From contig JAAFIC010000005.1 of the NCBI GenBank assembly GCA_013298565.1, positions 20,494-84,493 of the forward strand: DNA of 64,000 nucleotides. Reading direction: 5' to 3'. Below, one piece after another: positions 1 through 64,000 of the stretch. Positions within the stretch are counted from its first letter, which is position 1. The number at the start of each line of letters is the position of its first letter. This stretch comes from Alphaproteobacteria bacterium. GTDB lineage: Bacteria; Pseudomonadota; Alphaproteobacteria; Elsterales; Elsteraceae. Both the position numbers and the translations under genes were made by a program. Below the pieces are notes generated by a model. The model saw only the letters and a list, made by a program, of their open reading frames with translations, was not told where the DNA came from and ran no database searches.

Positions 1-1897
1 AGGTGCCAAAAGCCAGCGCTTCTGCCGTAGCCCAATCAATACCGTCGCCGGTTTCAATCGCCTGCCGCTTGGCTTCGAGCTGCCGCACGATCTTGCGGTT
101 CACATTATAGCCGTCGGGATAGCGCGTGAGACCGAGGCCGACCTCCGTCAACACGTCCGTCGCAACGCCGGTCGCGCCGCGCCGGTCGTCGTTCGGGGCG
201 GTCTTCATGCCCGTCCACTTGCCTTCCAGCCAATCGGCCTTGTTCGGCTTGTAGGATTTGGACGCCTCGAACTCCTGCTCCAGATAGTCGAAGAAGCGAT
301 TTACCTCGGCGTCGGCTTCCGTCTTGGTCATCAGCCCTTCGGCAACAAGGCGATTTTCGTAAATCTGCCGGGTTGTCGGGTGCGTCGCGATCTTACGGTA
401 CATCAGCGGCTGGGTGAACGCTGGCTCATCGCCTTCATTATGACCGTGGCGGCGATAGCAAACGATGTCGATGACCACATCGCGCTTAAACATCATGCGA
501 AACTCAATCGCGATGCGGGAGGCATGGACCACCGCTTCAGGATCGTCGCCATTAATGTGGAAAATTGGGGCCTGAACCGCTTTTGCCAGATCGGACGGAT
601 AGGGCGTGAAGCGCGAATAGGATGGGGCCGTCGTAAAACCAATTTGGTTATTCACGATGAAATGGATCGTGCCGCCCGTGCGGTAGCCACGCAATTCGGC
701 CAGCGCCAGAGTTTCGGCAACAAGGCCCTGGCCCGCAAAAGCGGCATCGCCGTGCAACAGCATCGCCATAACCTTGGTGCGGTCCGTGTCGCCGCGCTGC
801 TCTTGCTTGGCGCGCACTTTACCAACCACAACCGGATCGACGGCTTCGAGGTGGGAAGGGTTCGCGGTGAGCGATAGATGGACCATTTTGCCATCGAACT
901 CGCGATCTGCCGAAGTCCCCAGATGGTACTTAACATCGCCCGAGCCTTGCACATCGTCCGGGCTGGCGGAATTGCCTTGAAACTCGCTGAACAAAGCCTT
1001 GAACGGTTTGGCCATCACATTCGTCAGAATGTTCAAACGGCCCCGGTGCGGCATCCCGAAGACCACCTCTTCAAGGCCCAACTGGCTACCCCGTTTCAGC
1101 ACCTGCTCGATCGCGGGAACCAAGGTCTCGCCGCCCTCAAGCCCAAAGCGTTTCGTGCCAGTGTATTTCTTATCAAGGAAGCGTTCCAGCCCTTCGGTCG
1201 CAATCAGGCGCTCATAAATGGCGCGCTTGCCACGCGGGGTGAAGTCCGTCGTATTTTCGGTAACGCCTTCAATGCGCTGCTGAATCCACAGCCGCTGCTC
1301 CGGGTCTTGAATATGCATATATTCAACACCGATGGTGCGGCTATAAACCGCCCGGCAACGGGCCACAATGTCGCGCAAGGTCGCGACCTCAAACCCCAAT
1401 TGACCGCCGACATAGATTTCCCGGTCGAGATCGGCACTGGTAAAGCCGTGATGCTCGATGGTGAGATCATCCACATGCTTTGGTGGCTCCAGACCCAAAG
1501 GGTCGAGCGCCGCTTCCAAATGCCCTCGAATCCGGTACGTGCGAATCAGGATCATTGCCTGAATGCTGTCGCGCGTCGCGGCCCGTAACGTGGCATTATC
1601 GAGCGTCGGTACAGCATCGTTAGCAACCGCAACCGTCTTCGCCGGGGGCTTGCTGCCCTTGGTTGGCACTGCCGCCGCCGGATCGTCTGCCCCGACGATG
1701 CGGGTGCGGGCTTTGGCCCAACTCGCGCCCTTCAACTCCCCGAGAACGGCGCGCGCATCCCCATCCAGCCCAGCGAAAAACGCCGCCCAGCTTGGATCGA
1801 CCGAGGCGGGGTCGATCAAATAATGCGCGAAAACTTCGGCGATGTAGGTGGCATTGCCACCTGAGAGGAAGGAGTTCTGAGCGAGGGCGTGTGCCAT
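1..1897 (-). CDS. sucA: 2-oxoglutarate dehydrogenase E1 component (partial, runs off the left edge)
   Basis: Own minus-strand translation from ATG at 1897: MAHALAQNSFLSGGNATYIAEVFAHYLIDPASVDPSW...GMPHRGRLNILTNV...NPSHLEAVDPVVVGK; continuous to base 1; next to sucCD. Confidence 0.95.
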   Translation of the reverse strand, partial: MAHALAQNSFLSGGNATYIAEVFAHYLIDPASVDPSWAAFFAGLDGDARAVLGELKGASWAKARTRIVGADDPAAAVPTKGSKPPAKTVAVANDAVPTLDNATLRAATRDSIQAMILIRTYRIRGHLEAALDPLGLEPPKHVDDLTIEHHGFTSADLDREIYVGGQLGFEVATLRDIVARCRAVYSRTIGVEYMHIQDPEQRLWIQQRIEGVTENTTDFTPRGKRAIYERLIATEGLERFLDKKYTGTKRFGLEGGETLVPAIEQVLKRGSQLGLEEVVFGMPHRGRLNILTNVMAKPFKALFSEFQGNSASPDDVQGSGDVKYHLGTSADREFDGKMVHLSLTANPSHLEAVDPVVVGKVRAKQEQRGDTDRTKVMAMLLHGDAAFAGQGLVAETLALAELRGYRTGGTIHFIVNNQIGFTTAPSYSRFTPYPSDLAKAVQAPIFHINGDDPEAVVHASRIAIEFRMMFKRDVVIDIVCYRRHGHNEGDEPAFTQPLMYRKIATHPTTRQIYENRLVAEGLMTKTEADAEVNRFFDYLEQEFEASKSYKPNKADWLEGKWTGMKTAPNDDRRGATGVATDVLTEVGLGLTRYPDGYNVNRKIVRQLEAKRQAIETGDGIDWATAEALAFGT

Positions 1898-1904
1898 AAA
1901 CAAC

Positions 1905-1926
1905 CGGCGGGGCCGAGGCCCCGCCG
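1905..1926. promoter_or_regulatory. Intra-operon stem-loop between sucD and sucA
   Basis: CGGCGGGGC-CGAG-GCCCCGCCG, perfect 9-bp stem. Confidence 0.45.
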
Positions 1927-1942
1927 CCTTCGGGTTAGAGGT

Positions 1943-2821
1943 TTATCGGGCGTTCATCAGCGACAGCATCGTGCTGCCGAGATCAGCCGGGGATTCGGCG
2001 ACGGCAATACCCGCCGCCTTCATCGCATCGACCTTAAAGTCCGCCGTGTCGTTACCACCGGAAATTACCGCACCGGCATGGCCCATCCGGCGGCCCGGCG
2101 GGGCCGTGCGACCCGCGATGAAGCCAACGACGGGCTTTTTCGTACCACAGGCTTGCAAGAACTCGACGCCGCGCACTTCCGCATCGCCGCCGATTTCACC
2201 GATCATGATGATCCCTTCGGTCTCAGGATCCTTCACGAACAGCTCCAGCGTATCGACAAAGTTGGTGCCGTTGACAGGATCACCGCCGATACCGACGCAG
2301 GTGGTTTGCCCCAAGCCCGTCGCCGTGGTTTGCGCTACGGCTTCATACGTTAGCGTGCCGGAGCGCGAGACAATCCCGATCTTGCCGCGCTTGTGAATGT
2401 GACCGGGCATAATGCCGATCTTGCATTCACCCGGCGTGATAATGCCGGGGCAGTTCGGGCCGATCAGGCGGGTTTTGGAACCGAGCAGGGCACGCTTCAC
2501 GCGGATCATATCCAGCACCGGAATGCCTTCTGTGATGCAAACGGCCAGCTCGATTTCGGCATCAATGGCTTCCAGAATCGCGTCGGCAGCGAAGGGCGGC
2601 GGCACATAGATCACGGTCGCCGTCGCGCCGGTTTTTGCCACCGCATCGGCCACCGTATCGAACACTGGCAGGTCAAGATGCTTCGTGCCGCCCTTACCGG
2701 GGGTCACGCCGCCAACCATGAGGGTGCCGTAGGCAATGGCCTGTTCCGAATGGAACGTTCCTTGCGCGCCGGTAAAACCCTGGCAGATGACCTTGGTATG
2801 CTTATTAACCAGAACAGCCAT
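1943..2821 (-). CDS. sucD: Succinyl-CoA ligase (ADP-forming) alpha subunit
   Basis: [33 protein letters not shown]...; adjacent to sucC. Confidence 0.97.
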
Positions 2822-2823
2822 GA

Positions 2824-4020
2824 TTACGCGGCCTCCTTCACAGCCTTAACCACCTTGGCGGCGGCATCGGCAAGATTATCGGCAGAGAGAATCGGCAAGC
2901 CGGATTCGGCGAGGATTTTCTTGCCCAATGCGACATTGGTGCCTTCGAGGCGTACCACCAGGGGCACATTCAGGCTAATCTCGCGGGCCGCAGCCACCAC
3001 GCCTTCGGCGATCACGTCGCAGCGCATGATACCGCCGAAGATATTCACCAGAATACCTTCGACGTTTTTATCACCGAGGATGATCTTAAAGGCTTGGGTC
3101 ACGCGCTCTTTCGTGGCACCGCCGCCGACATCGAGAAAGTTGGCCGGCTCGCCGCCGTACAGCTTAATAATGTCCATCGTGGCCATCGCCAAACCCGCGC
3201 CGTTCACCATGCAGCCGATATTACCATCGAGCTTAACATAGGAAAGCTGATGCTTGGCGGCTTCGGTTTCGGCGGGGTCTTCTTCGTCTTCATCGCGCAA
3301 GGCTTCGACATCTTGATGCCGGAACAGCGCGTTATCGTCGAAGTTCATCTTAGCATCGAGGGCGATGATATCGCCCGCGCCGGTTACGACCAGTGGGTTG
3401 ATTTCAACGGTCGAGGCATCGAGATCGGTAAACGCCTTATACATCGCCGTCAGGAATTTAACACACGCCGCAACCTGCTTGCCTTCAAGCCCAAGGGCGA
3501 AAGCAACACGGCGACCGTGGAAGCCTTGTAGACCCGTGACCGGATCTATAGCGAGCTTCAGGATTTTTTCTGGGTGATCGTGGGCGACCTCTTCGATTTC
3601 CATGCCGCCCTCGGTGGAGGCCATCACGGTAATCCGGCTGGTCGCGCGATCTACGAGCATCCCAAGATAAAGCTCGCGCTTAATATCCGCGCCTTCTTCG
3701 ATATAGAGTCGCTTGACCTCGCGGCCCTGCTCACCGGTCTGCTTGGTGACAAGCACCTGACCCAGCATGGCAGCGGCATTTTCGCGTACGTCATCGACGG
3801 ATTTGACAACGCGAACGCCGCCCTTGCCGTTCAGATCGTTCTGGAAACGGCCTGCGCCGCGACCGCCTGCGTGGATCTGCGACTTCACCACATAAACCGG
3901 GCCGCCTAGGTCTGTTGCGACCTTCGCCGCTTCATCGGGGGTGTAAGCAACCCCACCGCGCGGCACCGCAACACCGAATTTCGCCAAGAGTTGCTTGGCT
4001 TGGTACTCGTGAATATTCAT
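2824..4020 (-). CDS. sucC: Succinyl-CoA ligase (ADP-forming) beta subunit
   Basis: [17 protein letters not shown]... internal start at 4020; the ORF-track N-terminal extension is not expected. Confidence 0.97.
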
Positions 4021-4094
4021 CGGTCCTCCCGTACACTGCCGCCTCACCCTTTGAGCACGCCAGCGGGTCCTAATGCCCAGGTTTCGGGCGGGAG

Positions 4095-4131
4095 CCATAG
4101 GCCGGAGTGTGGGCAACGCCCTGGCCTATGG
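4095..4131. promoter_or_regulatory. Stem-loop in the mdh-sucC intergenic leader
   Basis: CCATAGGCC ... GGCCTATGG perfect 9-bp stem with inner GGGC-AAC-GCCC. Confidence 0.4.
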
Positions 4132-4258
4132 ACACGAAATTACAAAGTTCAGCGCAAACTGCGGACGGCGCGCACCATACCACTGCCACCCAAGCAATGA
4201 AATGCAGCTTTGTCAGGGCTGACGTGTGGCAAAACGCCGATTCGTAGCAATGTTACGC

Positions 4259-5242
<984 letters not shown>

Positions 5243-5644
5243 TCAGAAACAAAAAGGCTCCGGCGCAGCCCGGCCTCCAGCCCCTGCTAGACGAGGAATG
5301 TTGCAATCGTCGAGATCGAAACACTCGCCTGCCCTAGTGCGGCATGAAACCTGGTCGCGTCATCGTTCCGCTTGCTACCGCGATTCGCCGCCAAGGGCAA
5401 GCATGGCAACAGGGAAGACAGCCGCTTATCGCCCAAAAGGGTCGCTATGCGCCCGTTGCACGGCAGTAAATGCGGCGAGGTGACGCAGCAAGCATCGTCT
5501 ATTATTTCCAAATTATGCTAACGTCAAAATCCAACCTAACCGAATCCTCCTGAATTTGTGGGGATTTTTCGGTACACGTGCAACGATTTGAAAAAGGGTC
5601 GCAGCCGTAACGCGGCCCTTCAAAACCGGGAAGAAACGCGCGAT

Positions 5645-7912
5645 ATGACCACGCCGCAGCAAAAAAAAGTCACCGACGCCGAAGCCCTGTCCATGCACGC
5701 CAGCGGGCGGCCCGGCAAGATCGAGATAACTCCAACGAAACCGCTGGTGACGCAACGCGACTTAAGCCTCGCTTACTCCCCTGGTGTGGCCGCACCCTGC
5801 CTTGAAATCTTCAAGTCGCCGGAAGCCGCTTACGATTATACGGCTAAGGGCAATCTTGTTGCGGTGATCTCCAATGGTACTGCCGTGCTCGGCTTGGGCG
5901 ATCTTGGGGCGCTGGCTTCCAAGCCGGTGATGGAAGGTAAGGCGGTGCTGTTCAAGCGCTTCGCCGATATTGACGGTATAGATATCGAAGTCGATACGCG
6001 CGATGTGGATGAGTTTGTTAACGCCGTCCGCTATCTCGGCCCCACCTTCGGCGGCATCAATCTTGAGGATATTAAAGCGCCGGAATGTTTTATCATCGAA
6101 CAGCGCTTGCGCGAGTTGATGGATATTCCGGTGTTTCACGACGATCAGCACGGCACGGCTATCGTCGCCGCCGCTGGCCTTATCAACGCGCTCGATGTTA
6201 CTGGGCGCTCGTTGAAAGAGATGAAAATGGTCGTGAACGGCGCGGGGGCTGCTGCCATCGCCTGCGTCGAACTGGTAAAACTGCTGGGCGTCCCGCACGG
6301 GAATGTCATTCTCTGCGATACCAAGGGTACGATCTATCAGGGCCGCACCGAAGGCATGAACCAGTGGAAATCGGCCCACGCGGTCCCCACCGAGGCGCGC
6401 ACGTTAGAAGACGCTATGAAAGGGGCCGATGTGTTCTTCGGTCTGTCGGCCAAGGGCGCGGTGACAGCGGCAATGGTTGCCAGCATGGCCGCCAAGCCGA
6501 TCATTTTTGCCATGGCCAACCCGGACCCGGAAATCACCCCGGAGGAGGTGAAGGACGTGCGCTCCGATGCTATCGTCGCTACGGGCCGGTCGGATTATCC
6601 GAACCAAGTGAATAACGTCCTCGGCTTTCCTTACATCTTCCGGGGCGCGCTCGACGTGCGGGCAACCGCGATTAACGACGCGATGAAAGTGGCTGCCGCT
6701 CACGCTATTGCCGATCTTGCTCGTCAGCCGGTGCCGGAAGAGCTTGCGACCATCTATGCCGGGCGCAAGCTACGCTATGGGCCGGAATACATCATTCCCG
6801 TGCCGTTCGATCCGCGTTTGATTACGACAGTGCCTCCAGCGGTGGCCAGGGCCGCGATGGAAAGCGGTGTCGCCCGCAGGCCGATTGCCGATGAAAAAGC
6901 CTATGGCCGGGCGCTCGCCAGTCGTCTCGACCCAACCGCCGCTAGCTTGCAAGGCATTTTGGACCGCGTGCGCGCCAACCCGCGCCGCGTGGTGTTCGCC
7001 GAAGGGGAAGAGGAGCGCGTGATCCGTGCCGCCCTCGGGTTCCGGGCAGCGGGCTATGGTCAACCCTTGCTGGTTGGGCGCGAGCAGCGCATTCAAGAGA
7101 CCATTCGGGCGGCGGGCCTTGTGGGGGCGGACGATCTTGAAATCGTCAATGCCTCCGTCACGCGCCATAACAAGAAATACACAGACTATCTCTATCATCG
7201 GCTGCAACGACAGGGCTTTCTGTACCGGGATTGTCAGCGCATGGTGAATCAAGATCGTAATGTGTTCGGGGCTTGTATGGTTGCGTTGGGCGATGCCGAT
7301 GCGATGGTGACGGGCGTTACCCGCTCGTTTGCCACGACGCTGGAAGAAGTGCGCCGGGCGGTGGATGTTCATAGCGAAGAACGGCTGTTCGGCCTTACTC
7401 TGCTGCTCTTACGGAATCACACGCTGTTCATTGCCGACACGCACGTAACGCCAGTGCCTACTGCCGAAGAACTGGCTGATATTGCCATGCAGACCGCTGC
7501 CAAAGCCCGCAGTATGGGGCATGAGCCGCGCGTGGCGCTGCTGTCCTACTCTAACTTCGGCAACCCGATGACCCATAATGGCGACCGGATTCGCGAAGCG
7601 GTAAAGCTGCTCGATCAGCGCAAAACCTACTTCGAGTATGATGGCGAAATGTCGCCTGATGTGGCGTTGGATGCCGAGTTGATGAAGCTCTATCCGTTCT
7701 GCCGCCTGTCCGGTCCGGCCAATGTGCTGGTAATGCCATCGCTGGCGGCAGCCAATATCTCGGCCAAGCTGATCCGCCAGTTGGGCGGTGGTACTGTTGT
7801 TGGGCCGATATTGATGGGGTTGGATAAACCCATCCAGATCGTCCCGATGGGGGCGACCGCAGGCGATATTATTACGATGGCCGCTCTCGCAGCCGCCACG
7901 GCAGCCGCTTAA
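5645..7912 (+). CDS. maeB: NADP-dependent malic enzyme with C-terminal phosphotransacetylase-like domain
   Basis: [52 protein letters not shown]...; internal ATG preferred over 5558. Confidence 0.93.
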
Positions 7913-7932
7913 TTGAACCGCTGGGGGTACGT

Positions 7933-9441
7933 ATGACCGACGTTCCGCGCGACGCACGCCCACCCCCCCGGCGGGACTTTACGACCGGGCCTGACGCTTT
8001 AGGTGGCATGGGGGTGGCGGGGGAGGCGGACGCACCGATGCCGCTGCCCGACCCGCCCTTACCGTTCAACCGTATTCTGTTGGCTGTCGGTCTTCTCAGT
8101 CTGCCACCGCTTGCCCTTTGCGGGGCGGCCCTGTGGCTAGGGTGGTTGCCGTTGGAGGCCGCTGCCCTCGCCGCCGCCGGATTGTTACTTTATTATGCGT
8201 TGCTCGCCCGCCGTCACGCACGCGCCATTTATGACCTGCGGAACTTTGCCGACGGGTTGATTGGCGGCGACCGGCCCTTGCCCGCCTCCGCCCGGCTTGG
8301 CAATCCGGCGTTTCGCGACCTTGGCTATGCGATTGCCCGGCTTTACCGCGCCAAGCGCGACCGCACCGATGAGATGGGACGCCTCGTGCAGGCGCGTGAT
8401 GGGGTGCTGGATGCTGTGCCCGACCCGGTGTTCGCGCTCGACCGGCAAGGGCGGATTCTCGGGGCCAATCTGGCGGCGGTGGAAAGTTTTGGCGCGGTGA
8501 TTGGGCGCGACGCCACGCTGTTGTTTCGCCAGCCCGCGATTGTCGCCGCCGTCGAGAGCGTGCTGACGAACGGGGAGGCGCGGGCGACCGCTACCCTTAG
8601 CCTCGCCCCGCCCGTCGAGCGGGAGTTTACGGTCGCGGTCCAGCGGCTTCAGTCGGTCGCGCCCGATGGCACCTGCGCGGTGCTGACCCTGCACGATGTG
8701 ACCGCCCTGCGCCGGGCCGAGCAAACCCGCGTGGATTTCGTCGCCAACGCCAGCCATGAAATCCGCACGCCGCTGACCACGCTGCTGGGGTTTATCGAAA
8801 CCCTGCAAGGCCCCGCAAAGAATGATCCCGCCGCTCAGGCCCTATTCCTCGATATTATGCAGGGCGAAGCGCAGCGCATGGCGCGGCTGGTGGAAGACCT
8901 GTTGTCGCTTTCGCGCATCGAACAGCATGAACACGAACATCCGACCACAACCCTGGCCCTCGGCCCCCTGCTGGAGCGGGTGATTGCAGGGCTTCAGCCG
9001 CAGGCGGACCAGCGCCGCTCGAAAATTCGCTTAACCCTTGACGGCAGCGACACTGTGATCGGCAGTGCTGACGAGCTGGTTCAGCTCGCGCAAAATTTGA
9101 TCGTCAATGCGCTCAAATATGGCAAGGAAGGCGGTGTTGTTACAGTAACGGTGACGCGCAAACCCGCCGCGCCGCCCGCTATGCCACCGCCCACCTTTGG
9201 GGTTATCGCGATGACGATTTGCGACGATGGCGAGGGGATTCCGCGCGAACACTTGCCGCGCCTGACCGAACGGTTCTACCGGGTTGATCCCGCTCGCTCT
9301 AAATCGCAAGGCGGCACCGGCCTGGGGCTGGCGATCGTCAAGCATATCATCAACCGCCATCGCGGCAGTTTGAGGATCGAAAGCGACGTGGGGAAGGGGA
9401 CGTGCGTCTATGCGTATCTGCCCGCCGCCGAACGCGGATGA
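7933..9441 (+). CDS. phoR: Phosphate regulon sensor histidine kinase PhoR
   Basis: PAS-like region, HisKA (FVANASHEIRTPLTTLLGFIETLQG) and HATPase (GTGLGLAIVKHI); upstream of pstSCAB-phoUB. Confidence 0.88.
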   Translation: MTDVPRDARPPPRRDFTTGPDALGGMGVAGEADAPMPLPDPPLPFNRILLAVGLLSLPPLALCGAALWLGWLPLEAAALAAAGLLLYYALLARRHARAIYDLRNFADGLIGGDRPLPASARLGNPAFRDLGYAIARLYRAKRDRTDEMGRLVQARDGVLDAVPDPVFALDRQGRILGANLAAVESFGAVIGRDATLLFRQPAIVAAVESVLTNGEARATATLSLAPPVEREFTVAVQRLQSVAPDGTCAVLTLHDVTALRRAEQTRVDFVANASHEIRTPLTTLLGFIETLQGPAKNDPAAQALFLDIMQGEAQRMARLVEDLLSLSRIEQHEHEHPTTTLALGPLLERVIAGLQPQADQRRSKIRLTLDGSDTVIGSADELVQLAQNLIVNALKYGKEGGVVTVTVTRKPAAPPAMPPPTFGVIAMTICDDGEGIPREHLPRLTERFYRVDPARSKSQGGTGLGLAIVKHIINRHRGSLRIESDVGKGTCVYAYLPAAERG

Positions 9442-9551
9442 ATAATTTTGGATTCCAGATAGTTGATACCCTAAAATTAAAGCGTAATACAATATTACCA
9501 ACTTAAAAGACATATTTGGAATATTATACCTCGTAAATTTACCAGGATTTA

Positions 9552-9593
9552 TTGTCATATATCCGCAACCTTTTAGTCATAAAAGAGAGTCAC
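9552..9593 (+). promoter_or_regulatory. Putative Pho box upstream of pstS
   Basis: GTCAT(9554)-GCAAC(9565)-GTCAT(9576) spaced 11 bp, plus GTCAC (9589), in an AT-rich gap before pstS. Confidence 0.55.
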
Positions 9594-9725
9594 GCCGTCG
9601 CTAGGGTCCGCTCAGTCTGTGAGCCGGGGCTTTTGCACCGAACGGCACGGGACAACGCAATTGGTCAGGGGTTTTCGCTCCGAAGAGCAAGGCTCTGTTG
9701 ACGTATGCATGAAAGGCTTGATGGC

Positions 9726-10754
9726 ATGATGAAGAAGACTTTTGCAGTGGCTGCCCTCGCCGCTGTAATGATTCCGGCGGCTGCTTTTGGCCAGGCACGG
9801 GATCAGATCCGTATCGTTGGTTCCTCGACGGTTTTCCCGTTCTCGACGGCAGCGGCGGAAGCCTTCGGTCGTCAAGGTAAGTTCAAGACTCCGGTTGTCG
9901 AGTCGACGGGCACCGGCGGCGGAATGCGCCTGTTCTGTGCTGGCGTTGGTACGGGTCACCCGGACATGACCAATGCCTCGCGCCCAATGACCAAGTCGGA
10001 ATTTGAAAGCTGCGCCAAGAACGGCGTGACCGACATCACCGAAGTGAAGATCGGTTTCGACGGCATTGTGCTTGCCGATAAACTCGGTTCGGCCAAGATG
10101 AACCTGTCGCGCAAAGACATCTATCTCGCCCTCGCCGAGAAGGTTCCGATGAACGGTGGCCTCGCCGAGAACCCGTACAAGACTTGGGCACAAGTCAACC
10201 CGAACCTGCCGAACATTAAGATCGAAGTGATCGGCCCGCCCCCCACGTCGGGTACGCGCGATGCGTTCGTTGAGTTGGTGATGGACTTCGGCTGCAAAGA
10301 TTTCCCGGAAATCAAAGCAATCACCGATGCCAAAGCAAGGTCTCAGGCTTGCTCCAAGATCCGTGAAGATGGCGCGTACATCGAAGCCGGTGAAAACGAT
10401 AATCTGATCATTCAGAAGCTGAACACGTCGCCGGATGCTATCGGCATTTTCGGATACAGCTTCCTCGATCAAAACAAGGACAAGGTTCAGGGCAGCCAGA
10501 TTGAAGGTTTCGACTCGACCTTTGAAAACATCTCCAGCGGTAAGTACCCCGTTTCGCGTTCGCTTTTCTTCTACGCGAAGAACGCCCACGTTGGCGTTAT
10601 TCCGGGTATTAAAGAATTCATTACCGAATTCGTCTCGGAGAAGGCTTTCGGCAAAGACGGTTATCTGACCGATAAGGGCCTAATTCCGTTGCCGGATGCG
10701 GAACGCGCGAAGACCCGTGACTCTTCGGTCAGCATGACCAAGCTCGCGATGTAA
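9726..10754 (+). CDS. pstS: Phosphate ABC transporter substrate-binding protein PstS
   Basis: MMKKTFAVAALAAVMIPAAAFGQARDQIRIVGSSTVFPFSTAAAEAFG... Confidence 0.95.
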   Translation: MMKKTFAVAALAAVMIPAAAFGQARDQIRIVGSSTVFPFSTAAAEAFGRQGKFKTPVVESTGTGGGMRLFCAGVGTGHPDMTNASRPMTKSEFESCAKNGVTDITEVKIGFDGIVLADKLGSAKMNLSRKDIYLALAEKVPMNGGLAENPYKTWAQVNPNLPNIKIEVIGPPPTSGTRDAFVELVMDFGCKDFPEIKAITDAKARSQACSKIREDGAYIEAGENDNLIIQKLNTSPDAIGIFGYSFLDQNKDKVQGSQIEGFDSTFENISSGKYPVSRSLFFYAKNAHVGVIPGIKEFITEFVSEKAFGKDGYLTDKGLIPLPDAERAKTRDSSVSMTKLAM

Positions 10755-10761
10755 TAGGGTT

Positions 10762-10783
10762 GGGGGTTCGGCAACGGACCCCC
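10762..10783 (+). promoter_or_regulatory. Stem-loop between pstS and pstC (attenuator or mRNA stabiliser)
   Basis: GGGGGTTCG-GCAA-CGGACCCCC: 9-bp stem with one G.U, GNRA-type GCAA tetraloop. Confidence 0.5.
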
Positions 10784-10881
10784 CTCTCTTATTCGGGTAA
10801 GGCCGCGTTCCACACGGGCGCGAGAACCCGATAAAACACAAAAATCCGTTTTCCTTTTCAAGGTTACAAGGGGGGTTCCTG

Positions 10882-12267
10882 ATGTCCCCGTCTTTGGTTT
10901 TTCTCGCGATTGCTGCGCTTGCGGTCTTCGGCTTCTTCTTGGGCCGTCGCCGTGTTTTAGCGATGGAAGGCACGCGCATTCGTGCCAGCATTCATTCTCT
11001 ACCTAGCTATTATGGCTATTACATGGCGCTGTGGTGCATCGTTCCCGCCGCCGCCGTCATGGCGTTGTGGTTCGTGGTCGAGCCGACGATTATTGAAGGT
11101 CTGGTGCTCAGTGCCATGCCCGAAAGCTACCGCGCGATGAGTGCCAACCAGCTCACGTTGGTCATGGCGGATATTCGGAATTTTGCCTACGGCAACGCCG
11201 GTACGCGCACGCCCGATCCGGCGATTGCCGATGCGGTACGGAACTATCACGGGCTGCATGAAACCGGTGCGTGGATTGTTAGCATCGTCGGCGCGTGCCT
11301 TGGGGTTGCTGGGTTCGCTATCGGTTTCTGGCGGATCAATCCGCAGATGCGCGCGCGCAATCGGGTTGAGCGATTTGCCATCGTCGTTATGATTATCGCC
11401 TCCACAATTGCGGTTCTCACCACGGTTGGTATTGTTGGCTCGCTGGTGTTCGAATCGATGCGGTTCTTCACCAAGTATCCGGTATTCGATTTCCTCTTCG
11501 GCACTCAGTGGAGTCCGCAGACAGCGATCAGAGCCGATCAGGTTGGATCGTCCGGGGCTTTCGGTTTCATCCCGTTGTTCACCGGCTCGCTGTTGATTAC
11601 CGTCATTGCAATGTTTGTGGCGGTTCCGATAGGGCTGCTTTCGGCGATTTATATGTCCGACTATGCTAGTCCGCGCCTGCGCTCGGTGGCAAAGCCGGTT
11701 CTGGAAGTGCTGGCGGGCATTCCCACAGTCGTTTACGGCTTCTTCGCAGCCCTTACTGTTGCGCCCTTCGTGCGCGACGCCGGTTCTGCGATGGGGCTGG
11801 ATGTGGCTTCGGAAAGTGCGCTGGCTGCTGGGGTGGTGATGGGGATTATGATTGTTCCCTTCGTCTCCTCGCTGGCCGATGACGTGATCCACGCTGTGCC
11901 GCAAAGCCTGCGCCACGGGGCTTATGGTCTTGGTTCCACCAAGTCGGAAACCATCCGGCAAGTCGTGCTGCCTGCCGCTCTGCCGGGGATCGTTGCCGCC
12001 GTAATGCTGGCGATTAGCCGCGCGATTGGGGAAACCATGATCGTGGCGATGGCCGCCGGTTTGGCCGCCAACCTCACCTTCAACCCGTTTGCCGCCGTTA
12101 CGACGGTAACGGTGCAAATCGCAAGCCTGTTGGTGGGCGACCAAGAGTTCGATAGCCCCAAAACCCTTTCGGCCTTCGCTCTCGGATTGGTGCTGTTCGT
12201 CATCACGCTCTGCCTGAACATCATCGCTCTGGCCGTTGTGCGGAAATATCGGGAAAAATATGACTGA
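10882..12267 (+). CDS. pstC: Phosphate ABC transporter permease PstC
   Basis: Multi-TM permease with GIPTVVYGFFAALTVAPF; operon context. Confidence 0.93.
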   Translation: MSPSLVFLAIAALAVFGFFLGRRRVLAMEGTRIRASIHSLPSYYGYYMALWCIVPAAAVMALWFVVEPTIIEGLVLSAMPESYRAMSANQLTLVMADIRNFAYGNAGTRTPDPAIADAVRNYHGLHETGAWIVSIVGACLGVAGFAIGFWRINPQMRARNRVERFAIVVMIIASTIAVLTTVGIVGSLVFESMRFFTKYPVFDFLFGTQWSPQTAIRADQVGSSGAFGFIPLFTGSLLITVIAMFVAVPIGLLSAIYMSDYASPRLRSVAKPVLEVLAGIPTVVYGFFAALTVAPFVRDAGSAMGLDVASESALAAGVVMGIMIVPFVSSLADDVIHAVPQSLRHGAYGLGSTKSETIRQVVLPAALPGIVAAVMLAISRAIGETMIVAMAAGLAANLTFNPFAAVTTVTVQIASLLVGDQEFDSPKTLSAFALGLVLFVITLCLNIIALAVVRKYREKYD

Positions 12268-13591
12268 TATCGTCGAACGCCCCCAAGGGGTCGCTTCTCG
12301 TGGCGCTGCGCTCGGCGTCCACGCCACGGAAGAAGCTCAAAAGCGCCTGAAGCGGCGGTACGCCTCCGAATGGCGGTTTCGCGCCTACGGTCTTACCGCC
12401 ATTCTTATCTCGATCACTGCGCTCGCTGTGCTGCTCTGGAGCATCGTTGGTCAAGGCTATACGGCCTTCACCGCCACCACGATGAGCCTGACCGTTACCG
12501 TCGATCCGGCCCTGGCCGATCCCGGCGGCAAGCGCGCTCAAGATGACCTTCGCACGGGGGACTTCCAAGGGATTGCCCGTGCGGGCCTCCGCAGTGTGTT
12601 TCCCGATGTAAAAGAACGCAGCGATTTGCGCGCCCTCTACACCATTCTCTCGAACGGTGCGAGCGATGCCATCCGCGACCGCGTGCTGGATAACCCTGCC
12701 CTTATTGGTCAACAGATCACCGTCCGCATTCCTGTCGCGTCGGATTACGATATGTACGCCAAGGGTTTTGCTGCGAAAACGCCGAAGGGTGGCGAGTCTC
12801 GCCTCAGTCCGAAGCAGATCGCTTGGTTTGAAACGCTAAAGGCCGATGGCAAGATTCACAGCAGCTTCAACATTTGGTTCCTCACCAGCGGCGACAGCCG
12901 TCAGCCGGAACTGGCTGGGGTGGGCGGCGCGATTATCGGCTCGTTGCTGACGTTGGCGATTACCTTGGCGATTGCCTTCCCGCTCGGTGTTATGGCGGCA
13001 GTATATTTGGAAGAGTTTGCGCCAAAGAACCGCTGGACCGATTTGATCGAAGTGAACATCAACAATCTGGCGGCAGTGCCCTCGATTGTCTTCGGCCTCT
13101 TGGGGCTTGCTGTGTTCTTGAACGTATTCGGTCTGCCGCGCTCGGCCCCAGTGGTTGGCGGCGTCGTGCTGGCCCTCATGAGCCTGCCGATTATCATTAT
13201 CGCCTCGCGCGCCTCTTTGCGCGCCGTGCCCCCCTCTATCCGTCAAGCCGCTTTGGGGCTTGGTGCCAGCCGAGTGCAAGTGGTAACGCACCACGTGTTG
13301 CCGCTGGCCATGCCGGGCATTCTAACGGGTACCATCCTGTCGATGGCCCACGCCCTTGGCGAAACCGCACCGCTGCTGATGATTGGCATGGTCGCGTTCA
13401 TCGTCGATATCCCCTCGGGGGCGACGCAGGCCGCAACCGTGCTGCCCGTGCAGATTTATCTGTGGGCCGATAGCCCGGAACGCGGTTTCGTTGAAAAAAC
13501 CTCCGCCGCAATTATGGTTCTGCTAGCCTTTCTGCTGGCGATGAACGCGATTGCAATTTTCCTGCGTAAGAAATTCGAACGGAAGTGGTAA
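12260..13591 (+). CDS. pstA: Phosphate ABC transporter permease PstA
   Basis: Start [29 protein letters not shown]; 8-bp overlap with pstC. Confidence 0.92.
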
Positions 13592-13596
13592 TCTCC

Positions 13597-14406
13597 ATGT
13601 TGGCGACCGATACTCAAACCGCAGCCGCCCCGCACGCCGCACACGGCAAGCGCGTGAAGATGAAGGCCACCGAGGTCGAAGTCTATTACAGCGAAAAGCG
13701 GGCGTTGAACAAAATTAACCTAGACGTACGCGAGCATGAAGTAACGGCCCTCATCGGCCCGTCGGGTTGCGGCAAGTCCACGTTTCTGCGGACGATGAAC
13801 CGCATGAACGACGTGATCGACGGCTGCCGGATGGCGGGCAAGATCTTGCTCGACCAGCAAGATATCTACGATCCGAATATTGATGTCGTGCAGTTGCGCG
13901 CTCGCGTGGGCATGGTGTTCCAAAAGCCGAACCCCTTCCCCAAGTCGATCTACGATAATGTGGCCTATGGCCCCCGTATTCACGGCCTTGTGCGGTCTCG
14001 CGAAGAAACCGACGCGGTTGTGCAAAAGTCGCTCGAACGCGCGGGCCTGTGGAAAGAAGTGAAGGACCGTTTGCACGAAGGCGGCACCAGCCTTTCTGGC
14101 GGCCAGCAGCAGCGCCTGTGCATTGCCCGTGCGATTGCGGTTGATCCTGAAGTTATTCTGATGGATGAGCCATGCTCGGCACTCGATCCCATCGCCACCG
14201 CTAAAATCGAAGAGTTGATCGACGAGTTACGGACGAATTACACTATCGTTATCGTCACTCACTCGATGCAGCAAGCCGCCCGCGTGTCGCAACGCACGGC
14301 ATTCTTCCATCTAGGCGATTTAGTGGAAGTGGGCGATACCGCGCAAATCTTCACAAATCCGAACGACGAACGCACTCAGGGTTACATCACAGGCCGCTTC
14401 GGTTGA
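13597..14406 (+). CDS. pstB: Phosphate ABC transporter ATP-binding protein PstB
   Basis: Walker [10 protein letters not shown], signature LSGGQQQR. Confidence 0.95.
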
Positions 14407-14451
14407 GCCTTAAGGCCCCCTCTTAGGCCCCCTGGGTAGAAGGAAATTCCC

Positions 14452-15195
14452 ATGTCGAATGAACATATCGTCTCGTCCTTCGACGAAGAATTGCGCGCAC
14501 TCCATAAGTCGATCATGCAAATGGGCGGACTGGTGGAAGCCCAGATTGCGCAGTCGATGCAAGCAATGGGCCGCCGCGATAGCCAGCTTGCCTCTGCCGT
14601 CGTCGCCAATGACGCGCAGGTGGATGTTCTCCATCACGAGATCGACGAACAGGTTGTTCGCATGTTGGCCTTGCGGCAACCGATGGCGTCGGACCTACGC
14701 ACCGTCGTCGCCTCGCTCCGTATCGCCACCGATCTGGAGCGCATTGGTGACTACGCCGCCAATATCGCTAAACGCACGCTGGCCTTGAACGTGTCGCCCT
14801 CGGTGAAGCCTGCGTCGGGCGTGCTGCGGATGGGTAAAATTGTCCAGAGCATTGTTAATGACGTATTGGACGCTTACGCCGAACGCAATGCCGAGCGGGC
14901 GGATGCTATTCGTGCGCGCGATACAGAAGTCGATGAGTTATACACCTCAATCTTCCGCGAACTCCTCACCTACATGATGGAAGATCCGCGCAATATAACC
15001 GCCTGCACTCATGTGCTCTTCATGTCCAAAAACCTGGAGCGCATTGGCGATCATGCGACCAATATCGCCGAAACGATCTACTATATTGTGCGTGGCAAAG
15101 TTCCTGATGACGAGCGCTTGAAGGGCGACCTCTCCAGCATGACGGCGATGACCGCTACTGGCGAAACTTACGTCGCCGACAGTAAGGGAAATTAA
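14452..15195 (+). CDS. phoU: Phosphate signaling complex protein PhoU
   Basis: MSNEHIVSSFDEELRALHKSIMQMGGLVEAQ...DLERIGDYAANIAKR. Confidence 0.95.
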   Translation: MSNEHIVSSFDEELRALHKSIMQMGGLVEAQIAQSMQAMGRRDSQLASAVVANDAQVDVLHHEIDEQVVRMLALRQPMASDLRTVVASLRIATDLERIGDYAANIAKRTLALNVSPSVKPASGVLRMGKIVQSIVNDVLDAYAERNAERADAIRARDTEVDELYTSIFRELLTYMMEDPRNITACTHVLFMSKNLERIGDHATNIAETIYYIVRGKVPDDERLKGDLSSMTAMTATGETYVADSKGN

Positions 15196-15199
15196 AAGT

Positions 15200-15910
15200 A
15201 TGTCGCCAGTAACCCCGCTGGTGCTGGTCGTTGAGGACGAGACCGCGATTGCCACCCTGCTCCGATATAATCTGGAGCGGGAGGGCTTTCGCGTTTGTAT
15301 CGCCACCGATGGCGAAGAAGCGCTAATTATCGCCGCCGAGCAGAATCCCGATCTGGTGTTGCTGGATTGGATGCTGCCGATGCTTTCCGGTATTGAAGTC
15401 TGCCGCCGCTTGCGCCGCCTGCCGAACGCGCGGGCGACGCCGATCATTATGCTGACCGCGCGCGGCGAAGAAGGCGACAAAATCCGGGGCCTCGATAGCG
15501 GGGCTGACGATTATGTGACGAAGCCGTTCTCCGTGTCGGAGTTGATCGCGCGGGTGAAGGCGGTTCTGCGCCGTACGCGCCCTTCGGTGGATGGCGAAAG
15601 CCTGAATTTTGCCGATGTGATGCTGGATCTCGCCGCCCATCGGGTGCGCCGGAACAACCGCGATATTCACCTGGGGCCAACCGAATTTCGCCTGTTGCGC
15701 TATCTTATGGAGCATCCGGGCCGCGTGTTCAGCCGCGAGCAACTGTTGGATGCCGTGTGGGGCGCGGATGTTTATGTGGAACCGCGCACCGTGGATGTTC
15801 ATATCCGCCGCCTGCGGAAAGCCCTCAATGCCGAGGGCGAAACCGACATTGTTCGCACGGTTCGATCGGCGGGCTATGCTTTAGATGAAACTGTAGATGT
15901 TACGGGTTAG
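15200..15910 (+). CDS. phoB: Phosphate regulon response regulator PhoB
   Basis: Receiver (LVLLDWMLPMLSGIEVCR) and wHTH (GPTEFRLLRYLMEHPGRVFSREQLLDAVWG). Confidence 0.94.
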   Translation: MSPVTPLVLVVEDETAIATLLRYNLEREGFRVCIATDGEEALIIAAEQNPDLVLLDWMLPMLSGIEVCRRLRRLPNARATPIIMLTARGEEGDKIRGLDSGADDYVTKPFSVSELIARVKAVLRRTRPSVDGESLNFADVMLDLAAHRVRRNNRDIHLGPTEFRLLRYLMEHPGRVFSREQLLDAVWGADVYVEPRTVDVHIRRLRKALNAEGETDIVRTVRSAGYALDETVDVTG

Positions 15911-16078
15911 GTCAAGTTTGTTGCCCTTGTTTTGTCATAAATAGCGCATAGCTATGCACGTAACGCGGGTATGCCTTGATAGGCTCACGTAGATTTTTGC
16001 TAAAGAATGTTAAAATTATCTGTGTAAGATGGAGTCTCCGAGACTGCCTTAATATGTTTGCCCTTGGAGGGCTTAGGG

Positions 16079-17776
16079 ATGACGTTGGGTCGATTTTCAT
16101 TCAAAGATATGGGCGTTCAGCAACGCCTGATCCTGACATTTGTTGTGCTGGCGAGCATCATCGCCGTGGCTATTACCGCCAACGCTTATCGCGTGATCAA
16201 CGCGGCGCTGTTGCAGGGCGCTCAGGTTGACGTTGATCGCGGTTTAGATGTGATGAAGCAACTGGTCGATGGTCGTGGTGGGCGCTTCGAGATGGTTGGT
16301 GATGTCTTGACCCTCTCCGGTCTTCCGCTGGCGGGGGATACGACGTTAGTCGATAGCGCGAGTAAGATTTCCGGCGGGATTGCAACAATCTTTCAAAAAG
16401 ACGAGCGTATAACAACGACAGTGCAAAATCCCGAGGGTGGGGCTGCCATTGGCACGAAACTCGGTCAAGGCCCAGCTTACGACAGTGTTTTCCACGATAA
16501 GGCAGTTTACCACGGCTTAGTACAGATTTTGGGCGAGCCTTATTGGGCCGTTTATGATCCGATTATTGATAATTCTGGCCAAGTGATCGGTATTTTCTCC
16601 GTCGGTGTTCCGGTTTCGGGTGTGACCGAAGAGAGTAATCGCATTTTGCTCGAGAATTTGATGGGGGCGGTGTTGGCCCTTATTTTGGGGTCGGCGGTTG
16701 TTGCTGTGGTCGTGCGTTCGCAAATGCGCCGCGTCTCGCGGCTGACAGGTCTCTTCGCGGTGCTGCAAAAAGAACCGCAGGTGCTGACCCTGGAAGAGAG
16801 CAAGCGCACCGACGAAATTGGTGCACTCGCGCGGGCGCTGGTCGATTATTCGGCTCAACTCGAAACTGCGCGGCACTTGGCGGAGCAGGAGCAGCGCACG
16901 ATTCAGCGCCAAATAGCCCGTAAGCAGATGATTGAAGGGGCTATTGCCAGCTTTGGGAGCAGGATTGATGGCATCATCGCCACCGTGGTTTCATCGGCAG
17001 ACCAGCTTCAGCAGAACGCCGAAACTGTGAACACCAATGCCTTGATGACGTCGGAGCAAAGCAACGAAGTGGCCGTTGCCGCCGAACAGGCCACCGCCAA
17101 TGTGCAAACCGTAGCCTCCGCATCGGAAGAGTTGAATGCGTCAATTCGCGAAATCAACCGACAGGTCGCCGAAGCTGCCTGCATCGCGGGCGGTGCCGTA
17201 ACGGAAGCCGAGGCAACCGGCGCGATTGTTCGCACTTTGTCGGAAGCTGGGCAGCGTATCGGTGAAGTTGTTAGCCTGATTTCGGAAATCGCGGCCCAGA
17301 CCAACCTGCTGGCCCTCAACGCCACGATTGAAGCCGCTCGCGCGGGCGAGGCTGGTAAGGGGTTTGCGGTCGTGGCGAGTGAAGTGAAAAGCCTTGCCGG
17401 GCAAACCGCCCGCGCGACGGAGGATATTCAAAACCAAGTTGCCGCCATTCAAGCCGCAACCCAACATGCTGTAAACGCGATTGGCACCATTACCCACACG
17501 ATCAACCGGATTAACGATATTAATCTCGGGGTGAAGGCAGCGATGGAAGAGCAGGGTGCCGCTACGTCGGAAATCGCCCGTAACGTCACCGAGGCGGCGG
17601 GCAGCACGCAGAATGTGACCGTCATCACGATTTCCGTTACCACAGCGGCGGTGCATACCGGCAGCATGGCCAGCGAAGTTCTCTCCGCCGTCGGCAACCT
17701 AACCGAGCAAGCCGATACGTTGAGAAACGAAGTGAAGCTGTTCTTGGGGAAAGTCCGTGAGGATGATGCGGCTTAG
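16079..17776 (+). CDS. Methyl-accepting chemotaxis protein with periplasmic cache-like sensor
   Basis: [27 protein letters not shown]; signaling tip [38 protein letters not shown]. Confidence 0.92.
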
Positions 17777-18660
17777 GGGCGACGAGACGGCACAGGCGGC
17801 GGTTGGGGCTGGCGAGCGAGCAGAACCGCCCCTTGCACTGCCGTTCCCAAGGGGCGCAACAGGCGCGGCGTGATTTCTGGCGCAAGGTAGGCGCTGATTG
17901 CGGGGGCCAGACTGCCGCCGAGCGCCACCGGCAGCCGAGCGCTCGGGTCGGCGGCGGCAATCATGGTGCCAATCTCGTTGGCGGCTTCCCGCATCAAGAG
18001 GCAGGCCAACTCGTCCCCCGCTTCGGCCATTTCGACAATCAGCGGGGCAAATTCAGCGAACTGCGCTTGGGTCGCCGTGCCAAGCGTGGCGAAGAACGGC
18101 TCCCACGCGCCGCCCCAGAGGCTAAAACACAGGCGCGTGAGCGGCTCCCAGGCGCTACGGCCGTCAAGCGCGCGCTGAGTAAGGTTCACCAGCAGCAGCC
18201 CAAGCCAAGCACCGCTGCCTTCATCCCCGCTGGGAAAGCCCCAACCGCCGATTTCAAACCATTCTCCTGCTTCAGGGCGGGCGGCTGCAACCGAGCCGGT
18301 GCCAATCGCCACCGACACCCCCGGCGCAAGACCCAGCGCACCGACGAGGGTAGTGTAGGAATCGGTGCAAACCCACGCAGGCACGGGCAGCGGGTTCAAA
18401 GCCTCGAACAAATGCCGTTGGGCCGGAAGATTGACCCCGGCGAGACCTAGCACGATGCGCGCGTCGTGCAGCGTATCGGAATGCTGGCCGAGCGGGGCGA
18501 GGGCCGCCGTCAGGGTTTGCAGAATTGCGTCCCAGGCTTGCCCAATTCCTTGACTGAGGCCCGATGCTGGCCCGCGCGCTTGTGCGAGAATGCCCCCGTC
18601 TTCGGCTTCGATCCTCACTCGGGTACCGCTGCCCCCGCCGTCGATGCCGATATAGATCAT
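17773..18660 (-). CDS. BadF/BadG/BcrA/BcrD-type ATPase (GlcNAc kinase-like)
   Basis: [34 protein letters not shown]. Confidence 0.85.
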
Positions 18661-19451
18661 TCCGGGGTATCCTCTTTCAGAATATGCTGAAGCCCCGCCA
18701 AAGCTGCCGCGACAGTGCCGTGGCGGGCGTAGGCGGCTTCCAGGGCCTGAGCTTGCGGCATAACTGCCGCTCGCACCCTCTCATGCCCGAGAGTATCCGG
18801 CGTAATCAACCCGGTCATTGTCTGTAGCCAGAGCGACACGATGGACAGATCGGTAGGGATTTCCTGAGCGATGAGCAGTGCGAGCGACGCCACCGCGCCA
18901 AGCCCGCCCACCGCAGCCCCCCCATCCACGGCGGCAACGGCAACAATCCAGCGCTGTGCCGCCATTGCCCATAGCCGCCGCAAAGTAACGGGCGGCGGCG
19001 CACTCAGCAAATGCGGCTGAAGGCTGGCCAGCAAAACGCGGCAGCCTTCCGGGTCGAACGCCGCCCGCCCGGCGACAAAATGGAAAATTGCAACCCCCCA
19101 ATGAGCTTTCAGCGCGTCTTCGCCAGGGTGGCGCTCGGCGTGGTCTGCCAGATCGTCCACGAACCGCCGGGCGGTGATAGGATCGAGGCTCACCCAGCGC
19201 TCCACCCAGGCACAGACACTCATCGACCAGCCCGCGCGCGCGGTTGGATCGTCGGCAAGGCTTTTGCCCAAGGTCTCTAGCCGCCCGCGCGCGGCCTCCG
19301 GGTCATGCCCCATCTGGCGAATTATATCTTCGACTAGGGCGAGCGTGCGGCGTTCCCGCCACTCTTGCGGCAGGTGGCGCATAAAGGAAAACGCCCCGGC
19401 ACCTCCGTCCGATTTTTCTGTTACCGTGTCCGCGATCTTCTGTTGCTCCAT
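18657..19451 (-). CDS. Hypothetical protein, overlapping start of the BadF-type gene
   Basis: Long ORF with 4-bp overlap to the downstream gene; no family recognised. Confidence 0.7.
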   Translation of the reverse strand: MEQQKIADTVTEKSDGGAGAFSFMRHLPQEWRERRTLALVEDIIRQMGHDPEAARGRLETLGKSLADDPTARAGWSMSVCAWVERWVSLDPITARRFVDDLADHAERHPGEDALKAHWGVAIFHFVAGRAAFDPEGCRVLLASLQPHLLSAPPPVTLRRLWAMAAQRWIVAVAAVDGGAAVGGLGAVASLALLIAQEIPTDLSIVSLWLQTMTGLITPDTLGHERVRAAVMPQAQALEAAYARHGTVAAALAGLQHILKEDTPE

Positions 19452-19543
19452 CCCTACTCAGCCTCCCCACTCAGCCTGGAATTGTGTGAAAATTTCCAGC
19501 GCCGATATGGTCAAGCCGGGGGCGCTATGGCACAATTGGCCTG

Positions 19544-20821
19544 ATGACTGCATTTTCCTTTCCTCCTCCTCCGATCCCGCCGAACGAGGCCGCGCGCTTA
19601 GAAGAGCTTCATACCTTCTGCGCGCTCGATACGCCGGACGATCCGCGCCTGGACCACTTGGTGCAACTGGCAACGCGCTTGCTAGAGTGCCCTATAGCGC
19701 TTGTTAGTCTTCTCGATTCAGATCGGCAATGGTTTAAGGCCAAAATTGGCATTGATGCCAAGGAAACCCCGCGCCGTATTGCTTTTTGCGCTTACGCCAT
19801 CTTGGACGATGACGTGATGATTGTGGAGGATGCTTCAGCCGATCCTCGGTTTATGAGCAATCCGCTCGTGACGGACCCTCCTTATATCCGCTTCTATGCC
19901 GGCGCGCCGCTTATCTCTGCAACGGGGTTTAGGCTGGGAACCCTGTGCGTGATCGACCAATGCCCGCGCAGCTTTACCGATGCTCAGTGCAGTTTGCTGA
20001 AGCAACTAGCAGAAATGGCGGTCGATACGCTCGATCTGCACCGCATCCTTCAGAAAACCCGTCAGGATAATCTGACCCGCACGCGCTTCTTGTCTAGCCT
20101 CAGTCACGAATTGCGAACGCCACTGAACGCCATTATGGGGTTCAGTGAAATGATTTTACTGCAATCGCCGACCGATAGGGTGGCAGATTACGCGCGCACA
20201 ATCCACCAAGGCGGCACCGGCTTATTGCAACTGATTGATGATATTCTCGACTATGGTCAAATCGAGGCCGGGGAGCGCCCCGTGAGCGTTGAGCCGCTGG
20301 ATTTGGATGGGGCAATTCTCGCCGCTGTCCGGCAGGTGCGCCCCCTTGCCGACCGGCGGCAGGTTTTCGTGCACCTCGCCTTGCCGACACTGCTGACCGT
20401 CAAAGTCGATGCCTCGGCGCTGCATCAGGTGCTGGTGCATATCCTGGAAAACGCCCTGAAATTCACGCCCGCCAACGGCACCGTAAAGGTTGCGGCGCAT
20501 AAAGCCGAAGCGTGGGGGGAAGAAGAGTGGGCCAACCTAACGATTGCCGACACCGGCATCGGCATTCCGGCAGAAACCTTAGCGAAACTGGGCGATCCGT
20601 TCTTGCGACCCGATAGCACGCTTACCTCCTCCGAGCGCGGGGCCGGCTTGGGAATTGCCCTCTCGCGGCGGCTGTTGCAGGCTATGGGCGGTTCGGTGGC
20701 TTTTACTAGCAAGCTCCATCACGGCACGCGCGTTACCTTGCGGTTGAAGCTCGCGCCAGGGGGGCTTGCCCCAGCGCCAGAGACGTTGCCCCGAAGCGTG
20801 CTCGGTATAGATCCGGCGTAA
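19544..20821 (+). CDS. GAF-domain sensor histidine kinase
   Basis: N-terminal GAF; FLSSLSHELRTPLNAIMGFSEMI; HATPase motifs. Confidence 0.9.
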   Translation: MTAFSFPPPPIPPNEAARLEELHTFCALDTPDDPRLDHLVQLATRLLECPIALVSLLDSDRQWFKAKIGIDAKETPRRIAFCAYAILDDDVMIVEDASADPRFMSNPLVTDPPYIRFYAGAPLISATGFRLGTLCVIDQCPRSFTDAQCSLLKQLAEMAVDTLDLHRILQKTRQDNLTRTRFLSSLSHELRTPLNAIMGFSEMILLQSPTDRVADYARTIHQGGTGLLQLIDDILDYGQIEAGERPVSVEPLDLDGAILAAVRQVRPLADRRQVFVHLALPTLLTVKVDASALHQVLVHILENALKFTPANGTVKVAAHKAEAWGEEEWANLTIADTGIGIPAETLAKLGDPFLRPDSTLTSSERGAGLGIALSRRLLQAMGGSVAFTSKLHHGTRVTLRLKLAPGGLAPAPETLPRSVLGIDPA

Positions 20822-21776
20822 TCCCCGAAGCCCGCCGAAGCGCGCGCGTGAGCGAATCGACCGAGCCGAACCCCGCCGCTGCCGCAATCGCCGTTATGCT
20901 GTAATGGGTCGTTTCGAGCAGCAGTCGTGCCCGCTCCAGCCGCAGAGTTTCCACATAGCGCGCCGGAGTCTGGCCGGTGCGGGCGCTGAAATGGCGCATA
21001 AAGCTACGCTCGGTTAGCCCAATCCGCGCCGCAAGCGTGGGTACGCGCAAATCGTCGCCAGAATGGGCCGCCATCCAGGTGAGCAAATCGCCTAGTTTTC
21101 CCTCCGCTGTTCGCTCTGCCGAGCGGGCTTGCGCGGCGAGCAGGCTGGAGAACTGCGACTGGCCCCCAGGGCGGCGCAGATACAGCACCAGTTCCCGCGC
21201 CACCGCCAGGGCAATCTGCTGCCCCAAGTCGGCTTCGACCAGCGCCAACGCCAGATCAATCGCCGCCGTAATCCCTGCTGAACTATAGAAGGGCGGGGCG
21301 CTCACGTAGATTGCATCCGGCTCTACGTGAATGTCCGGGTAGCGCGCGGCAAGCTCCGCACAAGAATGCCAGTGGGTCGTCATCCGTCGCCCGGCCATCA
21401 GCCCGGTTTCTGCCAGCAAGAACGCGCCCGTGCAGACGCTAGCGACGCGGCGACAGGTAGGGGCGTGGTCCCGCACCCACGCGGGCAGAACGCCTTCCGC
21501 CACCGCCCGTTCCACGCCGGGATTACCGCCGACGATGAGCAGCGTATCGACCCCCTCCGGCACGGCTGCCAGCGGAACCGTTGGCCCTAGCGACAGACCG
21601 CAACTGGTTGGCACCGCGCCGCCCGCAACCGAAGCATGGAGAATGTGATAGGGGCGCGGCGCGTCCGCCCCTTGCATCGCGGCAAAATGGGCATTTGCCT
21701 TCGTGAACACTTCCGTCGGCCCTAGGCAGTCGAGGCTTTGGCACTGGGGGAAGACCAGAATCACTAGGGTTCGCAT
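20733..21776 (-). CDS. GlxA family transcriptional regulator (DJ-1/PfpI plus AraC HTH)
   Basis: MRTLVILVFPQCQSLDCLGPTEVF...SVCTGAFLLAETGLMAGRRMTTHW...C-terminal AraC HTH. Confidence 0.92.
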   Translation of the reverse strand: MRTLVILVFPQCQSLDCLGPTEVFTKANAHFAAMQGADAPRPYHILHASVAGGAVPTSCGLSLGPTVPLAAVPEGVDTLLIVGGNPGVERAVAEGVLPAWVRDHAPTCRRVASVCTGAFLLAETGLMAGRRMTTHWHSCAELAARYPDIHVEPDAIYVSAPPFYSSAGITAAIDLALALVEADLGQQIALAVARELVLYLRRPGGQSQFSSLLAAQARSAERTAEGKLGDLLTWMAAHSGDDLRVPTLAARIGLTERSFMRHFSARTGQTPARYVETLRLERARLLLETTHYSITAIAAAAGFGSVDSLTRALRRASGITPDLYRARFGATSLALGQAPLARASTAR

Positions 21777-21892
21777 CGCGCCGCACTCCGATAAACGTAT
21801 TTGGCAGAATATGCGGCTTTAATGTCCTTTCTGACAACCAAGGATCGGCCTACGCTGAAAGCCTATTCTTGCGCCCTGTCGAAAGGTTACCC

Positions 21893-23101
21893 ATGACCGC
21901 CGCTTCTGCTTTCTCACCCTTGGCCCGTCGTACGGCGATAACCTTAGCCGTCTCGCAGTGCCTTTATTTCTGCGCTATCGCCATCGGCCTTACGCTGACG
22001 GGGTTGGTGGGGAGTCAACTCGCCCCGCGCGCCAGCCTCGCCACCTTGCCATTTGCCGTACTGACCCTCACGTCGGCGGCGACCACTGTGCCGCTATCGT
22101 TGCTGATGGGACGGGTTGGGCGGCGGCCTGTGTTTATGCTGGGGGCGTTCGGGGCGATTGTGGGCGGAATTTTGGCGGCAGCGGCGATTTTTCAGCGCGA
22201 TTTTTTCTTATTCTGCGTCGGCAATGCCTTGCTTGGGCTGTTTCAGGCCAGCGCGCAGTATTACCGCTATGCGGCAACCGATGCCGTGCCGGAGGCCGCT
22301 GGGAAAGCGCGCGCCCTCTCTTGGGTCATGATCGGCGGCTTGGTCGCGGCCTTCCTGGGGCCGCAGATTGCGGCGATGTCGCGGGATTTTTGGGCGATTG
22401 TGCCTTTCGCTGGCTCCTATGGCGCGATTGCGGCCCTGGGCGGGGTCGCAGTTCTCGTGCTCGCAACGCTACCGTTACAGCCGGTGAGCCAAGCTGCCAG
22501 CGGCGAGGCCCGCCCGCTCGCCGATCTTGCGTTTCAGCCGAGTTTTCTGCTCGGGCTGGTCTGCACGGCGTTAGCGTTTGGAATCATGACCTTCGTCATG
22601 ACGGCCACGCCGCTGGCGGTGATCGCCTGCGGGTTTTCCGTCGATGCCTCGGCGGGTGTGATCCAGGCCCATCTGGTCGGCATGTTTGCGCCGGCGTTTT
22701 TTACGGGCAAGCTAATTGGGCGCTTTGGTGTGGTGCCGATTTTACTAGCCGGGCTGGGGTTATTCGGTATCAGCGCCGCCGTTGGCCTTGCCGGGCTAAC
22801 GCTGCCGTATTTCACTGTTGCCCTGGTGCTGAGTGGGGTTGCCTGGAACGCCCTGTTCGTGGGCGGCTCGACGCTGATCGCTCAATCGGCCAGCGCGCCG
22901 AAGGACCGCGCCCGCCTGCAAGCCTTGTCGGAGTTCAGCGTTTTCGGTCTTTCGGCATTAGCTGCCGTAAGTGCAGGGCCGGCGCAAGTGAGCCTTGGGT
23001 GGGCATCGGTGTTGGGCGCGACCTTTGCCCCCCTAGCCCTGCTCGGTATCGCGGTGCTGGCCTTTCGCGTGACCAAGGGCCGCCGCGCCACGGCATCATA
23101 A
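21893..23101 (+). CDS. MFS transporter
   Basis: Multi-TM; LLMGRVGRRPVFMLGAFGAI. Confidence 0.9.
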   Translation: MTAASAFSPLARRTAITLAVSQCLYFCAIAIGLTLTGLVGSQLAPRASLATLPFAVLTLTSAATTVPLSLLMGRVGRRPVFMLGAFGAIVGGILAAAAIFQRDFFLFCVGNALLGLFQASAQYYRYAATDAVPEAAGKARALSWVMIGGLVAAFLGPQIAAMSRDFWAIVPFAGSYGAIAALGGVAVLVLATLPLQPVSQAASGEARPLADLAFQPSFLLGLVCTALAFGIMTFVMTATPLAVIACGFSVDASAGVIQAHLVGMFAPAFFTGKLIGRFGVVPILLAGLGLFGISAAVGLAGLTLPYFTVALVLSGVAWNALFVGGSTLIAQSASAPKDRARLQALSEFSVFGLSALAAVSAGPAQVSLGWASVLGATFAPLALLGIAVLAFRVTKGRRATAS

Positions 23102-23102
23102 A

Positions 23103-23124
23103 AAGGGGGGCCTTTGCCCCCCTT
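23103..23124 (-). terminator. Rho-independent terminator for trxA (bidirectional position)
   Basis: AAGGGGGGC-CTTT-GCCCCCCTT; followed by a T run on the minus strand. Confidence 0.8.
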
Positions 23125-23129
23125 GAAGA

Positions 23130-23450
23130 TTACAGCGCGCTGGTTAGCCACGCTTGCAGCATTGATTTAGGCAAAGCCCCAACCTTTTGCGCCACAACCT
23201 GACCGTTCTTGAACAGCAGCATAGTGGGAATACCGCGCACGCCATATTTCGTTGGCGTGGCAGGGTTTTCGTCGATGTTCACCTTAGCAATAGTTACTTG
23301 GCCTGCAAGTTCAGTGGAGATTTCTTCCAGCGCTGGCCCAATGGCCTTACACGGGCCGCACCACGCCGCCCAAAAATCGACCAGCACTGGGCCGGGGGCA
23401 TTGAGAACATCGGCATCGAAGCTGGCATCGGTAACGGCAACAGTCGCCAT
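23130..23450 (-). CDS. trxA: Thioredoxin
   Basis: [18 protein letters not shown] (WCGPC active site). Confidence 0.96.
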
Positions 23451-23598
23451 GATTTTTTCCTTTGAGAGAGCCGGGGTCGCCAGCTTGAATAAGGCAAACT
23501 TAGGGAGACACTTACCCCAGCGTCAACCACCTTGGCCGTTTATCACTGGCACCTTCGCGGCCCGGTGCGTCTGTTGGGGACGCGACCGTTCTTGCCGT

Positions 23599-23735
23599 TA
23601 GAGCTGCGTGCGTTAAGTCGGACGCAGCTCTAGAGGCCGCCATTGCGGCGGCGGCCAAGGGCGCGGATGCGCCCGCCCGGCGAGGGCTAAAAAATAACCT
23701 ATAACGTCGTGCGTCTAATTTAACGCACGACGCTA
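23599..23735. repeat. Modular hairpin element, copy A (composite)
   Basis: TAGAGCTGCGT-12nt-ACGCAGCTCTA, then a GC-rich core with 44 bp (23647-23690) identical to 37998-38041, then CGTCGTGCGT-8nt-ACGCACGACG. Confidence 0.9.
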
Positions 23736-23773
23736 ATGAAAGTCGATATCTTAACGACGCTATCGGCCAATGC

Positions 23774-25111
23774 CTAATTGGTGGGCGGCAGGAAACTTCC
23801 TGGTGCAGGGGCGATTTGTTTGTGTGTGCCGCGTTGGATTTCCCAAACGGCGAGACCGCGTTCGGTGCTGCCGTCCATATTCAGGCGAAATAGTCCTTCC
23901 ACCCCAGCAAAACCGTTCGGGTTGGTGAGGGTCGAGTCGGAGAAGTTCGGGCCGTTGGTAAGCTTGCCGATCACGGCGGTCAGGGCCACCGCGTCATAGG
24001 CGAGGGAGGAGAGGCGGTTAGGCGCGGCACTATAGACTGCCTTATATTTCTCCTCGAACGACGCGCGCCCTGCGGGGTCTGGCGCGGCGTACCACGCGCC
24101 GACTAAGCCCGGTTCGGCCCCCAGAGACGTATCGTCCCACTGGGGCATACCGATCAGCCGCACGTCTTTTACATCAATGTCGTAATAGGGAATCCACGGC
24201 CCCATCTGCTTTAAGCGCGGCACGGAGAGTTCGCCGATTACCAGCGCTTGATACGACGGCGGCGGTGGCGGCACGGCCCTACGGCGGTCATATTCCGCCG
24301 TGCGCCGCACAATACCCTGGAAGTCGGTAGCGTTGGCCGGGTAGCTGTCGGCCCGCACGAGGCTTCCCCCCACTTGGGGCAGCGTGCGCTCCAGGGCTGC
24401 GGTTAGTTGGCGACCAATGGGGGCATCTGGCACTAGGGCAGCATAGCGGGTTAGCCCTTTTTCCCGCGTGATCGCCAGGACGCGCTGAAGCGCCTGCACG
24501 GGCGAGAGACCCAAAACGTACACACCAGATTGCGCGGCAGAACGGTCGTTCGAGAAACTGATGACCGAGAGGCCCGCTGCTTTGGCAATCGGGGCGACTT
24601 CCGCCACTTGAGCGGCAAACAACGGCCCGATGAGAATATGCGCGCCTGCGTTCACCGCAGCGGCGGCGGCGGCGGTCGCGCCGTCTTTTTCCGTATCGAA
24701 GGGTAGCAGCTTAAAGCCTTCCGGCGCGTGATCGAACATTGCCAGTTGGGCTGCTTCCAGCAAACCTTGCCCCACTGCCTGCGCCCGGCCCGAGAGCGGC
24801 GCGAGCAGAGCGACGCGAATATCGGGTTTCGGCGGGCGGGCAGTGCCGAATGGTGCTTGCCCTGTCGCAGGTGGAGAGATGGCACCGGGAACAACCGTTG
24901 TATCGGCGGGCAGTGGCCCGGTTTCAATCGGCGTTGGCCCAGAAGGGCGCGTCGCCCAACTCGGTTCCGCCGGTTGTTGCGACACAAGCGGCGGCTTTGC
25001 TTGCGAAGCGGGGGGTTGCTCCGATACGGTTGGCTTGCTGCCGGGCATTTGCCCGCAAGCCGCCATCAACAGCCCTAATGCCAGGATCGCCGCGCGCGTG
25101 ACAGCCGACAT
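23774..25111 (-). CDS. LppC-type penicillin-binding protein activator (periplasmic-binding-protein fold)
   Basis: Lipoprotein-like start LGLLMAACG; VALLAPLSGRAQAVGQGLLEAAQLAMFD; next to rsmI-yraN-gshB. Confidence 0.85.
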   Translation of the reverse strand: MSAVTRAAILALGLLMAACGQMPGSKPTVSEQPPASQAKPPLVSQQPAEPSWATRPSGPTPIETGPLPADTTVVPGAISPPATGQAPFGTARPPKPDIRVALLAPLSGRAQAVGQGLLEAAQLAMFDHAPEGFKLLPFDTEKDGATAAAAAAVNAGAHILIGPLFAAQVAEVAPIAKAAGLSVISFSNDRSAAQSGVYVLGLSPVQALQRVLAITREKGLTRYAALVPDAPIGRQLTAALERTLPQVGGSLVRADSYPANATDFQGIVRRTAEYDRRRAVPPPPPSYQALVIGELSVPRLKQMGPWIPYYDIDVKDVRLIGMPQWDDTSLGAEPGLVGAWYAAPDPAGRASFEEKYKAVYSAAPNRLSSLAYDAVALTAVIGKLTNGPNFSDSTLTNPNGFAGVEGLFRLNMDGSTERGLAVWEIQRGTHKQIAPAPGSFLPPTN

Positions 25112-26045
25112 CGAAAACCCTACCCCTCACCGTGTCAAAAATCGCCTTGACCCTACCGAGGAGACCCCAACAAATCCAGCGCAATCCGAACTTTCGGAAG
25201 CGGTTGGGGCGGGTTTGTCGCCGGGGCTTTACCTCGTCGCAACGCCGATTGGGAATGCAGAGGATATTACGGTGCGCGCGCTGAACCTCTTAAAGCGCGC
25301 GAATGTGATCGCGTGCGAGGATACGCGGGTGACTGGCCCCTTGATGCGCCGCTATGGTATCTCGACACCGCTGGTCGCTTATCACGATCATAATGGCGCG
25401 TGGATGCGCCCGAAACTGCTGGCGCGCGTGCGGGCGGGGGAGGCCGTGGCGCTGGTGTCGGACGCCGGAATGCCGCTGATCTCCGACCCCGGCTATAAAC
25501 TGGTGCGGGAAGCCCAGGCGGAAGGCTTGCCCGTTACCAGCCTGCCCGGCGCGTCGGCCGTGCTCACCGCTGTGCAGCTTTCCGGTCTGCCGTCGGATCG
25601 TTTTCTGTTTGCGGGCTTCCCCGACCATAAATCCGGCGCGCGGCAAAGCCTGTTTCGGGAATTGGTCGCGGTTCCAGCGACGTTGATTTTCTTTGAAGGC
25701 CCGTCTCGGGTTGCCGATAGTTTGGCCGATATGGCCATTGTGTTCGGCGCGCGCGAGGCGGCTTTGGTGCGCGAGATTACCAAGCTCTATGAGGAAGTCC
25801 GCCGCGCGCCCTTGCCCGATCTCGCCCGCCATTATGCCGAACAGGGGCCGCCGCGCGGGGAAATCGTCATCGTCGTCGCCCCGCCGGGCGAGGAGGCGGC
25901 GACCGCCGAAGCCGATCTCGACACAATGCTGCGGGAGGCGCTTGCCACTCACAGCGTTCGCGATGCCGCCGATTTGATCGCAACCGCCACCGGTCAGCCG
26001 CGCCGGGCGGTGTATGCGCGGGCATTGCAGGTGTCAAAGGAGTGA
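25098..26045 (+). CDS. rsmI: 16S rRNA (cytidine(1402)-2'-O)-methyltransferase
   Basis: GLYLVATPIGNAEDITVRALNLLKRANVIACEDTRVTGPL; start is approximate (GTG 25098 or downstream). Confidence 0.92.
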   Translation: MTADIENPTPHRVKNRLDPTEETPTNPAQSELSEAVGAGLSPGLYLVATPIGNAEDITVRALNLLKRANVIACEDTRVTGPLMRRYGISTPLVAYHDHNGAWMRPKLLARVRAGEAVALVSDAGMPLISDPGYKLVREAQAEGLPVTSLPGASAVLTAVQLSGLPSDRFLFAGFPDHKSGARQSLFRELVAVPATLIFFEGPSRVADSLADMAIVFGAREAALVREITKLYEEVRRAPLPDLARHYAEQGPPRGEIVIVVAPPGEEAATAEADLDTMLREALATHSVRDAADLIATATGQPRRAVYARALQVSKE

Positions 26046-26419
26046 GCCGAACGGCGCGCGGCCACGCAGCTTTTCGCCGGGGGCGCTGGGCCGAACGGTT
26101 GGCGGTAGCGCTGTTGTGGCTCAAAGGCTATCGGCTGCTTGGGCGTAATGTGCGAACGCCGTTCGGGGAAATTGATCTGCTGGCGCGGCGTGGGCGGGTG
26201 CTGGCCGTGATCGAAGTGAAGGCGCGGCCCGATCTTGCCACGGCGCGCGCGGCGATTTCCCCGCATCAACAGGCGCGGCTTTTGAACGCCGTCGCCTGGC
26301 TGGTATCGCGCCGCCCCGATTTCAAGGACTTGCAACCGCGCTGCGACGCGCTTTTGATAGTGCCGGGATACTGGCCCCGGCATGTCGTGAATGCCTTCGG
26401 CACCGAAATACACTTCTAA
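26042..26419 (+). CDS. YraN family (UPF0102) protein
   Basis: GRWAERLAVALLWLKGYRLLGRNVRTPFGEIDLLARR. Confidence 0.92.
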   Translation: MSRTARGHAAFRRGRWAERLAVALLWLKGYRLLGRNVRTPFGEIDLLARRGRVLAVIEVKARPDLATARAAISPHQQARLLNAVAWLVSRRPDFKDLQPRCDALLIVPGYWPRHVVNAFGTEIHF

Positions 26420-26431
26420 CCTCACGAGGCC

Positions 26432-27373
26432 ATGATGAGCTTAACGGTTGCCTTGCAGATGGACCCTATCCACAGCATCGACGTTCACGGCGATAGCACG
26501 CTGATGCTGGGGCTTGAAGCCCAACGCCGGGGGCATACGCTGGTGCATTACCTGCCGCAGAACCTGTCGTTGAAAGACGGCGCGGTGATGGCGGTCGGCC
26601 ACGGGCTGACCTTACGGCACGAACCCGGCAATCACTTTGATCTTGGGGCGGAAGAGGCATTCAGCCTCGCGGACCTAGACGTGATCCTGCTGCGGCAAGA
26701 CCCACCCTTCGATCTCGCCTATCTGACAACGACGTGGCTGCTCGAAAAAATCCACCCGCAAACTCTCGTGGTCAACGATCCGGCGTGGGTGCGGACCATG
26801 CCGGAAAAAATCTTCGTGACCGAATTTCCCGACCTGATGCCGCCGACACTGATTACCTCGGACCTGCGCCAAGCCGTCGCTTTCCGCGCGGAGCATAAGG
26901 ATATTATCGTGAAGCCGCTCTACGGCAACGGCGGCGCGGGGGTGTTCCACGTGCGCCCGGATGATGAAAACCTAACGGCGTTGATCGAACTCTACCAAAA
27001 GCTCGGGCGCGAACCGTTCATGGTGCAGCGCTACCTGCCGGAGGTGCGCGCGGGCGACAAGCGCATCATTCTGATTGATGGTGAACCCGCCGGTGCAGTG
27101 CTGCGCGTTCCCGCCGATGGCGAAGCCCGCGCCAATATGCACGTGGGCGGGCGCGCGGTGAAAACCGACCTTACAAAGCGCGAGCGGGAGATTTGCGCCC
27201 GTATCGGCCCAACGTTGCGCGAGCGTGGTCAAATCTTCGTTGGTATCGACGTGATTGGCGATTACTTGACAGAAATCAACGTGACCTCCCCCACCGGCAT
27301 TCAACAAATCAACCGCCTCGATGGGGTTACGCTGGAGCGGCAGATTTGGGACGCGATTGAGGGGCGGCTCTAA
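26432..27373 (+). CDS. gshB: Glutathione synthase
   Basis: [26 protein letters not shown]...[13 protein letters not shown]. Confidence 0.95.
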
Positions 27374-27384
27374 CGCCTGGCTCT

Positions 27385-27696
27385 TTATTCCTCACTGTCT
27401 CGCAAGGCCGCATCGTAGTCCTGGCCACCGTAATAGACGCCAAGAATATTCACGATGTCGGTCGTCGCCTCAAACAGTATCGTCACGCGCCGCCGGAATC
27501 CTAGCAGCCGTAAACCCGGCCGGAGATCATCGCGGCGTCTACCTCTGTGCGGGAAGATTTGCAGGTTTTCGCAGTAATCCACGATTGAATCGACATATCG
27601 CGCCGCTACGATCGGCGACCCTGCCTCGGCGATATGAATTTCCAGCGCCTCAAGCTGTCGCAGGGCTTCTGGGGTGAAATGAACCCTATGGGTTAA
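27385..27696 (-). pseudogene. ParE-type toxin without a canonical start codon
   Basis: Open frame from 27696: (TTA)THRVHFTPEALRQLEALEIHIAEAGSPIVAARYVDSIVDYCENLQIFPHRGRRRDDLRPGLRLLGFRRRVTILFEATTDIVNILGVYYGGQDYDAALRDSEE*; no ATG/GTG/TTG at the expected start. Confidence 0.7.
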
Positions 27697-27968
27697 GCAG
27701 AGGCGGGCCGTTTACGCTTGTCGGCTAGGTGCTGACGCACCTGCTCAACGCTGAGCGCCCGGCTCGGATCAGCTTTCAAGGTGTCGTAAGCGGCAACGCC
27801 TTGCGTGCGAAGCCAGCTCTCAAGAGCCATGTCGCGCGCCTGCAAGGCGCGTAGCCCGTCACGGATAACCTCACTCTCGCTGGCATACTCGCCCGACGAA
27901 ACCTTAGTCTTGACCATCTGAGCCATTTCGTTCGGCAACGTGACGCTGAATTGTTGCGTGCTACGCAT
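27693..27968 (-). CDS. ParD-like type II antitoxin
   Basis: MRSTQQFSVTLPNEMAQMVKTKVSSGEYASESEVIRDGLRAL. Confidence 0.88.
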   Translation of the reverse strand: MRSTQQFSVTLPNEMAQMVKTKVSSGEYASESEVIRDGLRALQARDMALESWLRTQGVAAYDTLKADPSRALSVEQVRQHLADKRKRPASA

Positions 27969-28275
27969 GGGAATCTCCGTTATCAATCGCGTTCAATAGG
28001 ATTAAACACTTCTGGATATCGGGTCCGTCCAAAATCAAAAAAATCCGCGCCAACGCCCTGCTTTTGAACGATGCGATCATTCGAGATAGTGTGAGCGATC
28101 TACTGACGCATTTCAAGTTTGCGACGAATGCCGTGCAGAATCGCGGACCTCTATCGAATAATCCCGCTTGACGCCGCTACCCTCGCCCGGCTGCAATGCT
28201 GTAGCATGGGTTTGAATAGGAACGCGCCCCGATTTGCCCGGCAGGGGAAGGGGCGCGAGATGGGAAGAAGAGACG

Positions 28276-29316
28276 ATGACCTCGACGCAGACGGTTTCTG
28301 GAACGGTATCTAGCCAGGGTGCTCATAGCTTGAACGCCCCCGACATCACGGTAAGCGCGCGGGCCGTATTCGGGATTGATACGGACCTGGAGGTTCCCGC
28401 CTTTTCGGTTGGCTCCGCCTATGTGCCGGACATTGACCCGAGCTATAAGTTCGACCCGGATACGACGCTGGCTATTCTTGCGGGTTTCGCCTTTAACCGC
28501 CGCGTGATGATCCAGGGTTATCACGGTACTGGGAAATCCACGCATATCGAACAGGTGGCGGCGCGGCTTAACTGGCCCTGTATCCGGGTTAATCTCGATA
28601 GCCACATCAGCCGCATTGATCTGATTGGCAAAGATGCCATTGTGTTGCAAGACGGCAAGCAGGTAACGGCGTTCCGCGAGGGGATTCTGCCGTGGGCGCT
28701 GCAAAGCCCGGTCGCTATCGTGTTCGACGAATATGATGCGGGCCGCCCGGATGTGATGTTCGTCATTCAGCGCGTGCTGGAAGTGGAAGGTAAACTGACG
28801 CTTCTCGACCAGAACAAGGTCATCCGCCCGCACCCGTTCTTCCGGCTGTTCGCCACGGCGAATACGATTGGCCTGGGCGATACCACCGGCCTCTATCACG
28901 GCACGCAGCAGATCAATCAAGGGCAGATGGACCGTTGGAGCATCGTCGCCACGCTCAACTATCTGTCGGCAGAAACCGAAACCGGGATCGTGCTGGCAAA
29001 ACTGCCGGACTATCAAACCGAAGCGGGGAAGAAGATTGTCGAGGCCATGGTGGCTTTGGCCGATCTCACCCGCGCGGGCTTTATCGCTGGGGATATTTCT
29101 ACGGTTATGTCGCCGCGCACTGTGATTACTTGGGCGGAGAACGCTAAGATTTTTAAGGGCGATGTTGGGTTTGCCTTCCGTCTCAGCTTTCTCAATAAGT
29201 GCGATGAAGCCGAACGCCCGCTGATTTTGGAATATTATCAGCGTTGCTTTGGCCGCGATCTGGCGGGCCGGATTGTGGAAGCCAAGACCGCGCGGGTCGC
29301 AGGTCGCGTCGCCTAA
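28276..29316 (+). CDS. cobS: Cobaltochelatase subunit CobS
   Basis: [58 protein letters not shown]; next to cobT. Confidence 0.94.
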
Positions 29317-29340
29317 CCCGGATCGGACGAGTTCTTTAGT

Positions 29341-31215
29341 ATGGCCGATGCCGAATCTCCTCTGGAGCAGTTTAAGCGCGCCACCACCGCGGCAATCCGC
29401 GCGATTGCCGAAAATGCTGAGGTGGAAGTTGGCTTCGGCGCGGAAGCGGCGGGTGTCGTCGGCAAACGTGCCCGGCTGCCCGCCCCCTCCCGCGCTCTGC
29501 CGCCGGAGGAAGTAGCGCGGTTTCGCGGCGAGGCCGATGCGGTGGCCTTGCGCCTGCGCTATCACGATGCGGGCACGCACCAGCGCCGCCAACCGATTAC
29601 CCCGACGGGCCGCGCGATTTTCGAGGCGTTAGAGCAAGCGCGCTGCGAGGCGCTTGGCGCAAACCGTATGGCGGGCGTGGCGCAAAATCTCAGCGCAACT
29701 TTGGAGCAGAAGTACCGCCGCCTAGGCTTTGACCGCGTGACCGACCCGACCGAAGCGACCTTGCCGGAAGCCGTGCGAATGCTGGCGCGCGAAGCGATGA
29801 CCGGCACCCCGCCGCCGGACCCGATCCGTCCGCTGGTCGAAAAATGGCGTTCGCAGCTTGCCGAGAAAATCGGGGGCGATCTCGATAGTTTGCGCGCGAC
29901 GATGGCCGATCAAGAGGCGTTCGCCCGCACTGTGCGGCAGTTGCTCGCCGATCTCGACGTGGAAGCCGGGGAAGCGCTCGACCCGCAAGACCCGTCGGAA
30001 GACGATGGCTCTGAGGAAGGGGACGATCAACCCGGCTCGCAAGAGGTGCAGGGCGAAGCGGGCGACGGCGAAAACGAGGAAGAGCAGGAAAGCCGCAGCG
30101 ATAAGCGCCCCGATCCGCGCCCCGGTATGGAGTCCGAAAGCGACGCCGATAATGACGAGCGCGACGAAGAGTTCGGCGAAGGTGAGGAAGAGAGCGGCGA
30201 AAGCGCCCCGCCACCGGGCCAGCGCCCGCTGTCTAAAGACCAAGATACCTCTGGCTATCGCCCCTATACCAAAGCCTTCGATGAGGAAATCGAGGCGGAA
30301 GACCTGTGCGATGCCGAGGAACTGACCCGCTTGCGCCTCATGCTCGATCAGCAGTTGCAGTCCTTGCAAGGCGTTATCAGCCGCCTCGCCAACCGCCTGC
30401 AACGGCGCTTGATGGCGAAGCAGACACGCAGTTGGGATTTCGATTTGGAAGAAGGGATTCTCGATGCCGGGCGACTGGCGCGTGTTATCGCCAACCCCAT
30501 GCAGCCACTGTCCTATAAGCAGGAGAAGGATACGGATTTCCGCGATACAGTGGTGACTCTGTTGATTGATAATTCCGGCTCGATGCGCGGGCGGCCCATT
30601 ACCATTGCCGCGATGAGCGCCGATATTCTGGCGCGCACGTTGGAGCGCTGTAACGTGAAAGTGGAGATTCTGGGCTTTACCACGCGGGCGTGGAAGGGCG
30701 GGCAAGCGCGCGAACGCTGGATTACCGATGGTAAGCCCGCCGTGCCGGGCCGCCTGAATGATCTGCGGCATATTATCTACAAAGGGGCCGATGCACCGTG
30801 GCGGCGCGTGCGAAAATCGCTGGGCCTCATGTTGCGCGAAGGCTTGCTGAAAGAAAATATCGACGGCGAAGCACTAGATTGGGCGCACGATAGGTTATTG
30901 GCCCGGCCAGAGCAACGCCGTATTCTGATGGTTATTTCCGATGGTGCGCCGGTTGATGATTCAACATTGTCGGTCAACCCTGGCAACTACCTGGAAAACC
31001 ACCTGCGGAGCGTGATCAAGAAAATCGAAACCCGCTCGCCGGTGGAACTCATCGCTATCGGGATTGGCCATGACGTAACCCGCTACTATAACCGCGCGGT
31101 CACGATCGTCGATGCTGAACAATTAGGCGGAACGATGATGGATAAACTCGCCGAACTCTTCGAGGAGACGGCCAAAAAGCCGGTCAAACGCGGCTTGCGA
31201 CGGGGCGCATCTTAA
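29341..31215 (+). CDS. cobT: Cobaltochelatase subunit CobT
   Basis: Acidic middle region plus VWA domain [33 protein letters not shown]. Confidence 0.93.
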
Positions 31216-31352
31216 CGCCCATGCGACCTTCATATTCTCTGGCCCACGGCTTCACGTTCAAGCAAAAACCAGCGCGCACGATCAATTTGGGCCGTGCGTC
31301 GGGAGAACTTCCTGCGTATAATGTTTTTAACAGTTTGACCTGAAGACAGGCA

Positions 31353-31877
31353 ATGAGCGACCTAACCTCACAGACTCTGGCGTCCGAGCTTGCAGAGCTT
31401 CGTGAACAACTGGCCTTGATCCAGTCCGAAGTTGCCGCGATCCGTCATCCGCGCTCGACGGAAGATCGAATCTCGACAGCCGTAGCGGAATTGCGCGCCA
31501 TTGTGTACGCTACCGAGACTGCAACCAATGGCATTCTGGCCGTCGCCGAAGCGATTGACTCGGCGGCAGAATCAATCCCGCGTGCGGCGTCCGAAGGCAG
31601 TGTCGATATGGCGGTGGAGCAGATTCACTCGCTGGTCGCCAGCCTGTTCACCGAATGCGCTTTCCAAGATATTACCGGCCAGCGCGTGTCTCGAGTGGTC
31701 ACAACGCTGGAGTTCGTCGAGCAGCGCATCGGCATAATTATCCAAGCGCTGGGCGATAGCTTCGACGATATGATCCCACCGAACCAAGGCCCGGTAGGCG
31801 GCACCGACGGGCTGCTGAACGGCCCGTCGCGCAGCGGCGGCGTTAGCCAGGCCGATATTGATAGTTTGTTTGGCTAG
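31353..31877 (+). CDS. CheZ-like protein phosphatase family protein
   Basis: ECAFQDITGQRVSRVVTTLEFVEQRI plus C-terminal SQADIDSLFG tail. Confidence 0.7.
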   Translation: MSDLTSQTLASELAELREQLALIQSEVAAIRHPRSTEDRISTAVAELRAIVYATETATNGILAVAEAIDSAAESIPRAASEGSVDMAVEQIHSLVASLFTECAFQDITGQRVSRVVTTLEFVEQRIGIIIQALGDSFDDMIPPNQGPVGGTDGLLNGPSRSGGVSQADIDSLFG

Positions 31878-31912
31878 AGCATCGTGCGTCATAGTTGACG
31901 CACGATGCTCTA
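31875..31912. repeat. Solo 3' module of the modular hairpin element
   Basis: TAGAGCATCGTGCGTCA-TAGT-TGACGCACGATGCTCTA perfect 17-bp stem; inner 36 nt identical to the reverse complement of 38087-38122. Confidence 0.9.
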
Positions 31913-31920
31913 GAAAAAGC

Positions 31921-33093
31921 CTACCGCTCAACCGTTAGCGCCACGCCCATGCCGCCGCCGATGCACAAGGTTGCGAGGCCGCGTTTGGCGTCGCGCTTTT
32001 GCATTTCAAACAGCAGCGTGGTCAGCACGCGCGCGCCCGACGCCCCGATGGGGTGACCGAGGGCGATGGCACCGCCGTTGACGTTGACCTTGCTGGTATC
32101 CCAGCCAAGGTCTTTATTCACCGCAAGCGCTTGGGCGGCGAAGGCTTCGTTGGCTTCGATCAGGTCGAGATCGTTGATCGTCCACCCGGCTTTGGCCAGC
32201 GCGGCGCGGCTGGCGGGGATTGGCCCTGTGCCCATGATAGCGGGATCGACGCCAGCGGTGGCCCAGGAGGCGATGCGGGCCAGCGGGGTCAGGCCGCGCT
32301 TGGCGGCTTCTGCCGCGCTCATCAGCACGAGGGCTGCGGCACCATCGTTGAGGCCAGAAGCATTACCAGCGGTCACGGTGCCGTCTTTATTGAAGGCCGG
32401 GCGCAGCTTTGCCAGGCTATCTGCCGTCGTTCCATGCTTCGGATATTCGTCTTGATCGACGATAACATCACCCTTGCGCGACGAGATCGTGACGGGGGTG
32501 ATTTCATCGGCAAAGCGCCCGGCCTTTTGCGCGGCTTCGGCTTTATTCTGCGAGGCGCTGGCAAAAGCATCTTGCTCTTCGCGGCTAAGTTGCCAGCGTT
32601 GGGCGATGTTTTCGGCGGTAACGCCCATATGATAGCCGTGGAAGGCATCAATCAGCCCGTCGCGCAGCATAGTATCCTGCATTTCCGCCGCACCCATCTT
32701 GGTGCCCGACCGTAAGTAGAGCGTGTGCGGGGCAAGGCTCATGCTTTCCTGACCGCCTGCGACGATGATGGTGGCATCGCCATTCCGAATAGCCTGGAAC
32801 CCGAGGGCGACCGTCCGCAAGCCCGAACCGCAAAGCTGGTTGATGGAGAAAGCCGTCTTTTCTTGCGGAATGCCTGCGGCCATAGCGGCTTGGCGGGCGG
32901 CATTCTGGCCGGTGGCAGCGGTGAGCACTTGGCCGAGGATCACCTCGTCCACCTCCGCTCCCTCAATCTTGGCGCGTGTGAGGGCGGCGCGAATGGCGAT
33001 TTCCCCCAGCTTATGGGCGGGCAGGCTGGACAGCGCGCCGCTGAACGACCCGATGGGGGTGCGGGCGGCGGCGACGATTACGACATCGGTCAT
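31921..33093 (-). CDS. Acetyl-CoA C-acetyltransferase (thiolase)
   Basis: [30 protein letters not shown]...; [24 protein letters not shown]. Confidence 0.95.
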
Positions 33094-33148
33094 GTGATGA
33101 TTCTCCCTCGAAACTCGATAGTGGCGTTTGGCCGATTGTTCCGAAACC

Positions 33149-34255
33149 TTAAGGGTTTGCAGGGAGCGGGTAAACCTCTTCCCCCATAACAAAGGCGCGA
33201 ATCGGCTCCCACACCAACGCAGGCGCGCGCGCGCCTACCATCATGCCGATATGCCCTAGGCCAATCTCCCGCGTGTATCCGCCGGGAATAGCCTGGGCGA
33301 GCGCCATCGCGCTGGCGGGGGGAACGATCCTGTCGGCTTTTGGCACTAAGGAGAGTGTCGGCATCGCAATCGCGCTCGGGCGGATCGGGCGGCCCGCAAC
33401 CCGCCAACGCCCCAGCGCGGGGGAATTATCGCGATACCAGCCGCCCAAGGTTTCCCGCGCCACAGGGGCCACCAGCGGCACGCCATCGTTCAGCCAATCT
33501 TCAAGCGCCACGAACGCCCGCGCCGGGGCGCCATCGGGATCGAGCCGCGAGAAAGCCTCGAACTTCCGAAGTATTTGCAGCGGATCTATTCCGGCGAACA
33601 GGGTTTGGATGAGATCAATGGACAGGGTGCCGTGCCAGTCGATCGCCTGCATCAGCGCGGGCAGCGCTGCCGTTAACCGACGCACTTGCGCGGGGTCGCT
33701 GTGAAAATCCCACGGGGTTGCCAGCAGTAGCAGCCGTTCCACCAGCGCCGGATGCCGCGCCGCCGCTGCCAGCGCCAATAATCCGCCCATACAGTAGCCC
33801 AGCAGGCTCACCCGCCCACCCGAGTGCGCCGCCGCCAGCGCCAGCGCCTCGAAAATTGGGCCTTCGATGTAGTCAGTGAGCGTAAAATCCGCCTCTTCCG
33901 GTCCCGGCGCGCCCCAATCCATCAACAAGGGGCGCAGGCCGTGGCTTGCCAGCCAGCGCAGAAAGCTACGCTCCTCGGTGAGATCGAGAATATAGGCGCG
34001 GTTGATGAGGGACGGCAGGCACAGCAGCGTGGGGCCAGTCGCCCCTGGCGCGCTGTAATCCAGTAGGCGGATGTTGCCCCAGCGGGCCAATTCTGGCGGC
34101 TCTGGCAGGGCGCGGCGGTAGGGATGGTCGCGGTAACGCTGCACGCCAGTCAGGAAAGCCCCCAGTCGCCGCCGTCCCGCCGCCTCGACTGCTTGCGTGA
34201 AGCGCAGCGGATTGGGGCTGCTAGATCCGTTCCCCGCGTCGGTTGGGGGCGGCAT
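33149..34255 (-). CDS. PhaC-like polyhydroxyalkanoate synthase / alpha-beta hydrolase
   Basis: [19 protein letters not shown]; lipase-like box GYCMGG; next to thiolase; ATG at 34255. Confidence 0.8.
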
Positions 34256-34619
34256 CACTCTCTTCAAGATCGGCCAACCGCTGCTCCACAACAGCGAGGC
34301 GGGTAGTGAGCTTGAGTAAAAGCTCCAGCAACTCAGGAGATGCAACGGCAGCGGGCGCGGCCCCAAACGGGGCGGGGGCTGACTGAGAGGGGGCGGGGTC
34401 GGGGGCACCATGAACGGATTCCGAAGCAGAGAAAGGCTGTGCCGATGCGGGCGCTGGCGGTGGGGTAAGCCCCCAGAGTGCCCACAGCCGCGCCATCGCT
34501 TCCGGTGTGGCGGGATCGCTCGCCCAGGCCGACACCTGCCCTTGCCACAGATCAAGGAACTGTTCAGCAAGCGCCTCCAAGTCGGGCGCAGGAGAGTTGG
34601 TCGGGGGCCGGGTGGACAT
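34221..34619 (-). CDS. Small protein upstream of PhaC-like gene (possible PhaE/PhaR-type accessory subunit)
   Basis: MSTRPPTNSPAPDLEALAEQFLDLWQGQVSAW... with Pro/Ala linker and coiled-coil end; 35-bp overlap with the synthase. Confidence 0.6.
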   Translation of the reverse strand: MSTRPPTNSPAPDLEALAEQFLDLWQGQVSAWASDPATPEAMARLWALWGLTPPPAPASAQPFSASESVHGAPDPAPSQSAPAPFGAAPAAVASPELLELLLKLTTRLAVVEQRLADLEESDAAPNRRGERI

Positions 34620-34686
34620 ACGCCGATTATACCGCACCGCAACGGGTCCGTCGCGCGTTGCGTCAGTTAATTTTCGAGTGAGCCGA

Positions 34687-35004
34687 TTATCCCATACTGC
34701 GGAAGGCGTGCGACAGGGCAACTGTACCGCTGATGAGAATGGCGATGATCCCCAACATCACGCTAACAATCTGAATAAGCGTCGGCAGTTCCCCAACCCG
34801 GCCTTTAATCTCGCGGACTTCACCGTCCATCGCGCGGAGGCGATCGTCCAGCTTTTCGCCACGACTCTCCAAGGCCCCCATACGACCGTCCAAGGCCCCT
34901 AGCCGATCATTGATCCGCCCAAGGACAGGCTCTAACCGTCTGAGGATTTCTACCGCTTCGTCGGGCGGCAGGCGCGAAGCCGTTGTCATGAGCAACCCTT
35001 TCAA
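34687..35004 (-). CDS. Small coiled-coil protein with C-terminal TM helix
   Basis: Heptad-like LGRINDRLGALDGRMGALESRGEKLDDRLRAMDGEV then IIAILISGTVALSHAF. Confidence 0.65.
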   Translation of the reverse strand: MKGLLMTTASRLPPDEAVEILRRLEPVLGRINDRLGALDGRMGALESRGEKLDDRLRAMDGEVREIKGRVGELPTLIQIVSVMLGIIAILISGTVALSHAFRSMG

Positions 35005-35064
35005 AGCATTCCATATAAAATATAGCGGAGCTTCAGAAAAGCGGCAACCCGCCCCCTATACCCG

Positions 35065-36474
35065 TCAATCTCCCGTAACGATCCGGTCCATTAACTGCCG
35101 CACGGTCGGAACGAACCCGTTGGCGTAGAACGGGTCTTGCCCGAAGCGATAGGCGTTATGCCCGGCGAACATCAGTTGATGGTCGATGTCGTCGGAGTGG
35201 CTGATTTCCTGCAACGTCTTTTGAATGCAAAAGCTGCGCGGATCGGGTGATTTACCCGTGGTTCCAGCGTCGTTTTGCGCCCAGTTGGAGAAATTGCAGT
35301 GCGAGAGGCACCCCATGCATTCCACCTGATCGGTGCGAATGTTCACACTATCCTCGGGGGTAACGAACACCAGCGTATTTTCCGGCGTCCGCAACGCTTC
35401 GGTGAAGCCTTGAGTAATCCACAGCTCGGCATTGGCCTTATCGGTAGAAGTCACGAATACCGAGCGGCCCCGCGCGCCGATTTTTAGCTCCGTATCATGC
35501 TCGCCGTGGGCATGGGTGGTGAAAGCGATCTGGCGTTCCGAACGGCCTTTGAGGTTCCGCAGGAAGGCATTCTCCACCGCCGAGGAATAAAAGCCGGTGG
35601 GCGAAAAGCGATTGAGATACACATCGCCCGACTTCAGCTCCAGCAAGCGCTTGCGCCACGCGCCGGAAATCGGGCTTTCCTGGGTCAGCAGTGGGCGCGT
35701 GCCGAACTGGAAGCCGACGGGGCCGAGATCGGGGTTGTCAATAAAATCTTGCCACTCGCGCAGAAACCACACACCGCCGGCCATAATGATTGGGGTTTGG
35801 TGCAGGCCGAACTCCCGCATGACTTGGCGCAGTTCGATTAAGCGCGGCAACGGGTCTTCCGGTCTATTCGGGTCTTCTGAGTTGGACAGGCCATTATGAC
35901 CGCCCGCCAGCCAGGGGTCTTCATAAACAACGCCGCCGAGCAAGTCGGGGAAGCGATGATAGGCGCGCTTCCACAACGCCCGGAAAGCGCGCGCTGAGGA
36001 GACGATAGGGTAATAATACACGCCATAGCGCGCGCAAATCTCTGCCACCTTATAGGGCATTCCAGCGCCGCACGTAACACCGTGAATCAGGCCCTTGGAG
36101 CCTTCGAGCACGCCATTCAGAATAATTTCCGAGGCGGCCATTTCCCACAAGATATTCATGTGGATGCGGCCCTGGCCACCCGCCGTTTCGTGGGCGATTT
36201 GAGCCTGGGCGATGCCGCCGCTGATGGAGTAGGCAATCAGCTCTTCATGGCGTTCCCGGCGGGTTTTGCCGTGGTAGATCATTGGGATGATCTGACCGTC
36301 AGCATCATACTGATCGGCATTGACGCCCGAGAAAGTGCCAATCCCGCCCGCAGCAGACCAAGCGCCGGAGCTTTGACCGTTCGAGACCGCAATCCCTTTG
36401 CCACCCTCAACCAGCGGCAGGACTTCCCGTCCCGACATCAAAATCGGATTTAACGCCTTCACCCCGTCCTCCAT
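35065..36474 (-). CDS. Nitronate monooxygenase / 2-nitropropane dioxygenase family
   Basis: GVKALNPILMSGREVLPLVEGGKGIAVSNGQSSGAWSAAGGIGTFSGVNA; PIIMAGGVW. Confidence 0.85.
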   Translation of the reverse strand: MEDGVKALNPILMSGREVLPLVEGGKGIAVSNGQSSGAWSAAGGIGTFSGVNADQYDADGQIIPMIYHGKTRRERHEELIAYSISGGIAQAQIAHETAGGQGRIHMNILWEMAASEIILNGVLEGSKGLIHGVTCGAGMPYKVAEICARYGVYYYPIVSSARAFRALWKRAYHRFPDLLGGVVYEDPWLAGGHNGLSNSEDPNRPEDPLPRLIELRQVMREFGLHQTPIIMAGGVWFLREWQDFIDNPDLGPVGFQFGTRPLLTQESPISGAWRKRLLELKSGDVYLNRFSPTGFYSSAVENAFLRNLKGRSERQIAFTTHAHGEHDTELKIGARGRSVFVTSTDKANAELWITQGFTEALRTPENTLVFVTPEDSVNIRTDQVECMGCLSHCNFSNWAQNDAGTTGKSPDPRSFCIQKTLQEISHSDDIDHQLMFAGHNAYRFGQDPFYANGFVPTVRQLMDRIVTGD

Positions 36475-36706
36475 CCCATCATCGCCGGCTTGGGGCGGGC
36501 AGCCCTTGGCTCGGTCGGCTTGTTGCGGCAGCTTTTAGACGACAGTCGTTGAGCCGCGCTTCATAATTCCTGCCTTTACTATCGGGTTTTTCGTTTCGTT
36601 GCTAGGCCGAACGCATCGGCTTGAAAGCACTTGCCAGCGGCGGGATGCTCGGGTTTGCTGAGGGTCGTTGTTTTGGAAGACAAAAGCTGGTTGGAGGAAT
36701 TACGCG

Positions 36707-37360
36707 ATGGGGCTAACGCTTTTTATCGGCAACAAGAATTATTCATCTTGGTCGCTGCGGCCTTGGCTGGCGCTAAAGTTAGCGCGCGTGCCGTTCGAGG
36801 AAGTATTGATCCCGCTGTATCAAACCACCACGCGGCAAGATATTTTGCGCCATAGCCCCACCGGCAAGGTGCCCGCGCTTAAAATCGACGAAACCGTGAT
36901 CTGGGATAGCCTTGCGATCTGCGAATGGGCCGCCGAACAGGCCCCGGACGCGCAACTTTGGCCGCAGGACACCATCGCTCGCGCCGTCGCGCGCTCGGTT
37001 TCTGCCGAAATGCACTCAGGCTTCGTTGGGTTGCGCTCGGCCTTGCCGATGAATATTCGTCGGTCGGCCCCGCCGCGCGCCCTAACCCCCGCCGCGCAAG
37101 ACGACATTAACCGCATTACCGCCCTATGGCGCGACTGTCGCAAGCGTTTCGGTATCGGCGGCCCGTTCCTGTTCGGCCCCCCGACGATTGCCGACGCGAT
37201 GTTCGCCCCGGTCGTTCACCGCCTGAACAGCTATCTGGTGGAAGTGGATGACGATAGCCGCGCCTATATCGCCGCAATGCTCGCCTTGCCGCCAATGGTG
37301 GAATGGACCGAGGCGGGCAAGCGCGAGCCGTGGATTATCGAAGAGAGCGAGGCGGCGTAG
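36707..37360 (+). CDS. Glutathione S-transferase family protein
   Basis: MGLTLFIGNKNYSSWSLRPWLALKLARVPFEEV. Confidence 0.92.
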   Translation: MGLTLFIGNKNYSSWSLRPWLALKLARVPFEEVLIPLYQTTTRQDILRHSPTGKVPALKIDETVIWDSLAICEWAAEQAPDAQLWPQDTIARAVARSVSAEMHSGFVGLRSALPMNIRRSAPPRALTPAAQDDINRITALWRDCRKRFGIGGPFLFGPPTIADAMFAPVVHRLNSYLVEVDDDSRAYIAAMLALPPMVEWTEAGKREPWIIEESEAA

Positions 37361-37395
37361 CTGGTGTTTTTCGGCTTCCTGTGCTTAACTAAGCC

Positions 37396-37644
37396 ATGAC
37401 CACGCAAACACTGACCGTCAGCATTGATAGCGACACCGCCGCCAAACTTCAGGCGTCGGTGGAGGCTGGCAGCTATGCCACTGTTACCGCAGCGGCCCAA
37501 GCGGCTTTGGCGACGTGGTACGATCCCATCCAAGCCAAAGAAGAACTGCGCCGCCTGTGGCGCGACGGGCTAGCGAGTGGTCCGGGGCGTCCTGGGGAAG
37601 ATGTTTTCCGGGACTTAATGGCCCGCTATAACGATAGCCCGTGA
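37396..37644 (+). CDS. ParD/CopG-like antitoxin
   Basis: MTTQTLTVSIDSDTAAKLQASVEAGSYATVTAAAQAAL; overlaps the downstream toxin. Confidence 0.8.
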   Translation: MTTQTLTVSIDSDTAAKLQASVEAGSYATVTAAAQAALATWYDPIQAKEELRRLWRDGLASGPGRPGEDVFRDLMARYNDSP

Positions 37645-37952
37645 TGCTTCCACTAATTATTCTCGATCTTGCCGAACGGGATTTATTGATCCTTCGGGAG
37701 TATTTGGAAGAGAATTACGGTGTTGTTACGGCGCGTACGGTGCTTCAGCGGCTTCTGTCAGTGTGCAGCCATCTCCAGAAATTACCGCAGCTTGGCCGGT
37801 CTCGTGACGATATCGAGGCGGGTTTACGCTTTTTTCTATGCGATCAAACCGTGCTTTTATATCGGATTGGGGCCGAGCGGTTCGAACTCGTGCGGGTTCT
37901 TGATGCTCGTCAAGATTGGCTTCGCCTGTTGACGACGCCCACCCCCCACTAG
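37641..37952 (+). CDS. ParE/RelE-type toxin
   Basis: LIILDLAERDLLILREYLEENYG...LGRSRDDIEAGLRFFLCDQTVLLYRI. Confidence 0.8.
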   Translation: MMLPLIILDLAERDLLILREYLEENYGVVTARTVLQRLLSVCSHLQKLPQLGRSRDDIEAGLRFFLCDQTVLLYRIGAERFELVRVLDARQDWLRLLTTPTPH

Positions 37953-38087
37953 AGCCGCGCGCCTTAACACTGGCGCGGCTCTATAAGCCGCCATTGAGGC
38001 GGCGGCCAAGGGCGCGGATGCGCCCGCCCGGCGAGGGCTAAGATAAAACTAGAGCGTCTTGCGTCAACCTTTACGCAAGACGCTCTA
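37950..38087. repeat. Modular hairpin element, copy B (composite, plus orientation)
   Basis: TAGAGCCGCGC-12nt-GCGCGGCTCTA; core 37984-38041; TAGAGCGTCTTGCGT-8nt-ACGCAAGACGCTCTA. Confidence 0.92.
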
Positions 38088-38281
38088 GAGCATCGTGCGT
38101 CAACTATGACGCACGATGCTCTCGCTTTCTTTTAGCCCTCGCCGCCAGGTGCGTTGACGCGCCAAGCGCTTGGCCGGGCGCGTCCGCGCCCTTGGCCGCC
38201 GCCTCACCCGACACGCTTGGCGTGTCAAACACGCCTGATGCGGCTTTTAGAGCCGTGCCAGAGTTAAGGCGCGCGGCTCTA
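38087..38281. repeat. Modular hairpin element, copy C (composite, inverted, expanded hairpin tips)
   Basis: AGAGCATCGTGCGTCA-ACTA-TGACGCACGATGCTCT; inverted TTAGCCCTCGCCG...CCGGGCGCGTCCGCGCCCTTGGCCGCCGCC; TAGAGCCGTGC-12nt-GCGCGGCTCTA. Confidence 0.88.
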
Positions 38282-38288
38282 ACCCCCT

Positions 38289-39611
38289 CTACCCCAACCG
38301 TTCAGCCACAATCGGCCCGCGCGCCGGGGCCGTCTCGCCAATCGTCATTGCCGCCTGAACTATCGCCGTTGCCCGCGCGGCTTGAGCTGTATCTCTCACA
38401 TGCAGGCGCGCGAGGGGTTGGCCGGGGCCGACGGATGCGCCAAGCCCGACGATCTCGGTAAGGCCCACCAGCGGATCGACCGGATCGGCGGAGCGAGTGC
38501 GCCCACCGCCGATGGCGACCACGGCTAGGCCAATCTCGCGCGTGTCGATGGCGGTCACAATCCCCGCGCGCGGAGCCGGAATATCAACGGTGAGCGCTGG
38601 AAGCGGCAGATAGTGCGCTTGCTTCTCGAACAGATCAGCAGGGCCACCCAGGGCCACCACCATCCGCGCGAAAATCTCGGCGGCAGCGCCGGAGGCCAGC
38701 GCCGCTTCTGCCTGAGCTTGCGCCTCGGCCAGATCGCCCGCGAGGCGGCTTGCCAGCAGCATTTCGGCGGCGAGGGCAATCGTGACGGCGTGCAAGCGCG
38801 TCTCCCGGCGTGTGCCGCTGAGATAGTCCAGCGCTTCCACGACTTCCACGGCATTGCCCGCTGTCGTGCCGAGCACCTCGTTCATATCGGTAAGAAGCGC
38901 CCGCGTTGGGCAACCCGCGCCATTGGCCACTGTGCAGATGCTGTGCGCGAGGTCGCGCGAGCGGTCCAGCGCGCCCATGAAGGAGCCGGAGCCGAATTTT
39001 ACGTCCATCACCAGGGCATCCAGCCCAGCGGCGAGTTTTTTCGACAGGATCGAGGCGGTAATCAGCGGGATAGATTCCACCGTCGCCGTCACGTCGCGAA
39101 TGCCGTAGAGGCGCTTATCGGCGGGGGCCATAGCGCTGGTTTGCCCGATGATGGCGCAGCCAACCTCTTTCGTCACTTTGGCAAAAAGCTCGGGCGACGG
39201 AATGGCGTTATAGCCGGGAATGCTCTCCAGCTTATCCAGCGTCCCGCCGGTATGCCCCAGCCCGCGCCCGGAGATCATCGGCACCGCCGCGCCGCAAGCC
39301 GCGACAATCGGCGCAAGCATGAGGCTAACTTTATCACCGACGCCGCCCGTGGAATGCTTATCAACGACGGGCCGACCAAGGTTCTGCGGTTTCCAGTTCA
39401 GCACCGCGCCGCTATCGCGCATCCCGCAGGTCAGCGCAATGCGCTCGTCCAGGCTCATGCCTTGGAAGAACACTGCCATGGCGAATGCACCGACTTGTTC
39501 GTCGGCCATGCTGCCCGTCGTAATGCCTTGGACGATAAAGGCGATTTCCTCAGCGGTCAGGGCGTTGCCGTCGCGCTTTTTGCGGATTAGCTCTTGCGGA
39601 AGAAAGCTCAT
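38289..39611 (-). CDS. deoA: Thymidine phosphorylase
   Basis: MSFLPQELIRKKRDGNALTAEEIAFIVQGI...VDKHSTGGVGDKVSLMLAPIVAACG. Confidence 0.95.
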   Translation of the reverse strand: MSFLPQELIRKKRDGNALTAEEIAFIVQGITTGSMADEQVGAFAMAVFFQGMSLDERIALTCGMRDSGAVLNWKPQNLGRPVVDKHSTGGVGDKVSLMLAPIVAACGAAVPMISGRGLGHTGGTLDKLESIPGYNAIPSPELFAKVTKEVGCAIIGQTSAMAPADKRLYGIRDVTATVESIPLITASILSKKLAAGLDALVMDVKFGSGSFMGALDRSRDLAHSICTVANGAGCPTRALLTDMNEVLGTTAGNAVEVVEALDYLSGTRRETRLHAVTIALAAEMLLASRLAGDLAEAQAQAEAALASGAAAEIFARMVVALGGPADLFEKQAHYLPLPALTVDIPAPRAGIVTAIDTREIGLAVVAIGGGRTRSADPVDPLVGLTEIVGLGASVGPGQPLARLHVRDTAQAARATAIVQAAMTIGETAPARGPIVAERLG

Positions 39612-39662
39612 AAAATCACTTTTCTGGATTGACGAGATGCGGAATTTCCGCACTCTTTAGCC

Positions 39663-39795
39663 ATGCACACCGTCATTGAAACGCCAGCTTATCTGGCCTC
39701 CGCGAAGGAGGAAAGCGTCTCCGAGGCGGAGCGGCTGGCTATCGTGACTTTCATTGCCCATACCCAGATGCGGGGGCGATTATGGCCGGATCCCG
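39663..39795 (+). pseudogene. Truncated, frameshifted RelE/HigB-family toxin remnant
   Basis: MHTVIETPAYLASAKEESVSEAERLAIVTFIA then, in another frame, PYPDAGAIMAGS; the rest is missing and runs into the antitoxin. Confidence 0.6.
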
Positions 39796-40072
39796 AATTT
39801 TGCAAGGGGCGCGGGAAGCTCTCGCTTATGCGCGGGGCGACGCTAGTACAGAAGAGTATATTGCACACACTCCTGAAGCTGTGGATGTCCGCGCCATTCG
39901 CCGGAAGCTCGGCTTATCGCAAAAGGCATTCTCCGCCCGCTATGGCTTTTCCTTTGGGCGTATCCGCGATTGGGAGCAGGGCCGATCGAGCATCGACACG
40001 CCCTCCCGTCTGTTGCTGAAGATCATCGAGACCGAACCGGAGGTCGTAGAACGGGCGCTCGCCCTCCGATAG
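39782..40072 (+). CDS. XRE-type antitoxin (NadS/HigA-like), orphan
   Basis: ILQGAREALAYARGDAS...VDVRAIRRKLGLSQKAFSARYGFSFGRIRDWEQGR. Confidence 0.82.
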   Translation: MAGSRILQGAREALAYARGDASTEEYIAHTPEAVDVRAIRRKLGLSQKAFSARYGFSFGRIRDWEQGRSSIDTPSRLLLKIIETEPEVVERALALR

Positions 40073-40082
40073 TGAAGATACC

Positions 40083-40841
40083 TCAATAAGAAGCGCGCGA
40101 CGGTTCAGCCGTGGGGGCAGAATGCCCCAGCGTCCGCAATAAATCATCCAGCAAGGACGAGGCGCCGAAGCGGAAGGTTTCCGGCGTGGCCCAGGCTGGC
40201 CCCATAATTTCGTCGGCCACGGCGAGATAGGCGCGGGCATCGGCCAAAGTCCGCACACCGCCGGAGGCTTTGAAACCCACGTCCGGGTCCATATCGTGAA
40301 TGACCGACAGCATGATACGCGCAGCGTCTAAAGTGGCCCCAACGGCGGTCTTGCCCGTGGAGGTTTTGAGGAAATCTGCGCCCGAGAGAATAGCGGCTTC
40401 CGATGCTTCCCGGATCGCAGTCGGGCTGGCGAGCGCCCCTGTTTCCAAGATCACCTTCAAGATCACCCCGGTTGGGCACACCGCCCGCGCGGCGGCCACA
40501 ATGTCGCGCGCAAAGGTGCGCTTGCCCGACAAGAACGCCTGCCAGGGGAAGACCAGATCAATCTCATCGGCCCCAGCGACCAGGGCGGCCTTAATATCGG
40601 CCTCGATAGTTTTACGCTCTTGCGTGCCGTCGGGGAAATTCACCACCGTCGCAAGCCCGATACGCTGATCGAGCAGCCCATTGGCCAAACCTACGAACGG
40701 CCCGTAGAGACAAATTGCCGCAACCGGCCCGGCGGGAGTCACGGCCTTCCCGCACAGGGCGCGAATGGTCGCGTCTGTATCGGTATCGTTCAGCGAGGTC
40801 AGGTCCAGCAGGGCCAGCGCGCGGGCAGCGGTTTCCGTCAT
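40083..40841 (-). CDS. deoC: Deoxyribose-phosphate aldolase
   Basis: AGADEIDLVFPW; ADFLKTSTGKTAVGATLDAARIM; GFKASGGVRTLADA. Confidence 0.95.
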   Translation of the reverse strand: MTETAARALALLDLTSLNDTDTDATIRALCGKAVTPAGPVAAICLYGPFVGLANGLLDQRIGLATVVNFPDGTQERKTIEADIKAALVAGADEIDLVFPWQAFLSGKRTFARDIVAAARAVCPTGVILKVILETGALASPTAIREASEAAILSGADFLKTSTGKTAVGATLDAARIMLSVIHDMDPDVGFKASGGVRTLADARAYLAVADEIMGPAWATPETFRFGASSLLDDLLRTLGHSAPTAEPSRASY

Positions 40842-41647
40842 GTCCCCATATCCTCCAGCAAGGCGATAACCAACCGCGTGAGGTCTTTTCCCGCCTGTGC
40901 TGCCAGCTTTAAGGTATGAGCATGGCTTAAGGCGGTATCGCTGAGACCTTCACCGAGATTGGTAATGGCTGATACCCCAGCGACGGTTAAACCGCAATGG
41001 CGCGCGAGAATTACTTCCGGCACCGTGCTCATGCCCACGGCATCACCGCCTAAGCGCTGGAAGGCCCGAATTTCGGCGGGGGTCTCGAAACAGGGGCCAG
41101 TAACGGCGATGTAAACCCCCTCTTGCAGCGGAATCCCCAAGGTTTCCGCCCTTGCCCGAATTTTGGCGCGCGTTTCGGCATCATAGGCATTGGCCATGGG
41201 CGGAAAGCGCGGGCCGATAGTCTCGTCGTTCGGGCCAATCAGCGGATTGCCGTTCATCAGATTGATGTGATCGGCAATGAGCATTAGCGCGCCCGGCGCC
41301 AAATCGAGCCGTAGGGAGCCTGCGGCGTTGGTGACGATTAAAAGCTCGGCCCCCAACCCCCTCATCGCCCGGATCGGCACTGCCATACCCGCGAGACCCT
41401 CGCCCTCATATACATGCTTGCGGCCCTTGAACCCGGCAACGGCAACGCCGCCCAAAGTGCCCAGCACTAACTCGCCCGAATGCCCGGCAACGGTAGAGCT
41501 TGGAAAGCCCGGAATTTCGGCATAGGGAATAACAATCGGGTTTTCGATTTGATCGGCCAGCCCGCCTAAGCCGGACCCGAGAATAATCGCGACGCGCGGG
41601 GTAAAGCCGGGGGCTTTGGCGCGGATCGTCTCGATAGCAGTCGTCAT
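40838..41647 (-). CDS. punA: Purine-nucleoside phosphorylase
   Basis: MTTAIETIRAKAPGFTPRVAIILGSGLGGLADQ...; VTNAAGSLRLDLAPGALMLIADHINLMNGNPLIG. Confidence 0.93.
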   Translation of the reverse strand: MTTAIETIRAKAPGFTPRVAIILGSGLGGLADQIENPIVIPYAEIPGFPSSTVAGHSGELVLGTLGGVAVAGFKGRKHVYEGEGLAGMAVPIRAMRGLGAELLIVTNAAGSLRLDLAPGALMLIADHINLMNGNPLIGPNDETIGPRFPPMANAYDAETRAKIRARAETLGIPLQEGVYIAVTGPCFETPAEIRAFQRLGGDAVGMSTVPEVILARHCGLTVAGVSAITNLGEGLSDTALSHAHTLKLAAQAGKDLTRLVIALLEDMGT

Positions 41648-41979
41648 AGAACAGGCTCCTCGAACGGGTGACGGCCTGCGCGGTCTTCGATCTCGACGAC
41701 CCACAGGTCGGGATCTCTGCGGCGGGCGCGGGAAATTGTCTCTTCGGCATCGGCTTCGGGAATAAGGTCGGGGCCGGAGGCGCGCAGCCACGCTTTCGCG
41801 CCCTCAAGGGTACGGGTTTGGGTCAGGACCGTGCAGCCTGCCGCGCCCTGATTGATGACGACAAGCACGGCCCCCGCCTGCGGGTCGCCCTTATGGCGCA
41901 CCATCATCGAGATACCCAGGGCGTTCCAGCGCCGGATATGAGCGCGCAACCAAAAATCGGTGGCGAGGCCGCTGGTCAT
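41644..41979 (-). CDS. DUF1491 family protein
   Basis: MTSGLATDFWLRAHIRRWNALGISMMVRHKGDPQAGAVLVVINQ. Confidence 0.8.
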   Translation of the reverse strand: MTSGLATDFWLRAHIRRWNALGISMMVRHKGDPQAGAVLVVINQGAAGCTVLTQTRTLEGAKAWLRASGPDLIPEADAEETISRARRRDPDLWVVEIEDRAGRHPFEEPVL

Positions 41980-42455
41980 GCCAGCGGCGCATCCGGCAAA
42001 TGGCCCGAGGGTAGATGGCCTGGGGGTAGATGGCCTAGGGGTAGATGATTGGGGCCGAAAGCGCGGGGGAGAAGCGCGCCCAGAGTGACGATCTCGAAGC
42101 TGCCATCGGCGGCTGCAATCGCAATCGGCGTTTCCACGCTGCCAAACTCGAACAGGCGCTGGCGGCAACCGCCGCAGGGCGTGCAGAGATCGGGGCCGGA
42201 GCCGATAACGGCAACCGCCCTTAACCGCCGCGCGCCATTCGCCACCATCGTGCCGATAGCGCAGGCTTCGGCACAGCTCCCTTGCGGATAGGCCGCGTTT
42301 TCCACATTCGCGCCCACGAAAATCTGCCCGCTCGGCGTGAGCAGGGCCGCGCCGACGTGATAGTGAGAATAGGGCGCATAGGCGTGGCGGCGCACGGCCA
42401 TCGCTGCCGCCACGAGGGCCTTGAAATCAATTACATCAGTCATCGTATCGGTCAT
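41976..42455 (-). CDS. cdd: Cytidine deaminase with repetitive C-terminal tail
   Basis: AYAPYSHYHVGAALLTPSGQIFVGANVENAAYPQGSCAEACAIG; CTPCGGCRQ; start 42455. Confidence 0.93.
   Translation of the reverse strand: MTDTMTDVIDFKALVAAAMAVRRHAYAPYSHYHVGAALLTPSGQIFVGANVENAAYPQGSCAEACAIGTMVANGARRLRAVAVIGSGPDLCTPCGGCRQRLFEFGSVETPIAIAAADGSFEIVTLGALLPRAFGPNHLPLGHLPPGHLPSGHLPDAPLA
42001..42045. repeat. 15-bp tandem repeat (3 copies plus degenerate fourth) in the cdd 3' end
   Basis: TGGCCCGAGGGTAGA / TGGCCTGGGGGTAGA / TGGCCTAGGGGTAGA; encodes GHLP[L/P/S]. Confidence 0.85.
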
Positions 42456-43414
42456 CGGGATTTCACATAGGGCAGGCCAATGGCTTTCGGTGCGACGGCT
42501 TTTCCGACGAACCCAGCCAGCAGCAGAACCGTGAGAATATAGGGAACGGCTTGGATGAACTGCACCGAGACTTCGCCGATAATCGGCAACGGCACGCCCT
42601 GCAAGCGCACTTGCAGCGCGTCGGTGAAGGCAAACAGCAGGCAGGCGAACAGCGTAGGCCAGGGCTTCCACTTACCAAAGATGAGGGCCGCTAAGGCAAG
42701 ATAGCCTTTCCCGGCGGTCATATCCTGCAAAAACCCGCTTGATTGTGCGATGGAAAGGTAGCCCCCCGCCATACCGCATAGCACCCCGTTGCAGGCGAGC
42801 GCCAGATAGCGGGTGCGCGCAACGCTGACCCCGGCGGTATCGACCGCGTGGGGATTATCGCCAACGGCCCGCAGGCGTAACCCGAAGCGGGTTTTATACA
42901 GGATATAGGCGACCAGCGGCACGATCAGCGCGGTTAGATAGACGGGGGCGGTGTGGCCGGAAATCACATCGCTATAAAGCCGCCCGAGAATTGGCACGTC
43001 TTGAAGGGTTTCTGCCAGCGGCAGATCAATGGGCCGGAACCGCCCCTCCGTGGGCAGGATCGGCGTGCGCCCGCCCTCGTGGAACCAGGCGGAGGCCAGC
43101 GTGGGGGTAATTCCAGCCGCGACAATATTGATCGCCATACCGGAAACCATCTGATTACCGTTGTGCGTGACGCAGGCGAAGGCATGAACCATCGACAGCC
43201 CCAAGGCGGTCAGCATAGCCGCCAGCAGCCCCAGCCAAGGGTCTGCCGCAATAAAGGCCACCGCGCCGCCGGCAAAGGCCGCTGCCAACATTTTGCCTTC
43301 AAGTCCAATATCGACAACGCCAGCGCGTTCGGAAAACAGCCCCGCCAACCCTGCCAGCACCAGCGGGGTCGCTACGCGGAAGGTGGCGTCGAGCATGGAA
43401 ACGAGCATATCCAT
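42452..43414 (-). CDS. Nucleoside-type ABC transporter permease
   Basis: LAGLAGLFSERAGVVDIGLEGKMLAAAFAGG; clustered with BMP-type SBP and ATPase. Confidence 0.9.
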   Translation of the reverse strand: MDMLVSMLDATFRVATPLVLAGLAGLFSERAGVVDIGLEGKMLAAAFAGGAVAFIAADPWLGLLAAMLTALGLSMVHAFACVTHNGNQMVSGMAINIVAAGITPTLASAWFHEGGRTPILPTEGRFRPIDLPLAETLQDVPILGRLYSDVISGHTAPVYLTALIVPLVAYILYKTRFGLRLRAVGDNPHAVDTAGVSVARTRYLALACNGVLCGMAGGYLSIAQSSGFLQDMTAGKGYLALAALIFGKWKPWPTLFACLLFAFTDALQVRLQGVPLPIIGEVSVQFIQAVPYILTVLLLAGFVGKAVAPKAIGLPYVKSR

Positions 43415-43424
43415 TGCGGCCCCC

Positions 43425-44525
43425 TTACACGGTTTTCGGTTTGAAATAGGCTTCGAGCGGCGCGCGGAATAGGTTTTCCAACGCCCCGCAGAACAAAATC
43501 ACCAGCCCCTGAATGACCACGATCATCTCGCGGGTAATAGCGGGAATCTCGAACGCCAGATCGGAGCCGCCCTGATACAGCGCGCCGAACAGCAGCGCCG
43601 ATAGCGCAATCCCAACCGGATGATTGCGCCCCATCAGCGCCACCGCAATGCCGACATACCCAACCCCGCCGGTCCAGTTCATCACCAAACGGTGCTGCAC
43701 GCCCATCACTTCGTTAATGCCCGCAAGGCCCGCGAGCGCGCCGGAAATCACCATTGCCACGATAATCAGGCGCGGTACCGGCATTCCGGCATAAACGGCT
43801 GCCGTCTCGTTAGTGCCGACCGTGCGAAGCTCGTAGCCCCAGCGCGTGTGCCAAATGTAAAGATAAACCAGAATTGCCGTGAGGATAGCGAGGAAGAACC
43901 CGAGGTTCAGCGGCATCCTGGGCAGATCGAACCCCAGAAAGGCCCCCATATCCTGAATCGTCGGCAGATGGGTTGACGGCGGAAACGCCGCTGACTGCGG
44001 TGCTTGCTGGCCATCGGCGCGGATCACGTCCACCAGCATCCAGGTCATGAAGGCGGTGGCGAGGAAGTTGAACATGATCGTGGTCACAACCACATGGCTC
44101 CCGCGTGCCGCCTGCAAATAGCCGGGGATAATCGCCCAGGCAGCACCGCAGACAATAGCGGCGATCATTGCAATCGGCAGCACGCTCCACCACGGCCAAC
44201 CGGGCAGGCCCAAGCAGACGAGAGCAACGCCGAGGCCCGCCACATAGGCTTGTCCCTCGCCACCGATATTGAACAACCCGGCGTGGAAAGCAACCGCCAC
44301 CGCAAGCCCCGTGAACATGAAGTTTGTGGCGTAATGCAGCGTGTAGCCAATCGCTTCTTGGTAGCCGACCGCACCGTTGACCAGAATAACCAGCGCTTCA
44401 AACGGGTTTTCCCCGATCAGCGCAATCACCAACCCGGAAACGATGAGCGCGGCGGAGAGATTCAAGAAGGGCAACAACCCGAGATCGACCCAGCGCGGCA
44501 GGCTGGTAAGGCGAGCGGTGCTCAT
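43425..44525 (-). CDS. Nucleoside-type ABC transporter permease
   Basis: FNIGGEGQAYVAGLGVALVCL; INEVMGVQHRL. Confidence 0.9.
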   Translation of the reverse strand: MSTARLTSLPRWVDLGLLPFLNLSAALIVSGLVIALIGENPFEALVILVNGAVGYQEAIGYTLHYATNFMFTGLAVAVAFHAGLFNIGGEGQAYVAGLGVALVCLGLPGWPWWSVLPIAMIAAIVCGAAWAIIPGYLQAARGSHVVVTTIMFNFLATAFMTWMLVDVIRADGQQAPQSAAFPPSTHLPTIQDMGAFLGFDLPRMPLNLGFFLAILTAILVYLYIWHTRWGYELRTVGTNETAAVYAGMPVPRLIIVAMVISGALAGLAGINEVMGVQHRLVMNWTGGVGYVGIAVALMGRNHPVGIALSALLFGALYQGGSDLAFEIPAITREMIVVIQGLVILFCGALENLFRAPLEAYFKPKTV

Positions 44526-46096
44526 GCCGCGTCTCCTGCCGCGCGCGGGATCGCTTCCCCGGCCATCATCAGGCCCAGGCGGCGCTCGTCAGCGTCAGCG
44601 CGGGCAACGATGCCGGTGATCTTTCCAGACGCCATCACAATGATACGATCCGCTAACGACAAAATTTCATCCAACTCCACTGATACCAGCAAAACGGCTT
44701 TACCCGCGTCGCGCAACTCAACAATGCGGCGGTGGATAAACTCAATCGCCCCGATGTCCACCCCGCGCGTTGGCTGGCCGATGAGCAGTAAATCTGGGTC
44801 GCGGTGAATTTCGCGGGCGAGGACGATTTTCTGCTGATTGCCGCCGGAAAACAGCGAGGTCCGTAGCATCGGGTCTGGCGGGCGCACGTCGAACTCTGTC
44901 ATGAAGCCTTCAGTGCGGGCGATCAGCTTTTTACGGTCGAACAGCAGCCGGGCGAGGCCCTTGTCGCCCTGCAAATCCGCATCATGGTGATAGCCCAAAA
45001 TAGCGCTTTCATAGGCGGGGAAGGGTTTCACTAGCCCCATCGTCATGCGGTCTTCGGGCACATGGGCGATACGCTGACTGCGGCGGCGCGCGGCTTCGGT
45101 GCCCGACAGGGCGGGCAGCGCCTGACCATGATATAGTAACTCGCCCGAGGTTTGGCGGCGAATGCCCGCGAGAATATCGAGCAATTCCGACTGCCCGTTG
45201 CCCGACACCCCGGCGACGCCAACAATTTCGCCGGCGCGCACCGTGAAATTCACATCGTTCAGCAAAACACAGCCACGCCGATCGACAAGGCGAATGTTCT
45301 TGCCTTCCAGCACCACTGGCCCCGGTGTGCGGTCGGCCTTAGCGATACTGAGGTTAACCTTGCGGCCCACCATCATTTCGGCAAGCTGGGACTTATCGGT
45401 TTCTGTGGTTTTTACGGTGCCGACCACCGCGCCGCCGCGCATCACGGTGACGTTATCGGTGGCGTCCATGATTTCGCGCAGCTTATGGGTAATCAGCAGA
45501 ATGGTTTTGCCTTCGGCCTTCAGCGTCCGCAAAATGCGAAACAGATGATCGGCTTCCTGCGGCGTCAGCACGCCCGTTGGCTCATCGAGAATAAGGATTT
45601 CTGCACCGCGATACAGCGCTTTTAGAATCTCCACGCGCTGCTGCAAGCCGACGGGTAAATCGCCCACCAGCGCGTCTGGATCGACATCGAGGGCGTAATC
45701 TTGGTTGAGGCGCAGCAACTCCGTGCGGGCCGCTGCCAGCGATGGGGCCAGGCGAAAGCCCTGTTCAATCCCAAGAATCACATTTTCCAACACGGTCAGC
45801 GTATCAACCAGCATGAAATGTTGGTGGACCATGCCGATACCGAGACGAATGGCATCTTGGCTCGTGCGGATCGTCTGCTCTGTGCCATGCACGCGAATCT
45901 GGCCCGAATCGGCCCGATAAAAGCCGTAAACGATGCTCATGAGCGTCGATTTGCCCGCGCCATTCTCGCCCACAATCCCGTGGATTGATCCGGCGGCGAC
46001 GGTAAACGATACGTTGCGGTTGGCGTGAACGGCCCCGAAGCGCTTGCTAATGCCGATCAGGTCAAGGGCGGGCGGGCGGGCGGCGGAGTGAGGCAT
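44522..46096 (-). CDS. ABC transporter ATP-binding protein (duplicated nucleotide-binding domains)
   Basis: MPHSAARPPALDLIGISKRFGAVHANRNVSF; GENGAGKSTLM; second domain LFSGGNQQKIVLAREI. Confidence 0.92.
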   Translation of the reverse strand: MPHSAARPPALDLIGISKRFGAVHANRNVSFTVAAGSIHGIVGENGAGKSTLMSIVYGFYRADSGQIRVHGTEQTIRTSQDAIRLGIGMVHQHFMLVDTLTVLENVILGIEQGFRLAPSLAAARTELLRLNQDYALDVDPDALVGDLPVGLQQRVEILKALYRGAEILILDEPTGVLTPQEADHLFRILRTLKAEGKTILLITHKLREIMDATDNVTVMRGGAVVGTVKTTETDKSQLAEMMVGRKVNLSIAKADRTPGPVVLEGKNIRLVDRRGCVLLNDVNFTVRAGEIVGVAGVSGNGQSELLDILAGIRRQTSGELLYHGQALPALSGTEAARRRSQRIAHVPEDRMTMGLVKPFPAYESAILGYHHDADLQGDKGLARLLFDRKKLIARTEGFMTEFDVRPPDPMLRTSLFSGGNQQKIVLAREIHRDPDLLLIGQPTRGVDIGAIEFIHRRIVELRDAGKAVLLVSVELDEILSLADRIIVMASGKITGIVARADADERRLGLMMAGEAIPRAAGDAA

Positions 46097-46170
46097 CGGC
46101 GGCAAGAAATCCCCTAAAGCAGTCTGTTCCCTGAGTAGGGCAGCGAATAAGGTGAATGTAAACGGCAAAA

Positions 46171-46200
46171 CGCCCGGATGATGGTAACATCATCCGGGCG
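46171..46200 (-). terminator. Stem-loop followed by T run between SBP gene and ABC ATPase gene
   Basis: CGCCCGGATGATG-GTAA-CATCATCCGGGCG perfect 13-bp stem; TTTT follows on the minus strand. Confidence 0.75.
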
Positions 46201-46238
46201 CAGCTTCACGCAGGTTTATCCAACGCGCCTATCGAATT

Positions 46239-47240
46239 TTAGCTGATAGGGCAGGTGTTGTTATTCGCGCGATAATCAATCACTTTGATTTTCCCAGCGA
46301 CGATCTCGGCGCGAATTTCCTTGATCTTCTTTTCCATGTCGGCGGTTACGAGCTTGCGATTGTTATCATCCAGCGCCCAATCTACACCGTTTTCCTTCAA
46401 ACCGAGCGAAATCGTGCCGGGCTTCCAGGTGCCCTTTTTCGCATCGCTGAAGGTATTGTAGACGGCGTTATCGACGCGCTTCAGCATCGAGGTCAGCACG
46501 GTGCCGGGCTGAACGTGATTCTGATTGCTATCGACGCCGACTGCCAGCTTGCCCTTATCTTTCGCCGCCTGCATCACACCGATGCCGGTGCCGCCTGCCG
46601 CCGCGAAGACTACATCCACGCCCCGGTCAAACTGCGAAATGGCAAGCTCGGAGCCTTTGGCGGGGTCACGCCACGCCGTCGGCGTCGTGCCGGTCATATT
46701 GGCGATGTAATCGGCCTTCGGGTTGATGTATTTCGCCCCTTGAGCATAGCCACAGCCAAAGGCGCGGATCAGCGGAATATCCATCCCGCCAATAAAACCG
46801 ACCTTGCCGGTTTTCGAGGCAAGGGCTGCCAGTGCGCCGACCAGGAACGAGCCTTCTTCTTCCTTGAAGATGATCGACTGCGCGTTGGGCGCATTTACCA
46901 CCGAATCGATGATAACAAACTTGACGTTCGGATATTGCGGCGCAACCTTTTCAACGGCTGACTGCTGGGCAAACCCGACCGAAACAATCACGCTCACGCC
47001 GCGCCGGGCGAGATTATTCAGCGCCTGCTCACGTTGGTTTTCGTTGGTGATTTCAAACTCCCGGTAGGCGATGCCGGTTTCTTTTTTGAACCGTTCGGCC
47101 CCGGCATAAGCCGCTTCATTGAAGCTCTTATCGAATTTACCGCCCATATCGAACACGATGGCGGGGGTAAAATCTTGCGCGAGCGCTGTTGCGCCCATCA
47201 GGCTGGCGATCATCCCGGCTGCAAAAGCCACACTCTTCAT
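46239..47240 (-). CDS. BMP family ABC transporter substrate-binding protein
   Basis: MKSVAFAAGMIASLMGATALAQDFTPAIVFDMGGKFDKSFNEAAYAGAERFKKETG. Confidence 0.92.
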   Translation of the reverse strand: MKSVAFAAGMIASLMGATALAQDFTPAIVFDMGGKFDKSFNEAAYAGAERFKKETGIAYREFEITNENQREQALNNLARRGVSVIVSVGFAQQSAVEKVAPQYPNVKFVIIDSVVNAPNAQSIIFKEEEGSFLVGALAALASKTGKVGFIGGMDIPLIRAFGCGYAQGAKYINPKADYIANMTGTTPTAWRDPAKGSELAISQFDRGVDVVFAAAGGTGIGVMQAAKDKGKLAVGVDSNQNHVQPGTVLTSMLKRVDNAVYNTFSDAKKGTWKPGTISLGLKENGVDWALDDNNRKLVTADMEKKIKEIRAEIVAGKIKVIDYRANNNTCPIS

Positions 47241-47309
47241 ACGGGTCACGGTCACATCCCTTTCGTTTGAAGCCCTAAACATTAGCCTGTTCAGCATTTA
47301 TTGTTCTGA

Positions 47310-47470
47310 GAGCCTGTTTGAAAATGTCGGACGGGTCGATCCTGCGGGTCTTTTTACGCCCTGCTGCGTCGCCAATCTTGCAGATAGTCTCGATATCTGC
47401 TGCGCTTGGCTCCTATCAGGTCCCAAAAATCCCTCGTAGTCTCTCAGCCGCCGAATTTCCAAACAGCCTC
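47310..47470. mobile_element. 161-bp MITE, IS5-like (TNA target site)
   Basis: 16-bp TIRs GAGCCTGTTTGAAAAT / GAGGCTGTTTGGAAAT (14/16), flanked by TGA on both sides (47307-47309, 47471-47473). Confidence 0.75.
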
Positions 47471-47625
47471 TGACACCAGCGCGCTGGTCCAATTAATCAA
47501 CTATGGCAAGACCGGGTTCGGGTTGCACGCGGATTCTTTGCGGAATTTTTTGCTTTCGTATAGAGACAAAAACGAAGCACCAGTATTTTTTAAGCCAGAT
47601 AAGTTTAACGGAAGAGGGGGCGCTT

Positions 47626-48285
47626 GTGTCGTCAATCCGCGCTTTGTTATTCGATATGGATGGAACTTTGACGGCAACCGATCCGCTGCACGCGGATGTT
47701 TTTGCGCGAGTTTTGGCCCCGCACGGCTTTACCGTAGATCATGCTTTTTATGCCGAGCGGATTGCGGGACGCACGAACCGGCTGATTTTCCAGAGTTTAT
47801 TCCCCGGTCTCAGTGATGTTGAGGCCGATAGCATGAGTGCCGCGAAGGAAGCGGCGTTTCGCGCTGCCCACCCGGCGCTCGACCCTTTGCCGGGGTTGTT
47901 GGACTTTATCGCCGCCGCCCGTGCCGTCGGCCTGCGCCTCGCCCTGGTCACGAACGCCCCCCGCGCCAATGCCGATCATGTCTTGGCGGCCCTTGGCATC
48001 ACCGAACATTTCACCGAAATCGTCACCGTCGATGCGGTGGCGCGCGGCAAACCCCACCCCGACCCGTATCAAGAGGCCCTGCGCCGCTTCGGCTTAACCC
48101 CTCTTCAGGCTATTGCTTTCGAGGATAGCCCAACGGGATTGCAGGCCGCGCTGGCAGCGGGGTTGGCAACGGTAGGGCTGGCGACCAGCCTGTCGCCCGA
48201 GACCTTAAAATCTTATGGCGCGCGGTGGGCCGCCCCAGATTACCTGAGCCTCTCGCTTCCGGCCCTTCTGGCCGAGGTTGCATAG
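47626..48285 (+). CDS. HAD family hydrolase (beta-phosphoglucomutase-like)
   Basis: VSSIRALLFDMDGTLTATDPLHADVFARVL...LVTNAPRANADHVLAALGI; GTG start. Confidence 0.87.
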   Translation: MSSIRALLFDMDGTLTATDPLHADVFARVLAPHGFTVDHAFYAERIAGRTNRLIFQSLFPGLSDVEADSMSAAKEAAFRAAHPALDPLPGLLDFIAAARAVGLRLALVTNAPRANADHVLAALGITEHFTEIVTVDAVARGKPHPDPYQEALRRFGLTPLQAIAFEDSPTGLQAALAAGLATVGLATSLSPETLKSYGARWAAPDYLSLSLPALLAEVA

Positions 48286-48294
48286 GGTTGATCC

Positions 48295-49017
48295 CTACAC
48301 TTCCGAAATCCAACGGTAGCCGAAGCCAGGGTAGTTATGAATGGCGCCGAACTGCGGGTCGGCTTCTTTGAATTTCTGGCGGATACGCTTCACCATCGCG
48401 CGCACATTGGCGCGGTAGCCATCGGTGCCGGTTCCGGCAATGAAGCCAATGCCTTTGACCGTATCGTAAATATCGCGGTAGCTGGCATCTTGCCCGGCCC
48501 GGTCCACCAGCAACTGCACGACACGAAACTCCGACAGCGTAAGATCGACCCTGCGACCGCGCCACTCGATGCGGGCGGCGGCTCCGTCGAGCGTTAACAG
48601 GCCGACGGGGCGCAGCGTGGTGGTTTGCACCGTGATGGTTTTTAGCGTGGCGCTTTCCTGCGGGCGGCCTGCTATAGCACCCATTGCGCGCAACGATTGG
48701 GACAAAGCGTCGCTATCGCTTTTTCCACCAGGTACCAGCAGCATCGGTGTTTCGGGGCTGGCGGCTTGAAGATCAGCCAAATCCATCGAGGAGACCGAGG
48801 TACTGTCGATCACCATGAGGGCAAACTCCGAGGCTTCGGCCTCCCCCGACAGCAACGGCGCAACGGCATAACCGGCGTCCGTGAGGGCTGTTGCCCAGGC
48901 CATGCCTTGATCCGGCCCGTCGCAGAGCATGACCACGCGGGGCGGTGCGCTGGAGTGAGTTGACTTAAGGGTTTCAGCGGCGGCGGCTTGAGCGAGAGGC
49001 ATTTTTATCTCCTGCAT
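48295..49017 (-). CDS. Response-regulator-like protein with atypical receiver and OmpR/PhoB-type wHTH
   Basis: C-terminal LTLSEFRVVQLLVDRAGQDASYRDIYDTV...YRANVRAMVKRIRQKFKE...YPGFGYRW. Confidence 0.8.
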   Translation of the reverse strand: MQEIKMPLAQAAAAETLKSTHSSAPPRVVMLCDGPDQGMAWATALTDAGYAVAPLLSGEAEASEFALMVIDSTSVSSMDLADLQAASPETPMLLVPGGKSDSDALSQSLRAMGAIAGRPQESATLKTITVQTTTLRPVGLLTLDGAAARIEWRGRRVDLTLSEFRVVQLLVDRAGQDASYRDIYDTVKGIGFIAGTGTDGYRANVRAMVKRIRQKFKEADPQFGAIHNYPGFGYRWISEV

Positions 49018-49236
49018 TCCAACTCTCGGGCAAGAAAATATCGAGTCGAATTTATATAGTCACAGTTTGAGACTTCGATCAAGGGCTTCTGAAACCAACC
49101 CGTCACAGCACTGAATGTTGATTGAATTAGGCTCGATTATCGGCGTATTTTACTGAAATATGAACGAAGCTGTCTCTTGCCTCGCCCCAACAATGGCTTA
49201 AATACCGGAGGCAATAGGCATCAACGGTTGAGAAGT

Positions 49237-50805
49237 ATGCTCCAGATCGTGTGGTTTAAGCGCGACCTGCGCGTTCACAATCATCGCCCTTTGGTTGAAG
49301 CCGCTGCCGCTGGGCCGGTTTTGCCGCTGTATATTCTTGAACCCGGCCTGTGGCAGCAATCCGACATGTCGGCCCGGCATTGGCGCGTTTTGCGCCCGTG
49401 TTTGGAGGCGCTGAACGCCGATCTTGCCGCCCTCGGGCAGGGTTTGATCGTGCGGGAGGGCGAGGCCGTGCCGGTCTTGGCGGCGCTAAAAGCGCGCCTC
49501 GGCCCCATCGCTATCTGGAGCCACGAGGAAACGGGCAATCTTTGGACCTACGGGCGCGACCGGGCGGTTCTGGCCTGGTGCCGCGCGGAAGGCGTGATCT
49601 GGCGGGAAATTCCGCAAACCGGCGTCGTGCGGCGCTTGCGCGCGCGGACGGGCTGGGCCGAAGGGTGGGATCGGCGCATGTCCGAACCCCTGGTGCCGCC
49701 ACCGCGTGGGCTAACGCCGCTGCCCTTCGCAATTCCGTCCGATCCGCTTCCGCCAGTGTTGGGAGTCCTGATTGGTCCCGCTGATGGTGCAGGTGAGCCA
49801 CCGGGAGATCGGGCAATGGGCCTGCGTTTGCTGGAGAGTTTCGCCCACCGCCGCGCGATGCGCTATTCCAAGGGCCTATCGAGTCCGCTAACGGCTCCGC
49901 AAGCCTGCTCCCGCCTTAGCCCGGCGCTCGCACTTGGCACCCTATCAATCGCCGAGGTGGTGCAGCGCTTGCGAAGCGCGCAAAGCCTGTGGCGCGAGGC
50001 CGACCTGTGGCAGACCGATCCGGCCCCCCCTGCTCAGCGGCGGGCAGCGATTGGCGGTCTGAAAGGCTGCCTCAGCCGTTTGGCCTGGCACTGCCACTTT
50101 ATTCAGAAGCTCGAAGATCAGCCGACCATCGAAATCACCTGCCTACATCCGGCGTTCGAGGGGTTGCGCGGCACCGATCCGGCCCGCGTTGCTGCGTGGG
50201 CCAAGGGGGAAACCGGCATTCCGTTTATTGATGCCTGTATGCGCGCCCTTGTTGCGACCGGCTGGATCAATTTTCGGATGCGGGCGATGCTCTGCTCGTT
50301 CGCCGCCTATCAGCTTTGGCAGGATTGGCGGGCGCCTGCCCACCATCTCGCCCGCAGTTTTATTGATTATGAACCCGGCATTCATTACCCGCAGGTGCAA
50401 ATGCAGTCCGGTACGACGGGCATCAATACCTTGCGGATTTATAACCCGGTCAAACAGGGGCTAGATCACGATCCCGAAGGCGTGTTTCTGCGGAAATGGC
50501 TGCCGGAATTGGCGGGGGTGCCGACACCGCTGCTGCACGAACCGTGGAAGGCGGAAACGCCGTTGCTGAAAGCGGCGGGCGTACGGCTCGATAGCACCTA
50601 TCCGCGCCCAATTGTCGATCCTGAAGCGGCAGCCCGCTTTGCGCGAGAAACCCTCTGGGCCGTTCGGCGCGGTGGGGCGTTTCGTAAGGTGGCGGCGGAG
50701 GTCGTCGAAAAACACGGTAGCCGCAAGGGAAAATCTGCGCCCGTGCGGGAGACGGCGCGCTGGGTTGCGCCCGACACACGGCAGGCTAATTTATTCGAGG
50801 ATTAG
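49237..50805 (+). CDS. phrB: DNA photolyase / cryptochrome family
   Basis: MLQIVWFKRDLRVHNHRPLVEAA...FAD-binding region LSPALALGTLSI...GIPFIDACMRALVATGWINFRMRAML. Confidence 0.9.
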   Translation: MLQIVWFKRDLRVHNHRPLVEAAAAGPVLPLYILEPGLWQQSDMSARHWRVLRPCLEALNADLAALGQGLIVREGEAVPVLAALKARLGPIAIWSHEETGNLWTYGRDRAVLAWCRAEGVIWREIPQTGVVRRLRARTGWAEGWDRRMSEPLVPPPRGLTPLPFAIPSDPLPPVLGVLIGPADGAGEPPGDRAMGLRLLESFAHRRAMRYSKGLSSPLTAPQACSRLSPALALGTLSIAEVVQRLRSAQSLWREADLWQTDPAPPAQRRAAIGGLKGCLSRLAWHCHFIQKLEDQPTIEITCLHPAFEGLRGTDPARVAAWAKGETGIPFIDACMRALVATGWINFRMRAMLCSFAAYQLWQDWRAPAHHLARSFIDYEPGIHYPQVQMQSGTTGINTLRIYNPVKQGLDHDPEGVFLRKWLPELAGVPTPLLHEPWKAETPLLKAAGVRLDSTYPRPIVDPEAAARFARETLWAVRRGGAFRKVAAEVVEKHGSRKGKSAPVRETARWVAPDTRQANLFED

Positions 50806-50836
50806 AGCCGCGTCCGATTAATCGCACGCAGCTCTA
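50803..50836. repeat. Solo 5' module (34-nt hairpin) of the modular element
   Basis: TAGAGCCGCGT-CCGATTAATCGC-ACGCAGCTCTA: 11-bp stem with one C-A mismatch, 12-nt loop. Confidence 0.85.
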
Positions 50837-51382
50837 ATTGGTTGTTTTGTTAAGCAAATACGTCGTCGCGGGTGATTCCACCCGCTCGGGATTTGCTCTA
50901 CCCCCCCTCTCCGGCGCTTCAAACGTCAGATATGGCCCCTGCGGGCTTTCACCGCCGCCAATCACTTCCCAGCCGCGCGCGGTGTAAAACCGCCGGGCAA
51001 GATGATTGCGGGTCAAACATTTCAGCGTCATCCGCCCTGGGGTAATGCCAATCACATGGGCCAGCAGCGCTCGGCCCACTCCCCGCCCTTGGGCATAGCC
51101 CGCGATATAGAGCGCGTGCAGAAAAGCGCTCGGCACATACACAGAAGCGAACCCGAGCAGAGCCTTGCCGCCCTCTGCGACCCAAATCATCTCGCCCTGA
51201 GTATCGCGGTAAAAATCTTCAAGCTGAAAAGTCTTAGCGGGCAACCAGGTAAAGGTTTTGCGCCGTGTTCTTAAATAAAGCGCAGCCAGAGCCGCGAAAT
51301 CTCGCAACTCCGCCCGCCGAATACGAAGATTGAGGCGCGAAATTTTGCCGTCAGCAGAAGGAGATATTCTGCCTTGAGACAA
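50834..51382 (-). CDS. GNAT family N-acetyltransferase
   Basis: LRIRRAELRDFAALAALYLRTRR...YIAGYAQGRGVGRALLAHV. Confidence 0.85.
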   Translation of the reverse strand: MSQGRISPSADGKISRLNLRIRRAELRDFAALAALYLRTRRKTFTWLPAKTFQLEDFYRDTQGEMIWVAEGGKALLGFASVYVPSAFLHALYIAGYAQGRGVGRALLAHVIGITPGRMTLKCLTRNHLARRFYTARGWEVIGGGESPQGPYLTFEAPERGGRANPERVESPATTYLLNKTTN

Positions 51383-51384
51383 GA

Positions 51385-51576
51385 TCAGCCCACGAAATTA
51401 CGGGAAAATTCGTCGGCAATTTGCTTTGATGCAAAATTGAATTCATAGGTTGTCGATGCGGGGGATACATCGACGCGGCTAACATATTCGGCATCCCGGA
51501 TTTCGAGCCATTCGCCCAGGGTGGTTTCGTCTGCGGTTGCTTCGGGAACACGTACCAGAAAGGGAAAGTCCGTCAT
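51385..51576 (-). CDS. Small hypothetical protein
   Basis: 63-aa ORF directly upstream of the GNAT gene. Confidence 0.5.
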   Translation of the reverse strand: MTDFPFLVRVPEATADETTLGEWLEIRDAEYVSRVDVSPASTTYEFNFASKQIADEFSRNFVG

Positions 51577-51694
51577 GCCAGCCTCCTAATCAATCAGCCC
51601 AAATCAAGCGGTCTGCGGCTCAGTTTAGGCTACCGCCCTTACCACACTTACAATATATCGTCGCATAGATGGATTACCGAACGGTAAATTCGAG

Positions 51695-52471
51695 TCAAGA
51701 AAATAGAATTAAATCAGGTAGCGCTAATTCTGCCTCAAACAATTTTTGCGTGATAAAATGCTGAGGATGCTTTAGTATATCGCGGGATAATCCTTGTTCC
51801 ACACTCTTTCCCTCGGCCATCACCATCATGCGGTCCGCCACGGCGCGCACGGCAGCAAGATTATGGGATATCAGCAGAAGCGCTAACTTATGCCGCGTGC
51901 GAAGCTCGCCCAACAAGGCTAAAATCTGCGCCTGAACGGAAAGATCGAGGGCTGACGTTGGCTCATCGGCGATCAGCAGGCGGGGGCGCGGCATGAGCGC
52001 TCGCGCTAACGCTAACCGCTGCCGCTGCCCGCCAGAAAATTGATGCGGATAGCGCTCTGCCACGTCCGCCGGTAGGCCAACTTCGCTCAAGAGTTCAGCC
52101 AAGCGCGCGAGGCGGGCGGCGGGGGATAGCGGGCTGTGATGCAGTGGCTCTAGCAGGCTCCAGCCGATTTTGCGGCGCGGGTTGAACGAGCCGTAGGGGT
52201 CTTGAAACACCATCTGCACGCGCACCGTGTCGGGTGGCATTGGCCCCCACAGTATGCTCCCGGCGCTCGGCTGGTCTAACCCAGCAATGAGACGGGCAAG
52301 GGTCGATTTACCGCAACCGCTTTCCCCGACAATCGCCAAACACTCGCCGTCGGCAAGGGTGAACGAAATGTCCGATACGGCGGCAAAGCTGGGAGGCGCG
52401 CCGAACAGAGTGCGCTGGGGCAATGGGTAGAGGCGGCTCACGCCGCGCACATCGAGCACGGGTACGCTCAT
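51695..52471 (-). CDS. Oligo/dipeptide ABC transporter ATP-binding protein (second ATPase)
   Basis: GESGCGKSTLARLIAG; SGGQRQRLALARALM. Confidence 0.92.
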   Translation of the reverse strand: MSVPVLDVRGVSRLYPLPQRTLFGAPPSFAAVSDISFTLADGECLAIVGESGCGKSTLARLIAGLDQPSAGSILWGPMPPDTVRVQMVFQDPYGSFNPRRKIGWSLLEPLHHSPLSPAARLARLAELLSEVGLPADVAERYPHQFSGGQRQRLALARALMPRPRLLIADEPTSALDLSVQAQILALLGELRTRHKLALLLISHNLAAVRAVADRMMVMAEGKSVEQGLSRDILKHPQHFITQKLFEAELALPDLILFS

Positions 52472-53499
52472 TCTAAGCCCCCCGCCTGCTGGCAGGCTTG
52501 CAAATTCCCCGCCTGCTGGCAGGCTTGCAAATTCCCCGCCTGCTGGCAGGCTTGCAAGCTCTCCGCCTGCCAGCAGGCAACGGTACGCGCCTTTAACGGG
52601 CGTAACGCTTGTGCCTCAGCACAAGGCCCTATGCTCCAGGCGCAGCGAGACGAAAAACGGCAGCCGGGGCCGCGTTCTTGCGGGGTGGGCAAGGTGCCGG
52701 GGATGGGGGTAAGCGCGCGGCCCAAGCGCGGCACGGCGGCCCGCAAACCGCGCAAATAGGGGTGCAGCGGTTGCTCTAGCAACGCCAGTGTCGGCCCGGT
52801 TTCCACCGCTTGCCCGGCGTAGAGCACCAGCAGCCGTTGCGTGATGTGAGCGACGACACCAAGATCATGGCTGACCAATAGCAGCCCTAGGCCGCGCGCC
52901 TCGGTAAGGTCGCGCAGCAGGGCCAAAATCTCCCGCTGAACGGTCGCGTCCAGCGCCGTCGTCGGCTCATCGGCGATTAAAAGATTGGGATTGCCGGAGA
53001 GCGCGACCGCCAACCCCACGCGCTGCCGCTGCCCACCAGACAGCGCGTGGGGATAGGCATTGATCTGCCTGTCGGGATCGGGCAGGCGCACTTGGGCCAG
53101 AAGCTCCAGAACCGCGCGGCGCAAGGCTGCCCCGCGCAAGCCCTGGTGCAAGGCAATCCCTTCACCGATTTGGTCGCCAATGGTCAGCATTGGGTGCAGC
53201 GCCGTCATTGGTTCTTGAAATACCATGCCGATGCGCCGCCCCCGGTAGGCACGGCGGGCTTCGGCAGAGCGCCTGAGCAGATCGACGCCATCAAAGCGAA
53301 TCGCCCCTTCGGCCCTCGCCCCCTCCGGCAACAGCCCGAGAATGGCCAGCGCCAGCAAGGTTTTGCCCGAGCCGCTTTCGCCGACGATACCCAAGCGCTC
53401 GCCCCGGTTCACGGCAAGGCTCACGTTCTCCAACACTGGCAGCGGTGCGCCCGTGCGACCAAGGGGCAGGGTGAGGGTGAGCCTGTCGATCTCCAGCAT
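52468..53499 (-). CDS. Oligo/dipeptide ABC transporter ATP-binding protein (first ATPase) with repetitive C-terminus
   Basis: MLEIDRLTLTLPLGRTGAPLPVLENVSLAVNRGERLGIVGESGSGKTLLAL; true start 53499, not 54351. Confidence 0.92.
   Translation of the reverse strand: MLEIDRLTLTLPLGRTGAPLPVLENVSLAVNRGERLGIVGESGSGKTLLALAILGLLPEGARAEGAIRFDGVDLLRRSAEARRAYRGRRIGMVFQEPMTALHPMLTIGDQIGEGIALHQGLRGAALRRAVLELLAQVRLPDPDRQINAYPHALSGGQRQRVGLAVALSGNPNLLIADEPTTALDATVQREILALLRDLTEARGLGLLLVSHDLGVVAHITQRLLVLYAGQAVETGPTLALLEQPLHPYLRGLRAAVPRLGRALTPIPGTLPTPQERGPGCRFSSRCAWSIGPCAEAQALRPLKARTVACWQAESLQACQQAGNLQACQQAGNLQACQQAGGLE
52480..52560. repeat. 27-bp tandem repeat, three copies plus a degenerate flanking unit
   Basis: CCCCGCCTGCTGGCAGGCTTGCAAATT x2 identical, third copy ends AGCT; encodes NLQACQQAG. 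Confidence 0.95.
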
Positions 53500-54314
53500 C
53501 AGCGCGGCCCCGCTTTCGGGTCCAGCCAATCGCGCAAGCCATCGCCAAGCAGATTGAAGCCAAGGACCGATAGGGCAATCGCGGTGCCGGGAAGCACGGC
53601 CAGATAGGGCGCGCGGGTAAGATAGGTTTGCGCGTCGGCCAGCATCCGCCCCCAACTGGGGTTCGGCGGCGCGATGCCAACGCCGAGGAAGGACAGGCCA
53701 GCCTCGGTGAGAATGGCGAGCGCCAGTTGGATCGTCGCCTGCACGATCAAGCCGCCCGCGATCATGGGTAACACATGATCCCAAGCAAGGCGAAAACGAC
53801 CTTTGCCCGAAAGTCGCGCGGCGCGGATGTAATCTTGGGTGAGCACCGCGAGGGAGGCGGCGCGCGTCACGCGGGCAAACACCGGCACGTTGAACAGCCC
53901 AATCGCCAGCACCGCCGTTCCCGCGCCGCCACCTATGAGCGCGGCCAGCACAATCGCCGACAGAATGGCCGGGAAGGCGAACAGCAGATCGCTGAGGCGC
54001 AAGACCAAGGCTTCCACCCAGCCGCGTTTCAGCGCTGCCAGCAGCCCGAGCGCGACGCCCAGCGTTAGCCCAACCGCGACGGCAGCGAGCGCGACCGAGA
54101 GGGAGTTCCACGCTCCAACCATCAGTTGCGCCGCAAGATCGCGCCCCATCGCGTCGGTCCCAAGGCTGCCCGCGCTGCCGAACGGCGGCTGTAAGCGTTG
54201 CGGAATTCGCATCCGAAGCGGATCGGCGGGCAGCCACAGGCGCGAGAGCAGCGCGAGCAGCATAGTGCTCCCCGCCAAGGCAAGGCCAATCCACAGCGAC
54301 AGGTGCCGCCGCAT
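53499..54314 (-). CDS. Dipeptide-type ABC transporter permease (DppC-like)
   Basis: FGSAGSLGTDAMGRDLAAQLMVGAWNSLSVALAAV. Confidence 0.93.
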   Translation of the reverse strand: MRRHLSLWIGLALAGSTMLLALLSRLWLPADPLRMRIPQRLQPPFGSAGSLGTDAMGRDLAAQLMVGAWNSLSVALAAVAVGLTLGVALGLLAALKRGWVEALVLRLSDLLFAFPAILSAIVLAALIGGGAGTAVLAIGLFNVPVFARVTRAASLAVLTQDYIRAARLSGKGRFRLAWDHVLPMIAGGLIVQATIQLALAILTEAGLSFLGVGIAPPNPSWGRMLADAQTYLTRAPYLAVLPGTAIALSVLGFNLLGDGLRDWLDPKAGPR

Positions 54315-54317
54315 CGG

Positions 54318-55265
54318 TCAGGCCCCCCGCCGCAAGCGCGGATCGAGCCAAAGATAGGCGAGATCGACGAGCAGGTTCACCAGAATCACAAAGGCCGCGA
54401 GCAACATCGCCACGTCTTTCACCACGATCACGTCGCGCTGGTTCATGGCCTGATACAGCAACCGCCCCAGGCCGGGCAGGGCGAAGATATTCTCCACGAG
54501 AATCGCGCCCGCGACGAGAAAGGAGAATTGCAGCCCCAAGATCGTTATCACGGGCAACAGGGCGGCACGTAAGGCGTGGCGGATCAGAATACGGCGGTTG
54601 GAAAGCCCTTTAGCGCGGGCGGTGCGGATATAATCCTCCCCCATCACCTCCAGCACTGCCGCCCGCGTCACCCGCGCCAGAATGGCGGCTTGCGGCAGGG
54701 CGAGAGCCACGGCAGGTAGGAACAGCGCGCGCAGGCCGGGCAGCAAACCGTCGCCCCAACCCGGAAAACTCCCCACGGGAAACAGCGGCCAAGTGAGCGA
54801 GAACAGCAGGATCAGCAGCAACCCGATCCAGAAATTCGGCACCGCCACGCCCAGTTGCGCGAAAAGCATCACGCCCGCATCGGCGGCTTTTCCGTGCTTG
54901 GCGGCGGCGAGCGTGCCGAGGGGCAGGGCAAGCGCCGTCGAAATCAGGATCGCCAGCAGTGCTAGCGGCACAGTTAGGCTCAGGCGTTCGGCAATCAAAT
55001 CCGCGACCGGCACCCGGTAGGTATAACTTAGACCGAAATCGCCCTGGATCATTCCCCCAACCCAGGCCAGATAGCGGAGCAGGGCGGGCTGATCGAGACC
55101 TAACTCCGCACGCACGGCGGCAAGGGTATCCGGGCGGGCTTCCAGCCCCAGCATCACGGCGGCAGGATCGCCCGGTAGAACCTCCAGCACAAGGAACAGC
55201 AAGGCCGACCCGAGAAACAGGGTAACGGCGGCACTGCCAAGGCGCTGAAGGATCGGGCGAAGCAT
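54318..55265 (-). CDS. Dipeptide-type ABC transporter permease (DppB-like)
   Basis: MLRPILQRLGSAAVTLFLGSALLFLVLEVLPGDPAAVMLG. Confidence 0.93.
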   Translation of the reverse strand: MLRPILQRLGSAAVTLFLGSALLFLVLEVLPGDPAAVMLGLEARPDTLAAVRAELGLDQPALLRYLAWVGGMIQGDFGLSYTYRVPVADLIAERLSLTVPLALLAILISTALALPLGTLAAAKHGKAADAGVMLFAQLGVAVPNFWIGLLLILLFSLTWPLFPVGSFPGWGDGLLPGLRALFLPAVALALPQAAILARVTRAAVLEVMGEDYIRTARAKGLSNRRILIRHALRAALLPVITILGLQFSFLVAGAILVENIFALPGLGRLLYQAMNQRDVIVVKDVAMLLAAFVILVNLLVDLAYLWLDPRLRRGA

Positions 55266-55280
55266 GTTGAGAGCAAGGCG

Positions 55281-56777
55281 CTATTGCCAGGCAACGTCAA
55301 CCACATCATTCGCCGGGATCGGTTGATTCTCCCACAGGCCCGTCAGCTTGGCGTTCCACACGCCGAGTTTTGGCAGCAGGAAGAGGAAAAGCGCGGGCGC
55401 GTCCTCCGCCAAGCGCCGCTGGGCCTGACCCAAGAGCGCGAGGCGTTGGCTGGTGTCGCTGGTTGCGGCTACATCGGCCATCAGCGTCTTCAATTCAGTG
55501 GACTGATAGTTAAAGTAATAGCTATCGCGCGCATAAATCCCCAAATCGAGCGGCTCGGTATGGGCGACGATGGTCATATCGTAATCGGTGCGTTTGAAGA
55601 CTTGATCGAGCCACTGGCCGGGAAACTCAATCGGCTCCAGCTTCAAGGTCACGCCAACATCTTGAAACATGGCGGCCAACACTTCCGCCGCGCGGCGCGC
55701 GTAGGTCATTTGCGGCATCCGCAGAGTAGCGGTGAACCCGTTCGGGTAGCCTGCGGCGGCAAGACCCGCTTTCGCCGCTTTCGGATCGTAGGGCAACACC
55801 CCAGTGAGATCGACATAGCCCGGCTGGCTTGGCGAAAAATGGCTGCCGATGGGCTGACCGCTGCCGTTATAAGCGGCGTCGATCAGAGCCTTGCGATCAA
55901 CGGCCTGGGTTAGCGCCCGGCGCACGCGCACATCATCGAAGGGTTTACGGGCATTGTTGAACCCGGCCACCACTTCGCCTTCTGTATTGCCCGCAACGGT
56001 TTTGAAGCGTGCGTCTTTCTGGAACGCCTCAAACAGTTCCGGCGCGCCAAGGTTCGGCATCGCGTCCACCTCGCCGGCCTTCAGCGCCGAGACTTGCGCC
56101 TGCGCGTCCGAAATAAAGCGGAAGGTGACTTTCGTCAGCTTGACAGTGGCAGCATCGCGAAAGGCGGGGTTCTTCTCCAGCACAATCCGGTCGCCGCGCG
56201 TCCAGGACGCGAATTTGAACGCCCCTGTGCCGATGGGATTGGTCTTATTCGTGGCGATATTGCGCTCGCTCATAATGACCGCATCGCCCCAGCCGAGATT
56301 CCACAGAAACAGCCCGGTCGGGCGCTTCAAGGTGATGACGGCGGTCAGTGGATCGGGGGTGCTGACCTCGGCAATCGGCTCGAACAAAGGCTTCTGCGCG
56401 TTGGTGGAATCGGGCGCGCGGGCGCGGTCTAGGCTGAATTTTACGTCCGCGCTGGTTAGCGGGCTGCCGTTGTGGAACAGCACATTGGGGCGGAGCTTAA
56501 AGATATAGGTTAGACCGTCCGCAGCAAGCGTCCAGCTTTCGGCCAGCGCAGGTTGCACGGCACCCGTGCGGTCGATGCGGGTCAACCCCTCGTAGATATT
56601 CCGGTAGGTGACTTCCCGAATCGCGGCGGCGGCAGCGCTGGTCGGGTCGAGATTCGGCGGTTCAATCGGCATAGCGAGCGTCAGCGTGCCAGGGCCGCCT
56701 GCTTGGGCAAGAACGGCAGGGCTGATGAGCAGCGTCGCCAAAACCGAAACAGTGCGTATAAAATAAGTATAGCGCAT
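55281..56777 (-). CDS. Dipeptide-type ABC transporter substrate-binding protein
   Basis: Signal peptide; PNLDPTSAAAAAIREVTYRNIYEGLTRI. Confidence 0.92.
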   Translation of the reverse strand: MRYTYFIRTVSVLATLLISPAVLAQAGGPGTLTLAMPIEPPNLDPTSAAAAAIREVTYRNIYEGLTRIDRTGAVQPALAESWTLAADGLTYIFKLRPNVLFHNGSPLTSADVKFSLDRARAPDSTNAQKPLFEPIAEVSTPDPLTAVITLKRPTGLFLWNLGWGDAVIMSERNIATNKTNPIGTGAFKFASWTRGDRIVLEKNPAFRDAATVKLTKVTFRFISDAQAQVSALKAGEVDAMPNLGAPELFEAFQKDARFKTVAGNTEGEVVAGFNNARKPFDDVRVRRALTQAVDRKALIDAAYNGSGQPIGSHFSPSQPGYVDLTGVLPYDPKAAKAGLAAAGYPNGFTATLRMPQMTYARRAAEVLAAMFQDVGVTLKLEPIEFPGQWLDQVFKRTDYDMTIVAHTEPLDLGIYARDSYYFNYQSTELKTLMADVAATSDTSQRLALLGQAQRRLAEDAPALFLFLLPKLGVWNAKLTGLWENQPIPANDVVDVAWQ

Positions 56778-56789
56778 AGGCTCCCTCCC

Positions 56790-57803
56790 TTAAGCGTTTT
56801 CTTGTCGTAGAGTTCGATAACCGGGAAACTCCCCCAGCGTCTCCGCTTCGTACACACCGCGCGCGACCGCGCGGGCCACGCAGTCGGCAGCAGCTTGGCC
56901 TAAGCGGGCCAATCGGTAAGGATCGACCCCAGACCCGTCGCCGGTCGCGAGCGCAAACACGCTATCGCCATCAAACGGCGTATGAACGGGGCGAATAGCG
57001 CGCGCCAACCCATCTTGCGCCATAATCGCAAGGCGTTGGGCATCGGCCTTAGTCAAGGGCGCGTCGGTGGCGACAACCGCAAGCGTGGTATTGGCCCCGA
57101 GGTGAGGCAGAGCGGTATCGGTCCAGGCCGTGAGATTGGGGATAACGTGGGGCGGCGGTACTTGCCCGCCCAGTTCCGCCAATTGCTCAAAAGGCCACGC
57201 CCAGAAACTCAACGTGCCGGGATGCAGAACCGAGCCGACGGGATTAGCGGCAACCAATGCCCCCACCCAATCCTCACCCACCCGAAGCGAGGCCGTGCCA
57301 AGCCCGCCTTTAAGCCGCCCGGCCTTCGCCCCATAACCCGCGCCCGCATTGCCTTGCGCGACATCAAGGCTGGCCTGCTCGCACGCAGCGCGCGCCAACG
57401 CCCGGTAAGGCGGCGTGGCCCAGGCTTTATTTCCGCCGTTCAGTAGATCGAACAGAATGGCGGCAGGCACAATTGGCACCCGTGCGGTGCCAACCGCAAA
57501 GCCGATGCCGTGGGCCGCAAGATGCTCCATCACGCCGCTCGCCGCCTCCAACCCAAAGGCCGAACCGCCCGACAGGCAAAGGGCATGAACCCGCTCCACC
57601 ATTGCCGACGGAGCAAGCAAATCGGTTTCCCGCGTACCAGGGCCGCCACCGCGAATATCGCAAGCCGCCACCGCAGGCGCATCGGGGAGAATAACGGTTA
57701 CGCCGGTCCAAGCCGCGCGGTCCTCCGTCTGGCCAACGCGCAGGCCCGGCACATCGGTTATAGCGTTGCGCGGTCCGGGGGTGCCATCGCGACCTAGGCT
57801 CAT
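56790..57803 (-). CDS. P1/S58 family (DmpA-like) peptidase
   Basis: GPRNAITDVPGLRVGQTEDRAAWTGVTVILPD; GGSAFGLEAASGVMEHL. Confidence 0.9.
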   Translation of the reverse strand: MSLGRDGTPGPRNAITDVPGLRVGQTEDRAAWTGVTVILPDAPAVAACDIRGGGPGTRETDLLAPSAMVERVHALCLSGGSAFGLEAASGVMEHLAAHGIGFAVGTARVPIVPAAILFDLLNGGNKAWATPPYRALARAACEQASLDVAQGNAGAGYGAKAGRLKGGLGTASLRVGEDWVGALVAANPVGSVLHPGTLSFWAWPFEQLAELGGQVPPPHVIPNLTAWTDTALPHLGANTTLAVVATDAPLTKADAQRLAIMAQDGLARAIRPVHTPFDGDSVFALATGDGSGVDPYRLARLGQAAADCVARAVARGVYEAETLGEFPGYRTLRQENA

Positions 57804-58023
57804 GCCAAATCCTCCCGCCTCGCGCTATCGGCAGTGCGGCTCTTTTGGCGTCGCAACATAAGAGAGGCAGGGCACTTACTCATGCGCGACCCTAGGCGGT
57901 TGCGACGCACAAGGTCAAGAGCGCCTACCTGTAAAAGCGCGTCAAAATGACGCATTTTTGTCATTGACAGACAGGGGCTTTCAGCGCGGGAATGCAATCA
58001 TTATTTCCGGTCTGAGAGTGAGA

Positions 58024-58160
58024 ATGTCGGTTCATGTTTTGCGCGAAGCGGTGTTGGGGGAAGTCCACGCCCGCCCGTTCGTGCCGCTTACGCTCTGCAC
58101 GTCGGCGTAGCGCTCATGGTCCGCCGCATCCGTCGCCGTCATGAGAAGGATGAGGACTAA
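58024..58160 (+). pseudogene. Internally deleted remnant of a DUF3422-like membrane protein gene
   Basis: MSVHVLREAVLGEVHARPFVPL then stop; nearby VGVALMVRRIRRRHEKDED* in another frame. Confidence 0.55.
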
Positions 58161-58164
58161 CGCC

Positions 58165-60009
58165 TTAGCGATGCGCGCGAAGCTGCTCTAAAATCGCCAC
58201 GCCATAGCGCTCCAGTTTCGAGCGCCCAATACCGGGGATGCGCCCCAGTTGCTCCAGACTTGCGGGGCGCAGGCGGACAATATCGACCAGCGTCGCATCT
58301 GTTAAAATAACATAGGGCGGCACTTTGTGATCGCGGGCGAGATCGAGCCGCCAGCCCCTGAAATGCTGAAACAGCGCCTGTTCGGGTGCCGATAGCGTCG
58401 GCGTGCGCTTGTCGCTGCTGGGGGCGGGGCTGCGGCTGCCTGTTTGTGCCATCGGGTCGCGGCGCAGACGCAACGGCTGCCCGTCGATCAACACGGGCCG
58501 CGCGGCATCGGTCAGGCACAATCCGCCATAAGCTTCCGGGTCGGATGTCACGAAGCCAACCGCCAGAAGCTGCCGCAGAACCGAGCGCCACGTGTCCTTG
58601 CTAAGATCACTGCCGACGCCGAAGACTTTCAGCCGATCATGCCCATGTTCTGCTACCTTATCGGTACGCTCGCCGCGCAACACCGTAATGAGATGCTCCG
58701 CCCCAAAGCGCTGGCCGGTGCGATAGATGGCGGACATCGCTTTGCGCGCCGCCTCGGTCGCGTCCCAGGTTTCGACCGGATCGTGGCAAATATCGCAGTT
58801 GCCGCAGGGTTTGGGCAAATCTTCGCCCAATTGGCGTAGCAGGAACGTGCGGCGGCACTCTGCCGTTTCGCAGTAGGCCAGCATGGCATCGAGCTTGCCG
58901 CGCTCACGGAGCTTATGATCCTCCGGCGCGGTGGAGGCATCCAGCCGCCCGCGCTGCATCACCACATCTTGCAGGCCATAGGCCATCCAAGCGGTCGCAG
59001 GCAGCCCGTCGCGCCCGGCGCGTCCCGTCTCCTGATAATAGGCTTCGATGCTTTTCGGCAAATCGAGGTGAGCGACGAAGCGCACGTTTGGCTTATCAAT
59101 CCCCATACCGAACGCAATGGTGGCCACCATCACCACGCCTTCATCGCGCAGGAAGCGGGTTTGATGGGCCTCGCGCACCTTCGAGTCGAGTCCGGCATGA
59201 TAGGGCAGAGCGCTGACACGCTGCTCCTTCAGCCAAGCCGCGATTTCATCCACCCGCTTGCGCGTGCTGCAATAGATGATACCGGCGTCGCCCGCGTGTT
59301 CGTCCTGAATGAAGCTGAGGAGTTGCCGCTTCGGGTCTTTCTTCCCAACCACACGGTAGGTGATATTGGGCCTGTCGAACGACATCACAAAATGCCGCGC
59401 CGCTTCCAGCTTTAGCTGGCGGATAATATCGGTCTGAGTTGGCGGATCGGCGGTCGCGGTCAGCGCGATGCGCGGCACCCAGGGCCAGCGTTCGTGCAGC
59501 AGCGTAAGAGCGCGGTAATCGGGCCGGAAATCGTGACCCCACTGGGAAACGCAGTGAGCTTCGTCGATGGCGAACAAGGCAAGGCGCGCGTGATCGGCGG
59601 CCTCCAAAAACGCCGGGGTTTGAATGCGCTCAGGGGCGATATAGAGCAGATTGAGCGTGCCGTTCGTAAGGCTTCGGAGAATCTCGCGCTGCTCGGCAGG
59701 CTCTTGCCCGGAATACAGCCCCGCTGCCGCAACGCCAGCTTCCCGCAGCGCCGCCACTTGATCTTGAATGAGCGCGATGAGGGGGGAGACGACAATCGCG
59801 CAGCCTTCGCGCACCAACGCCGGAATCTGATAGCACAACGACTTGCCGCCGCCGGTCGGCATCAGCACCAGCGCATCGCCGCCGGCAATCACATGGGTGA
59901 TAATCTCCGCCTGCGGGCCGCGAAACTGCCCATAGCCAAACACCGACTGAAGCACGCTCAGCGGTTTGGTGGTCAGGTCGGAAAGATCGGAAAGGGGAAG
60001 CGCCGTCAT
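58165..60009 (-). CDS. recQ: ATP-dependent DNA helicase RecQ
   Basis: [37 protein letters not shown]-terminal HRDC. Confidence 0.95.
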
Positions 60010-60089
60010 TACGGCCGCACTATAGGCGGGGGCGCTTGGGATGTCATGGGGCTAGATTTGGCAGTGGGCGCGTGTAACAATTTTGGGCT

Positions 60090-60422
60090 ATGCAAATCTT
60101 GTTCTACAGTGACCGGCTGCGCCGAGAAATAGAAGCGTGGCCGACAGGGCTTTATGCGGACTTTCTCTACCGGATCAGCCTGATCGAGCAGGCTGGGCGG
60201 GTGCAGGCCGCGCCCTGGTCCAAGGCGTTGGGGGAGGGGTTGTTCGAGTTCCGCTGCCGCAGCCAGGATGGAATTGCACGGGCCTTTTATTGCACTCTGA
60301 AGGGCGATAAGCTGATCGTCCTGTGTGGTTATATTAAGAAAACCCAGAAGGCCCCGCCGCACGAATTAGGTATTGCGCGGCGGCGGTTGAAGGAGGTTAA
60401 GGCGCATGGATCAGGAACCTGA
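60090..60422 (+). CDS. Gp49/HigB-like toxin of a type II TA system
   Basis: MQILFYSDRLRREIEAWPTGLYADFLYRISLIEQAGR...FEFRCRSQDGIARAFYCTLKGDKLIVLCGYIKKTQKAP. Confidence 0.82.
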   Translation: MQILFYSDRLRREIEAWPTGLYADFLYRISLIEQAGRVQAAPWSKALGEGLFEFRCRSQDGIARAFYCTLKGDKLIVLCGYIKKTQKAPPHELGIARRRLKEVKAHGSGT

Positions 60423-60819
60423 AGATCGCTTCGAGCCGGTGCCGCTCGTGGTTGCCGAGGCCGTTTCCCGCGCGCTATCTCGGCCAGGGTTCAAAGAGGC
60501 GTGGGAGGCGCGTGTGGGGGCGGATTCAAAGATCGGCAGGTCGATTATGGAAACATCGCTAACGTTAAGCATCGCCGAGTTCACGGATCAAGTTGATGAG
60601 GTCGTTGAGCGGTTGGAAAAGCACGAAATTAGTGAATTGATCTTGACGCGCGAGGGGAAGCCCGTCGCCGTCCTGCACCCCTCAACCTCGAGATCGGAGG
60701 CTCTTGCCGCTTGGTATGGCTCTATGAAAGGAATGGTTATCATCCCGGAAGGTTTCGATCTAACCGCGCCAGTTCTGGATGAGCCGATGGATGCCGAACT
60801 CGGAATTTTGCATCGATGA
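60406..60819 (+). CDS. Phd/YefM-type antitoxin with N-terminal extension resembling a truncated HigA (alternative start 60547)
   Basis: N-terminal ALSRPGFKEAWEARVGADSKIGRSI; from 60547 METSLTLSIAEFTDQVDEVVERLEKHEISELILTREGKPVAVLHP. Confidence 0.7.
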   Translation: MDQEPEDRFEPVPLVVAEAVSRALSRPGFKEAWEARVGADSKIGRSIMETSLTLSIAEFTDQVDEVVERLEKHEISELILTREGKPVAVLHPSTSRSEALAAWYGSMKGMVIIPEGFDLTAPVLDEPMDAELGILHR

Positions 60820-61250
60820 GTGCTCCTGCACCCGCCCTGCTTCTAGATACATGCGCCGCAATCTGGCTGGCGGAGCGAAAACTCTCAAAAGAAGCTTTTG
60901 AAATGGTGGCGGCGTCAGGCTTGCAGGAAGGGGTTTTTATCTCAATCGTAACGGCTTGGGAAGTTGGCCTTTTAGGGCGGAGGCGTGCCACGCAGGGGCC
61001 GCGATTACAGTTTAAGCCCGATCCAAAGACTTGGTTTGCAACCTTGATGGCCGCTCCAATCGTTCGCGAAGCTCCTTTTGATGCAGCTATTGCGATTGGA
61101 GCCTCGGAGTTGCCTGGCGATCTCCACAACGACCCCGCCGACAGACTGCTGATTGCAACCGCGCGGGCGATGGGCATTCCGATTCTGACCAGCGATAGAA
61201 AAATCCTGCGCTACGCCGAGGCCGGACATGTCCAAGCCGTTGAGTGCTGA
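60816..61250 (+). CDS. PIN-domain toxin (VapC-like)
   Basis: LLLDTCAAIWLAE...IVTAWEVGLL...DPADRLLIATARAMGIPILTSDRKI. Confidence 0.9.
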   Translation: MSAPAPALLLDTCAAIWLAERKLSKEAFEMVAASGLQEGVFISIVTAWEVGLLGRRRATQGPRLQFKPDPKTWFATLMAAPIVREAPFDAAIAIGASELPGDLHNDPADRLLIATARAMGIPILTSDRKILRYAEAGHVQAVEC

Positions 61251-62393
61251 CTAAAGCCCCTTCACCCGGTCCGCCAGCGCCGCCGCTTGCGGCAAGAGCG
61301 GCAGAAGCTGGGAGAGCGGTGTCGGGTCGGCCTTAAACGGTCCCCAGCGGGTGACGGGGTTCGACAGCGGCGTACCGGGCTTCAGCGGATAGCCCCACAG
61401 GGCTTCAGCGAGCAGACGCTGGCCGGTGTCCGACGTAAAATAGGCCATCAGCTTCACCGCGCCGTCGCGCCGCCCGGTGGCTTGGGTTGCGCCGATAGTG
61501 ACGACTTCGATCGGCGTGCCGCGCCCTTCGCCTAAAGTGGGAAAACTCACGGTGAGTTTATCGAGGGCGGGGCGCAGGGGATCGTCGCCCCCCCCTGGCG
61601 TTAAGCGGTCAGCAAGCCGCGCGAGTGTGCGGCTGCCGATCAAGGCCACGTCGCATTTACCGTCCACCAGCGCTTGCACCAGCGGGCGATCTTCGGCGTC
61701 GGGGACGGGGGCTGCGGTATCCGGCGCAAGCGCCACGGCATTAGCGGTAACGCCCTTCAACCAGGCTTCAGCAACGAGCGGGTCGGGGATCATTTGCGTG
61801 GCGAGGAACGAGCGGCTGGCGAGGCGGCCCAGCGGCGGCAGGCATAAGCGGCCCTTAAAGGCGGGTTTTGCCAGATCGTCGTAGCGCGCGATGTCGGAGG
61901 GTTTCACCTTCTCCGCCAAGCCCACCGCCGCGCGGACGAAGCCGGTAACGGCAATCCAGCGCCCACCGGGGTCGCGAAAGGCGGCGGGGATTGATTTGTC
62001 GAGGTCCGGTATTGTCACCGGCACGAACAGCCCGGCGGTGGCGGCGCGTTCGGCGCGGGTGAGGGTTGGCATTAGTACAACATCGGCGGCGGTCGTCGCC
62101 CCTTCGCGCAACAGGCGGCCTAGCAACAAATCGGCTTGATCGGTTTCGATCTGCACGCTAATGCCGCTCGCCTTCTGAAACTCCGCCAGCACGGGCGCGA
62201 GGCGTTGCGGATCGAACGGCGTGTAGAGCGTGAGGCGCGGGGCCTCTTTCGCAGGCTCAACCGCTGGGGGCGCGGGGGCCTCGGCGGGGGGCTGTGTTTG
62301 CGTGGGCGCTTGCGCCTTGGCGTTCGGCACAATCGCCGCTGCCGCGCTGGAGACGGTGAGAAGGGTTCCGAAAACTGCGCCCCGCAAGCCCAT
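61251..62393 (-). CDS. Extracellular solute-binding protein (Fe3+-type ABC)
   Basis: Signal peptide, Pro-rich linker, LTLYTPFDPQRLAPVLAEFQKASGISVQIE. Confidence 0.8.
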   Translation of the reverse strand: MGLRGAVFGTLLTVSSAAAAIVPNAKAQAPTQTQPPAEAPAPPAVEPAKEAPRLTLYTPFDPQRLAPVLAEFQKASGISVQIETDQADLLLGRLLREGATTAADVVLMPTLTRAERAATAGLFVPVTIPDLDKSIPAAFRDPGGRWIAVTGFVRAAVGLAEKVKPSDIARYDDLAKPAFKGRLCLPPLGRLASRSFLATQMIPDPLVAEAWLKGVTANAVALAPDTAAPVPDAEDRPLVQALVDGKCDVALIGSRTLARLADRLTPGGGDDPLRPALDKLTVSFPTLGEGRGTPIEVVTIGATQATGRRDGAVKLMAYFTSDTGQRLLAEALWGYPLKPGTPLSNPVTRWGPFKADPTPLSQLLPLLPQAAALADRVKGL

Positions 62394-63268
62394 TACGTTG
62401 GCTCACTCGCCAAAACCCGCCGCGTTGCATAGAGCGCCACGGCGGCAGCGTTCGAGACGTTCAGCGAGGCGAACTCGCCTGCGGTCGGCAGATGGCCCAA
62501 TATATCGCAGGTCTCGCCCGTCAGGCGGCGCAGGCCAGGGCCTTCCGCCCCCAATACGAGGGCAATGCGGCCCGGACGTAAAACCGATTCCAATTGCTTT
62601 TCGGCACTGCCTTCAAGCCCAATGACCCACACATCAGCTTCCTGTAGCTGACGAATAGTGCGGGATAGGTTGACGACGCGCACGACCGGCACGGCTTCCA
62701 GCGCGCCCGAGGCGGTTTTCGCCAAGGTGCCTGTTGCGGCGGCGGCATTGCGATCCGGCATAATCAGCGCCGTTACGCCGAACACAGCGCAGGAGCGCAA
62801 AATCGCCCCCACATTGTGCGGGTCGGTGACTTGATCGAGCAACACGAACAGCGCATCCGGGGTAGCGGAAAACAGCACATCCTCCAACCCCAGCTCCTGC
62901 AAGGGGTCGGCCAGCAGCGCCACGCCTTGATGCACCGCGCCTGCGGGCAGATGGCGGTCGATCTCGGCACGATCAACGATGGTCGGGGTTAAGCCCGCGT
63001 TCGTCGGATCCTTGGCAGGGGGCCAATCTTTCGCAGCTTCCGGGGTAAGCAGCAGTTGGCGGCAGGTGCGCTCGGGGTTTGCCAGCGCCGCCCGGACCGC
63101 GTGATGGCCGAACAGCCAGTTCTGGTTCGGTCCGCCATCCGCCCGCCCGCCGCTGCGGTGTCCGCGTGCAGCGTCTGTGCGCGGGGCGTCCTGTCCTTTG
63201 GGGGCGGGGGGGGCAGACAGGCGCGGGCCTCGGGAAGCGCGGGGACGCGGCGGACGGGATGGGGGCAT
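62393..63268 (-). CDS. rlmB: 23S rRNA (guanosine(2251)-2'-O)-methyltransferase (TrmH/SpoU family)
   Basis: LFGHHAVRAALANPERTCRQLLL; LDQVTDPHNVGAILRSCAVFG; LNVSNAAAVALYATRR. Confidence 0.93.
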   Translation of the reverse strand: MPPSRPPRPRASRGPRLSAPPAPKGQDAPRTDAARGHRSGGRADGGPNQNWLFGHHAVRAALANPERTCRQLLLTPEAAKDWPPAKDPTNAGLTPTIVDRAEIDRHLPAGAVHQGVALLADPLQELGLEDVLFSATPDALFVLLDQVTDPHNVGAILRSCAVFGVTALIMPDRNAAAATGTLAKTASGALEAVPVVRVVNLSRTIRQLQEADVWVIGLEGSAEKQLESVLRPGRIALVLGAEGPGLRRLTGETCDILGHLPTAGEFASLNVSNAAAVALYATRRVLASEPT

Positions 63269-63403
63269 GGGGTGCGGTCAGGTCACAAATAAGAGACAAA
63301 GAGACCCTTAGTGTGCGCTGGCGCGCGCACCGGAGCAAGAGATTAACAAAAGCAGGCGCTGTCATAAAACCGCCGGAAACAGGACTCCGAATGCTCATAT
63401 TGA

Positions 63404-63431
63404 TTGACAGGGCGGGGGGGAATCCAATACT
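63404..63431 (+). promoter_or_regulatory. Putative sigma70-like promoter for the tRNA-Tyr/tRNA-Gly/tuf unit
   Basis: TTGACA (63404-63409), 16-nt spacer, AATACT (63426-63431). Confidence 0.5.
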
Positions 63432-63476
63432 CCCGTTTCCGTCGCGGCGGTTGGCAACAATCGTCCGGGAACCCTG

Positions 63477-63562
63477 GGAGGGGTGGCCGAGCGGTCAATG
63501 GCAGCAGACTGTAAATCTGCCGACGAATGTCTACGTTGGTTCAAATCCAACTCCCTCCACCA
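63477..63562 (+). tRNA. tRNA-Tyr (anticodon GTA), CCA encoded
   Basis: Acceptor GGAGGGG/TCCCTCC, long variable arm, GTTGG-TTCAAAT-CCAAC T-arm, anticodon loop ACTGTAAATCT. Confidence 0.95.
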
Positions 63563-63703
63563 AGGTTCCCAGAAGTTCGGTTTGCCGGACTGCGGCACTC
63601 CTGAAGCGGTCGTACCCGATGATCCAGAAGAACAATGTTCGTCGGGATTAACGGTTGCGGACCGCTGCTGGCGTATGGATTAGAGTTGATCGGGTGCGGT
63701 CTG

Positions 63704-63777
63704 GCGGGTGTAGCTCAACGGTAGAGCCCCAGCCTTCCAAGCTGGTTGTGAGGGTTCGATTCCCTTCACCCGCTCCA
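63704..63777 (+). tRNA. tRNA-Gly (anticodon TCC), CCA encoded
   Basis: Acceptor GCGGGTG/CACCCGC, anticodon arm CCAGC-CTTCCAA-GCTGG. Confidence 0.96.
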
Positions 63778-63873
63778 GCGCCGCCCAAGATCGCTCGCGT
63801 TCGGCGTTAGCACCCGCCCCCCGTTGGACCCATTCGTGGTCGTTACCTTAGGTTTAGAGGAAGTCTCCAGTCC

Positions 63874-64000
63874 ATGGCGAAGGCTAAATTTGAGCGGAAC
63901 AAGCCGCATTGCAACATTGGCACGATTGGTCACGTTGACCACGGGAAGACCTCGCTGACGGCCGCGATCACGAAGATTTTGGCGGAATCGGGTGGGGCAA
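63874..64000 (+). CDS. tuf: Elongation factor Tu (partial, runs off the right edge)
   Basis: [42 protein letters not shown]. Confidence 0.97.

Follow-up and report, generated by a model that had tools for sequence, protein, structure and literature searches.

RUP, a repeat of Streptococcus pneumoniae, is a MITE of ~107 bp derived from IS630-Spn1 (PMC2229807, PMC3049150) and belongs to the repeats in which the 5' end pairs with the 3' end (PMC2229807). Compared by description, the element that we analysed at positions 37950-38281 of the window, a 64,000-nt stretch of alphaproteobacterial DNA, shares with RUP its non-coding nature, TA ends, terminal repeats like those of a resident IS630, intergenic placement and over-representation at convergent genes. 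One unit measures 138 bp, against ~107 bp for RUP, and whereas the RUP ends pair mutually, each end of the element forms a hairpin of its own, with a conserved three-hairpin core between the two. We regard the element as a MITE of the RUP kind whose conserved core is so far undescribed.

Two alphaproteobacterial repeats, CIR of Caulobacter and Brucella (Chen and Shapiro 2003, as described in PMC2229807) and Bru-RS (PMC2267715), are likewise intergenic, ~110 bp long and bounded by TA, with two palindromic arms and a linker; this arrangement of arms, linker and TA termini is also that of the element. According to that description, GANTC in the terminal loop defines CIR. Terminal-loop GANTC is absent from copies B and C of the element and occurs in 2 of 29 host copies, which sets the element apart from CIR as described there. 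GANTC is frequent in the copies of other lineages, but not in those of the host.

BOX of S. pneumoniae (PMC3049150) resembles the element in being composite, with modules at both ends and a middle one that can repeat in tandem; its hosts are unrelated, however, and the likeness is one of description, not of sequence. REP/BIME repeats with their RAYT enzymes (PMC2817692, PMC3733652) are also short intergenic palindromes, often paired, but the element has no Y1 transposase in its host genome, carries a TA duplication and forms a larger composite unit, and on these grounds the earlier judgement that it is not a simple REP holds. Searches for a described family gave none: no Rfam family scored above its gathering threshold (the best score was 43 bits, where gathering would require 268), and the core motif was not found in the papers searched, which is weak evidence since subscription journals lay outside the coverage.

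A tail-to-tail pair and its relatives in the host genome

Positions 37950-38281 hold two copies of one modular repeat, B and an inverted C, placed tail to tail as the preliminary description had proposed and sharing the TA at 38086-38087. Each unit reads, in order, L hairpin, H2, GGCCAA, H3, H4, an A-rich linker and R hairpin. Copy B (37950-38087) opens with the left TA of the insertion (37950-37951), one copy of the duplicated dinucleotide. Its L hairpin (37950-37983, forward strand) is assigned as a fold-back of an IS630-type terminal repeat from its fold, the likeness of the consensus arm to the Azospirillum IS630 left end (19/25) and the covariation of the stem. The conserved core follows at 37986-38039 (forward), recognised by a core-model match of 83.1 bits and by covariation, and comprises H2 (37987-38003), GGCCAA, H3 (38010-38025) and H4 (38026-38038). 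The A-rich linker TAAGATAAAAC (38039-38049, forward), evident from the sequence and from the alignment of copies, leads into the R hairpin (38050-38087, forward), a fold-back with an IS630-type right end, assigned by fold, IS630 likeness and covariation.

Copy C (38086-38281, reverse strand throughout) begins at the shared TA with its R hairpin (38086-38122), identified from sequence and fold. Its core (38135-38246, with a core-model match at 38159-38217) is followed by the L hairpin (38248-38281), which forms an inverted pair with the L hairpin of B, to which it is 93% complementary, and whose last two bases (38280-38281) are the right TA of the joint insertion. The inverted-repeat arms of B and C are 79-94% complementary. 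Both palindromic tip expansions reported earlier in C are real: one sits in H2 and the other separates H3 from H4, and they are GCTTGGCGYGTCAAACRC-type modules, homologous to each other in opposite orientation and present in other copies too. The predicted RNA fold of B consists of exactly the L hairpin, H2, H3, H4 and the R hairpin (-81.6 kcal/mol, z -7.2), and that of C reaches -121.7 kcal/mol (z -9.0); in neither case was any shuffle equally stable.

The hairpin cluster is no chance structure, because in the host genome (3.02 Mb in 126 contigs) blastn with the 140-nt unit gives 73 matches and the covariance model of the core gives 54, numbers that bear out the description of a modular, intergenic, multi-copy element. 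The suggested covariance-model search, carried out with a model of the core and run on the host and on related genomes, returned further copies in both. About 40 host copies are near full length, the top ones 94-99% identical, and the core lies nearly always between L and R. Variants include solo R hairpins, forms lacking H3-H4 or the whole core, and forms in which one tip expansion or both are present; full copies, core-deleted forms and solo R hairpins all occupy the same kind of site. Elsewhere in the window, a further composite copy, A, with an eroded R end lies at 23599-23734 (forward; core-model match), and a solo R-type hairpin sits between C-TA and TA-G at 31875-31912.

An R-hairpin sub-type with TATAGC...GCTATA ends and a AAAAATAACC linker occurs at 23706-23734 of the window and at two other loci (L037, L019), and mostly accompanies a second type of L hairpin. 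A second repeat family, the hairpin GAGCAAATCCCGAGCGGGTGGRNNCACCCGCGACGACGNATTTGCTC, is common near the elements, as in the flanks of four host copies (L006, L009, L024, L030), and is also present at ~25 places in one congener (G002).

IS630-type ends and TA target sites

The element ends in Y-TAGAGC...GCTCTA-R. Among the 35 copies whose two ends are clear, the left TA follows a C or T without exception (35/35), and the right TA precedes an A or G in 33. For 16 copies we fused the two flanks and looked for the corresponding unoccupied sites in two congeners. A single TA was found at the orthologous congener sites of four copies (L010, L012, L023 and L040); in two other comparisons gaps obscured the picture. 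These four unoccupied sites, with the Y-TA..TA-R flanks, agree with the TA target duplication of IS630 MITEs. The element is also like such MITEs in being short, non-coding, multi-copy and intergenic and in having IS630-like terminal repeats.

The duplicated TA also bears on the proposed RAYT link, in which a REP/BIME-type repeat would be moved by a Y1 HUH transposase. Hairpins, intergenic siting and tail-to-tail pairs would suit such a repeat, but REPs lack a target duplication. To our knowledge, TA duplication is not known from Y1 enzymes. A search for a Y1 transposase (Y1_Tnp) found none in the host genome, none in two congeners and none in two of the three Tistrella genomes rich in the core. 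We consider a RAYT mover extremely improbable; for the host genome it is refuted, unless the 3% that the assembly lacks includes a Y1 gene.

One IS630-family relic, with a truncated N-terminal side, is present in the host genome (NF033545, 109 bits; PF13358). At the right the relic ends in ..GCTCGATGCTCTA|G, much as the element's R hairpin ends in ..CACGATGCTCTA|G, the terminal string common to both being ..CTCGATGCTCTA|G. Complete Azospirillum IS630s have ends TAGAGCATCGCGCC.. and flanks Y-TA..TA-R. In ungapped comparisons, the consensus L arm of the host copies matches the Azospirillum left end at 19 of 25 bases, the arm of a Magnetospirillum moscoviense copy matches the IS630 left end at 21 of 25, and the R arm matches the Azospirillum right end at 19 of 27; shuffled arms set against the terminal repeat average 7.7-7.8 matches (p<1e-4 for 19/25 and 21/25). 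The IS630s of Azospirillum and Rhizobiaceae (NF033545) resemble the element in TAGAGC ends, in the Y-TA-R target and in 19-21 of 25 terminal-repeat bases. Unlike the element they encode a transposase, and neither the fold-back hairpins nor the core were seen in them. On sequence grounds, the L and R hairpins resemble terminal repeats of IS630 whose outer part has been copied as a fold-back.

Because of the IS630-like ends, the single-TA unoccupied sites, the Y-TA..TA-R flanks and the stop codon supplied by about half of the copies (below), we consider it very probable that each copy is a non-autonomous IS630-family MITE moved by an IS630-type transposase. Two terminal repeats, each enlarged to a fold-back hairpin (L and R), would enclose a non-coding three-hairpin core, and an IS630-type transposase would presumably act in trans, inserting the element at Y-TA-R and duplicating the TA. 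The B-C pair probably stems from two successive insertions, in which one copy went into the CTAG that closes the R side of the other. This reading names a likely mover for an abundant repeat family. Against it, the host assembly holds only the relic and no intact IS630 partner, and none was found in the two congeners; such a partner is usual for these MITEs, though it does not strictly define them, and it was possibly lost after the element spread, or possibly falls in an assembly gap. The ends also differ elsewhere, in Asticcacaulis and in many Magnetospirillum copies, and Tistrella cores mostly lack the R hairpin. Asticcacaulis ends have little in common with the IS630 repeat beyond TAGAGC (p 0.03-0.18).

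Stop codons at the insertion sites

Both ends of the element, read inward, start with TAG. The stop codon of an ORF of at least 80 codons lies at one end or more in 18 of 35 copies, compared with 61 of 314 YTAR sites in the window; for stop codons at both ends the figures are 5 of 35 and 3 of 314. At copy B, the left end provides the stop codon TAG (37950-37952) of a ParE-like gene at 37641-37952 (ParE_toxin PF05016, 1e-10), which would end in TAA without the insertion. On an Asticcacaulis plasmid, a serine hydrolase gene has a stop codon in which a copy starts.

If an IS630-type MITE entered a TAA or TAG stop codon at its TA, or two convergent genes at the TA of a YTAR overlap, the stop codon or codons would be recreated because both ends begin with TAG, and such insertions would therefore be tolerated and accumulate. 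Termini that restore stop codons on both sides would offer a simple reason for the siting of the element at gene ends. We infer that the excess of stop codons reflects the survival of harmless insertions, without special targeting. In the window, positions 37396-37952 hold an 82-aa ORF without a Pfam match, followed by the ParE-like toxin (PF05016).

The conserved core across Alphaproteobacteria

The core is more conserved than the element ends. A plain MITE leaves this unexplained, and it raises the question of why an internal core outlasts in conservation the ends that a transposase needs. The core is kept across four orders, in the probably Elstera-like host lineage and in the Magnetospirillum, Tistrella and Asticcacaulis lineages, whose flanking hairpins differ. 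In the stems of H2 and H3, 94.9% of cells are paired, against 37-55% with partners slid, and 46 two-sided changes were counted, against 12 in shuffles; the L and R stems show compensatory changes as well. The joints GGCCAAG and GCCCGGCGAGGG hardly vary, even across orders.

Conserved joints together with covarying stems usually indicate a functional fold. For the stems, a mutational by-product of quasi-palindrome template switching or gene conversion, rather than selection on structure, is a serious alternative that we rate somewhat below even, and it would be compatible with a MITE. It is suggested by one Tistrella locus at which the core has compensating changes and the 140 nt downstream are hardly altered, and by the palindromic nature of the tip expansions themselves; the conservation of loops and single-stranded joints across orders speaks against it. 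A regulatory RNA, in a 3' UTR or between cistrons and kept by selection for the transcript, would fit the stable folds of B and C, the covarying stems and the retention at orthologous Tistrella loci, but seems improbable to us: the element is absent from orthologous congener sites, its taxonomic spread is patchy (core in 6 of 386 sampled Alphaproteobacteria genomes), and its orientation relative to genes is unbiased, which argues against an orientation-specific RNA function. Paired changes keep the stems intact, but the selection on folded RNA or ssDNA proposed earlier is not established, because orientation is unbiased and template switching or gene conversion can keep palindromes perfect. 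In an IS630-type MITE, the core might be a structured cargo whose behaviour in transcripts makes the element less harmful at the 3' ends of genes, a guess that we hold only tentatively.

Congeners have 3-4 copies of the core, against ~54 in the host genome. An exact search of bacterial genomes with a 24-mer of the core gave at least 77 stretches, which with few exceptions come from Magnetospirillum, other Rhodospirillales-type MAGs and Tistrella; one of them (L115) looks like a coincidental match within coding sequence. Among plasmid records, Asticcacaulis and Niveispirillum also have the core. Of the sampled Magnetospirillaceae-type genomes, so called after named Magnetospirillum records, 33 of 39 contain the core, with at least 148 matches in one, and a phylum-wide sample (n=398) gave no genome with the core outside the class Alphaproteobacteria; in these large samples, the one of 386 genomes included, stricter filters applied, so that weak copies can be missed. 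A phage origin found no backing, since neither viral contigs nor phage records gave a match, and searches of plasmids and papers with the text of the solo hairpin or core gave no informative match.

Many Magnetospirillum copies start with ATACCGGC. Six of them (L063, L075, L080, L107, L113, L163) show a different terminal repeat, ATACCGGC...GCCGGTAT, often right after a stop codon, and these ends perhaps belong to another TA-duplicating transposase. In Tistrella, an assignment that agrees with named Tistrella mobilis records, the core is multi-copy without IS630 ends, is preceded by a hairpin of locus-specific sequence, and occurs in arrays of 2-4 cores. Across lineages, tandem core arrays have periods of 62-96 nt; examples are L055, L070, L124, L067, L170 and L173. 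Because some of these arrays reach contig ends, copy numbers from draft genomes are underestimates. As a possible peptide repeat, the core reads AAIEAAAKGADAPARRG in one frame, and the period is 63 nt in some arrays; periods of 62, 64 and 96 nt in others argue against a general coding role.

The core might also be a structured unit, as RNA or extruded ssDNA, with a mobility or function of its own; TA-duplicating MITEs would then have carried it, different ones in different lineages, and in Tistrella it would spread by itself. We think this possible but doubtful. Conservation across four lineages while the flanking hairpins change, the tandem arrays, the Tistrella copies without IS630 ends and the strong covariation of the H2 and H3 stems all favour such a unit. 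No enzyme was identified for it, however, the core is nearly always found between L and R in the host genome, and at orthologous Tistrella loci it is mostly kept vertically. Among those loci we found no clean core-only unoccupied site; where the full core is missing, the intergenic sequence is replaced or decayed. In similarly speculative terms, the ~54-nt core could be an undescribed structured module of at least four alphaproteobacterial orders, hitch-hiking in MITEs of different transposases and having a function or spread of its own. The core is mostly retained at the orthologous Tistrella loci, once with a compensatory change in H3. At the Tistrella loci L160-L180, AGACTC, which contains a GANTC site, follows the core in many cases.
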